A stretch of 34,679 nucleotides of DNA. Source: a bacterium. Its GTDB lineage: Bacteria > Patescibacteria > Gracilibacteria > 1-14-2-50-48-13. The first letter of the stretch is position 1, and every line of letters starts with the position of its first letter. The stretch covers positions 1-34,679 of the forward strand of contig JAUIFW010000001.1 of assembly GCA_030430105.1 (NCBI GenBank), read 5' to 3'. A program made the translations under genes and the position numbers. Under the pieces are notes generated by a model. It ran no database searches. It saw nothing but the letters and a program-made list of their open reading frames with translations, and was not told where the DNA came from. Shown here piece by piece: positions 1 through 34,679 of the stretch.

Positions 1-2
1 CA

Positions 3-554
3 CCTCGTGGGACGTGGAATAGGACGTATAAAAAGCACCCCTCTTTGGAGAATAATTTGGAGGGCGTCTTGGCTCAGCGCACCTTGTGGAAACAGCGTTT
101 TCAAGACCTTGGTATCTTGGAGGACGATACACTGACGCAGCCCTACCTCATAATCTTTCCCCATGGGAAGAAGGAAGCGGGTAACGACATAGTTATCGGA
201 GGAAAACGAAAGGATGTGCAGCTACTCAGCCCTCGTATGGAAGAAGTCCTCAAGGACCGTATCCATTCTGGTATTCTCGAACTCGGCATCCTTGGAGCAG
301 ATGGCATTCCGGCATCTCTTGCCGTGCACAGGCGCGGGCGCTACTGTGGCAGCAGTGCATTATTTCGTGCCAAGCGTGGCGATGATATTCACCCTAGTTT
401 TGGACCGCTTCTAGAACTCGCACATATAGAACTTGGCCCCTATATTAGGCGGCATTATCATCAAGAACTCGGACAACTCTTTGCTGATCTGGGGACGTGG
501 TTTCACACATATACTCATGTCGATGTAGATATTGCTACAAGACCTTCAAGCTAG
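3..554 (+). CDS. Hypothetical protein, 5'-truncated by window edge
   Basis: An open frame runs without a stop from the left edge (frame starting at base 3) to a TAG at 552-554, giving 183 visible codons. A TTG at 45 could be an internal start, but the frame stays open upstream, so the true start probably lies outside the window. The product has no signal peptide or membrane segment in the visible part, is rich in charged residues, and ends in a His/Tyr-rich stretch (around residues 130-165 counted from the TTG). I recognise no family. The minus strand also has a 54-codon ATG frame (164 down to base 1) that reads plausibly, so strand assignment is not certain. The longer plus-strand frame and the Ser/Arg/Pro-rich look of its antisense shadow favour the plus strand. 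Confidence 0.42.
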   Translation, partial: PRGTWNRTYKKHPSLENNLEGVLAQRTLWKQRFQDLGILEDDTLTQPYLIIFPHGKKEAGNDIVIGGKRKDVQLLSPRMEEVLKDRIHSGILELGILGADGIPASLAVHRRGRYCGSSALFRAKRGDDIHPSFGPLLELAHIELGPYIRRHYHQELGQLFADLGTWFHTYTHVDVDIATRPSS

Positions 555-590
555 TGCTTTCCGCCACTTTCCTCTGGGTGTATACATAGA

Positions 591-607
591 GTGTATATTT
601 TATACAC
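591..607. promoter_or_regulatory. Perfect dyad overlapping the DUF2202 gene promoter
   Basis: The sequence GTGTATATTTTATACAC is a perfect inverted repeat (7-bp arms, 3-bp centre). Its right half contains TATACA at 601-606, a plausible -10 box ending exactly 6 nt before the ATG at 613. No Shine-Dalgarno sequence precedes that ATG, so a leaderless transcript is likely. The dyad could be a repressor operator at the -10 or simply an AT-rich promoter; no binding protein can be named. Confidence 0.45.
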
Positions 608-612
608 ACTCA

Positions 613-1353
613 ATGATGAAAACAGCATTTCTTGCCGCTACCCTTCTCTGTATGGTTGGCTGCTCTGGTCCAGCTATCGATCAGACCGATATCACAGTGA
701 ACGCCTCTGTCTCAGAGGAAGGTTACACTAACTTGGAAGTTCCTGCCTTTGAGCTAGATACCCCTATGATCACAGTTCCTGGGAACGAGGTTCTTTCTAT
801 GTCGCATATGCTAGAGGAGGAACGCTTGGCTCATGATGTGTACGCAGCACTCTACGACGAATGGGAACTTCCTATCTTTGCAAATATTCAGCGAAGCGAA
901 TCTACCCATGTGGATGCTGTTGCTCAGCTCTACCTATCTTATGGCATGATGGATGCTTATGTTGCCCCCCCTGTCGGGACCTTCTCAGAGGAATTTGCCA
1001 CGCTCTATAAAGAGCTTGTTGCAAAAGGTATGAAAAGCGAAATCGATGCGCTCGAGGTGGGAGCTATGATTGAAGATCTGGACATCTACGACCTCGAGCA
1101 ATTTCTTGCTGAGGTAGATTCAGCTCCGATTCGAGCAGTTTATGAGGAACTTCAAAGGGGGTCACGCAATCACCTTCGTGCCTTTGTTCGGCAGCTTGAA
1201 GCGAGAGGCGCGAGCTATTCACCATCCTACATCAGCATTGAGGAATACAACGAGATCATAAACAGCCCCACTGAACGTGGCAGTGGAGCTGGCAATGGAG
1301 GTGCTGGTCACGGAGGTGGCCAGGGTGGTGGTCAAGGAGGCGGACGCCACTAG
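613..1353 (+). CDS. DUF2202 ferritin-like lipoprotein with Gly/His-rich tail
   Basis: The frame is open further upstream, but tandem ATGs at 613 and 616 begin a lipoprotein signal peptide (Lys, hydrophobic run, then VGC near residue 17), so translation is placed there. Residues about 65-215 carry the DUF2202 pattern: an EEERLAHDVY helix, an F-x-NI-x-x-SE-x-x-H motif, a GTFSEEF segment, LEVGAMIEDLDIYDL, and a GSRNHLRAF helix. The conserved Glu and His residues suggest a ferritin-like four-helix di-metal fold; the biochemical role of DUF2202 is unknown. The last 25 residues are almost only Gly, Gln and His, a possible metal-binding or flexible tail. After lipid attachment the protein should sit on the outer face of the membrane. 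Its stop codon overlaps that of the convergent DipZ-like gene. Confidence 0.85.
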   Translation: MMKTAFLAATLLCMVGCSGPAIDQTDITVNASVSEEGYTNLEVPAFELDTPMITVPGNEVLSMSHMLEEERLAHDVYAALYDEWELPIFANIQRSESTHVDAVAQLYLSYGMMDAYVAPPVGTFSEEFATLYKELVAKGMKSEIDALEVGAMIEDLDIYDLEQFLAEVDSAPIRAVYEELQRGSRNHLRAFVRQLEARGASYSPSYISIEEYNEIINSPTERGSGAGNGGAGHGGGQGGGQGGGRH

Positions 1354-3092
1354 TCCGTTACGTTACCAAAGGTGAAGGCGTAGGCTTTGAGCCCTGCGCC
1401 TTTTTCGACCGATACTTCAAGCGTATGTGCCTCGCCGTCCTCAGTGCGCGCGAAGGCATAGAGATCCGCGTCTTGTATGGCCTGCATACCTGTGAGTTCT
1501 CCATCAAGTAACACGGATGCTTCCACCTCCTCTGCACGTTCCAACACAATGTTCGCACCCGGTGCATCATAACGGATGATGATACTTCCCTCGCCTGAGA
1601 CGAGCTCCGCATGCTCCTCTTCTATGATCCATGTGCCCGTGAGATAGAAAGTATTATCTTCCACCTCCTCAGGTCTCTCAAACACTGTCTCAACTCCTAC
1701 CTCATATTGGCCACTCCCAAATTTATCCTGCCGTTTGGCCCCCACATATATTTCTGGTGTTCCTATCGAGGAAAAATCTACCTCTACCCCTGCACTGAAT
1801 GTTTCTGGCATTGTCATAGCCTCCTCATTTCCTTCACTGAGCAGGAAGCGAACCACCTGCTCCGTCTCTTCATATGCTCCTTCTCCAAAGTGGGTGTACC
1901 TGACCTTTCCATCCTTATCTATCAGGTACTTTGCAGGCCAATACCGATTGCTATACGCTCTCCAGGTAGCGAAGTCGTTGTCCTGCGCAATCGGGTACAA
2001 AAGCTCATAGTCCTGTGCAGCACGCTGTACATTTTCAGGTAATTTCTCAAAGGCAAACTCAGGTGCGTGAACTCCTAGAATCACTAGCCCCATGTCCGCA
2101 TATTTTTCATGTAAATCTCTCAGGTATGGAAGCGTACGGATACAATTGATACAACTGTAGGTCCAAAAATCCACGATCACTACCTTGCCCTTGAGGTCGT
2201 TCATCGTCAAAGGATCGGAATTAATCCACCCAGTAAGTCCCTGAAGCTCTGGCGCATCAATATGAAATGGCAGCTTGATACCCTCCGGTGTCTCCGTCGC
2301 CTTTTCTCTTTCTTCGCTCTCAGCCCCTTGCGAATTACCCATGTCGGATGATGGCTTCATATCCTCTGGCATGGCTACCTCTACGAGCTGCTGCTCTAGT
2401 GCTGTGCTCCCCAGCCAGTCATTTTCAATCAGCCAAATCTCAATTTTTTTATCAACTCCTGTCATCACAGCGACACCCACAAGCACAAGCAAGAGTCCGA
2501 GCACCTTTCGAAACCATCCACCTGGATTTGCTGCAAACCTGAACCGCTTGATGATCTTTTGTCCGACAAAGGCGATAAGAAGCAGTGGCAGTGCTAATCC
2601 AACAGAGTATGCTGCTAGATTCAAGACCCCTTCTGTATAACTTTGCGGCAGTACCGTAGCGACGATGATGGCGTAGGTGGGTGAGCAGCTTGAGAAAATA
2701 GGCCCTAGTGCAGCACCCAGGAGAATATCACCCCACACTCCCCCCTTTGCATCAGCTTTTTGGATCAAGGATTCTGAGCGAAAGAGTTGTAACTTGAAAT
2801 TGATAGCGTCCCACGCTTTTGGGAAGAGAAAGGTTAATCCCACGAGCAAGATGATACCGCCAGATATCAATGCAAGCGTACTAAATGGCACACCGATAAA
2901 CCATACGGTTGCCTTCAATAGCAGCGTAAAGAGGACGATAGACACAGCTAGCGAGGCGATGATACGAAGTGGTTTCCAAATATGGTTTGGACCGGTTAGA
3001 CTCCCTCCGATAATCACTGGAAGTACGGGTAAAATACAGGGAGCAAGGACTGTGAGGAACCCTGCGGCAAAGGAAAGAAGTAGCAATTCCAT
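1350..3092 (-). CDS. DipZ-like fusion: CcdA membrane domain + thioredoxin + C-terminal beta domain
   Basis: This 580-residue protein has three parts. Residues 1-215 form a polytopic CcdA/DsbD-type electron-transfer domain with the PCILPVLP signature (Cys18) and a second membrane cysteine in SSCSP (Cys136). Residues about 270-425 are a TlpA/AhpC-like thioredoxin domain with the active site WTYSCINC (Cys314, Cys317). Residues about 430-580 form a beta-rich domain like the C-terminal module of mycobacterial DipZ. By family knowledge, electrons pass from cytoplasmic thioredoxin through the CcdA domain to the extracytoplasmic thioredoxin, which reduces exported disulfides or helps cytochrome c maturation; no cytochrome c gene is visible here. 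The ATG at 3092 starts directly at the first membrane helix. No clear Shine-Dalgarno precedes it. The gene converges on the DUF2202 lipoprotein, sharing a CTAG at the stops. Confidence 0.9.
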   Translation of the reverse strand: MELLLLSFAAGFLTVLAPCILPVLPVIIGGSLTGPNHIWKPLRIIASLAVSIVLFTLLLKATVWFIGVPFSTLALISGGIILLVGLTFLFPKAWDAINFKLQLFRSESLIQKADAKGGVWGDILLGAALGPIFSSCSPTYAIIVATVLPQSYTEGVLNLAAYSVGLALPLLLIAFVGQKIIKRFRFAANPGGWFRKVLGLLLVLVGVAVMTGVDKKIEIWLIENDWLGSTALEQQLVEVAMPEDMKPSSDMGNSQGAESEEREKATETPEGIKLPFHIDAPELQGLTGWINSDPLTMNDLKGKVVIVDFWTYSCINCIRTLPYLRDLHEKYADMGLVILGVHAPEFAFEKLPENVQRAAQDYELLYPIAQDNDFATWRAYSNRYWPAKYLIDKDGKVRYTHFGEGAYEETEQVVRFLLSEGNEEAMTMPETFSAGVEVDFSSIGTPEIYVGAKRQDKFGSGQYEVGVETVFERPEEVEDNTFYLTGTWIIEEEHAELVSGEGSIIIRYDAPGANIVLERAEEVEASVLLDGELTGMQAIQDADLYAFARTEDGEAHTLEVSVEKGAGLKAYAFTFGNVTD

Positions 3093-3149
3093 AGGTGAGG
3101 TGAGACAATACTAGTACCATCATAGGCCAGCCTTTCTCTACAACAAGTA

Positions 3150-3179
3150 AAAGGACTAGCGCTTTTGCACTAGTCCTTT
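3150..3179 (-). terminator. Intrinsic terminator after the 240-aa orphan gene
   Basis: A 10-bp perfect stem, AAAGGACTAG paired with CTAGTCCTTT, has a 10-nt loop and lies just past the minus-strand stop at 3191. On the minus strand it ends in CCTTTTACTTG, a short imperfect U-tract. Confidence 0.7.
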
Positions 3180-3190
3180 GTGGTCTTTGT

Positions 3191-3913
3191 TTAGTCTCTT
3201 TGGTTTTTTTGGGATATGGTCAGAAGCTGTTTATATTCATCGATGAATTCGTGAATATGTGCAAGCAACTGACTGGTCGATATGGCGCAGGCCCTTCTCT
3301 CAGTTTGTGAGAACTTGCCCTCAAATAGATGTACTTGAGACATCATATCTCCCTTAAGTTTCTCGAGGGATAGGGATACTTCGTCTCTTTCTGTTTCCCA
3401 TAGGATAGCAAGTACAAACTTCTGCTCTATGGGGGTTCCCTTGCATTGCCCTGCCATTGTGGCGAGTATACCTGGGCTCATCTCGTACTTTTCTCGTACG
3501 TTTTGAACCATACGGGTATACATAGAATCTGGAAATGCCTCCTCTAAATATCTGCGATGTGGATTCTTCCAACTGTGTTCAAAACTAGTTAGAAGCGCAT
3601 CCTGAAGCTGGATAAATCCTCGTTTGCAGCCCTCGAGCCGAGTGAGCAACTCCACATACTCTTCTCTTACCTTATGCAGAGGAACTCCTGCTATACGTTC
3701 CTTCTGGATAAGGTTTTTCTTCACCCAGAGGGTGAGCAACGCTGCATCGATGACATCTTTTTGCTCTGCTGTCGCATGCTTTGCATAGTCCTCTATGACC
3801 TCGCTGAGCATCCCGAGATGCCCTTCCGAGTCATGCTGGAACTCTAGTAATTCATTGGCTGCAAACTCCCGATTGAGAGCATCGAGGTCTTTCACTGTTT
3901 CTACTAATGACAT
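3191..3913 (-). CDS. Orphan protein, 240 aa, alpha-helical
   Basis: I recognise no family. The product is predicted to be soluble, acidic at the N-terminus and mainly helical, without a signal peptide or membrane segment. It contains a Cys-Lys-Arg-Gly-Phe patch near residue 97 and a Met-Ala-Gly-Gln-Cys-Lys-Gly segment near residue 158. The start at 3913 is well supported: AGGAG (3921-3925 on the minus strand) lies 7 nt upstream, and a textbook promoter (TTGACT, 17-nt spacer, TATAAC) lies 35-60 nt upstream. The gene is monocistronic with its own terminator. Expression architecture matches the other orphan genes at 21.3-24.9 kb and 31.6-34.3 kb. Confidence 0.8.
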   Translation of the reverse strand: MSLVETVKDLDALNREFAANELLEFQHDSEGHLGMLSEVIEDYAKHATAEQKDVIDAALLTLWVKKNLIQKERIAGVPLHKVREEYVELLTRLEGCKRGFIQLQDALLTSFEHSWKNPHRRYLEEAFPDSMYTRMVQNVREKYEMSPGILATMAGQCKGTPIEQKFVLAILWETERDEVSLSLEKLKGDMMSQVHLFEGKFSQTERRACAISTSQLLAHIHEFIDEYKQLLTISQKNQRD

Positions 3914-3947
3914 TTCTTTTCTCCTAATGTTTGTTTTCTACCTAGGG

Positions 3948-3976
3948 GTTATACGAAAAGCCCCTGGTAAAGTCAA
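3948..3976 (-). promoter_or_regulatory. Sigma70-type promoter of the 240-aa orphan
   Basis: On the minus strand TTGACT (3971-3976) is followed after 17 nt by TATAAC (3948-3953). An imperfect dyad, AGGGGC...CCCCT, brackets the -10 box. An AGGAG ribosome binding site follows downstream. Confidence 0.75.
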
Positions 3977-4049
3977 CGGCTAGCGACAAAAACCAGATCT
4001 GGTCTGGGGCTGGAGTATTTTGAACTCAGCGTTGATGAACGGGTGTTAC

Positions 4050-4080
4050 AACAAAAAAAGAAGTGGATAACCACTTCTTT
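4050..4080 (-). terminator. Intrinsic terminator after the 223-aa orphan gene
   Basis: A perfect 10-bp stem (AAAGAAGTGG with CCACTTCTTT, 4-nt loop) is followed on the minus strand by seven T residues. It lies 8 bp past the stop at 4088. Confidence 0.85.
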
Positions 4081-4087
4081 TATACAT

Positions 4088-4759
4088 TTACATCTCCATA
4101 GCTTTCTCGCAAATGGAGTCAAATTTTTGTTTAAATTCAGGATTTTCGGTTAGGTATTGGTACTCCCAATCCAAGTAGAGCCCGTATGTGATAAATGGGC
4201 TGAATACTTTATCCCTTCCGCGAAGTACTTCATCTAGGGTTATAGCTACCACATCATCTATCGATGTCACTGGTAGGGTTACATATCCTTGTACTACTGA
4301 TGGAATATCAGTGGCCAAAGTCCGCCCGAGAACAAGTACGACTCGATCGCCCTGTTCGAGCCAAGTGATCGGCTTCACGAACGGGATTATAGGTTTTTCG
4401 GCAGCTTGAGAAGACAACTCTACAAGTTCAGCCATAAACGTTGCAAGCATGGAGAGCTCAAGCTTTAATTTATTTATAATCTCATCGTATGTTTTAAACT
4501 CCGTCGAGATATCAAATGAAAATACGTGAGTTGCATTACTTGCTTCGAGGATAAACCCCATATCGAATTCTCCACGTTTGTTTGAGCTAAACAAGCTGTA
4601 CTCCATGAGGTTTCCAATACCACCCCACCTTCGGGCGATTTCATCAGCTGTCCCTACGGCAAATCCTTTCAGCGTATTTGCGCCAAGATATAGCAAATCT
4701 TCCTTCGTAGAAATTTCTACGTATGGATATTTTTTTTGGAGATAGTTGTAGATATCCAT
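4088..4759 (-). CDS. Orphan protein, 223 aa
   Basis: No family is recognised. The product is a soluble mixed alpha/beta protein without a signal peptide. Residues about 18-90 contain a Gly-rich segment (RWGGIGNLMEYSLF) followed by alternating hydrophobic strands, and a helical region runs around residues 95-130. The ATG at 4759 has AGAAGG 9 nt upstream and a promoter farther up (TTGACA, 16 nt, TACAGT). A strong terminator follows, so this is another single-gene unit. It lies next to tRNA-Phe on the same strand but is separated from it by its own promoter. Confidence 0.8.
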   Translation of the reverse strand: MDIYNYLQKKYPYVEISTKEDLLYLGANTLKGFAVGTADEIARRWGGIGNLMEYSLFSSNKRGEFDMGFILEASNATHVFSFDISTEFKTYDEIINKLKLELSMLATFMAELVELSSQAAEKPIIPFVKPITWLEQGDRVVLVLGRTLATDIPSVVQGYVTLPVTSIDDVVAITLDEVLRGRDKVFSPFITYGLYLDWEYQYLTENPEFKQKFDSICEKAMEM

Positions 4760-4796
4760 TCAGCGAACCTTCTTTCTATTGGTTTTTTGTTAGCAA

Positions 4797-4824
4797 ACTG
4801 TATCACTATAACTCCAAATGTCAA
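4797..4824 (-). promoter_or_regulatory. Sigma70-type promoter of the 223-aa orphan
   Basis: A perfect TTGACA (4819-4824, minus strand) is followed after 16 nt by TACAGT (4797-4802). It lies between tRNA-Phe and the start codon at 4759. Confidence 0.65.
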
Positions 4825-4867
4825 AAAAAAGCTTGGTGTTTATTCACCACAATCTACTAGCTACACG

Positions 4868-4942
<75 letters not shown>

Positions 4943-5139
4943 GTGCGTTGAAGCGTTTGTATTATAGGCGGGGGTCTCTTGTCTGCAAGGGAAAAAGGTT
5001 GGAGCTAGACTTTTCAATGATCAATAGTCACTTATCACTTTTCACTCTTTACTGTTGCTCCGGCAATCATTCTTACTTTTTTGTGAAGCCGTACCTGTGT
5101 AAGATATTGGTAGTTTAATGTACTTACCTATTGATACCT

Positions 5140-5604
5140 ATGTTGCAAGAAGGACAAATGGCTCCGGACTTTACACTTCCCTCTTCTGAAGGAAAGGATA
5201 TATCCCTTTCTGACTTCCGGGGTAAGCATGTGATTCTATACTTTTATCCAAAGGACAATACTCCTGGCTGCACTGCCGAGGCCTGTGATTTTCGAGATAA
5301 TATGGCTCGTCTTCAAAGTGCGGATACGATAGTGCTTGGAGTGAGCAAAGATTCACTCAAATCACACGACAACTTCAAAGCGAAACATGAGCTTAACTTT
5401 CCTCTCCTCTCCGACACTGAGGGTGAAGTGCTCAAGCTTTATGAAGCCTGGGGAGAAAAAAAGAACTATGGAAAGGTGTACTTTGGAATTATTCGAAGCA
5501 CGTTCTTTATCGACAAGGACGGCATCCTCCAAAAGGCTTGGTACAATGTACGTGCAAAAGGCCACGTGGACCGAGTCCTCAAGGAACTTGAAGCACATAT
5601 ATAG
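5140..5604 (+). CDS. bcp: Thioredoxin-dependent peroxiredoxin, Bcp family
   Basis: This 154-residue AhpC/TSA-type peroxiredoxin carries [12 protein letters not shown] at the N-terminus, the peroxidatic motif [13 protein letters not shown] and a downstream conserved [11 protein letters not shown]. The cysteine in PGCT is the peroxidatic residue. The usual Bcp resolving cysteine five residues later is absent (the sequence reads TAEACDF, with a Cys four residues on), which is one of the known Bcp variants. The enzyme reduces H2O2 and organic hydroperoxides using thioredoxin. ATG 5140 matches the normal family N-terminus; an in-frame TTG at 5131 would add three residues. No Shine-Dalgarno is visible. 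A strong bidirectional terminator follows. Confidence 0.93.
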
Positions 5605-5628
5605 ATAACAGATATCCTGAAGATACAA

Positions 5629-5655
5629 AAAAGAGGAGCATTCTGCTCCTCTTTT
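5629..5655. terminator. Bidirectional intrinsic terminator between bcp and the SLH gene
   Basis: A 12-bp perfect stem (AAAAGAGGAGCA with TGCTCCTCTTTT) has a TTC loop. It has T-rich tracts on both strands and serves the convergent bcp and SLH genes. Confidence 0.9.
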
Positions 5656-5656
5656 C

Positions 5657-6676
5657 TTATTGTCCGTTTAGCTGCTGCAATACTTCCTGTGCTCTTCTCT
5701 GTATATACTCTGCAATAGGTCTTGTCTGCTCGTCCGTATCGATCGCTTCCTGGGCTTTGGCTGTAGCCTGCAACGCATAATCCTTCGCTAGGTCAAAGTT
5801 ATCCTGCACCCCCGCGATGAAAGCTGTGAGCACAAAGTCATAAGCCTTTGCTATCTTTGCTAGACCTATGACCACTGCATCCTCTGGAGCAAGCTTGTAG
5901 GCCTGCTGCGTGTAGTCTACTGCCAATTCTGTCGCTCTCTTTGCATTGGAAAGCATCCCAGCATTGATGTAATACTCTACTTGCAGTACCTGCTGCTCCG
6001 TCTCTCGCATAAGGAGGAAGAGATTTCCACTATTTCGGATCATAGTCATCAGGTAGATGATTTCAGCCACTTGTGCCCTCGTCAGCTCCTGACCGGGACG
6101 TAGGTTTCCACTTTCGTCGGCACGGATGAGACCTACATATCCTGCATAGGTCACATAGGGATGAAACCAATCATTGATCGATACATCCGTATATGCGGTA
6201 GGCGGTACCCATTGATCTGGCTTGAATCGATTTGCCATCAATAGCATCTTGAGGAATGCAGCACGCATAACTGTGTTACCTGGTGCAAAGGTACCATCTG
6301 GGTTTCCTCCTACGATCCCCATGCTCTTTGCATGCATCACATAGTTTTTAAACCATGCGCCCTCTGGTACATCTGGAAACTCCGTAGCATTTGTGCTCTC
6401 CGGCAACTGAATCCTGGAACCTACTAGGATAAATTTGAGGGCTTCTGCCCTATTTACTTTCTGATTTGGTCTAAAGGATCCGTCCTCATATCCACCAATT
6501 ACCTGCTGTTCCTTGAGGAAGCGGATAGCCACGAAATTCGGATGTGTACGATCGATATCCGTAAACAGTTGATCCTCTACCCCAGCCTCCGTATTGGACA
6601 ACTCTTGGCTCAATGCCCCAGGAAGTGAAGCTCCAAGTAAGGAAGCAATAGCTAGAGCACTTACAATTTTTTTCAT
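5657..6676 (-). CDS. Exported protein with three S-layer homology (SLH) domains
   Basis: The ATG at 6676 begins a classical signal peptide (MKK, hydrophobic core, Ala/Leu-rich end near residue 23); upstream in-frame ATGs lack this. Three SLH domains follow at about residues 38-85, 100-147 and 162-210, each with the F-x-D-(V/I) opening and the G-x-x-x-(P)-x-x-x-(V/L)-x-R-A signature (for example GGYEDGSFRPNQKVNRAEAL). Residues about 220-339 are helical and TPR-like. SLH domains usually anchor proteins to cell-wall polymers or to the S-layer. The gene is next to a large acidic surface protein in the same direction, which suggests a shared envelope function, though terminators separate them. A possible -10 (TATGTG) lies 6 nt before the ATG, and no good Shine-Dalgarno is seen. 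Confidence 0.92.
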   Translation of the reverse strand: MKKIVSALAIASLLGASLPGALSQELSNTEAGVEDQLFTDIDRTHPNFVAIRFLKEQQVIGGYEDGSFRPNQKVNRAEALKFILVGSRIQLPESTNATEFPDVPEGAWFKNYVMHAKSMGIVGGNPDGTFAPGNTVMRAAFLKMLLMANRFKPDQWVPPTAYTDVSINDWFHPYVTYAGYVGLIRADESGNLRPGQELTRAQVAEIIYLMTMIRNSGNLFLLMRETEQQVLQVEYYINAGMLSNAKRATELAVDYTQQAYKLAPEDAVVIGLAKIAKAYDFVLTAFIAGVQDNFDLAKDYALQATAKAQEAIDTDEQTRPIAEYIQRRAQEVLQQLNGQ

Positions 6677-6781
6677 ATTTCTCACATAGTAATGCATGTA
6701 AATCCTATCATACTCACTCCCTAGTTCATACACGCGAACGTGCAATACTGTTGCTTCGATTTGCCTTTGTGGAGGAATAAG

Positions 6782-6806
6782 AAAAACCCGCTTGAGGCGG
6801 GCTTTT
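6782..6806 (-). terminator. Intrinsic terminator of the 527-aa surface protein
   Basis: On the minus strand a GC-rich stem (CCCGC with GCGGG, extended by A-T and G-T pairs) is followed by TTTTTC, 15 bp past the stop at 6821. Confidence 0.8.
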
Positions 6807-6820
6807 CAGCTATCTATGTA

Positions 6821-8404
6821 TTAGTACGCAGTGTAGTTGATGATAGTGCGTCCTACGCGTATTTCCGCATTGTTTTCCGTGTCATCCACCTGCATGGTGA
6901 AGGTGAACTCTAGCGTATCCCCTGGTGATGGAGAACATGCTAGGTCGGCGAGATCTAAGATCACTGTATCCCAGGTCGCATCCGCAAAGGTTACATCGTC
7001 GTCCGCGCTTGCTAGCCCAGAGTCACAGTTTGCACCCCCTACGATGTCGATATCGTAATCAATGTCATTATATGTTTCATCCGCGTCTCCAGGGTACACT
7101 TTGAAGCTTATTGCATTCGTTGTTTCAAAGTTTACGAAGTCCTCTGGGATTGGGATTCGGAACTTCACATTTATATCTTGAAGGTTGTTTCTCCTTGTCT
7201 GCCAACCATAGTAGTATTCATCCTCAGTAGAATCGTAGTCTCCTACGAGTACTCCCTTATGGTTATTCGTACCAGCAATGTTCTTTCCTGTATCCTCGTC
7301 GATAACAGCATTCGGAAACTCTGGATGGAACTCAAGCACCTCAGTCTTGATATCTCCTCCTCCTAGTGGCACCCATGTGTCTGCACCTGCATCTGTACAT
7401 ACGTATACCGTGTTATTCGTTGTATCAAAGGCAAGCTCACCAGTACTATCACAGGTTGACCCAAGTACTGTAGCTTTTTCCGTAATCTGAGTACTCGAAG
7501 CTCCTGTGAAATCCACAGCACCATCTGCAGTGATATCTCTGAGGTCCGCATCTCCGTCCGTATCGATACTCCAGTTTGCGGAACTAAACTCAAGGGTACC
7601 TGTCGCAACTAGGCTTACGTTTCCAGTGGCGTCTATATCAATATCGTCAGCGTTGATATCTAGAAGCCCTGTAGTGGTAAGATCTAGTTCGTTTGCTCCT
7701 GTGTTGATACTAAAGTCTGCATCGGCAGTAAGCGTATTGTCTGCATCAAAGGCAAAGACATCCTCGAAATCCTGTGGACCGATCGGCACCCATGCTGATC
7801 CGTTATATGTATACACTTGATCATCTGTGGTGTTGTAATACGCGTCTCCTTGCGATGGACTTCCTCCGAAGAATGTTGTTTCTGCTGTAGCATTATCGGC
7901 AGCAGTACCAAAGGAAGTCGCTGTTGCGCTAGATGCGTCTGCTCCAATCAGATCCCACGTAGCCACACCCGCAGCTCCTGTAGCCGTACAGTAGTACATA
8001 GAGTTATTATCCGTTCTAAACACTAACTCATCTACGTTTGCACAAGCAGCCAACGTATTCGGATCTCCAGCTACTTGTCTCATTCTGAAGCCTGTTGTTG
8101 CAGAAGCATCAAAATACTGAGTAAAGACAATATCATCATCTATTTCGAATTGTTCATTGGTAATGTCCCAGTTGATGGTTCCATTTTCTGATGCCGTACC
8201 AGAATTACCAAACTTCACGTATATGTCTGTAGCATCCGTGTCCGCATCGAAATCAATCACCAGATTATCAGCATCCATTTCGAACTCCTCGTCGTTTTGG
8301 AAGATGATTCTCGCTTGCACGGAACCCATGGGGGCTGCAAGCAGAGCAACTCCTGCTAAGAGGGCGAGTGAGCGTCTTAGGATATGGTTTGAACTTTGTT
8401 TCAT
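6821..8404 (-). CDS. Large acidic secreted surface protein with repeated fibre-like modules
   Basis: The 527-residue product begins with a signal peptide (residues 1-31, ending SVQA) and is very rich in Asp, Thr, Ala and Asn, with few Lys. Three short modules resemble the (G)D/E-L-x-F/Y-x-(T)TDN-x-(V)Y-x-C/Y-...-W-(V)P-(I/L)G motif common in tail-fibre and adhesin repeats. They lie at about residues 121-154, 185-209 and 318-348; the first and third have cysteine pairs that could form a disulfide. A separate beta-rich domain (about 355-527) closes the protein. It is probably a surface or S-layer-associated protein; adhesin is an inference. TATATA at 8412-8417 lies 7 nt before the ATG, and there is no Shine-Dalgarno, so the mRNA may be leaderless. 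A strong terminator follows. Confidence 0.85.
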   Translation of the reverse strand: MKQSSNHILRRSLALLAGVALLAAPMGSVQARIIFQNDEEFEMDADNLVIDFDADTDATDIYVKFGNSGTASENGTINWDITNEQFEIDDDIVFTQYFDASATTGFRMRQVAGDPNTLAACANVDELVFRTDNNSMYYCTATGAAGVATWDLIGADASSATATSFGTAADNATAETTFFGGSPSQGDAYYNTTDDQVYTYNGSAWVPIGPQDFEDVFAFDADNTLTADADFSINTGANELDLTTTGLLDINADDIDIDATGNVSLVATGTLEFSSANWSIDTDGDADLRDITADGAVDFTGASSTQITEKATVLGSTCDSTGELAFDTTNNTVYVCTDAGADTWVPLGGGDIKTEVLEFHPEFPNAVIDEDTGKNIAGTNNHKGVLVGDYDSTEDEYYYGWQTRRNNLQDINVKFRIPIPEDFVNFETTNAISFKVYPGDADETYNDIDYDIDIVGGANCDSGLASADDDVTFADATWDTVILDLADLACSPSPGDTLEFTFTMQVDDTENNAEIRVGRTIINYTAY

Positions 8405-8411
8405 ACGTTCT

Positions 8412-8417
8412 TATATA
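8412..8417 (-). promoter_or_regulatory. Candidate -10 box for a leaderless transcript of the surface protein
   Basis: TATATA on the minus strand ends 7 nt before the ATG at 8404. No purine-rich ribosome binding site fits between them, and no good -35 match is seen. Confidence 0.4.
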
Positions 8418-8447
8418 GGATGAATTTTGAAATGGTTTGTCTTGCCG

Positions 8448-8828
8448 CTATGCGGTTTGTAGCTTCTGGGGGATGAAAAACTCCCCTACTGCGGGCTCCC
8501 CAACTTTCCATTGGAAGTATCCTCTCTCTCCATTCCTCTCACTTGGGAAGAGTACCACACCCTTGTTGAAGTCCTTGAAGAAGCACCCAACCATAGCCAA
8601 TTCCATCGTATGATACTGTATATCTTCTATCAGAAGTTGAGTCTCTGATAAATCCCTGTAGGAGGATTTCACTTGGACAGCTCCGAGGTTTTCTTTTCTC
8701 TTACGGTCGTCGCCTTTTAATATCTTTTCCCATTTAACAACTACATCCTTTGCGATGTGTTCTACAAAGGCCAATGCATCATTGGCTTCATGTTTTGTGA
8801 AAATTTTTTTCTTCGTTGCCGACTCCAT
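8448..8828 (-). CDS. DUF2203 family protein
   Basis: This 126-residue protein matches the DUF2203 layout: an N-terminal F-T-x-x-E-A-N-x-A-L-x-x-V helix, a central amphipathic helix, and the C-terminal signature G-x-x-x-K-D-F-x-x-G-V-V-x-F-P with G-x-x-x-x-x-W-K-x-G-E-P. The function of DUF2203 is not established. The ATG at 8828 is the only sensible start. TATAAT with TTCAAA 17 nt further upstream is a possible promoter (about 8866-8895). No Shine-Dalgarno is evident. Confidence 0.75.
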   Translation of the reverse strand: MESATKKKIFTKHEANDALAFVEHIAKDVVVKWEKILKGDDRKRKENLGAVQVKSSYRDLSETQLLIEDIQYHTMELAMVGCFFKDFNKGVVLFPSERNGERGYFQWKVGEPAVGEFFIPQKLQTA

Positions 8829-8926
8829 GTTTTTGTTTTATTTTTTGGATCTATTAATTATATCAAAAACAGCCTCTAATTTGAAAAAGGCTGCTTGCGT
8901 TTTTTTCAGATTATTGTGTTGGGTCT

Positions 8927-9247
8927 CTATAGCAATTCGACTTCATACGCCCCCTCTCCTCCTCTGTCTCTTCTGGCCTCTTTGTACCGATGTACAAGTG
9001 GATTTCTCCCCAGGAGCTTTTCCACGGTAGGTTTTACCACAGGACCATTCCTGGAATGAAGTCCTCGACCTGTAATCACTAATAGTTTTCTCTTACCCTG
9101 CCTGCTAGCCTTTTGAAGAAAAGCTTCTAACCTCGCCTCGATATTTACAGGTAACAACACTCCAAGGTCATGAAAATCCAGGCATGCTTCAGGCCCAGCG
9201 AGGTGCTCATACTTATTGATGCTCCTTTTCTTTGTCGCCTTTTTCAT
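8927..9247 (-). CDS. Smr-domain protein
   Basis: A 106-residue protein starting at the ATG at 9247 (MKKATKKR), where a basic N-terminus leads into the domain; the longer frame to 9352 overlaps another transcription unit and is not used. The Smr domain fills the rest: L-D-F-H-D-L (canonical LDLHGL), the helix LEAFLQKASRQGKRKLLVITGRG, the H-S-x-x-G motif, and the closing G-G-E-G-A-Y-E-V-E-L. Smr domains are small nucleases or nucleic-acid-binding modules related to the MutS2 C-terminus. Free-standing Smr proteins have been linked to RNA cleavage and ribosome rescue. The Gly of LDLHGL is replaced (HDLG), a minor departure. Confidence 0.85.
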   Translation of the reverse strand: MKKATKKRSINKYEHLAGPEACLDFHDLGVLLPVNIEARLEAFLQKASRQGKRKLLVITGRGLHSRNGPVVKPTVEKLLGRNPLVHRYKEARRDRGGEGAYEVELL

Positions 9248-9288
9248 ACTAACAATTTGAAAGTAATTCTTTTTATGGCAAGTGTTTG

Positions 9289-9318
9289 TTGATTGACTAG
9301 AGACAGGACTCCTATAAA
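9289..9318 (+). promoter_or_regulatory. Promoter of the 15-codon transcription unit
   Basis: TTGATT (9289-9294) is followed after 18 nt by TATAAA (9313-9318), with predicted initiation near 9325. A second -35 candidate, TTGACT at 9293-9298, would give only a 14-nt spacer. It is divergent from the Smr gene. Confidence 0.65.
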
Positions 9319-9352
9319 TATGGGGGTGAAATAAACATAGGAGGTTGGCCAT

Positions 9353-9400
9353 ATGCGTGGACTGTTTAACAGCGATCGCGGACTCTTCGGATTATTTTAA
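9353..9400 (+). CDS. Small ORF: 15-residue peptide MRGLFNSDRGLFGLF
   Basis: An ATG at 9353 is preceded by a perfect AGGAGG (9339-9344) at 8-nt spacing, the strongest ribosome binding site in this part of the window. The peptide contains RGLF twice and is amphipathic. The unit has its own promoter upstream and a strong terminator downstream, with a structured 58-nt stretch after the stop. No other gene is in this transcript. It could be a membrane-active or signalling peptide, a toxin of a type I system, or the leader of a regulatory RNA. I recognise no homologue. Confidence 0.5.
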   Translation: MRGLFNSDRGLFGLF

Positions 9401-9484
9401 AGCCGAGGAACACCCCAGAGGTGTGGCCGTGATGGGCCGACCGCAAAACAAAAAGCTCAAGGGGAAGTCTACTTCCCCTTTTGT
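9401..9484 (+). terminator. Structured tail and intrinsic terminator of the small-peptide unit
   Basis: After the stop codon come two short hairpins: ACACC with GGTGT around 9411-9425, then GGCC with GGCC around 9425-9438. A 10-bp stem follows (AAGGGGAAGT 9459-9468 with ACTTCCCCTT 9471-9480), then TTGTTT. The same stem reads as a terminator on the minus strand, where it contains the stop of the gene ending at 9469. Confidence 0.7.
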
Positions 9485-9888
9485 TTATCCTTGTAGGCTT
9501 TCTTATCTCCATATGAGATGAACTCCTTATGGTGTGCTGGTGCGTGTCGCCCCTTCTTTTCCTGATGTTTTATGCCACACCAGTACTGCTCCGTAGCTCC
9601 TGCTACTGCTGAAGCAAAAGCCAAAAGCCCATTCCCATACCCACAATACGCACAATTTATTTTGTCGTACCATGCAAGATACGAGAGCTTCTGACGGTCG
9701 ATAAAGATATACTTTTTTCTTGATACATACGGGATCCCGAACAAGGGGAAACAAATCCTATGGTATATCTCGATACAGATATCAAGAATCAGAAATGGGA
9801 TAATCATCCCATAGATAAACGGCATACTGAGTGTATACCGAATTGCCATTTGAATTGGCTTTGGCTTTGCTACTTTATAATACTCCAC
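9469..9888 (-). CDS. Small membrane protein with CxxC motif, conserved unknown family
   Basis: Start is taken at GTG 9888, which overlaps the TAG of the upstream SpoIID gene by one base (TAGTG), implying coupled translation; ATG 9849 is the alternative. The 139-residue product has one or two membrane segments (about residues 22-48), then INCAYCGYGNG with a Cys-x-x-Cys pair, an A-x-A-x-A-G-x-T-E-x-Y-W-C-G-I-K-H segment, and a basic tail. This arrangement matches a widespread uncharacterised family, known to me only by this motif. The extra Cys in YWC may complete a metal site with the CxxC. It is the last gene of the ZIP-SpoIID operon. Confidence 0.75.
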   Translation of the reverse strand: MEYYKVAKPKPIQMAIRYTLSMPFIYGMIIPFLILDICIEIYHRICFPLFGIPYVSRKKYIFIDRQKLSYLAWYDKINCAYCGYGNGLLAFASAVAGATEQYWCGIKHQEKKGRHAPAHHKEFISYGDKKAYKDKQKGK

Positions 9889-10853
9889 TAGTACTGGGTT
9901 AGTCGTGTAAGATCTACGGATGGATAATAATAGTCCAGAATTGTCACAAAATTTTTCTGCTGCTGAGCCATCTTGGTTGCACCAAGCCCACTCAAGCCTA
10001 CCCCATGCCCACACGCTCCCTTTGCATCCCTTATAAGATCAACTCCCTCTGGATCACCTACAGCGGCGTACGCCCCCTCCGTTTTCTGAAAGTACTCTTG
10101 TCCCGACCAACCAGCTTCAGCCGGAGTTTTCCTCCTACCCAACTCTCCCGTGCAGCTTGAATATGCTGCTCTAAAGTACTCATCCTTATAGGAAAGTACT
10201 AAACTCTCAGTTTCTCGAAGTGCCTGCTGCCACTTTGGGCTACGTTGCGTAAACCCATACCCCAAGTACTTTTGAAAGACCGCAGGATCGTCACTTGCAT
10301 CATAGCGCTCGTCAGCAAACTTTCTATAGTCTGTCATCGTGTAGTGTGCTGCATAACTGCGTGCCATTACCGCCAAGGCCTTTCGCTTCTCGTGTTGATC
10401 TGACTCTGGAACCTCTGCGATCCCTCGCATGTAGTCTTCCAACCCGAGCTCATTTACTACCAACATACCTTTCCCCTCCTTGTAGAGCTTCAGCCCCCCT
10501 TGGAACTTGTTATCATTGTACACACCCTTCGTATCCCATGCCGGCGTCCTATCCCAAGACCTCAGTTCTACATATCCATCCTCATCAGAAGCAATATCAA
10601 GGGACTCACCGCGAAGCAAGCTTGACCCTACACGGGCGATAATCCCATCACTGTAGGCTACCGCCACAAAAGGCACGCCTTCCGGCTGCACAGCAGTGTG
10701 CTCTCCATCTGACACGGTCAAATCTCCCAACCCAGAGACCAATGCATAATGCAGTCCTTCAGGATAACTAAGTTTTACGCGTATATCTCCTTGGCTTGCT
10801 AGTCCCACAGGGATAAGGAGGGCAAGAAGCGTAGCTGTCAGTAGGTGTTTCAT
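9888..10853 (-). CDS. SpoIID/LytB-domain protein (peptidoglycan-related), secreted
   Basis: The ATG at 10853 begins a clear signal peptide (MKHLLTATLLALLIPVGLA); the longer frame overlaps the ZIP gene. The 321-residue protein carries the SpoIID domain: GLEDYMRGIAEVPES (with the conserved Glu), ALAVMARSYAAHY, a cysteine-containing YSSCTGE stretch, and the C-terminal CGHGVGLSGLGA. SpoIID-type domains are lytic transglycosylases or enhancers of N-acetylmuramoyl-L-alanine amidases. In a non-sporulating organism it probably remodels or turns over cell wall. The gene sits 13 bp after the ZIP gene and overlaps the next membrane gene, so all three form one transcript. Confidence 0.9.
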   Translation of the reverse strand: MKHLLTATLLALLIPVGLASQGDIRVKLSYPEGLHYALVSGLGDLTVSDGEHTAVQPEGVPFVAVAYSDGIIARVGSSLLRGESLDIASDEDGYVELRSWDRTPAWDTKGVYNDNKFQGGLKLYKEGKGMLVVNELGLEDYMRGIAEVPESDQHEKRKALAVMARSYAAHYTMTDYRKFADERYDASDDPAVFQKYLGYGFTQRSPKWQQALRETESLVLSYKDEYFRAAYSSCTGELGRRKTPAEAGWSGQEYFQKTEGAYAAVGDPEGVDLIRDAKGACGHGVGLSGLGATKMAQQQKNFVTILDYYYPSVDLTRLTQY

Positions 10854-10866
10854 AGGATGGGTAAGG

Positions 10867-11775
10867 TTATACCAATTCGTTGTGCATATCATGATCTTCC
10901 TCCTCATGGGCAGCATGATCATCGTCTTCATGGTCGTCGTGCTCATGGTCATGATCATGATCGTCGTTTGTATGGTCTATCTCTTCCACATGCTCAGCTC
11001 CGTGACTATGTCCGTGATCGTCTCCTATGACCCCAACGGTCACAGCCCACATAATTCCAAGTCCTATCGCAAAGGCTACTGCTTGTAAGATATACTGCGA
11101 TACCTTCCCGTGGGTATGAATTGCAGGAGCTACGTCAGCAAGGGCAATATAAAGAAGCTGTCCTGCAGCAAGAGGTAGCAGAACAACACTTACCCCCTCA
11201 ATGACCTGCCCTAAGGTAAACACAAGGACCACTCCCAAGAGTGCAGTGAGGGATACGAGAAAATTGCTCAATACAACCTTACCCTTGGACCAACCCGCTA
11301 GGGAGAGAAGTGATGCATCTGCGAGCTCTTGTGGAATTTCATGAAGCGCTATTGCTACCGTGGTTGCCACACCTACCTCAGGAGAAATCATAAAAGCAGC
11401 TCCCAACGCTATACCATCCATAAAATTGTGTACCGCATCTCCAAGGAGATTGAGCGGAGCTAGATGTTCGTGCTTATGCCGCTTATCCTTACATCCAAGC
11501 TCATGGTGAGAATCATGACTACAGTGAAATACTCCCTCTACAACTAGCATCAAGACAATTCCAGCCAACACCCAGATACTCGCCTCCCCCACAGGAAGCA
11601 ATTCATAGCTCTCCGGAAGCAAGTGAAAGAAAACGTTTCCAAGTAGCGCCGCTGCTGCGAAGGCTACCATGATAAACAGTCCGCGCTTCACCACTGACTC
11701 ATTTCCCAAAAACAGTGCGATACCAGAGAGTGAAATCACCGCCATCACTAGTGCGGCTAAAAGTGCGTAGAGCAT
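10867..11775 (-). CDS. ZIP family divalent metal transporter
   Basis: The 302-residue polytopic protein has about eight membrane helices and the two ZIP signature helices: HNFMDGIALGAAF (helix IV) and HEIPQELADASLL (helix V), whose His, Asp/Asn and Glu residues form the metal site. A His-rich loop lies between helices III and IV (CSHDSHHELGCKDKRHKHEH). The C-terminus (about 250-302) is an unusually dense His/Asp/Glu tail. ZIP proteins bring Zn2+, Fe2+ or Mn2+ into the cytoplasm. It is first in an operon with the SpoIID-like gene. Confidence 0.93.
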   Translation of the reverse strand: MLYALLAALVMAVISLSGIALFLGNESVVKRGLFIMVAFAAAALLGNVFFHLLPESYELLPVGEASIWVLAGIVLMLVVEGVFHCSHDSHHELGCKDKRHKHEHLAPLNLLGDAVHNFMDGIALGAAFMISPEVGVATTVAIALHEIPQELADASLLSLAGWSKGKVVLSNFLVSLTALLGVVLVFTLGQVIEGVSVVLLPLAAGQLLYIALADVAPAIHTHGKVSQYILQAVAFAIGLGIMWAVTVGVIGDDHGHSHGAEHVEEIDHTNDDHDHDHEHDDHEDDDHAAHEEEDHDMHNELV

Positions 11776-11830
11776 GAATACGGGTAAATATCTGTATGAT
11801 AGTTATCTCAAATGCTCGGGGAATTGCAAG

Positions 11831-12210
11831 TTATTCCACCCGCTCTTCTGCTTGAAGATGGAAGTGCAAGAATCTCACGGCCTGGAACCCCTCCCCATTG
11901 GTAATCATTCGATACTTCTTGAGCTGGTACTTGTTGATTACCGAGGATGCAATACCGAACATATCAGCAATCACTTCTCCATCCTCCTCTTCAAGCTCGC
12001 TTACATCCTTGATATCTACCTCAGACCAGGCATACGCTGCACACCTGCAGATACGAGAAGTCCCCACAGCTCCTCCTCAGAGAAACACTGCTGACACTGA
12101 TCAAAGGCTAATATGGACCTGGGCTCTACGCCTCGAAACAGGTATCCACCAATGAGCACCCCAAACAATAAGGAGATCAGAACAACAAGAACAAGAATGA
12201 GTTTTTTCAT
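11831..12210 (-). pseudogene. Broken membrane-anchored HIT-family protein
   Basis: Two overlapping minus-strand frames look like halves of one gene. The 5' half (ATG 12210) encodes a membrane anchor, a Cys-x-x-Cys (QCQQC) and GLLVSAGVQRMPGL, then stops at TAG 12016. The 3' half, in another frame from about 12025, begins VDIKDVSELEEED and continues through YRMITNGEGFQAVRFLHFHL, a HIT-type C-terminus (the usual H-x-H-x-H appears as F-L-H-F-H). Compared with the family as I remember it, roughly 25-30 residues carrying the N-terminal HIT strands are missing at the junction, and the frame changes there. A deletion not divisible by three explains both. The gene is probably inactive unless the sequence has an assembly error. 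Confidence 0.65.
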
Positions 12211-12262
12211 GAATGTGATTAGTCAATGTTGAGTATACCCTAGCACCCCTCCCCTGCAAGAC

Positions 12263-12865
12263 CTACCTTGGAAGCTCACACATATGGTGGATGATGCGAT
12301 CTGGATATTCTTCATTTAAACGATCAGCCGAATGATATCCCCAGGTAATACCTATAGAACGACACTTTCCCTCCTTTGCCGCTCGCACATCCTGCCGCAT
12401 ATCTCCTACGTAGGTGGTAGATGCAGGATCAAACTGGTGCATCTGCATAATCTCAGTGATAGCCTCCTGTTTATTATGCATTCCCCCATGGAGCGCATCA
12501 AAATAGAAATCAATACCATAGATTCGTGCCTCCGCCTCTACCCTACTTTGGGGGTGTGAACTAAACACTATCAGTTTGCACCCATTTTTTCGCAAACTCT
12601 TTAGTACCGGCACCACACCCGAATAGAGCGAAGGTGGCGAAATTGTACCTAAAGTTTCTGCAAAACGCGTATCTACCTCCTCCTTTTCTACTTCTGGGAA
12701 GTACGACTTCCAAAAATTCATATATGGCCCCTCAAGCTCTACGCGAAACTGCTCTCTTGGTATAGGCTGACCTCCAAACTCCTGCATAAGAAGCATACTT
12801 GTCTCGTATACTGGAGTAAAATCATCGCTCAGGGTACCTGACCAATCGAAAATATAGTACTTCAT
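12263..12865 (-). CDS. HAD-superfamily hydrolase, phosphoglycolate phosphatase-like
   Basis: This 200-residue protein has the HAD motifs: motif I FDWSGTLSDD (residues 6-15), motif II FSSH, a Lys near motif III (HNKQEAITEI), and motif IV YVGDMRQDVRAAK. A cap of about 60 helical residues follows motif I. In motif I the usual second Asp (DxDGT), the general acid/base, is Ser (DWSGT); such variants often have altered chemistry. The likely reaction is phosphate-monoester hydrolysis of a small metabolite, substrate unknown. No Shine-Dalgarno precedes the ATG at 12865. Confidence 0.85.
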   Translation of the reverse strand: MKYYIFDWSGTLSDDFTPVYETSMLLMQEFGGQPIPREQFRVELEGPYMNFWKSYFPEVEKEEVDTRFAETLGTISPPSLYSGVVPVLKSLRKNGCKLIVFSSHPQSRVEAEARIYGIDFYFDALHGGMHNKQEAITEIMQMHQFDPASTTYVGDMRQDVRAAKEGKCRSIGITWGYHSADRLNEEYPDRIIHHMCELPR

Positions 12866-13017
12866 GGTGTTTGGGGAGTGTTGTTCTAGTCTCTAGTTTG
12901 CAGCAGGTTTCCTGATCTAGGAACTGCTTCCCCTTGCCAGACTATTATCCTATGCCTTCTTTCTTTTTGGGCAAAAGTTTCACATTGCTCTATACTTTTC
13001 CATGAAGTCATTCTGGC

Positions 13018-13023
13018 TATAAT
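13018..13023 (+). promoter_or_regulatory. Probable -10 box of the two-gene membrane operon
   Basis: A perfect TATAAT preceded by TGGC lies about 45 nt before the TTG at 13069. A -35 match is poor, so recognition may depend on the near extended -10. Confidence 0.5.
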
Positions 13024-13068
13024 TCAACATCAAACCTATCAATTCGTTATATCATATTCTCACTAGCT

Positions 13069-13497
13069 TTGAGCACTGCATCCTCAGTTTGGCGACCGGT
13101 ACTAGCATCCTTTGGTTTATTTATGTACCTCATTGGCTGCATTATCCTTTTTGTGGTGAGTGTAGAGTTTGATCCTACGGGGAAAGAGTTTATCCGTCTT
13201 GGGGACTTTGTAGAGGGCGAGGTCTCCTTTACTCCTGGAAGCGACCCCCTCCTCACTACTGAAGAGGGAGCAATATATTCTATACGAAGATTTGCTACGT
13301 ATGCTAAGTTTCGCACTGAGCTTTCTCCACTCTATGGATATACTCTTGGGGCTGAGGTCATACCAAGTTCAGAGATACCTCATGCTCCTAGATCTCAAGA
13401 AGACTTCCTTGTCCCCGTGCTCTGGGTACTCCTTAGCATGATCTGCATAGCTGCCTACCCAAAGGTTCTATACGTTGATTACTTTGCCTCCACATGA
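13069..13497 (+). CDS. Membrane protein with extracytoplasmic loop, 142 aa
   Basis: No family is recognised. Two membrane segments (about residues 9-32 and 115-136) flank an extracytoplasmic domain of some 80 residues. The start is uncertain: TTG 13069 is chosen, because the frame is open from 13006 and the only downstream ATG (13123) would delete most of the first membrane helix. The last codons overlap the next gene by 4 nt (ATGA), so the two membrane proteins are likely co-translated and may form a complex. Confidence 0.65.
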   Translation: MSTASSVWRPVLASFGLFMYLIGCIILFVVSVEFDPTGKEFIRLGDFVEGEVSFTPGSDPLLTTEEGAIYSIRRFATYAKFRTELSPLYGYTLGAEVIPSSEIPHAPRSQEDFLVPVLWVLLSMICIAAYPKVLYVDYFAST

Positions 13498-14336
13498 TAG
13501 AGCTTCTTTTTTTTCTGGGTGTTGCTTCGCAAATGGTCTTTCTTTTGCTCCGTGAGCTAGAGATCAAGGTCCTTGGAATACCTATCGCGGAGGTAGCTAC
13601 GGGTACTCTCCTTGCCTTCGGCACCTTTATCGCGCTCTTTGTACCTGATCTCCCTATACCCTTTCTTCTTCGAGACGCACTCCTTACCACGAGCGCAGTG
13701 ATCGGCCTCTTGTTTGCAATAGCCCTTGGCTTTGGCACCTTCAAGGCTGCACAACGGATGAGTATCATCCCAGTTTTGGTCTTTCACCTTTTTGCCCTCC
13801 TCTATTGGAGTGCTCATGAGGAGCTGCATCGTTTCTTTGCCTTTGATCTGCTTCTTTGGTGGATCACACCTCTTCTACTCTCAATTGTTGTCCCCTACTT
13901 TAGGAAATGGCACGCGCTTCGAGGTGTCGCATACCTCTGGCTGTATGCACTCCTTCTGTTTTTTACCATACGATTCTTTAGCCCACTCACTGAAGTATTT
14001 GAGCCTTCTCTTACGCAGGCACTGTTAGGTGGAGCACTTCTGGTACCAATGGCGCTGTACTCATTTTTCGGAATCAAGCTCGCTGCCATGGTAGGCACTT
14101 CCCTTGTTTCTAAAGATGGCCGCCAACTCCTAGGGACCTTTCTCGATAGTGTGTGGCCACCTAACTTTTCTCTGTTCGATCTCCTGTATGCAGTGTTGAG
14201 CATCTGCCTTTTCATCCTCCATGCCATTGGCACCTTGGAACTTCATACTCTCATGGAGCTACTCCTTCTCCTCTTCTTCTTTATCTATCCAAAAAAAGAG
14301 TCCTCCCAAGGGAAGACTCATTCATACCATACCTAG
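13494..14336 (+). CDS. Polytopic membrane protein, 280 aa
   Basis: No family is recognised. About eight hydrophobic helices cover residues 1-265, with few charged loops; a short Lys/Ser/His-rich tail ends the protein. The ATG at 13494 overlaps the TGA of the upstream gene. An AHEELHRFF segment (about residues 102-110) offers a His/Glu cluster at a membrane edge, which could be a metal or catalytic site, but this is speculation. The final 45 bp contain the terminator of the convergent gene. Confidence 0.75.
   Translation: MIELLFFLGVASQMVFLLLRELEIKVLGIPIAEVATGTLLAFGTFIALFVPDLPIPFLLRDALLTTSAVIGLLFAIALGFGTFKAAQRMSIIPVLVFHLFALLYWSAHEELHRFFAFDLLLWWITPLLLSIVVPYFRKWHALRGVAYLWLYALLLFFTIRFFSPLTEVFEPSLTQALLGGALLVPMALYSFFGIKLAAMVGTSLVSKDGRQLLGTFLDSVWPPNFSLFDLLYAVLSICLFILHAIGTLELHTLMELLLLLFFFIYPKKESSQGKTHSYHT
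14291..14319 (-). terminator. Intrinsic terminator for the convergent 144-aa gene
   Basis: On the minus strand GAGTC-T-TCCC pairs with GGGA-G-GACTC around an AA/TT centre, then seven T residues follow. It lies inside the 3' end of the plus-strand membrane gene. Confidence 0.75.
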
Positions 14337-14342
14337 AGAGGC

Positions 14343-14777
14343 TTATGCCATGTACGCAAGATGCGTGATGTATCCTCCAAGTAGAAGGACGATGATACCC
14401 ATTGCCATCATAAATTCCTTCTTTTCAAACGCTTTTACCATGTTTGGTAGGTGCCTTGGAAAGAGAGAGAAGGATATTCCCTTTGCAATCGCAGCCCAAC
14501 CGATGAAGGAAACAATTCCCTCTGGAAGAGATCCCCAAAGATTGTGATTGAGTACAATGATGAGACCGAGAATAAGATTTGCTGCTCCTCCAAACATGAT
14601 CAGGGTATTGGATTTGCGAAACTCCTCAATGTAGTCCTTGAAGAAGGAACTATTGAGAAGGAGTGAGATTCCGTAGATAAGGGCTACGGGCCCGGCGATT
14701 TTGAGTATGAACAAGGTAAAGCTCATACTTTCTGCCATTGCCATAACAGCTTCTGGTGCCATTGCTGCTGTATCCAT
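14343..14777 (-). CDS. Small integral membrane protein, about four helices
   Basis: The 144-residue product starting at ATG 14777 begins with a short Ala/Met-rich segment and then four hydrophobic helices (about residues 18-38, 52-76, 84-104, 118-140). An upstream ATG at 14867 would add 30 Pro/Lys-rich residues encoded by a GC-rich hairpin, which is less likely. The topology and size recall small DoxX/DUF-type membrane proteins, but no signature allows a family call. A strong terminator follows. Confidence 0.7.
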   Translation of the reverse strand: MDTAAMAPEAVMAMAESMSFTLFILKIAGPVALIYGISLLLNSSFFKDYIEEFRKSNTLIMFGGAANLILGLIIVLNHNLWGSLPEGIVSFIGWAAIAKGISFSLFPRHLPNMVKAFEKKEFMMAMGIIVLLLGGYITHLAYMA

Positions 14778-14807
14778 GGGGGTGGGGTTACAGGTAGATA
14801 GTGGTTT

Positions 14808-14829
14808 CCCGCCTTCGGCGGGGGTTTTC
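14808..14829 (+). other. GC-rich hairpin with T-tract upstream of the 144-aa gene
   Basis: CCCGCC-TTC-GGCGGG is followed by GGTTTTC on the plus strand, so it could stop transcripts coming rightward through the antisense of the 144-aa gene and insulate gpmI. On the minus strand it would fall in the 5' leader of that gene. Confidence 0.45.
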
Positions 14830-14933
14830 GGTTTACGGTTTGGTTTGTGCTTGGCGGGCGTATTCACTGTCTATCGTACACTCTGTTTTTTGTTTAGGAG
14901 AGGCGCTTCTCTTTTCATGTATGTGTTTCCGTG

Positions 14934-14963
14934 TTGTATATATAATTGGTCCACGTGTATAAT
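14934..14963 (+). promoter_or_regulatory. Promoter of gpmI, giving a leaderless mRNA
   Basis: TTGTAT (14934-14939), an 18-nt spacer, and a perfect TATAAT (14958-14963) end 6 nt before the ATG at 14970. Initiation would therefore fall on or next to the start codon. Confidence 0.75.
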
Positions 14964-14969
14964 GGATAG

Positions 14970-16523
14970 ATGGATACACATGCAGCGCACAAACAGACCA
15001 CGGCACTTATAATCTTGGATGGATTTGGGATCGCTCCAGCTTCGGCTAGCAACCCTGTGACTCCTCAGACCATGCCCTTTTATCATGCTCTTCTTGAACG
15101 CTATAGTCATAGCAGGCTTCAGGCTTCTTCTTCTGGTGTCGGACTTCCGGAAGGACTAATGGGTAATAGTGAGGTTGGTCACCTCACCATGGGTGCTGGA
15201 CGCGTACTCAAGACTTCGCTCGTTCGTATCAACGATGCGATAGAGGATGGAAGCTTTCAAAGTAACTCTGCCTTTCGCACCGCGCTCTCCCACGTGGCAA
15301 CCCATGGTAGCAGCATGCATCTCATGGGTCTCCTTTCCGACGGGGGCATCCACTCAAGCATCGAGCACCTCTTTGCCTTGATTGATCTATGTGCAGATGC
15401 TGGGGTTCCCACCTATATCCACTGTTTTCTTGATGGACGCGACACACCTCCAAAGAGTGCACTCACCTACTTGCGTAGACTTGAAGACTACATCGCATCC
15501 CATGAATCTATCCATATCTCTACCCTTGGAGGGAGGTACTTTGGCATGGACCGAGATCAACACTGGGATCGTGTGCAGAAAGCCTATGATGCACTCACTG
15601 GCGTAGATCGTTCCAAGGCCTTTACTTCTGCGGAGGAAGCCGTGAAGGTTGCCTACATGCGTGGGCAAACGGACGAATTTGTCGAGCCTTGTATGATAGA
15701 CCTTGGGAGTGATACACAATTTATCTCTTCTGACGATGCATGTATCTTTTTCAATTTCCGTACGGATAGACCAAAGGAGTTAACTGCCGCATTCTCGCAG
15801 CCAAGCTTTGAGGGATTTGAGCGAGCTCGCTTAGAGAACCTCTCCTTCGTTTGCATGACTGCCTACGACGAATCCTACACCAACGTGGAGATCGCCTTCC
15901 CTCCCGAGATACCTGAGCATACGCTTCCAAGCTGGCTTGCTACGCATGGACGCACACAGTTTCATACGGCGGAGACCGAAAAATATGCGCATGTAACATA
16001 TTTTTTCAATGGAGGTGTAGAGCAACCCCTTCAGGGAGAAACACGCAAACTTATCCCAAGCCCCAAGGTAGCCACCTACGACCAGCAACCAGCAATGAGC
16101 GCCCTAGCGGTGAAAGACGCCGTACTTGAAGCACTTCGCTCTAGGAACTATGACTTTCTCGTGGTGAACTTTGCCAATCCAGACATGGTTGGTCATACAG
16201 GAAACCTTGAAGCAACCCGAGAGGCTTTAGCGACTATAGATACCTGCTTGCGAGAAATAGTGGAGACACTAGAATCACTTGGTGGTAACGGAATCCTTAC
16301 AGCGGACCACGGCAACTGTGAACATATGCAGTATGAAAATGGTTCCAAACATACAGCACATACGACAAGCTTGGTGCCCTGTGTCCTACTCGGCGCGACT
16401 CAAGGAATACTTGAGGATGGGACCTTGGCGGACGTAGCTCCAACAATTCTTGCACTCATGGACGTAGAAAAGCCAAAGGAAATGACGGGAAAAAGCTTAC
16501 TCTCCAAACCGAAAACTATTTGA
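14970..16523 (+). CDS. gpmI: 2,3-bisphosphoglycerate-independent phosphoglycerate mutase
   Basis: The 517-residue protein has full family length. It starts with the metal-binding LIILDGFG (Asp17), carries the phosphoserine loop GNSEVGHLTMGAGR (Ser67), the substrate-domain HCFLDGRDTPP, GRYFGMDRD, FNFRTDRPKE, and the second metal site NPDMVGHTG and TADHGNCE, with H-T-x-x-V-P near the end. It interconverts 3- and 2-phosphoglycerate in glycolysis using two Mn2+ or other divalent ions. The ATG is only 6 nt from the -10 box, and no Shine-Dalgarno exists. The gene stands alone, ending at a strong bidirectional terminator. Confidence 0.97.
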   Translation: MDTHAAHKQTTALIILDGFGIAPASASNPVTPQTMPFYHALLERYSHSRLQASSSGVGLPEGLMGNSEVGHLTMGAGRVLKTSLVRINDAIEDGSFQSNSAFRTALSHVATHGSSMHLMGLLSDGGIHSSIEHLFALIDLCADAGVPTYIHCFLDGRDTPPKSALTYLRRLEDYIASHESIHISTLGGRYFGMDRDQHWDRVQKAYDALTGVDRSKAFTSAEEAVKVAYMRGQTDEFVEPCMIDLGSDTQFISSDDACIFFNFRTDRPKELTAAFSQPSFEGFERARLENLSFVCMTAYDESYTNVEIAFPPEIPEHTLPSWLATHGRTQFHTAETEKYAHVTYFFNGGVEQPLQGETRKLIPSPKVATYDQQPAMSALAVKDAVLEALRSRNYDFLVVNFANPDMVGHTGNLEATREALATIDTCLREIVETLESLGGNGILTADHGNCEHMQYENGSKHTAHTTSLVPCVLLGATQGILEDGTLADVAPTILALMDVEKPKEMTGKSLLSKPKTI

Positions 16524-16557
16524 TATCTGATATTTGAACTTTGAGACTTGCCATTTG

Positions 16558-16588
16558 AAAAAACAGGTAGCTTTGCTACCTGTTTTTT
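16558..16588. terminator. Bidirectional intrinsic terminator between gpmI and the ABC exporter
   Basis: Perfect 14-bp arms (AAAAAACAGGTAGC with GCTACCTGTTTTTT) surround a TTT loop, with T-tracts on both strands. Confidence 0.93.
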
Positions 16589-16594
16589 ATCTAG

Positions 16595-17341
16595 CTATGG
16601 AATAATAGAATTACAGGGACTATCGCTCTGGATGCTCCAGAGACGTGCATAGTGCCCGTTTTTTTGTATTAGTTCCGTATGATTGCCCTCCTCCACAATC
16701 TCCCCACTCTTCATCACGAGTATCCGGTCCACATTTCGTATCGTAGACAAACGGTGCGCAATGATAATGGCGGTCTTGTTTTGCAGAAGCGCATCGAGCG
16801 CGGCCTGGATCAAGGCTTCCGTCTCATAATCGAGTGCGGAAGTACTCTCGTCCAGGATTAGGATAGGGCTGTCGCGAAGTATCGCCCGCGCAATATTGAT
16901 ACGCTGACGCTCTCCTCCAGAAAGCACCTTACCCTGATCCCCAACAATCGTGTCATACCCATCCTCAAAGCGCATGATACACTCATGGCAGTGTGCGAGC
17001 TTGCAGGCACGGATCACCTCCTCATCGGTTGCATCAGGGCGTCCGTAACGGACATTGTATTTGATGCTTCCGTGGAAGAGGGATCCATCCTGGGATACCA
17101 GCGAGATATGTCGCCAGAGAGACTCTCTGGTCACCTCCGCAATATCCTGCCCCTTGATCTCTATCGATCCTGCGTCAAGATTATAAAATCTCAGTAGGAT
17201 TCGGATTAAAGAGGACTTCCCTGAACCTGTCGGCCCCACCACAGCGATTTTTTCGCCCTGGCGTATGGAGAGATTCAGCCCCGTAAACAGGGGCTTACTT
17301 GCGTAGGCAAATCCTACATCTTTAAACTCAATATAACTCAC
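16595..17341 (-). CDS. ABC exporter ATP-binding subunit (MsbA/lipid-exporter type NBD)
   Basis: This 248-residue NBD contains Walker A GPTGSGKSS (about residues 36-44), a Q-loop in SLVSQD, the signature LSGGERQR, Walker B PILILDEST and the H-loop AHRLST. The opening I-E-F-K-D-V-G-F-A-Y and closing G-E-I-V-E-E-G-N-H-T-E-L are typical of exporter NBDs of the MsbA/LmrA class rather than importers. The start is GTG 17341, which overlaps the upstream TGA (GTGA). In most relatives the domain is fused to its membrane domain; here it is a separate gene, translationally coupled to the TMD gene. The transported substrate is unknown. Confidence 0.92.
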   Translation of the reverse strand: MSYIEFKDVGFAYASKPLFTGLNLSIRQGEKIAVVGPTGSGKSSLIRILLRFYNLDAGSIEIKGQDIAEVTRESLWRHISLVSQDGSLFHGSIKYNVRYGRPDATDEEVIRACKLAHCHECIMRFEDGYDTIVGDQGKVLSGGERQRINIARAILRDSPILILDESTSALDYETEALIQAALDALLQNKTAIIIAHRLSTIRNVDRILVMKSGEIVEEGNHTELIQKNGHYARLWSIQSDSPCNSIIP

Positions 17342-18351
17342 AGTACCAACTCCTTTGCTTCTTTTTTATCGGTAACTTCGTGCGGAGTCTCGAGGTGCTC
17401 TACCACTTCCAGCCCCTTTGAGGTGGCCAGACCAATGTGCTTGAGCTGCCCGCCGAGATCTAGCATGCGCATGGTGAGAATGCCATTTAAGCCAATCAAC
17501 ACCACCACATCTTCGTAGGCGACAAGCCCACGCGTACTCATGGAGACATACAGGGCAAACAACAACACATTGTAGGCCGTCAGCATGAGATTCTGTGCCA
17601 AGCGCACGTAGGTATCAAAGGTCCATGCGCGCTTCCATGCTTTCTTGGAGGCTTCTGCTACGCGCCCATACTCCATGGTTTCTAGTCCGAGTGCTGCGTT
17701 GGACTTCACGGCAACGTTGTTGATAACACTGTCGGAAAGTCTTCCAGACACCACGCTATTGGAGCGGGTGGCAGCCTCATCCATGGGTTTGCGCTTTTGC
17801 ACTGCCCACAGTGTGACGGTAAAAAAGATGACAAAGTACCCGATGGTTAGCACACCAAACATGGGACTTAAGTGCCAAAGCATGATCAGCATAACGACTA
17901 GCTCCATAATCGAGGGAGCAAAGTAGTAACGTAGCTGATCGTCAATGGTTTCAAAGGCGTCAGCAAAGCCATTGGCTTGCTTTACCAGACTGCCTGGGAA
18001 GACATTCTGAAAGAAGCGCACACTATGGCCATGCAAGTAGCAAAACACATGGAGCTGTAGCTGTTTGATCACTTCGAGTTGGTACTCGATAGCAATCACG
18101 TCACGCATATGCCTGACCAACGTGGATATGCCGTACAAGCAGCCGAGAATGATCACATAGCTAATCCCGTAGGACCAGGCGCTCGTGCCTTCCTTGCTAA
18201 GCACCTCGAGTAGGTCTCGAAGTATGTACGGTACGATAAGTTTTTCTGCGACGAGTATTGACGTCAGAAAGAGCATGAAGAGGATTCTCCACTTGAAGTG
18301 GAGAGCGAAGGGTGCGTACACCCTGAGGATTTTAAGTATTGAGTAGCCCAT
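17338..18351 (-). CDS. ABC exporter transmembrane subunit, type IV fold
   Basis: A 337-residue membrane protein with six helices follows the ABC_membrane layout: an N-terminal elbow helix and TM1 (about 12-38), TM2 (60-80), TM3/4 (145-190, including ML..HLSPMFGVLTIGYF) and TM5/6 (265-310). The cytoplasmic coupling regions are visible, such as RLSDSVINNVAVKSNAALGLE. It ends exactly where a fused exporter would enter its NBD. AGGAGG (minus strand, about 18359-18364) lies some 9 nt before the ATG, and a TTGACA promoter lies upstream. It should dimerise and pair with the NBD encoded next. Confidence 0.9.
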   Translation of the reverse strand: MGYSILKILRVYAPFALHFKWRILFMLFLTSILVAEKLIVPYILRDLLEVLSKEGTSAWSYGISYVIILGCLYGISTLVRHMRDVIAIEYQLEVIKQLQLHVFCYLHGHSVRFFQNVFPGSLVKQANGFADAFETIDDQLRYYFAPSIMELVVMLIMLWHLSPMFGVLTIGYFVIFFTVTLWAVQKRKPMDEAATRSNSVVSGRLSDSVINNVAVKSNAALGLETMEYGRVAEASKKAWKRAWTFDTYVRLAQNLMLTAYNVLLFALYVSMSTRGLVAYEDVVVLIGLNGILTMRMLDLGGQLKHIGLATSKGLEVVEHLETPHEVTDKKEAKELVL

Positions 18352-18391
18352 GATTTTGGGCCTCCTTTCTTAAAGAAAATTTTGTAAGAAT

Positions 18392-18420
18392 TCTAAACAA
18401 ATTCCATAGCTAGTTGTCAA
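18392..18420 (-). promoter_or_regulatory. Promoter of the split ABC exporter
   Basis: A perfect TTGACA (18415-18420, minus strand), a 17-nt spacer and TTTAGA (18392-18397) precede an AGGAGG ribosome binding site and ATG 18351. Confidence 0.65.
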
Positions 18421-18427
18421 AGATCAT

Positions 18428-18535
18428 CTATTGGGTGACACCCACCGCTTGTATTGGTGGTGTCTTCATGCAGGCTCCAAACCTGATGAATCGTAGATAA
18501 TCGGCCATGGAATTTGGTAAAAAGATAAAATCCAT
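18428..18535 (-). CDS. Possible 35-residue leader ORF upstream of the ABC exporter
   Basis: This lies in the 325-bp gap between the divergent exporter and RdgB genes. An ATG at 18535 is preceded by AGAGG at 5-nt spacing and by a promoter-like pair (TTTACA 18567-18572, 16 nt, TATAAA 18545-18550). The 35-codon frame ends in TAG at 18428. A hairpin (GACACC-ACC with GGT-GGGTGTC) covers its last codons. The peptide begins MDFIFLPN and matches nothing I know. It could be a small protein, a leader peptide, or chance. Confidence 0.35.
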   Translation of the reverse strand: MDFIFLPNSMADYLRFIRFGACMKTPPIQAVGVTQ

Positions 18536-18664
18536 AACAACCTCTTTATAGCATTTAAATTTTGTTTGTAAAGATTTTAGAAAAAAAATTGCCCACTCTT
18601 GCCCAATGCACATTGTGTATTTTACTTCGTCTGCTGCATGATGTACTCTTCTCTCGAATCTCCT

Positions 18665-18670
18665 TATACT
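18665..18670 (+). promoter_or_regulatory. -10 box for a leaderless RdgB transcript
   Basis: TATACT ends exactly 6 nt before the ATG at 18677, with no Shine-Dalgarno in between. The -35 region (TGTACT at 18642-18647, 17-nt spacer) is a weak match. Confidence 0.55.
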
Positions 18671-18676
18671 CGCTCT

Positions 18677-19231
18677 ATGACTTCTCTAACCTTTGTCACT
18701 GGCAACCCCAATAAGCTTGAGGATGCAGCCCTTGTCCTCAAGGATTTTCACATACACGGAGTAGACTTTGATGTCCCAGAGATCCAGTCTATGGACCCTA
18801 AAGAGATCATTAAAGCAAAGCTTGCGTATGCATACCCGAAGCTAGAGGAACCCTGTTTTGTCATGGATGCGTCTCTCACTATGGAGTGCTTGGGAGGCTT
18901 CCCCGGTCCCTTTATCAAGTTTTGGTATGAACAGTCAGTGGGAGCGGAAAAGACATGTGAGATAGCCAATCACTTTGATCAGCATGACTGTAGGTTTGTA
19001 AATACCCTTGGTTACTTCGATGGAAAAGAGCTGCATTATTTTGTAGAGGAGCTCCCAGGAAGCATACCTACCGAGCCTCGTGGAGAAAACGGTTATCACT
19101 GGGATGTCATCTTCATCCCTGAGGGAGAAACACGCACCTTTGCCCAGATGCAGCCTGAAGAAAAGATGCAGTATGCACCTCAAAAACAGCTTCTCACAAG
19201 GCTCCGCACGTTCTTACTCTCCCAGAGCTAG
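18677..19231 (+). CDS. Non-canonical purine NTP pyrophosphatase, RdgB/HAM1 family
   Basis: The 184-residue protein shows the ITPase pattern: T-G-N-P-N-K-L-E-D near the N-terminus, V-M-D-A-S-L-x-x-x-x-L-G-G-F-P-G-P-F-I-K in the middle, and P-R-G-E-N-G-Y-H-W-D-x-I-F-I-P-E-G-E followed by T-x-A-Q-M. It hydrolyses ITP, XTP and dITP to monophosphates, keeping deaminated purines out of DNA and RNA. The usual DSGL is DASL, and the SHR motif near the end is replaced (MQYAPQKQ). Such changes occur in archaeal and CPR relatives. The ATG at 18677 gives the normal N-terminus; the longer frame adds no family sequence. The end overlaps the convergent Nudix gene by 18 bp. Confidence 0.88.
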   Translation: MTSLTFVTGNPNKLEDAALVLKDFHIHGVDFDVPEIQSMDPKEIIKAKLAYAYPKLEEPCFVMDASLTMECLGGFPGPFIKFWYEQSVGAEKTCEIANHFDQHDCRFVNTLGYFDGKELHYFVEELPGSIPTEPRGENGYHWDVIFIPEGETRTFAQMQPEEKMQYAPQKQLLTRLRTFLLSQS

Positions 19232-19624
19232 GAAGCAGGCAGTCATAGCCGACTCTCTATACCAACCGAGCTCTCTCAGCTCATCGATGGTAAACCATCT
19301 ATACTCCTCATGCTCATCACTCAGGGTAACTTCTCCCCCTTCAAGCGTACAATGATAGTACAGCGCCGCCTTTTCTCCTGAGCGTAGAGAAACCCATCTA
19401 TCCGCATGTACGATAGCACCTACCTCAACGATAAGATTTGTCTCCTCCTGTACCTCTCTTTTCAGAGTTTGTGCAAAGGTGTCTGAAGACTCCACCTTCC
19501 CTCCGGGTAGCATCCAAGCGTTTTCCTTTCCCCCTGGGAAACGAAGCACCAAAATCTTTTGGTCAGTAGCCCTTACCACTACTCCATATACTGCCAGGGT
19601 GAACAGTGTGTGCTTTGCTTTCAT
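19214..19624 (-). CDS. Nudix hydrolase (MutT-like)
   Basis: A 136-residue single-domain Nudix protein with the box GGKVESSDTFAQTLKREVQ followed by EETNL. The catalytic R-E-x-x-E-E core is intact, while the first Glu is Asp and the last Gly is Asn. It has the usual beta-strand N-terminus and a C-terminal Y-R-W-F-T-x-D-E-L segment. Nudix enzymes cleave nucleoside diphosphate derivatives; the substrate cannot be read from the sequence. It faces the RdgB gene tail to tail with an 18-bp overlap, two house-cleaning enzymes side by side. No Shine-Dalgarno precedes the ATG at 19624. Confidence 0.9.
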   Translation of the reverse strand: MKAKHTLFTLAVYGVVVRATDQKILVLRFPGGKENAWMLPGGKVESSDTFAQTLKREVQEETNLIVEVGAIVHADRWVSLRSGEKAALYYHCTLEGGEVTLSDEHEEYRWFTIDELRELGWYRESAMTACFLALGE

Positions 19625-19688
19625 ATGAGGTCTCCAATAGTAAACTGAATAGGTTCCATGCAGCTACTATAGCGAAGATCTTATTCCT

Positions 19689-19717
19689 TTGCTATGCTAG
19701 CTTCACGTACGTATTCT
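19689..19717 (+). promoter_or_regulatory. Promoter giving a leaderless mRNA of the DUF1059-like gene
   Basis: TTGCTA (19689-19694), a 17-nt spacer and TATTCT (19712-19717) end 6 nt before the ATG at 19724. Confidence 0.65.
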
Positions 19718-19723
19718 CAAATT

Positions 19724-19957
19724 ATGAAAAAATCTACTTGTGCAGAACTGCGAGGTGCCTGTGATGTTGAAATAACTGGAGTGACTCCTGAAGAGATGGG
19801 ACAGAACTGTAGAGCCCACGTGATGAAAATGGTGGAGCAGAAAGATGCAGCACATCTTGAGGCAATAGCTGCTATGAAACAGCTTAGCCAAGAGGAGCAA
19901 CAGGCATGGTCTCAAGAGTTTGCTGCCGGCTTTGATAGCTTGCCTGACGCATCTTAG
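19724..19957 (+). CDS. DUF1059-like small protein
   Basis: A 77-residue protein starting at ATG 19724; an upstream ATG in the same frame lies before the promoter. Residues 4-40 follow the DUF1059 pattern: T-C-A-E-L-R-G-A-C-D-V-E-I-T-G-x-T-x-E-E-M with a following helix containing H-V. The two cysteines five residues apart are the family hallmark. The C-terminal half is a Gln/Glu/Ala-rich helix. Function is unknown. No Shine-Dalgarno is present, in keeping with a leaderless transcript. Confidence 0.72.
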   Translation: MKKSTCAELRGACDVEITGVTPEEMGQNCRAHVMKMVEQKDAAHLEAIAAMKQLSQEEQQAWSQEFAAGFDSLPDAS

Positions 19958-20003
19958 TGCTGACCTCTTTTTACCACCATTCTACACCTTACCCTTGTTC
20001 CTT

Positions 20004-20354
20004 ATGTCACATTATTACTGCCAAGGCTGCGATACTAGTTCCGCTGACATGACCGTGTGCGAAGCTGATGGTTGTGCTCACCAGTGGGAAATGCTCCTCT
20101 CCTGTGACTGTACGGATGATACACACGGGAAATCAGCAGATGCTCCAGCTACCTTGGATAGCAACGGCAATGTCCTCCAAGATGGAGATAGCGTTGTTCT
20201 TATCAAGGACCTCACGCTTCGCGGTACCTCTCAAAAAATCAAGCAAGGGACAAAGGTCAGCAAAATTCGCCTTACCGACAATCCAGAAGAAGTGGATTGT
20301 AAGATTGGTGGAACGGCGATTGTGCTGCGCGTCGAGTTTTTGAAAAAGGTGTAA
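20004..20354 (+). CDS. PhnA/YjdM-like zinc-ribbon protein
   Basis: The 116-residue protein starts at ATG 20004 (MSHYYCQGCD). An N-terminal zinc ribbon (C-x-x-C, then C-x-x-x-x-x-C, then C-D-C) is followed by the PhnA C-terminal domain, with the diagnostic D-S-N-G-N-V-L-Q-D-G-D-S-V-x-x-I-K-D-L and K-x-G-T-K-V-x-x-I-R-L and D-C-K-I-x-G. Despite the historical name, this family is not shown to act in phosphonate breakdown, and no phn genes are nearby; the role is unclear. It ends 7 bp from the convergent aminotransferase gene with no terminator between. Confidence 0.9.
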   Translation: MSHYYCQGCDTSSADMTVCEADGCAHQWEMLLSCDCTDDTHGKSADAPATLDSNGNVLQDGDSVVLIKDLTLRGTSQKIKQGTKVSKIRLTDNPEEVDCKIGGTAIVLRVEFLKKV

Positions 20355-20361
20355 AAGGCTT

Positions 20362-21186
20362 CTATTCGTGCCAAGAGTCTCCCCATGTGAAGTCCTTCCA
20401 AAGTGCAAGGGCTTCTTTTGTTCGCTCTCCCACTTCACCATTCCCGACAGGAGTACCATCTATCCTTGTGACAGGTGTGAGCTCCTTACCACTGCCCGTC
20501 AAAAACACCTCAGATGCACCTAGCAACTCTTCGAGGGTAAAATCTCGGACGGCTACCTCGGTCAGTTCAAGGAATGCGTTTCTGGTAATTCCCGGGAGAA
20601 TATTGCTTCCTGTGGTGGTAAGCACCCCGTCAATCACAGCAAACACATTGCTATTTGACCCCTCATACACCTGATTCTGGGAGTAGTATACGGGCTCCTC
20701 AGCATCTTGCGACGCTGCAATCTGGTACTGACGTACTCCTTCAATATAGTTGTTGGTTTTTGCGTGTGGCAGATAGCGATCGTGTTCTACGGTGATGATT
20801 CCGATACCCTTTTCATATCGCTCCTCGGGATAGATCACGGCGTCATCCACGATAATGATCAAGGTTGGTTCCTCTGCAGGAAGCATACTTCCTCCTTTAC
20901 CACCCGAGACCATGATCTTCACATACTTTTCCTTCCCATCTGCATTTGCTTCCAAGGTCGCTAGAATCTTTTGCTCGAGCTCCTCCTTGCTCCAGGGCAT
21001 AGCCAAGCCAATGTGGGTCGCTGAGTTCAAGAGTCGATCTACATGCTCAGGGAGTTTGAAGGGACGCCCATTATAGGTGCGCAAAAAGTCAAAGACCGCA
21101 TAGCCTCTTGAAAAACCGAGGTCTCTCGGAGAGATGAGGAGTTCGTGCTCCTCTACGAGCTTGTTGCCTAGTAAATGCTTCGCCAT
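20362..21186 (-). CDS. Class IV PLP-dependent aminotransferase (branched-chain / D-amino acid type)
   Basis: The 274-residue protein starts at ATG 21186 (MAKHLLGNKL); 13 extra upstream codons carry no family sequence. It has the fold-type IV layout: G-F-S-R-G-Y-A-V-F-D-F-L-R near residue 28, H-V-D-R-L-L, the lysine of A-K-T-N-N-Y expected to bind PLP, V-Y-E-G-S-N-S-N-V-F, and L-P-G-I-T-R followed by E-V-F-L-T-G-S. This family transaminates branched-chain or D-amino acids, or cleaves aminodeoxychorismate (PabC). With no pathway neighbours, the substrate is open. A -10 candidate lies upstream, without a Shine-Dalgarno. Confidence 0.88.
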   Translation of the reverse strand: MAKHLLGNKLVEEHELLISPRDLGFSRGYAVFDFLRTYNGRPFKLPEHVDRLLNSATHIGLAMPWSKEELEQKILATLEANADGKEKYVKIMVSGGKGGSMLPAEEPTLIIIVDDAVIYPEERYEKGIGIITVEHDRYLPHAKTNNYIEGVRQYQIAASQDAEEPVYYSQNQVYEGSNSNVFAVIDGVLTTTGSNILPGITRNAFLELTEVAVRDFTLEELLGASEVFLTGSGKELTPVTRIDGTPVGNGEVGERTKEALALWKDFTWGDSWHE

Positions 21187-21284
21187 GTAGACGCTAGTGA
21201 AGGAATGATGAGATATTTGTAGCATAGCTTCTGCATGCCGTACAATTCTGTGTACTTGCGCAAGTTCTCGCTTTCTTTTGATAA

Positions 21285-21308
21285 GAAAAAAGCCCCATCT
21301 AGGGGCTC
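21285..21308 (-). terminator. Intrinsic terminator of the 132-aa orphan
   Basis: Minus-strand AGCCCC-TAGAT-GGGGCT is followed by TTTTTTC, 21 bp past the stop at 21330. Confidence 0.85.
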
Positions 21309-21329
21309 TATTGTTTTGCTTTTAGGTGA

Positions 21330-21728
21330 CTAGAACAAAGGAAGCTTTTCAAATTGCTCTTCTAATTCTCCACTGGGTTCATGCACCCAGAGAGCAATCT
21401 GTGAGATTCCCATGTTACTCATACCGCTCATAAATCTCTCCATATACTCAGAGGTGTTTTGGACTTTTACCAAGTAGCAGAAGCCCTTGGTATCACAGAT
21501 ATTTGCGATATTATATCGCTTGTCCCACTTCCAGGAGGTATATGGTTTATCGTTTGGACTATCCGGATTGATGCAAAGCCCATAGGTGTTTATGAACTCC
21601 CTGCGCTTTTGCTCCTCCTGTTCTTCCTGCTTTTTGCGCTCCAGCTCAAGCTGCCTTTTGCGTTCCTGCTCCTCGCGCATTTTGGCCTTCTTCTTACCCC
21701 CGAGTACATCAATGAGTTTTGCGAACAT
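21330..21728 (-). CDS. Orphan protein, 132 aa, with charged coiled coil
   Basis: No family is recognised. Residues about 12-45 are a Lys/Glu/Gln-rich coiled coil (EEQERKRQLELERKKQEEQEE), preceded by a short hydrophobic Phe/Ile/Leu patch that could be an amphipathic anchor. Residues 47-132 form a compact alpha/beta region with four Cys or Trp landmarks (GLCIN, WKWDKRYN, CDTKGFCY, LWVHEP). The ATG at 21728 has AGGAG at 7-nt spacing and a strong promoter upstream. It is a single-gene unit with a terminator. Confidence 0.8.
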   Translation of the reverse strand: MFAKLIDVLGGKKKAKMREEQERKRQLELERKKQEEQEEQKRREFINTYGLCINPDSPNDKPYTSWKWDKRYNIANICDTKGFCYLVKVQNTSEYMERFMSGMSNMGISQIALWVHEPSGELEEQFEKLPLF

Positions 21729-21757
21729 AGTAGTTCTCCTTTTGTTTTTGATAATTT

Positions 21758-21785
21758 AATATAGCGCATTTTAGATATTTGTCAA
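21758..21785 (-). promoter_or_regulatory. Sigma70-type promoter of the 132-aa orphan
   Basis: A perfect TTGACA (21780-21785, minus strand), a 16-nt spacer and TATATT (21758-21763). Confidence 0.72.
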
Positions 21786-21824
21786 ACCCCCATTATGCTC
21801 GTTTTATGTCCATTTCATCCAGCT

Positions 21825-21850
21825 AAAAAAAGAGCACCCATTGGTGCTCT
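21825..21850 (-). terminator. Intrinsic terminator of the 101-aa orphan
   Basis: Minus-strand AGAGCACC-AATG-GGTGCTCT is followed by seven T residues, ending 5 bp after the stop at 21856. Confidence 0.88.
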
Positions 21851-21855
21851 GCGTC

Positions 21856-22161
21856 TTATGCATATTTCTTGTACGCCTGAATCAGGAGCTCAGAAACTGC
21901 CTCCCAAGTATCCAGCGTTGTTTTGTTTTCCTGGATTTCTTTCACTAAAAAGTTCTTTTCGTAGAGAGCTGCAAAGTGTTTCTGCAGCTTCTTCTTGGTT
22001 GCTCCGCTTTTTAGTAAGGTAACAATTTCGGGAAGATATGAGTAGTACTCATCTCTTCCATTGATGAACCATCCCTCATCTTTTGAAATGGTACATGGAT
22101 CCCAAAAGTAATAGAGGATCTCATCCACGGCGGATTCGAGGTCCCTGTTCCGTTTTTTCAT
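21856..22161 (-). CDS. Orphan protein, 101 aa
   Basis: No certain family. The protein is small, helical and charged. It contains DEILYYFWDPCTISKDEGW (residues 13-31) and Y-x-S-Y-L-P-E-I-V-x-L-L-K-S-G-A, then a Lys-rich helix and a C-terminal helix. The D-P-x-x-I and D-E-Y-x-x-Y arrangement recalls small DUF proteins of the contact-dependent-immunity kind, but that is only an impression. AGG lies 9 nt before the ATG, weaker than at its neighbours. The gene has its own promoter and terminator. Confidence 0.75.
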   Translation of the reverse strand: MKKRNRDLESAVDEILYYFWDPCTISKDEGWFINGRDEYYSYLPEIVTLLKSGATKKKLQKHFAALYEKNFLVKEIQENKTTLDTWEAVSELLIQAYKKYA

Positions 22162-22194
22162 AGCGCATAACCTGACTTTCTGTTTTAATATACT

Positions 22195-22222
22195 TTTATA
22201 TTCTATCTTTTTATTTTGTCAA
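22195..22222 (-). promoter_or_regulatory. Sigma70-type promoter of the 101-aa orphan
   Basis: A perfect TTGACA (22217-22222, minus strand), a 16-nt spacer and TATAAA (22195-22200). Confidence 0.72.
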
Positions 22223-22262
22223 CCATAAGTACATACGTTACCTCCTTGCTCACTTATTTCAC

Positions 22263-22290
22263 AAAAAAAGAGGCCTTTAGCCTCTTTTAT
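22263..22290 (-). terminator. Intrinsic terminator of the 365-aa orphan
   Basis: Minus-strand AAAGAGGC-TAAAG-GCCTCTTT continues into a T-tract, 13 bp past the stop at 22303. Confidence 0.85.
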
Positions 22291-22302
22291 ATCCTTTCTG
22301 TT

Positions 22303-23400
22303 TTATACTTTTAGAACTCTCATTTCCCTCCATTCTTTCACCTCAGCGGTAGGAACTGGCTCTAAGGCCACTCCCCGTCTGTGATCATAGAAGATATAGG
22401 GAGATACAGTCTCAATACCTAACCCTTCAGCGGCTAAAATTGAGACCTTTCCTGGCTTGTTTCCACCTTCATACAAAGCAAATGCTCCTTCCATCTGCTC
22501 TGCTTTTTTGGCTTTGTAAAGATCGCCAGCGCAAGACCGGCTTTTCATCTCGATGTGAAATTCACCGCAAGAGAGGTACCTACCTTCATACTCTCTCCCT
22601 CCATATTTATTCACTCCATAGTATGCAAATATGGGATCTCCATTCTTGGCTACACCTAGAAAGTAGATTTTATCCAACATTTGAGGGTATTCCCATTTTC
22701 TCCCATCAGAGCAGTGCACCGTGTATACTTCTGCCTGACTGAATGCCGACGAAAGATATACATTCCCACCGTACTGAAAGAAAAGTGATCTACCTCCGTT
22801 GATACGACTCTTTCCTTGGAATAATTTTTCCAATTTGAAATCCTGAAAGAGGATTTCAATTGCTGTATGGAGTCGTGCAATTTCTATTGTGGACCATCTA
22901 GGGTCCATAATTCTGACTGCTTCTCGAAGGCTGATATCCTCCTCTCTCAGAATGCTGTAAGAGGCATTTGCCTTAAGCTCTCTAGAGTTACTCTCGAAGG
23001 AAATTTCTGGAGCAATGGGAGCAAGCATTTGTTCAATTACTTGCTTCGCCTCTTCCATGCTCATCTGGGCACCCTCCTTGTATGACTGAAGGAATTCAGA
23101 CTCGAAGTCTTCAATTTCGACTTCAATATGGTTTCTCTTTCTTTTCAGATCGAGAAACTTGTCTTTTTTCTCCTTCAAGAACTCTTTTGCATTGCAGAAT
23201 TCTGCAAATTCCTTCTTCAAAGCCTCCATGTCATGAACCTCTTCAAGAAGAGTGGTTTTTAGCTTGCCTTGAAGCTTTTGCGACTCTACTTTTGCGATCT
23301 CTAGCTCTTCCTCAGCCTTAGAAATCTTATAACTGATCTCATAAGAGCTGTTCGTCAGCTTTCTAAGCTCTACGGATTTTTTGGCTAATTTCTTGTGCAT
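22303..23400 (-). CDS. Orphan protein, 365 aa: coiled coil plus beta-propeller-like C-terminus
   Basis: No family is recognised. Residues 1-115 form a long charged coiled coil (heptads of Leu/Ile with Lys/Glu). Residues about 160-190 are helical. Residues about 195-365 are beta-rich, with repeated Y-x-G-x-x-x-Y and G-x-x-x-x-Y-x-G turns (RSLFFQYGGNVYLSS, FAYYGVNKYGGREYEGRY). The latter suggests a WG-repeat or propeller-like domain. The ATG at 23400 has AAGGAG at 6-nt spacing. The gene is divergent from the TrmB regulator, and their promoters are only about 50 bp apart, so TrmB could regulate it. Confidence 0.78.
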   Translation of the reverse strand: MHKKLAKKSVELRKLTNSSYEISYKISKAEEELEIAKVESQKLQGKLKTTLLEEVHDMEALKKEFAEFCNAKEFLKEKKDKFLDLKRKRNHIEVEIEDFESEFLQSYKEGAQMSMEEAKQVIEQMLAPIAPEISFESNSRELKANASYSILREEDISLREAVRIMDPRWSTIEIARLHTAIEILFQDFKLEKLFQGKSRINGGRSLFFQYGGNVYLSSAFSQAEVYTVHCSDGRKWEYPQMLDKIYFLGVAKNGDPIFAYYGVNKYGGREYEGRYLSCGEFHIEMKSRSCAGDLYKAKKAEQMEGAFALYEGGNKPGKVSILAAEGLGIETVSPYIFYDHRRGVALEPVPTAEVKEWREMRVLKV

Positions 23401-23430
23401 TGTGCACTCCTTTTTTGTTTGTTATAGACC

Positions 23431-23459
23431 ATAGTACACAACAAATATTATTTTGTCAA
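23431..23459 (-). promoter_or_regulatory. Sigma70-type promoter of the 365-aa orphan
   Basis: A perfect TTGACA (23454-23459, minus strand), a 17-nt spacer and TACTAT (23431-23436). It lies in the divergent region shared with the TrmB-type regulator. Confidence 0.78.
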
Positions 23460-23526
23460 ATATATTTTTCAATTTATTTCGCTTATATCCATTATAATCC
23501 TTATATATGTCGACAATTTCTGACAA

Positions 23527-24303
23527 ATGCAGTCATTCTTGCAAACCATTGGACTAGAGGAAAAGGAACGAGCAGTCTTTAATGCTCTGTACACACTTGG
23601 CAGTGCTACTCCTGCGGATATAGCCGACGCTACCCCATACCCTCGCTCTACGATCTACAACATCGCTCAGGAGCTTGTGGACAAGGGACTTATTCGTGAA
23701 GACCCTCATTCCAAAACCAAACTATACGTAGCTCTACACCCTGACGAACTCCTAGGAATCATTCCTCAACTGGAAAAGGACCTCAAAACTAAAAAGGAAG
23801 CACTCTGTCATTTGGTGGAGCACCTCAATAAGGAAATACAAACTGCCGGCACCCACATCCCCAAGGTTACCTACCTGCACGAAGAGCAGATTGAGGACTT
23901 TCTCTATAAACGAGCGCCAATCTGGAACAAAAGTATGAAAGCCACAAATACTGAATATGTGGGATTTCAAGACTACACATCTGGAGTGCTGTTCGCGGAC
24001 TGGATACGATGGTACTGGAAGCAGCCTAGCACCTATGGCATCAGGCTGCGGTTACTTAGTAATGTTAATGCCTTTGAGAAGAACGTACTGACCCCTGAAC
24101 ACAGCAGCAATAGAACTGTTCGGTTTTGGGAAGGCCTTGGAGAAATTAGTGCGTCTACATGGATACATGGCGACTACACGTTCATCCTACAAACTCGGGA
24201 GCACCCTTACTTTGCTATTGAGATATACGACGCATTCTTTGCAAAAACGCAGAGGCAGATTTTTGAGATGGTGTGGAGACAGGCCTTTGCTAAGGATGTT
24301 TGA
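23527..24303 (+). CDS. TrmB-family transcriptional regulator
   Basis: The 258-residue protein has an N-terminal winged helix-turn-helix (residues about 8-72: LEEKERAVFNALYTLG, TPADIADATPYPRSTIYNIAQ, LVDKGLIRE) typical of TrmB/PF01978. A short coiled coil (85-110) follows, then an effector domain of about 145 residues. TrmB proteins are best known in archaea as sugar-responsive regulators, and shorter homologues occur in CPR bacteria. The ATG at 23527 fits the family start. A TATAAT lies about 35 nt upstream, with no Shine-Dalgarno. Neighbouring orphan genes are candidate targets; no operator can be proven. Confidence 0.88.
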   Translation: MQSFLQTIGLEEKERAVFNALYTLGSATPADIADATPYPRSTIYNIAQELVDKGLIREDPHSKTKLYVALHPDELLGIIPQLEKDLKTKKEALCHLVEHLNKEIQTAGTHIPKVTYLHEEQIEDFLYKRAPIWNKSMKATNTEYVGFQDYTSGVLFADWIRWYWKQPSTYGIRLRLLSNVNAFEKNVLTPEHSSNRTVRFWEGLGEISASTWIHGDYTFILQTREHPYFAIEIYDAFFAKTQRQIFEMVWRQAFAKDV

Positions 24304-24320
24304 TATCAGTATGCCCCTAA

Positions 24321-24348
24321 TTGACACATCTTTCTTTTTTACTATTAT
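24321..24348 (+). promoter_or_regulatory. Sigma70-type promoter of the 193-aa orphan
   Basis: A perfect TTGACA (24321-24326), a 16-nt spacer and TATTAT (24343-24348), just after the TrmB stop. This is the plus-strand example of the pattern seen at the minus-strand orphans. Confidence 0.75.
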
Positions 24349-24371
24349 GCAAAAAAAGAGAGGTACAACAC

Positions 24372-24953
24372 ATGACGACCTGTGAACTTTGTCAGGAAAT
24401 CCAAGTGCTCGAGGAAGAGCTCCGGGATATTTCCGAGCAACTTACAGAGAGTCTCATTGCGTTTAGACGTGATATAGACCTTCGAAACAATAGACGGTGG
24501 AGAAAACTAGGGAAACTATGGAATCTCCCTCTCGTTGGCGTTCTTTTTCATAAGCATGTTACAAGCCCTAAATACTTAGAGCGTGTGCCTAGTTACTCGC
24601 TTTGCAAAGACTATGAAGCGACAAGGATGCGAATTTCTAAACTCCTTAGTGATATCGAAGTCTTGAAAACTGAGGATTTGGAGCACTGGGCCGATGAGAT
24701 GGTTTCTGTTGGTAACCCAGGAGACCCTGCAGGAGATTACACTCCTGACTACCTACCCAGAATTGAAGCTATCGAAAATCGCTATGTTATTTTTCCTGCG
24801 AAGCAGGTGGACTTCAGAAGCATGGCGGGCGAAGACAAGCTGGAGGTTCATAGCCAAGTATTGGACTACAACACAAAGCTTTTGGTACCGAAAAATCAAT
24901 GTGATTTTCATCACCAAGTAGGCAAAGGGGTGCGGTACTTCCTACACCTATAA
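24372..24953 (+). CDS. Orphan protein, 193 aa
   Basis: No family is recognised. The product begins with a C-x-x-C motif (MTTCELCQE) and a helical coiled-coil region (10-40). An Arg/Lys-rich hydrophobic patch follows (RRWRKLGKLWNLPLVGVLF), which could touch a membrane or nucleic acid. The C-terminal half is Asp/Pro-rich and then beta-like. ATG 24372 has GAGAGG ending 8 nt upstream; the longer frame starts inside the promoter. It has its own promoter and terminator despite following the TrmB gene by 68 bp. Confidence 0.75.
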   Translation: MTTCELCQEIQVLEEELRDISEQLTESLIAFRRDIDLRNNRRWRKLGKLWNLPLVGVLFHKHVTSPKYLERVPSYSLCKDYEATRMRISKLLSDIEVLKTEDLEHWADEMVSVGNPGDPAGDYTPDYLPRIEAIENRYVIFPAKQVDFRSMAGEDKLEVHSQVLDYNTKLLVPKNQCDFHHQVGKGVRYFLHL

Positions 24954-24966
24954 CACACAACCCTGA

Positions 24967-24993
24967 GGGTGCGCGACATGCGTGCCCTTTTTT
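24967..24993 (+). terminator. Intrinsic terminator of the 193-aa orphan
   Basis: GGGTGCGC pairs with GCGTGCCC (8 bp including two G-U) around GACAT, and six T residues follow. Confidence 0.82.
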
Positions 24994-25023
24994 AAATTCC
25001 AGCCTCGTGGATACTGGCTTATC

Positions 25024-25438
25024 TTAGTTTTTTCCGTCCTCGAGGATATAGGTTTCAAAAAACTTACTTGTTTCAGGCCACAGCTTCATAGAGCGAATCT
25101 CATCAGTGGTGTAAAACCCACAAGCCCCTAGTTCATCCAAATTGGGATCCATGTGTTTGCTCATAAGCTCGCACTCTATAAAGTGCGTTATCTGGTCCCT
25201 CAATGTCTGAGCCTAGCGTTGCAAGCACTCTTACAGGGGTCACTTCTACACAAAGTTCCTCCATCAACTCGCGTACTACAGCATTTTCCTTGGACTCACC
25301 TTCTTCAACATGACCACCTGGAGGATAGAAGAGCTCACCATGTGACGCAATATACTTCTTTGAGGTCACCAGCAAATATGCATCTTTGCCTCCTTTTGCT
25401 TTTTTAATGATTGCTACTGAAACCTCTTTCATTCTCAT
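25024..25438 (-). pseudogene. Nudix hydrolase gene with a +1 frameshift
   Basis: The frame from ATG 25438 encodes a normal Nudix N-terminus with the box GGHVEEGESKENAVVRELM followed by EELCV, then stops at 25133 after 101 codons. The missing C-terminus is present in the next frame: from about 25178 it reads ELMSKHMDPNLDELGACGFY and continues to TAA at 25024-25026, the kind of segment (x-F-Y-T-x-D-E-I) that closes Nudix domains. One extra base around 25165-25180 accounts for the break. It may be a true pseudogene, a sequencing error or, less likely, programmed shifting; no slippery heptamer is apparent. It follows the Imm33-like gene by 34 bp. Confidence 0.75.
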
Positions 25439-25472
25439 CTAATAATAATGTTTCAACACCTACACCTCAACA

Positions 25473-25841
25473 CTACTCAACTAAAAGCATTGGATCATCC
25501 CAAATATCTTCATATCCGTCGTGATCAATCTGAAACCTGGTTCCTGGAGGTAAACCTAGATATTTGAGCACTTGGGGACATGATTCTATCAGGTGCTTCA
25601 CACATAGTGGTTCAAAGAAGTCAGCGTCCTCCTGAGGGATAGGATCTTCACCTGCAAATATATACCAGCCTGTGGTGTCACCTTCTATATTGTGCCTGAT
25701 GCCATTAATGGGAGCGACACCTTCGAATACATTCTTTGATATGCCAATTTTCATATCATATGCGGAAGGTACAAATTTCTTTCCTACTCTCTTGCAAAGC
25801 TCCTTTTGTGCTTTGATTATTTGCTCATGTTTATCTTCCAT
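25473..25841 (-). CDS. Imm33/DUF2185-like protein
   Basis: ATG 25841 gives a 122-residue protein; the longer frame runs into repeat DNA and is not used. The C-terminal two thirds read G-I-R-H-N-I-E-G-D-T-T-G-W-Y-I-F-A-G-E, D-F-F-E-P-L-C-V-x-H-L, and Y-L-G-L-P-P-G-T-R-F-Q-I-D-x-D-G-Y-E-D-I-W, which I recognise as the Imm33 (immunity protein) pattern. Such domains are named from polymorphic-toxin loci, but stand-alone copies are common and no toxin gene is visible here, so an immunity role is unproven. A TATAGA-type -10 lies upstream, with no Shine-Dalgarno. Confidence 0.72.
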   Translation of the reverse strand: MEDKHEQIIKAQKELCKRVGKKFVPSAYDMKIGISKNVFEGVAPINGIRHNIEGDTTGWYIFAGEDPIPQEDADFFEPLCVKHLIESCPQVLKYLGLPPGTRFQIDHDGYEDIWDDPMLLVE

Positions 25842-25952
25842 ATACAAGAAGGATTTAAGAACTCTATAGTAGCATAGTCCAACTTGATTTATTTTACACG
25901 GGTAAAAAACCAGGGTGACTCTGGGAGGCTTGATTGTCTTGCTAGATTTTGA

Positions 25953-26216
25953 GTGGCTCGGGGAGAGGGATTCGGTCACCTCACGCACGTCGCTCGGTCG
26001 TCTGCGACTCTGTCGCTCCTAGCTTGCTGTGACCCCCGCCGCTAAAAGCGTGCCATCTGGCACCCTTTTGCCTTCCTTCGCCTAGGGCTCTCTCAGGCCG
26101 CTCCATTCGAATCCCTCTCCCCTGCGCCACCGCCAACTCACCGCCACATCAAAATCTGAGAAATAATTTTTCCTCATTCTTTATTCTAGTTCTAACCGCG
26201 TTTGACGCGGTGGCTC
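25953..26216 (-). repeat. tRNA-Gln-derived direct repeat, copy A
   Basis: This 264-bp unit matches copy B (27447-27709) with about 11 differences by eye (roughly 96% identity). It fills most of the 399-bp gap between the Imm33-like and double-Nudix genes. Its left end, GGCTCGGGGAGAGGGATTCG, is the 3' end of tRNA-Gln; an inverted copy of the same sequence lies at 26108-26131, so 25953-26131 is flanked by 23-24-bp inverted repeats. Between them are GC-rich hairpins. An AT-rich part (26132-26195) and an ACCGCG-TTTGA-CGCGGT hairpin complete the unit. Just beyond, 26217-26245 looks like a decayed T-arm (GGTTCGAA on the minus strand). Confidence 0.88.
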
Positions 26217-26240
26217 ACCAAGGTGGAGGAAATTCGAACC

Positions 26241-27374
26241 CTACACTCGGTTTGCGACAAGTTCCCACTTGCCTCCCATAGCTTCTAATTCAGCTATAAA
26301 CTTATCTTCTGGTAAAAGTTTTATCTCACTCAACTCAAGATCTGCTCTCCTTGGAAATTTAGCTAGAACTTCTTCTGCCGATAGCTCAACGAATGCTCTG
26401 CATAGCACTCCAACTCCACCATGTTCTGACATGGTCATTTGTCTTACTTTTATTTCGCCTAAGCACTTCCTTGAGATTCCGACTTCCTCCTCTATCTCCT
26501 CTAGAAGATGTTCTTTAAAAGCAGACTTTTCATGCCTTTCTTCGAATACACCTCCCACCAAGGTTTTCTTCCCATTTGGACGAATACCTAGTATGTGAAA
26601 CCCATCACTCGTCACTATATCTACCATAGAAGCAACGCCTTTTGACATGTACTCATCAGGAAGCTCTAAAAATCCTAGTATATGTTTTAGTGAGATCCTC
26701 TCTCGATATTCCATAATGTAAATCTTGAGGATTATTTTCCCCTCTTCTTCTGCAATACTATTTAGGCACACTACTCTTCCATTGTGAAGCTGCTCACCAT
26801 TAGCTGCTGCACTTTCTCTCAGGCTTTTCCATACACTTGGGATCTGCTCCTCAATATCCCTATTAATCTTTCTTTGAGATGCCTCTTTTACAAGAAGGAC
26901 ATCTTCTATCTGAATGTCTCCTTCCCATAACACTTTAGATACTCTAACCCTTTTATCAGCATGTACTCTCTTAAGTTTGTTTTGCAGTATACTAGTAACC
27001 ACCTTCTTTATTTCAGATGGAACAAGGTTAATATTTGAAAGCTCTTCCAAGGAAATCCACATTAGTTCATAAGCATTTTCCTCAGAATTACGCTCACGTT
27101 CCTCTCCACCTAACTCTGGCACCCCAGTAAAGTCATTTACTAGAAAGATATGATTTACTTTTCCATCACTGTGATTTTTCAGCTCAAGGACCTTCCTACC
27201 TAAAGTTACCTCTAATGATGTTTCCTCCAAGCATTCCCGAATTGCTGTCTCCTCTATAGATTCTCCCTCCTCCCATGTTCCCCCAGGCAGAACAAAATAC
27301 TCTTCTCCTTTCTTTATTCGATGGATTAGAAGTACGCTTCTGTCCTTCACTATAATCGCCGAAGCTCTTGCCAT
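26241..27374 (-). CDS. Double Nudix-domain protein
   Basis: The 377-residue product from ATG 27374 has an N-terminal Nudix domain with an intact box (LPGGTWEEGESIEETAIREC then LEETSL, residues about 30-55). A linker domain (about 130-240) follows, then a second Nudix-like domain (about 255-377) whose box VGGVFEERHEKSAFKEHLLE followed by EIEEEVGI lacks the Arg and is one residue out of register, so it may be inactive or regulatory. Substrates are unknown. The gene lies precisely between two direct repeats and reads in the same direction as tRNA-Gln, which suggests it arrived as a cassette. No Shine-Dalgarno is visible; TATATT lies 12 nt before the ATG. Confidence 0.85.
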   Translation of the reverse strand: MARASAIIVKDRSVLLIHRIKKGEEYFVLPGGTWEEGESIEETAIRECLEETSLEVTLGRKVLELKNHSDGKVNHIFLVNDFTGVPELGGEERERNSEENAYELMWISLEELSNINLVPSEIKKVVTSILQNKLKRVHADKRVRVSKVLWEGDIQIEDVLLVKEASQRKINRDIEEQIPSVWKSLRESAAANGEQLHNGRVVCLNSIAEEEGKIILKIYIMEYRERISLKHILGFLELPDEYMSKGVASMVDIVTSDGFHILGIRPNGKKTLVGGVFEERHEKSAFKEHLLEEIEEEVGISRKCLGEIKVRQMTMSEHGGVGVLCRAFVELSAEEVLAKFPRRADLELSEIKLLPEDKFIAELEAMGGKWELVANRV

Positions 27375-27419
27375 AGTATTGTCAAAAATATACAGCAAAC
27401 ATACCTACTCTAGGAGTTT

Positions 27420-27436
27420 GTGTCCATGCATGGACA
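27420..27436. repeat. Short perfect palindrome beside repeat B
   Basis: TGTCCATGCATGGACA is a perfect palindrome about 10 bp outside the left end of repeat B. It has no equivalent beside copy A. Confidence 0.6.
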
Positions 27437-27446
27437 TGAAAGCTGG

Positions 27447-27709
27447 GTGGCTCGGGGAGAGGGATTCGGTCACCTCACGCACGTCGCTCGGTCGTCTGCG
27501 ACTCGGTCGCTCCTGGCTGCGGCGACCCCCGCCGCTAAAAGCGTGCCATCTGGCACCCTTTTGCCTTCCTTCGCCTAGGGCTCTCTCAGGCCGCTCTATT
27601 CGAATCCCTCTCCCCTGCGCCACCGCCAACTCAGCGCCACATCGAAATCTGAGAAATGATTTCTCTTCATTCTTTATTCTAGTTCTAACCGCGTTTGACG
27701 CGGTGGCTC
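27447..27709 (-). repeat. tRNA-Gln-derived direct repeat, copy B (abuts the tRNA)
   Basis: This 263-bp copy starts with GTGGCTCGGGGAGAGGGATTCG and runs up to the true 3' end of tRNA-Gln at 27704, filling the 329-bp gap before the tRNA. The inverted arm is at 27601-27624. On the minus strand the tRNA would be followed by an ACCGCG/CGCGGT hairpin, an AT-rich stretch, then a 178-nt region closed by a 23-bp stem with internal hairpins such as GTGCC-AGAT-GGCAC and GCGAC-CGA-GTCGC. It could be transcribed together with the tRNA. Confidence 0.88.
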
Positions 27710-27777
27710 GGGGAGAGGGATTCGAACCCCCATAGACAGATTCAGAGTCTGTAGTCCTACCATTAGACGATCCCCGA
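27704..27777 (-). tRNA. tRNA-Gln (CTG anticodon), CCA encoded
   Basis: The 74-nt minus-strand cloverleaf has acceptor stem TCGGGGA/TCCCCGA, D stem GTCT/GGAC, and anticodon stem ACAGA/TCTGT with loop CTCTGAA, giving anticodon CTG. The T arm is GGGGG-TTCGAAT-CCCTC. The discriminator is G, and CCA is encoded at 27704-27706. Its 3' end is copied in both flanking repeats. Confidence 0.96.
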
Positions 27778-27931
27778 ATGTGCGTTAGGAGACTTTGAGC
27801 AGTGAGTAAAACTTTGCTAGTTCGCACCCAACGCACCCCCATAGTAGTAAGCGAGGAGCGCATTGCAAGGGTTTTTTCTTCCTATTGTTCGTTCTTTTCG
27901 TACAATGGGGCTACATACTTGAATATTCACT

Positions 27932-28471
27932 ATGAAACTTCGCATTCTTCTCTCTACAGTAGTCCTTCTTACGGCATGTTCTCCCGCTTCTGCACCTCCT
28001 ATGAATGAGGATTCACATAGTGGAGATGATGATCATAGTCACGCTGGGGATGAGGTGCATATCCATGCGGGCTTCCAGGTATATAGAAACGGTGAACTCC
28101 AGGATTTTTCTGCTCCTACCAAGATGTACTTTGCTCCTTGCGGACTTCCTGAGGACGAGCAAGCAACCGTTCAGGACATGGTGCATCTCCATGATGAAGT
28201 GGGAGATGTTGCGCACATCCATGCGGCTGGAGTGACTTGGGGGGACTTACTTTCCTCCATTGGTGAAGAGATTAACCCCGAATCATCTCAGTTTTATCTC
28301 AATGGTGAACTCACTCCTGCTCTTCTTTCTACGGAAATTGCACATATGGATAGTGCTATCCTGATCGAAGGAGAACTACAAAATCTCGGAGATGCCTTGA
28401 ACAACGCCGTCACAGAGGAATGGATCATGGAGGTGGATCAGAATGCCTATGAAAAATGTGGGAACAACTAG
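27932..28471 (+). CDS. His-rich lipoprotein, probable metal-binding
   Basis: The 179-residue protein has a lipoprotein signal peptide (MKLRILLSTVVLLTAC, lipobox LTAC, Cys16). A His/Asp-rich segment follows (SHSGDDDHSHAGDEVHIHAG), then two further His clusters (MVHLHDEVGDVAHIHAAG). A conserved-looking middle contains G-x-T-W-G-D-L-L-x-S-I-G. No named family is recognised, but the arrangement fits surface metal capture or chaperoning, perhaps for the ZIP transporter at 11 kb; that link is an inference. The gene follows tRNA-Gln in divergent orientation. A CATACT or GAATAT -10 candidate lies just upstream, without a Shine-Dalgarno. Confidence 0.8.
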   Translation: MKLRILLSTVVLLTACSPASAPPMNEDSHSGDDDHSHAGDEVHIHAGFQVYRNGELQDFSAPTKMYFAPCGLPEDEQATVQDMVHLHDEVGDVAHIHAAGVTWGDLLSSIGEEINPESSQFYLNGELTPALLSTEIAHMDSAILIEGELQNLGDALNNAVTEEWIMEVDQNAYEKCGNN

Positions 28472-28489
28472 AGGTCTATTTCTTTTGCA

Positions 28490-29071
28490 CTATATAGTTT
28501 CCTTGATCGCATCTCCTACAGCTTTTTCAAACTGTGCATAAATCTTTTCGATCTCACCTTCCTCTGAAAGGATTTTCTTGTCGCAACTTTCTGATGCGGC
28601 GATTTCCACACGTGCGGTCTTGAGTCTGCGCTCCAGCTCTTCCTTTGAGATGGGTGCTCGTTCCAGAATTCTCTTCTTTATATGCTCAATACTCGGTGGC
28701 ATGAAAAAGATGCTGTAGACGTATTTTGCCAATGGTGAATCCATGATGGCATTGAGACCGTCCATGGAGATTTCTCGAACAACAACCTTTCCTTCCTCTA
28801 TCGCCTTCTCTACGGGGCTCTTCAAAATCCCATAATAATGCTTTCCATGGGACTGATCATACTCAAGTAGTCTTCCTTCCTTTATATATTCCTCGAACTC
28901 CTCCTGGGAGATGAAAAAATAGTTCTCTCCATCAACTTCACCGGGGCGCATGGGCCTGGATGTTACGGAAAGTGCGTACATGTACTCTGGGTGTTTCTCT
29001 TTGAGCTTCGCAATCTGCGTGCCCTTACCCGAGCCTGTGGTTCCGAGTACGAGGATGAGCTGTTTTTTCAT
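28490..29071 (-). CDS. gmk: Guanylate kinase
   Basis: This 193-residue P-loop kinase has GTTGSGKGT at residues 10-18 (canonical GPSGVGKST), the GMP-binding SVTSRPMRPGEVDGENYFFI, Y-x-x-x-H-G-x-x-Y-G, and an R-x-x-x-R-L lid region (ERRLKTARVEI). It phosphorylates GMP to GDP. The P-loop ending GKGT instead of GKST resembles adenylate kinase, and such variants occur in divergent CPR homologues. The start at ATG 29071 fits the family. A TATACA -10 candidate lies about 30 nt upstream on the minus strand; no Shine-Dalgarno is seen. Confidence 0.88.
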   Translation of the reverse strand: MKKQLILVLGTTGSGKGTQIAKLKEKHPEYMYALSVTSRPMRPGEVDGENYFFISQEEFEEYIKEGRLLEYDQSHGKHYYGILKSPVEKAIEEGKVVVREISMDGLNAIMDSPLAKYVYSIFFMPPSIEHIKKRILERAPISKEELERRLKTARVEIAASESCDKKILSEEGEIEKIYAQFEKAVGDAIKETI

Positions 29072-29128
29072 AGGGGGCGATAGGTACTATCACCTGTATA
29101 GCAAATTTGGGTTCGTGGCTCCAAGTCT

Positions 29129-29157
29129 TTGCATTTTACAAAATTTCATGGTATTAT
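29129..29157 (+). promoter_or_regulatory. Promoter of the ~300-nt ncRNA candidate
   Basis: TTGCAT (29129-29134), an exact 17-nt spacer and TATTAT (29152-29157), with initiation expected near 29164. It is divergent from gmk. Confidence 0.7.
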
Positions 29158-29163
29158 GTATTG

Positions 29164-29463
29164 ATAAGGCGGGAAGTGGCGGCGTGCCTGGGCGAGTGCT
29201 TCTCCATCTCCTTCCTTATAGGGTTCGCCTAAAAACAAACCAAAAGTAAAAAGATCAAACAAAAATACACAGTCCCAAAATAGGACACAAAAAAACGATC
29301 AAATATACAAAAAAAATCAACGCCCTAATATCTTGAAAGCGCACGAACTGCAAAGAAACGCCAGCGCTGGAAGGATCAAGACGAAGGAGACAGAAGCCGC
29401 TTGGGTCGAAAGACCGCGAGAAGCTTCTGGGACTGGCCCGCGAAGAATAGTAGCGGGCCTTTT
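29164..29463 (+). ncRNA. Candidate structured non-coding RNA, about 300 nt
   Basis: The 525-bp gap between gmk and the ABC ATPase gene contains a complete transcription unit without a convincing ORF. The 5' part (29164-29232) is GC-rich and can close with AGGCG/CGCCT and GGAAG/CTTCC stems. The middle (29233-29325) is strikingly A-rich, likely single-stranded. The 3' part is structured: AGCGC/GCGCT, then AGAAGC-CGC-GGTC capped by GAAA and closing GACC-GCG-GCTTCT (29390-29428), then a terminator hairpin GGCCCGC/GCGGGCC with TTTT (29435-29463). It matches none of tmRNA, RNase P, 6S or SRP RNA as I know their conserved cores. Confidence 0.6.
29435..29463 (+). terminator. Intrinsic terminator of the ncRNA
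   Basis: A 7-bp all-GC stem (GGCCCGC with GCGGGCC) with an 11-nt loop is followed by TTTT. The minus strand lacks a T-tract. Confidence 0.8.
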
Positions 29464-29466
29464 CGA

Positions 29467-29483
29467 TGCTGGCTTCGCCAGCA
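29467..29483. repeat. Short perfect hairpin after the ncRNA terminator
   Basis: TGCTGGC-TTC-GCCAGCA has 7-bp arms. It may extend termination or protect the 3' end. Confidence 0.55.
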
Positions 29484-29490
29484 AATTAGT

Positions 29491-29581
29491 AATTTTTTAA
29501 TGAATAATTATCAATTAATAATGATGGAGTCTGCTGCGCAGACACCTTGATTAATCATTACTCATTACTCATTGAGAAATT
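29491..29581. repeat. Imperfect 44-bp inverted repeat
   Basis: Two 44-nt arms (29491-29534 and 29538-29581) around TGC match at about 32 positions; many mismatches are transitions compatible with G-U pairs in RNA. The centre is GTCTGC-TGC-GCAGAC. The arms are AT-rich (TAATGA-type runs). It may be a MITE or REP-like remnant, or a long 3' hairpin. Confidence 0.6.
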
Positions 29582-29588
29582 ATTAATT

Positions 29589-29618
29589 CAACATTCTTAC
29601 GCGAGCGTAAGAATGTTG
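29589..29618 (-). terminator. Hairpin spanning the 3' end of the ABC ATPase gene
   Basis: Perfect 13-bp arms (CAACATTCTTACG with CGTAAGAATGTTG) include the stop codon at 29597-29599. The following minus-strand sequence is A/T-rich but not a clean T-tract, so it may act as terminator or 3' stabiliser. Confidence 0.55.
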
Positions 29619-30235
29619 TCAGCTTGCTTCGCATACGGCTCCTCATGAGTCACAAATACCACTGACATCCCCTCCTCCTTCTGCACTTCCTTTATGTGTG
29701 CAAAAAGTTCTTCTCCGTGGATGGAGTCTAGGCTTCCTGTTGGTTCGTCCATCAGGAGTAGGCCTGGTTTGTGCATGAGCGCTCTCGCTATTGCTACTCG
29801 TTGTTTTTGGCCTCCACTCAGCTGTGACACAGGCTTGCTAGCTAGTTTACTCATGCGTAACACCTTGAGCACTTTTTTTGTACGCGCCTCTCTTTCTTTT
29901 TCCGTTACCCCCTTGGTGAAGAGGCTACCGAGTTGGACGTTTTCGTGAACAGAGAGATGCTCTAAGAGTTGGAAGTCTTGGAAGACAACTCCTAGATAGT
30001 TTGCGTAGAGCTTGCTTCTTGCTCGCTTCCCCATGTCCTTCACCTCCTCCCCATTGATCTTGATACTTCCGTGCTTGTATGGGAAAAGCCCAGCAATGCT
30101 ATGCAAGAGCGTCGTCTTTCCCATACCCGACTCGCCAAGGAACGCGAGGGTTTCTCCCTCTTTTACTTCGCAAGAGAGACCTTTGACCAAGTCTCTCCCA
30201 TCGCGATGGATCGTTACCTTGTCGATCTTGAGCAT
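29597..30235 (-). CDS. ABC transporter ATP-binding protein, LolD/MacB-like
   Basis: The 212-residue ATPase has Walker [10 protein letters not shown] (about 34-42), a Q-loop in [12 protein letters not shown], signature LSGGQKQR, Walker B LLLMDEPT and an H-loop VTHE. The F-Q-x-F-x-L-L-x-x-L-(T/S)-V-x-E-N-V pattern places it with LolD/MacB/FtsE-type NBDs that work with extracytoplasmic MacB-like permeases. No partner permease is in the window. The ATG at 30235 lies one base after the serS stop (TAATATG), so the gene is translated from the serS transcript, an unusual partnership. Confidence 0.9.
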
Positions 30236-30236
30236 A

Positions 30237-31508
30237 TTAATCTTTCTTACCTATCACGGATTTCCCTCCCATGTATGGCTGCAGAACTTCTGGCACTAGG
30301 ATACTTCCATCCTCTTGCTGATAATTTTCTACTAGAGATGCCAGTGGACGCATGGACGTCGCTGTACCATTGAGCACGTGTACAAAATCCTTCTTGTCCC
30401 CATCCTTGTATTTAATACCAAGACGCCTTGACTGGAAGTCTGTGGTGTTTGAGGTAGACGTGAGTTCTCGGTACTTCCCCTGTGCTGGAAACCACCCCTC
30501 TAAGTCATACTTCTTGGCGGCTGATCCACCTAAGTCTCCACTACATATATTGATCACTTGATATGGAATTCCAAGATCCTTGAGAATTTCCTCTTCACAC
30601 TCCCGAAGGAACTCGTGCTCCTCCCAGCTCTTATCCGGATGTGTAAAACTTACCATTTCTACCTTCTCAAATTGATGAAGACGAATGAGCCCCTTCATGT
30701 CTTTTCCATAGGTACCTGCTTCCCGTCGGAAACAAGAACTGAAGCCAACGTACCGAAGTGGTAGATTCTTTGCATCGAGCGTGTCTCCGTCGTGGTAATT
30801 TACGAGTGTTACCTCTGAGGTACCAATCAGGTAGAGGTTGTCTTCATCAGGATTCACATGGTAAATCTCTGAGGCTTCATTTGGCAAAAACCCTGTCCCC
30901 CACATTGCTCTCTCGCGAACCAAGTACGGAGTCATCATTGGGGTGAATCCTTTTTCGATAAGTTTGTGTAGAACAAACTGAATGAGAGCGAACTCCAAAA
31001 GTACGAAGTCATTTTTCGTATACACAAAACGACTTCCAGAAACCTTTGCCCCTGCCTCGAGATCGAGACAGTCGTGCATCTCACCGAGTTCCCAATGTTC
31101 CTTCGGCTCGAAGCCAAACGCTGGGACCTCGCCTTCTGTTCGTTCTACCGTATTCTCCTCATCGGATTTTCCTAGGTGCACAGATTCGTGAATTGGGTTA
31201 GGAATTTGGTAGAGTGCGGCGTTCCATTTTTCTTCTACTTCTCGTACCTGTTCATCAAGTGCCTTTACTTTGTCACCTAGCGCTTTGGAATCATGGATGA
31301 GTGCTGGGCGTTCTTCATTGCTTGCTCCTTGGATTTGCTTCGTCAGATTGTTTTGTTCAGCTTTGATCGTATCACGCTCAGCTATGAGCTTTCTACGCAG
31401 CTCGTCCTGCCCGAGGAAGGTGTCCACGATCGAGGGATCTCCTCCCTTTGCTTCCGTAGATGTTTTGTAGTGCTCTGGGTTCTCCCGGAGGAGCTTGATA
31501 TCAATCAT
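30237..31508 (-). CDS. serS: Seryl-tRNA synthetase
   Basis: The 423-residue class II synthetase starts at ATG 31508 (MIDIKLLRENPEHYK); the longer frame is not family sequence. Residues 25-100 form the antiparallel coiled-coil arm that contacts the tRNA-Ser variable arm. Motif 2 appears as F-R-R-E-A-G with G-L-I-R-x-H-Q-F-E-K-V-E, and motif 3 as G-T-A-T-S-M-R-P-L-A-S-L-V-E-N-Y-Q. TACAAT lies about 30 nt upstream on the minus strand; the ribosome binding site is weak. It is followed without a gap by the LolD-like ATPase gene. Confidence 0.97.
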   Translation of the reverse strand: MIDIKLLRENPEHYKTSTEAKGGDPSIVDTFLGQDELRRKLIAERDTIKAEQNNLTKQIQGASNEERPALIHDSKALGDKVKALDEQVREVEEKWNAALYQIPNPIHESVHLGKSDEENTVERTEGEVPAFGFEPKEHWELGEMHDCLDLEAGAKVSGSRFVYTKNDFVLLEFALIQFVLHKLIEKGFTPMMTPYLVRERAMWGTGFLPNEASEIYHVNPDEDNLYLIGTSEVTLVNYHDGDTLDAKNLPLRYVGFSSCFRREAGTYGKDMKGLIRLHQFEKVEMVSFTHPDKSWEEHEFLRECEEEILKDLGIPYQVINICSGDLGGSAAKKYDLEGWFPAQGKYRELTSTSNTTDFQSRRLGIKYKDGDKKDFVHVLNGTATSMRPLASLVENYQQEDGSILVPEVLQPYMGGKSVIGKKD

Positions 31509-31593
31509 AGTATAGGGCTCTTGAACTAGTGTGTGTATTGTACGGATGTGAGGTGGGATGTGAAGTGGAGATGTATCTATAGAGCCGCACATT

Positions 31594-31621
31594 AAAAAAG
31601 AGCACAAGTATACTCGTGCTC
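31594..31621 (-). terminator. Intrinsic terminator of the 510-aa orphan
   Basis: Minus-strand GAGCACGAGTA/TACTTGTGCTC (11 bp, one G-U) is followed by TTTTTT, about 15 bp past the stop at 31636. Confidence 0.88.
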
Positions 31622-31635
31622 CAATTTTTTTCTTT

Positions 31636-33168
31636 TTACGATTCCAGCAACCATGTGGCGAGCTTATTTTCAGCAAGCTCCATCATATCCAAATACTTCT
31701 TTCGAAGATCTGGATCAGCTTTCTCTCTCTTCATACTTTCATCAAGGAGTGTGCCATCTAGTTGTGTATACACATACTTCCACAGCTTCATTTGTACATC
31801 TCGGTCCTTAGAAAACATTGCCCCGTGATGTTTAGCTATGACGCTTTCCAAAATCTCTTTCGCCTCCGGTGGTATGCGTTGCCATTGGATTCGCTCTAAT
31901 TCACCGAGCAATGTGGCTGCATTCATCAACTTTGCTCTGTTCAGAACCCCCTGGCGCACCAGATAGCTTCGCTCCACCTCGTCCCAGCCATGCTGTAAAG
32001 CAGAGAAGAAGATGATAAGGAGGCCAATCCCACGCCCTTCATCACTACAGCGTGATAGTATCGCACTGTGCATCACCTCTTTCACCTCCTCATTCCCATG
32101 CATGGCACCGTTGATGATAGCACTTTGGAATATATCCATATGCTCCTCAATGCTCAGGATATCCGTCTGCACGATTGCTCTCCAGAAGCACACAAGCAGT
32201 GACTGAACCTCAGCACAACTTTTCTTTGTCAGAAACAGTCTTGTTTTTTCCCAACTTGAAGAGCTGCTGTAGGGTTTGTGATCAATCCGAGCAAAATCTC
32301 TTTTTGCAAGCACAAGAAATCCTGCAGCTAAGCGGTTTTTTTGTTCATCCCTCCAATCAGACGAAGCATTCCTCCACATATGTTGCATAGTTTCCAAGAA
32401 CATACGCTTACTTGAGAGAATGGTCTCAGTATCGACTGCATGACATAGTACATGGCCATTCAGGGCTTCGCGCATCTCTACAACCGTTGCAATATCCATG
32501 TGCTCCAGAGCTTTTTTTGCATGCCGAGCATATAGATCTCCCCAGCGACTCACGAATTTTTTCTGCAGCTGCGCTCCGAGTTCTTTTTCCTCCTGCGTGC
32601 ATACGGCGCCGCTTGCTTCCAGAGCAGTATACAGCTGTGCAATTGGTACTGTCTTTACAACAGTTTCAAAATGAACGGCTGCAGTGCATCTATCCAAAAC
32701 GTGGTCGATAAGCTGCACTAGGTGTTCAAAATACCATGACGTTGTGACTGCAAGCTTAGTGAGTAACGGTTCAATTTCCATGCTTTTGAACTTTGAGAAC
32801 TCTCGCTCCCAAATCAATGCTAAGTTCTCAGCATATGGAGAATCCTTGTCTGGTATACGAACAAATGAGTACCCTGGGTACTCACCATCTTCTAAATATA
32901 CCATGGCAAACCTCCTTATATAGAGAGCTACTATGCTTTTTGCATAGGAAATATCGGCTCCGCTCTCTAGACAATGCTTGAGTAGCTCTGGCGAGATATC
33001 TATTGCCTTGTCTGCCTCCATTTCTGTAGGCAAGTACTCAAGTAGAATCTCCCGCTGCTCCACAGTTGCATATGACCATGCAGCATCAAAATCTTCGATA
33101 GACATGCCCTCTGCAAATGTACGAAGCGAGTCGTTGTCGATAAGCTCTAGTAATTTTTGCGCAATCAT
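31636..33168 (-). CDS. Large orphan protein, 510 aa, all-helical
   Basis: No family is recognised. The product is soluble, almost entirely helical by composition, with regularly spaced Leu/Ala/Trp positions suggesting HEAT/ARM-like or TPR-like solenoid packing, but no repeat consensus stands out. Seven or more cysteines are scattered through it. There is no signal peptide. ATG 33168 has AAGGAG at 6-nt spacing and a TTGACA promoter. It is monocistronic with its own terminator and lies beside another orphan of the same architecture. A structural or regulatory scaffold role is possible, but nothing in the sequence proves it. Confidence 0.78.
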   Translation of the reverse strand: MIAQKLLELIDNDSLRTFAEGMSIEDFDAAWSYATVEQREILLEYLPTEMEADKAIDISPELLKHCLESGADISYAKSIVALYIRRFAMVYLEDGEYPGYSFVRIPDKDSPYAENLALIWEREFSKFKSMEIEPLLTKLAVTTSWYFEHLVQLIDHVLDRCTAAVHFETVVKTVPIAQLYTALEASGAVCTQEEKELGAQLQKKFVSRWGDLYARHAKKALEHMDIATVVEMREALNGHVLCHAVDTETILSSKRMFLETMQHMWRNASSDWRDEQKNRLAAGFLVLAKRDFARIDHKPYSSSSSWEKTRLFLTKKSCAEVQSLLVCFWRAIVQTDILSIEEHMDIFQSAIINGAMHGNEEVKEVMHSAILSRCSDEGRGIGLLIIFFSALQHGWDEVERSYLVRQGVLNRAKLMNAATLLGELERIQWQRIPPEAKEILESVIAKHHGAMFSKDRDVQMKLWKYVYTQLDGTLLDESMKREKADPDLRKKYLDMMELAENKLATWLLES

Positions 33169-33194
33169 TGCGTTCTCCTTTTTCTATTTTCTTA

Positions 33195-33228
33195 ATGATT
33201 TTTTAATCATTTTTTTTAGTACTGTCAA
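33195..33228 (-). promoter_or_regulatory. Promoter and overlapping dyad of the 510-aa orphan
   Basis: A perfect TTGACA (33223-33228, minus strand) is followed after 17 nt by TAAAAA (33200-33205). The -10 is embedded in the perfect palindrome ATGATTAAAAAATCAT (33195-33210), a possible operator. Confidence 0.65.
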
Positions 33229-33293
33229 CACCCTATTCTCCCTCTTCACAAACCTCTCTATTTTCTATTCGTAGATATACTTTGCAGAAATGT

Positions 33294-33325
33294 CAAAAAT
33301 GCCACTACTCCTTACATAGTGGCAT
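33294..33325 (-). terminator. Intrinsic terminator of the 313-aa orphan
   Basis: Minus-strand ATGCCACTA/TAGTGGCAT (9 bp, 9-nt loop) is followed by TTTTTG, 18 bp past the stop at 33343. Confidence 0.82.
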
Positions 33326-33342
33326 TCGTCTTTCTATATGTT

Positions 33343-34284
33343 TTAATGTGTAATTGTTTCCTTCAGGTCCAATATTGCTTCCTGCAGCACGGACCCATTG
33401 GGGAAATCAATAAACACTCCTTCTTCCGACCTCATATCCTCCAATAGATCAGGCCAGATGACCTCTGTGTTTTGTATACCGATACACGCTAGACGCACCA
33501 TCCCAAGCTCTTGAGATCTTCTTCCGTGCCTTTGCATCGTGTACAGGTACAGCCATGTCATGATCGAGGCGAGTCGTGCTTGGACCTTTCCCCTTAGCTT
33601 TTTCCAAATAGCATGGTTATAGATTCTTGCCTCCTTGGGCGGATCCTCATTTTGGAAATAGTAAAAGAGATGTTCGAACGGAGTATATTTGAGAGAATTC
33701 AAAATTTCCTTCCCTGAAACTCCATCATCAAGACCTTTCCATACCTGCAGTATACCTTCGATATATCCTTGCAGCGTTGCAGACTGTATCCCGCCATGCA
33801 TTTGCATTTGGTGAATATACGGCACAAACCAATGTTGGGTTAGTACGTGATCTAGCTCCGCCAACATCTGCTTTTGTTGGGATGATAGCTTCTTTGGAGG
33901 CAGACTCCATAGCCGAATCTTCCCTCCTCCCAACATAGAGAAATTTGCAGAATACGCATCCTTTACATCCTGAGCAAATTCAAGACCGTGGAGACAAACC
34001 TTCTCTACTTCTTCTGCATACAATGGACCCTCTAGTGGGATTCTAAAACAACGTTTAAAGGCTTGCTGTGTTTTCGGTTGAAGTTGCAGGTACTCAGAAG
34101 GCACCATTCGTCTTGGCCCCATGGTGGTAGATTCTAGAACAGGCTTTAAACGACTGTCCTCCTCAAGCATCTCCCACATGATTGCATTTAAATAGCCACC
34201 AGGTAGCTGCAAGACTGAAGGATTGAGGACTCTTTCTACCTCCGCCAACAGATGGGCCAGCGCTGTTTTGTACACATTTGCCAT
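33343..34284 (-). CDS. Orphan protein, 313 aa
   Basis: No family is recognised. The product is soluble, mostly helical and rich in Leu, Gln and Trp. An MVPSEYLQLQPKTQQAFKRC segment lies near residue 60, a Gly-rich loop (SMLGGGKIRLWSLPP) near residue 120, and an Arg/His-rich patch (MQRHGRRSQE) near residue 255. ATG 34284 has GAGGT at 7-nt spacing. The promoter has a TTGACA. The gene is monocistronic, with its own terminator, next to the 510-residue orphan in the same direction. The two may belong to the same lineage-specific set, but they share no obvious sequence similarity. Confidence 0.78.
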   Translation of the reverse strand: MANVYKTALAHLLAEVERVLNPSVLQLPGGYLNAIMWEMLEEDSRLKPVLESTTMGPRRMVPSEYLQLQPKTQQAFKRCFRIPLEGPLYAEEVEKVCLHGLEFAQDVKDAYSANFSMLGGGKIRLWSLPPKKLSSQQKQMLAELDHVLTQHWFVPYIHQMQMHGGIQSATLQGYIEGILQVWKGLDDGVSGKEILNSLKYTPFEHLFYYFQNEDPPKEARIYNHAIWKKLRGKVQARLASIMTWLYLYTMQRHGRRSQELGMVRLACIGIQNTEVIWPDLLEDMRSEEGVFIDFPNGSVLQEAILDLKETITH

Positions 34285-34311
34285 AGTTCTACCTCATTTT
34301 CTATACTTTTT

Positions 34312-34342
34312 TGTATACTGTCTTTTTTTTGTGTTTTGTCAA
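34312..34342 (-). promoter_or_regulatory. Promoter of the 313-aa orphan
   Basis: A perfect TTGACA (34337-34342, minus strand) and TATACA (34312-34317) with a 19-nt spacer; an AGTATA at 34314-34319 would give 17 nt. Confidence 0.6.
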
Positions 34343-34360
34343 TTTTCTTCACCCCACCCC

Positions 34361-34472
34361 TTGCACACATATTCTCACATGATACAATACTTTTGGAATA
34401 TAGGACGAATGCGGGCCCTGACGAGATTCGAAGTTACACTTCTGTCGGGGCCCAAGGTTTTTTTCTTGGACT
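34361..34472 (+). promoter_or_regulatory. Promoter and attenuator-like leader of the cysteine desulfurase gene
   Basis: TTGCAC (34361-34366), 16 nt and TACAAT (34383-34388) predict initiation near 34395. The leader forms a 10-bp stem, GGGCCCTGAC (34413-34422) with GTCGGGGCCC (34444-34453), enclosing a GAAG-TTACA-CTTC hairpin. AAGG and seven T residues (34458-34464) follow, just 8 nt before the ATG at 34473. This has the form of an intrinsic terminator between promoter and gene. A 25-codon ORF (34409-34486) covers the whole hairpin and overlaps the gene's start. Confidence 0.6.
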
Positions 34473-34679
34473 ATGCATTATTTTGATACAGCGGCTACCA
34501 CGCCCATGCTTCCAGAAGTACTTGCGGCTATGCAGCCGTATTTTCTTGAGCATTTTGGGAATCCCTCTTCCGAGCATAGGTATGGGCAAAAGGCAAACCA
34601 TGGGATCAATAGTAGCAGGAAATGGTTTGCGGAATGGTTTGGATGTCGGCCGCAGGAAGTGCTGTTCACCAGTGGAGCC
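34473..34679 (+). CDS. Cysteine desulfurase (NifS/IscS family), N-terminal fragment
   Basis: The frame from ATG 34473 is open to the window edge (69 codons). It reads Y-F-D-T-A-A-T-T-P-M-L-P-E-V-L near the start, then F-G-N-P-S-S-E-H-R-Y-G and E-V-L-F-T-S-G-A, the standard N-terminus of class V PLP cysteine desulfurases. These enzymes take sulfur from cysteine for Fe-S clusters and tRNA thiolation. The PLP lysine and the active-site cysteine lie beyond the edge. The ribosome binding site is weak (GGA). The strong leader hairpin upstream suggests regulated expression. Confidence 0.92.
   Translation, partial: MHYFDTAATTPMLPEVLAAMQPYFLEHFGNPSSEHRYGQKANHGINSSRKWFAEWFGCRPQEVLFTSGA

Follow-up and report, generated by a model that had tools for sequence, protein, structure and literature searches.

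Short non-coding elements with an inverted copy of the host T-arm occur just behind numerous Patescibacteria tRNA and tmRNA genes

Genomic islands that integrate into tRNA and tmRNA genes supply sequence that restores the interrupted gene, and the displaced fragment of that gene marks the far end of the island (Islander, PMC4383910). The elements described here, which we characterized in a window comprising the whole 34,679-nt stretch of DNA analysed and in related genomes, share with these islands the kind of target gene, its restoration and the displaced fragment, and this integration habit is already known. Unlike the islands, however, they measure ~200-250 bp, lack an integrase gene, carry an inverted copy of the target beside a conserved folded core, and are present many times in a genome, at a different tRNA each time. 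Integron gene cassettes and their attC sites provide another comparison system (PMC2727003 and PMC3053210). The likeness extends to a folded recombination site with paired arms (like attC, the elements are imperfect palindromes whose single strands fold), tandem units and possible cargo, a NUDIX gene, between sites, but the arms here consist of host tRNA sequence, which varies from one host tRNA to the next. The attC box motifs GTTRRRY/RYYYAAC were found at the arms of 0 of 15 elements, and no integron integrase was found in G020, a related genome.

Other known systems resemble the elements in more limited ways. REP/REPIN elements, which are moved by RAYT (Y1) transposases, and MITEs are likewise short, non-coding, hairpin-forming and multicopy, with the enzyme acting in trans; in contrast to both, the elements sit at tRNA/tmRNA 3' ends and have target-matched arms. 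CTX phage, which exploits Xer, uses a folded single strand as its recombination site and targets dif; host Xer could similarly act on a folded strand here, with tRNA genes instead of dif as the target. In the bridge RNA of IS110 and the omega RNA of IscB/TnpB, a target-complementary stretch lies beside a folded scaffold, an arrangement also seen here, although in our case the core types are apparently unrelated to one another. Eukaryotic tRNA-derived SINEs also contain tRNA-like sequence within the repeat, but the core described here has no tRNA match and the target site is fixed. Each of the known kinds tested fails a defining feature, with the Xer-exploiting, IS110 and IscB/TnpB systems compared by description only. 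A literature search aimed at such elements returned no description among the records listed, and we know of no described class with a target-matched inverted strand. The elements have the look of a mobile element that targets tRNA genes and is of a kind not described before.

In the window, two copies of the element, A and B, follow a tRNA-Gln gene on the minus strand (Table 1). The order in this direction is tRNA-Gln, spacer, inverted copy (IR), a core of ~130 nt, direct copy (DR) and a NUDIX gene, then again spacer, IR, core and DR, followed by an Imm33-like gene and a second NUDIX gene, such that element B lies ~1.5 kb from A, beyond the first NUDIX gene. The first-pass annotation of this sequence had reported two direct repeats of about 264 bp with about 11 differences, and this description was accurate: 10 substitutions and 1 gap separate 25953-26216 (264 nt) from 27447-27709 (263 nt). 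These 11 differences speak against a duplication created during assembly, which had been considered. We also confirmed that the repeat end is identical to the 3' end of tRNA-Gln, with both direct copies exact over 21 nt, and that each repeat contains an inverted version including the T-loop, with exact 17-nt inverted copies running from T-loop to acceptor at 27599-27615 in element A and over the whole IR of element B. The former is the exact complement of tRNA positions 54-70 and continues as a longer imperfect match to 27623. The orientation and ends assigned to the repeats had to be corrected, in that the natural reading is on the minus strand, 3' of the tRNA, and the left end of copy B is not clean. 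The tRNA-like tail at that end would fit a decayed copy or an old insertion end, judging from this one locus. No further stretches sharing at least 14 nt with tRNA-Gln were present elsewhere in the window, and an Rfam search of the window returned tRNA only, leaving the core without a tRNA match.

Table 1. Features of the tRNA-Gln locus in the window, in minus-strand order
Feature	Position	Strand	Basis
Host gene tRNA-Gln(CTG)	27704-27777	minus	ARAGORN, Rfam
tRNA-Gln 3' half, pos 57-76, putative replacement half brought by element A	27704-27723	minus	comparison with relatives
Element A spacer/trailer: hairpin CCGCGTCAAACGCGG, then AT-rich	27624-27703	minus	sequence; equal spacer in copy B
Element A inverted copy (IR) of tRNA-Gln T-arm and acceptor	27599-27623	minus	sequence comparison
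Element A structured core	27469-27598	minus	R2 match and fold
Element A direct copy (DR), tRNA-Gln pos 56-76, displaced 3' end	27448-27468	minus	
NUDIX-domain ORF, 385 aa, between elements A and B	26241-27398	minus	Pfam PF00293
tRNA 3'-half-like sequence GGTTCGAAT...GAGCCACC, left end of copy B	26210-26240	minus	sequence
Element B spacer	26123-26209	minus	sequence
Element B inverted copy of tRNA-Gln T-arm	26106-26122	minus	
Element B structured core	25975-26105	minus	R2 match and DNA fold
Element B direct copy, tRNA-Gln pos 56-76	25954-25974	minus	
Imm33-like domain ORF, accessory gene, downstream of element B	25473-25853	minus	Pfam PF24719
Second NUDIX ORF, short, accessory gene	25133-25438	minus	Pfam PF00293

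We searched for relatives of the element in several ways. An exact core pattern had no match in genome_contigs, and blastn of the element against 288 genomes of the Gracilibacteria class matched one genome, G020, twice, behind tRNA-Ile and tRNA-Asp, in each case with the 3' end of that tRNA present in both inverted and direct form. A sequence model applied to 353 genomes produced strong matches in G020 only and one weak match each in two others, at loci where no tRNA was present. The structure model R2, trained on ten G020 copies and the two window copies, likewise placed the window core type in G020 alone among 353 class genomes (8 candidates scored per listed genome). Element A scored 80.4 bits with this model (27460-27615) and element B 71.2 bits (25966-26122), both sequences belonging to the training set. 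In G020, R2 found 14 full copies, 13 beside tRNAs and 1 at a contig end; the four copies outside the training set, namely, two Leu elements, the Arg-gcg element and the contig-end copy, were all recovered. Surveying nearly all of G020, with 39 tRNA genes, we found the full element at 13 of these: Glu-ctc, Leu-tag, Ile-gat, Gln-ctg, Ser-tga, Arg-gcg, Arg-tct, Glu-ttc, Leu-gag, Val-gac, Ser-gga, Asp-gtc and Ser-cga. Sequences at Ala-tgc, Tyr-gta, Leu-taa and Leu-cag were read by eye as remnants. A peculiarity of tRNA-Gln was ruled out by this distribution over Gln, Ile, Asp, Leu, Arg, Glu, Ser and Val genes.

The inverted copy in G020 begins ~54-67 nt past the tRNA end and matches positions 54-65 of the adjacent tRNA at all 12 positions in nine elements, at 11 in two and at 10 in two, with most copies extending to about position 70. 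All nine inverted copies of at least 14 nt match the 3' end of a tRNA situated no more than ~80 nt away. Exact 12-nt inverted matches to a gene's own T-arm and acceptor, within 200 nt downstream, were present at 11 of the 39 tRNAs, compared with 0/39 upstream and 1/1456 for foreign tRNA pairs without a shared 12-mer. Mismatches affected 6 of 117 positions in the inverted copies versus 17 of 104 in the direct copies. Examined as tRNA islands, the elements are flanked on either side by the 3' part of the tRNA in direct orientation, and the tRNA is restored; in about half of the G020 copies, however, the displaced direct copy is decayed, being gone past its first few bases, and two direct copies (14 and 16 nt) are remote from every tRNA, both of which we counted against our reading. 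For a few of the inverted copies of at least 14 nt, another tRNA with a similar end matches as well.

To characterize the fold, we compared the predicted stability of the 178-nt region 27446-27623, read as RNA on the tRNA strand, with that of shuffled sequences. The value of -94.7 kcal/mol versus -66.1 (sd 4.5) for the shuffles (z -6.4) agrees with the RNA structure closed by a long stem that had been proposed for this region, and copy B folded as DNA gave z -5.5. An alignment of 12 elements (ten from G020 and the two from the window) covered four helices, namely, the tRNA stem, one hairpin and two helices close to the 3' end; the two Leu elements and the Arg-gcg element, with an unalignable hairpin, were excluded. 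In this alignment, 94.7% of cells are paired, compared with 79.4% in shuffles and at most 44.4% in slid versions. Changes on both sides occur in 14 of 25 pairs, and double changes in 46 cells versus 14.3 in shuffles. With this clear covariation and the 14 full copies in G020, the refutation test named in the first-pass annotation, a lack of copies in relatives and of covariation in the stem, did not refute the element. Outside the tRNA stem, wobble pairs comprise 11 G-T and 1 A-C, a bias that points to folding of the tRNA strand and is no less compatible with RNA than with single-stranded DNA.

The layout is not confined to the core type of the window. We ran the pattern "T-arm, 70-100 nt, inverted T-arm" on 332 genomes of the phylum and obtained matches in 41, many of them chance; at seven of 29 scored loci, a tRNA or tmRNA gene was accompanied by an inverted copy of at least 11/12, and one locus (L177) lies at a tmRNA 3' end. 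Outside the phylum, the pattern matched 2 of 40 genomes. In G587, one of the matching phylum genomes, examined over nearly its whole length and with 39 tRNA/tmRNA genes, exact 12-nt own copies were inverted at 7/39 and direct at 8/39 genes, compared with 0/39 upstream and 0/1472 for foreign pairs; an own inverted match of 10 nt was present at 11/39. By eye, the G587 elements comprise at least three core types with one layout and are at times arranged in tandem (Arg-gcg, Pro-tgg). The inverted copy is 12 nt long in most G587 types and mostly 16-17 nt in G020, and in some elements appears by eye to be split by a hairpin precisely between acceptor and T-stem.

One core type, type Z, was widespread. 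A model of it, R3, built from seven cores with the tRNA arms removed save an invariant GAA, matched 215 of 397 genomes in the order of G587 (at most 9 candidates scored per listed genome). Among 30 inspected loci, 27 (24 of 27 when three training members are set aside) follow a tRNA or tmRNA gene on the same strand at a distance of 24-206 nt, and the remaining three have no tRNA nearby. The inverted copy matched upstream sequence at 11/12 or better in 16/30 loci and below 11/12 in 14/30, and a direct copy of at least 8/9 was present in 10/30. Type Z hosts include Ile, Gly, Asp, Arg, Tyr, Ser, Leu, Lys, Ala, Val, Cys, Met, Phe, Glu and Pro tRNAs as well as tmRNA; at a few loci (L285, L299) the copy covers the 3' terminus of the tRNA plus its trailer, not the T-arm. 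The type Z stem adjoining the inverted copy covaries (pair 6-90: CG 19, GC 13, AT 3; n=35), and the second helix, GGTC...GACC, is near-invariant, with no support over shuffles. R3 had no match to the G020 and window elements. Six core patterns had no match in viral_contigs, blastn of the element returned nothing from plasmids and only 27-nt matches from phages, and in a permissive Rfam search of 14 loci tRNA and tmRNA alone reached the gathering score.

These results show that the two window copies belong to a kind of short non-coding element located 3' of many Patescibacteria tRNA and tmRNA genes. A typical element consists of the tRNA 3' half from the T-loop, a trailer that often includes a hairpin, an inverted T-arm often extended by the acceptor strand, a folded core common to different tRNAs, and a downstream copy of the 3' half that is often decayed. 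This organization brings to mind a guide RNA, in which the inverted copy would serve as the guide and the core as the scaffold, and a nuclease or transposase acting in trans would be brought to the tRNA gene. Such a model would accommodate the near-fixed-length target complement adjoining a covarying, RNA-like scaffold, the wobble pairs that favor RNA of the tRNA strand, and the retention of complementarity to the working tRNA while the displaced copy decays. However, given that at least three core types, apparently unrelated by eye, share one layout, and that R3 misses the G020 and window elements, a single scaffold-binding enzyme serving all of them is not expected; moreover, an occupied gene still holds the target. 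We consider a guide function unlikely.

Occupancy of orthologous tRNA genes varies among related species. In the region of tRNA-Leu(gag) and tRNA-His that is common to most species of the G587 family, tRNA-His is occupied in four of nine species: by eye, G587 and G712 share one core type, G713 has the equal type plus a second unit, and G710 has another. No inverted copy of at least 9 nt was detected at tRNA-His in the other five, of which G707 may hold a degenerate one (by eye). At tRNA-Leu(gag), three of 12 species are occupied, one has a remnant and eight have nothing. Some of the "empty" species have type Z matches elsewhere in the genome (G702, G706, G707, G711). The window and G020 share the gene order SerS (67% identity), ABC protein, guanylate kinase (gmk) and tRNA-Gln, and their orthologous tRNA-Gln genes carry, by eye, different core subfamilies. 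The differing occupancy is consistent with elements being inserted at tRNA genes and lost from them; none of the pairs compared was close enough to reveal an exact empty site.

The same comparisons bear on a host function, namely, a vertically inherited cis-acting or antisense RNA that would regulate or process the tRNA. Conservation of the inverted copies against the working tRNA and covariation of the structure would be expected of such an RNA, but only about a third of the tRNAs carry an element in the two genomes examined, orthologous tRNAs of related species have no element or another core type, and apparent remnants with deleted cores exist (Ala-tgc, Tyr-gta and Leu-taa in G020), making this explanation highly improbable. 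The suggestion of the first-pass annotation that the repeat is integration-associated is strengthened by the restored 3' half, the displaced direct copy and the presence or absence of elements between relatives. Its description as a tRNA-Gln-derived, SINE-like repeat is not supported: the core has no tRNA match, and the relatives occur at many tRNA isotypes and at tmRNA, mostly with copies of their own host.

The two tRNA 3' halves flanking an element offer a clue to the direction of insertion. By eye, seven elements (Tyr, Ala-ggc and Gln-ttg of G587; L176; L280, L282 and L291) have an encoded CCA in the right copy and none in the working left gene, and one (L152) shows the opposite. The CCA pattern of the seven elements suggests that the downstream copy is probably the original and that the working 3' half arrived with the element, as in tRNA-integrated islands. 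We then asked which of the two halves the inverted copy resembles. Left and right copies differ at 27 positions, and the inverted copy agrees with the working tRNA at 25 of these and with the displaced copy at 2, although 15 of the 25 agreements fall at positions 57-59, where the displaced copy may merely start later. At positions 60-65, the inverted copy equals the left, working copy in 10/10 cases (9/9 without a twice-listed locus; two derive from one-base gaps). It is the working tRNA that the inverted copy tracks, and not the displaced copy. The acceptor of tRNA-His has changed in G587 and G712 (GCGACC/GGTCGC); in both, the inverted copy corresponds to the changed stem, while G587's displaced copy retains the old GGGCACC.

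A snap-back retro-insertion would yield the inverted copy together with a long duplication of the target in a single event: a nick at the T-loop would prime copying of the core RNA, and the opposite 3' end would fold back and copy the tRNA strand until the nick. The inner end of the inverted copy does coincide with the start of the direct copy (at the T-loop, or at the 3' terminus in L285 and L299), the inverted strand extends a terminator-like hairpin through trailer and acceptor in several copies, and duplications including the trailer exist (Glu-ttc and Leu-tag in G020; L179). However, in eight cases (by eye) CCA is encoded in only one of the two 3' halves, a difference that a fresh duplication could show only after later change, and the reverse transcriptase domain RVT_1 was found in three of eight genomes and not in G020. 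We therefore judge this route quite unlikely.

Across 15 elements of 134-182 nt (inverted to direct copy), no integrase gene was present, the longest open stretch being 60 aa, and no autonomous copy, circle or enzyme gene could be tied to the elements. G020 contains one tyrosine recombinase (PF00589), which is Xer-like, with XerD as the best model, under its cut-off, and far below integrase_gron. One or two tyrosine recombinases were found in each of seven other element-bearing genomes, and the family was matched in 14 of 14 control genomes as well, so that the G020 protein is weak evidence and no enzyme is singled out. The recombinase of G659 scored 235.9 against a cut-off of 265 for integrase_gron, that is, between Xer and integron integrases. 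Y1_Tnp was found in six of eight genomes and not in G020 or G659.

The explanation we favor, and regard as fairly probable, is that these are small non-autonomous integrative elements that enter at the T-loop, replace the 3' half, depend on a recombinase in trans and have their inverted copy renewed. The element would enter a tRNA gene at about T-loop position 56/57, its own 3' half replacing that of the gene and the original being left displaced downstream. Folding of the sense strand would pair the inverted copy with the 3' half of the tRNA, and this foldback would be recognized by a recombinase provided in trans. Our first guess for the enzyme is a tyrosine recombinase, because such enzymes classically use the T-loop as a site and G020 yielded none besides the host Xer-like protein. 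At or after insertion, the inverted copy would be renewed from the host tRNA by hairpin-templated copying; this rewriting would be the most surprising step and is the most tentative. Several observations count against the scheme as a whole: the R2 core type in just one of 353 class genomes (8 candidates scored per listed genome), the type Z loci with a weaker inverted copy or no tRNA nearby, the copied terminus and trailer in L285 and L299, the opposite CCA order in L152, and the lack of matches to the core in viral contigs and plasmids. More tentatively, and with less confidence than we place in the integrative scheme itself, we propose that the targeting strand is written by the target: each new tRNA or tmRNA host would template the inverted copy, allowing one core to colonize almost any tRNA, and several apparently unrelated cores might have converged on, or been captured by, this mechanism across Patescibacteria.

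If this is correct, the small, streamlined genomes of Patescibacteria host an abundant, unrecognized class of tRNA-targeting elements, and the acquisition of a strand complementary to each new target would have a bearing on programmable DNA insertion. The elements may also account for odd tRNA 3' ends, such as lost CCA and extra tRNA tails, and may provide a place of entry for accessory genes in these genomes. In the window, a NUDIX gene seems to have travelled with one such unit or been captured by it, and the ORF between the two units may be captured cargo; tblastn of the window NUDIX ORFs and the Imm33-like ORF gave no match in G020. The closest record to the seryl-tRNA synthetase encoded in the window was assigned to 'Candidatus Gracilibacteria', at 60%.

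At the tRNA-His gene (loci L254 and L255) of G587 and G712, two Patescibacteria genomes of one family, the acceptor stem is altered relative to that of their relatives, and the inverted copy beside it is altered likewise, such that it matches the new acceptor stem. In G587, elements with different core types also occur in tandem at one tRNA (L205, L206 and their neighbours; tRNA-Arg-gcg, tRNA-Pro-tgg and tRNA-Lys-ttt), with inverted copies that, judged by eye, are mostly matched. Four loci with cores of type Z (L285, L287, L299 and L300) carry inverted and direct copies that seem to be matched to the 3' terminus or the trailer of the tRNA (CCACAAA...), not to the T-arm; no tRNA was found near L287 or L300.

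Within the window, no inverted or direct copy of at least 12 nt adjoins tRNA-Phe, whose anticodon arm has a 12-nt match at positions 18739-18750. The three ORFs behind tRNA-Gln constitute a small accessory island, and none of them has a match in G020, the related genome syntenic with the window at this tRNA. A tyrosine recombinase of G659, another element-bearing genome, scores over the NF040815 cut-off and is a possible candidate enzyme.

Coordinates of the tRNA-Phe gene, accessory ORFs and candidate recombinase
Feature	Position	Remark
tRNA-Phe	window 4868-4942	other tRNA of the window
NUDIX ORF (385 aa), Imm33-like ORF, second NUDIX ORF	window 25133-27398	behind tRNA-Gln
Tyrosine recombinase (L183)	G659:C5:76046-76528	score for integron integrase 235.9 bits, below the cut-off of 265

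Each of 13 G020 elements (L080, L086, L089, L092, L096, L105, L109, L115, L130, L132, L133, L136 and L137) has at least one reading frame open across practically its whole length, possibly as a side effect of high G+C. A fourteenth full element (L134:11034-11171) lies at a contig end, its tRNA probably being off the contig. Distant from any tRNA, the same genome contains a 16-nt direct copy of the tRNA-Asp end (C7:133375) and a 14-nt direct copy of the tRNA-Thr-cgt end (C2:40975).
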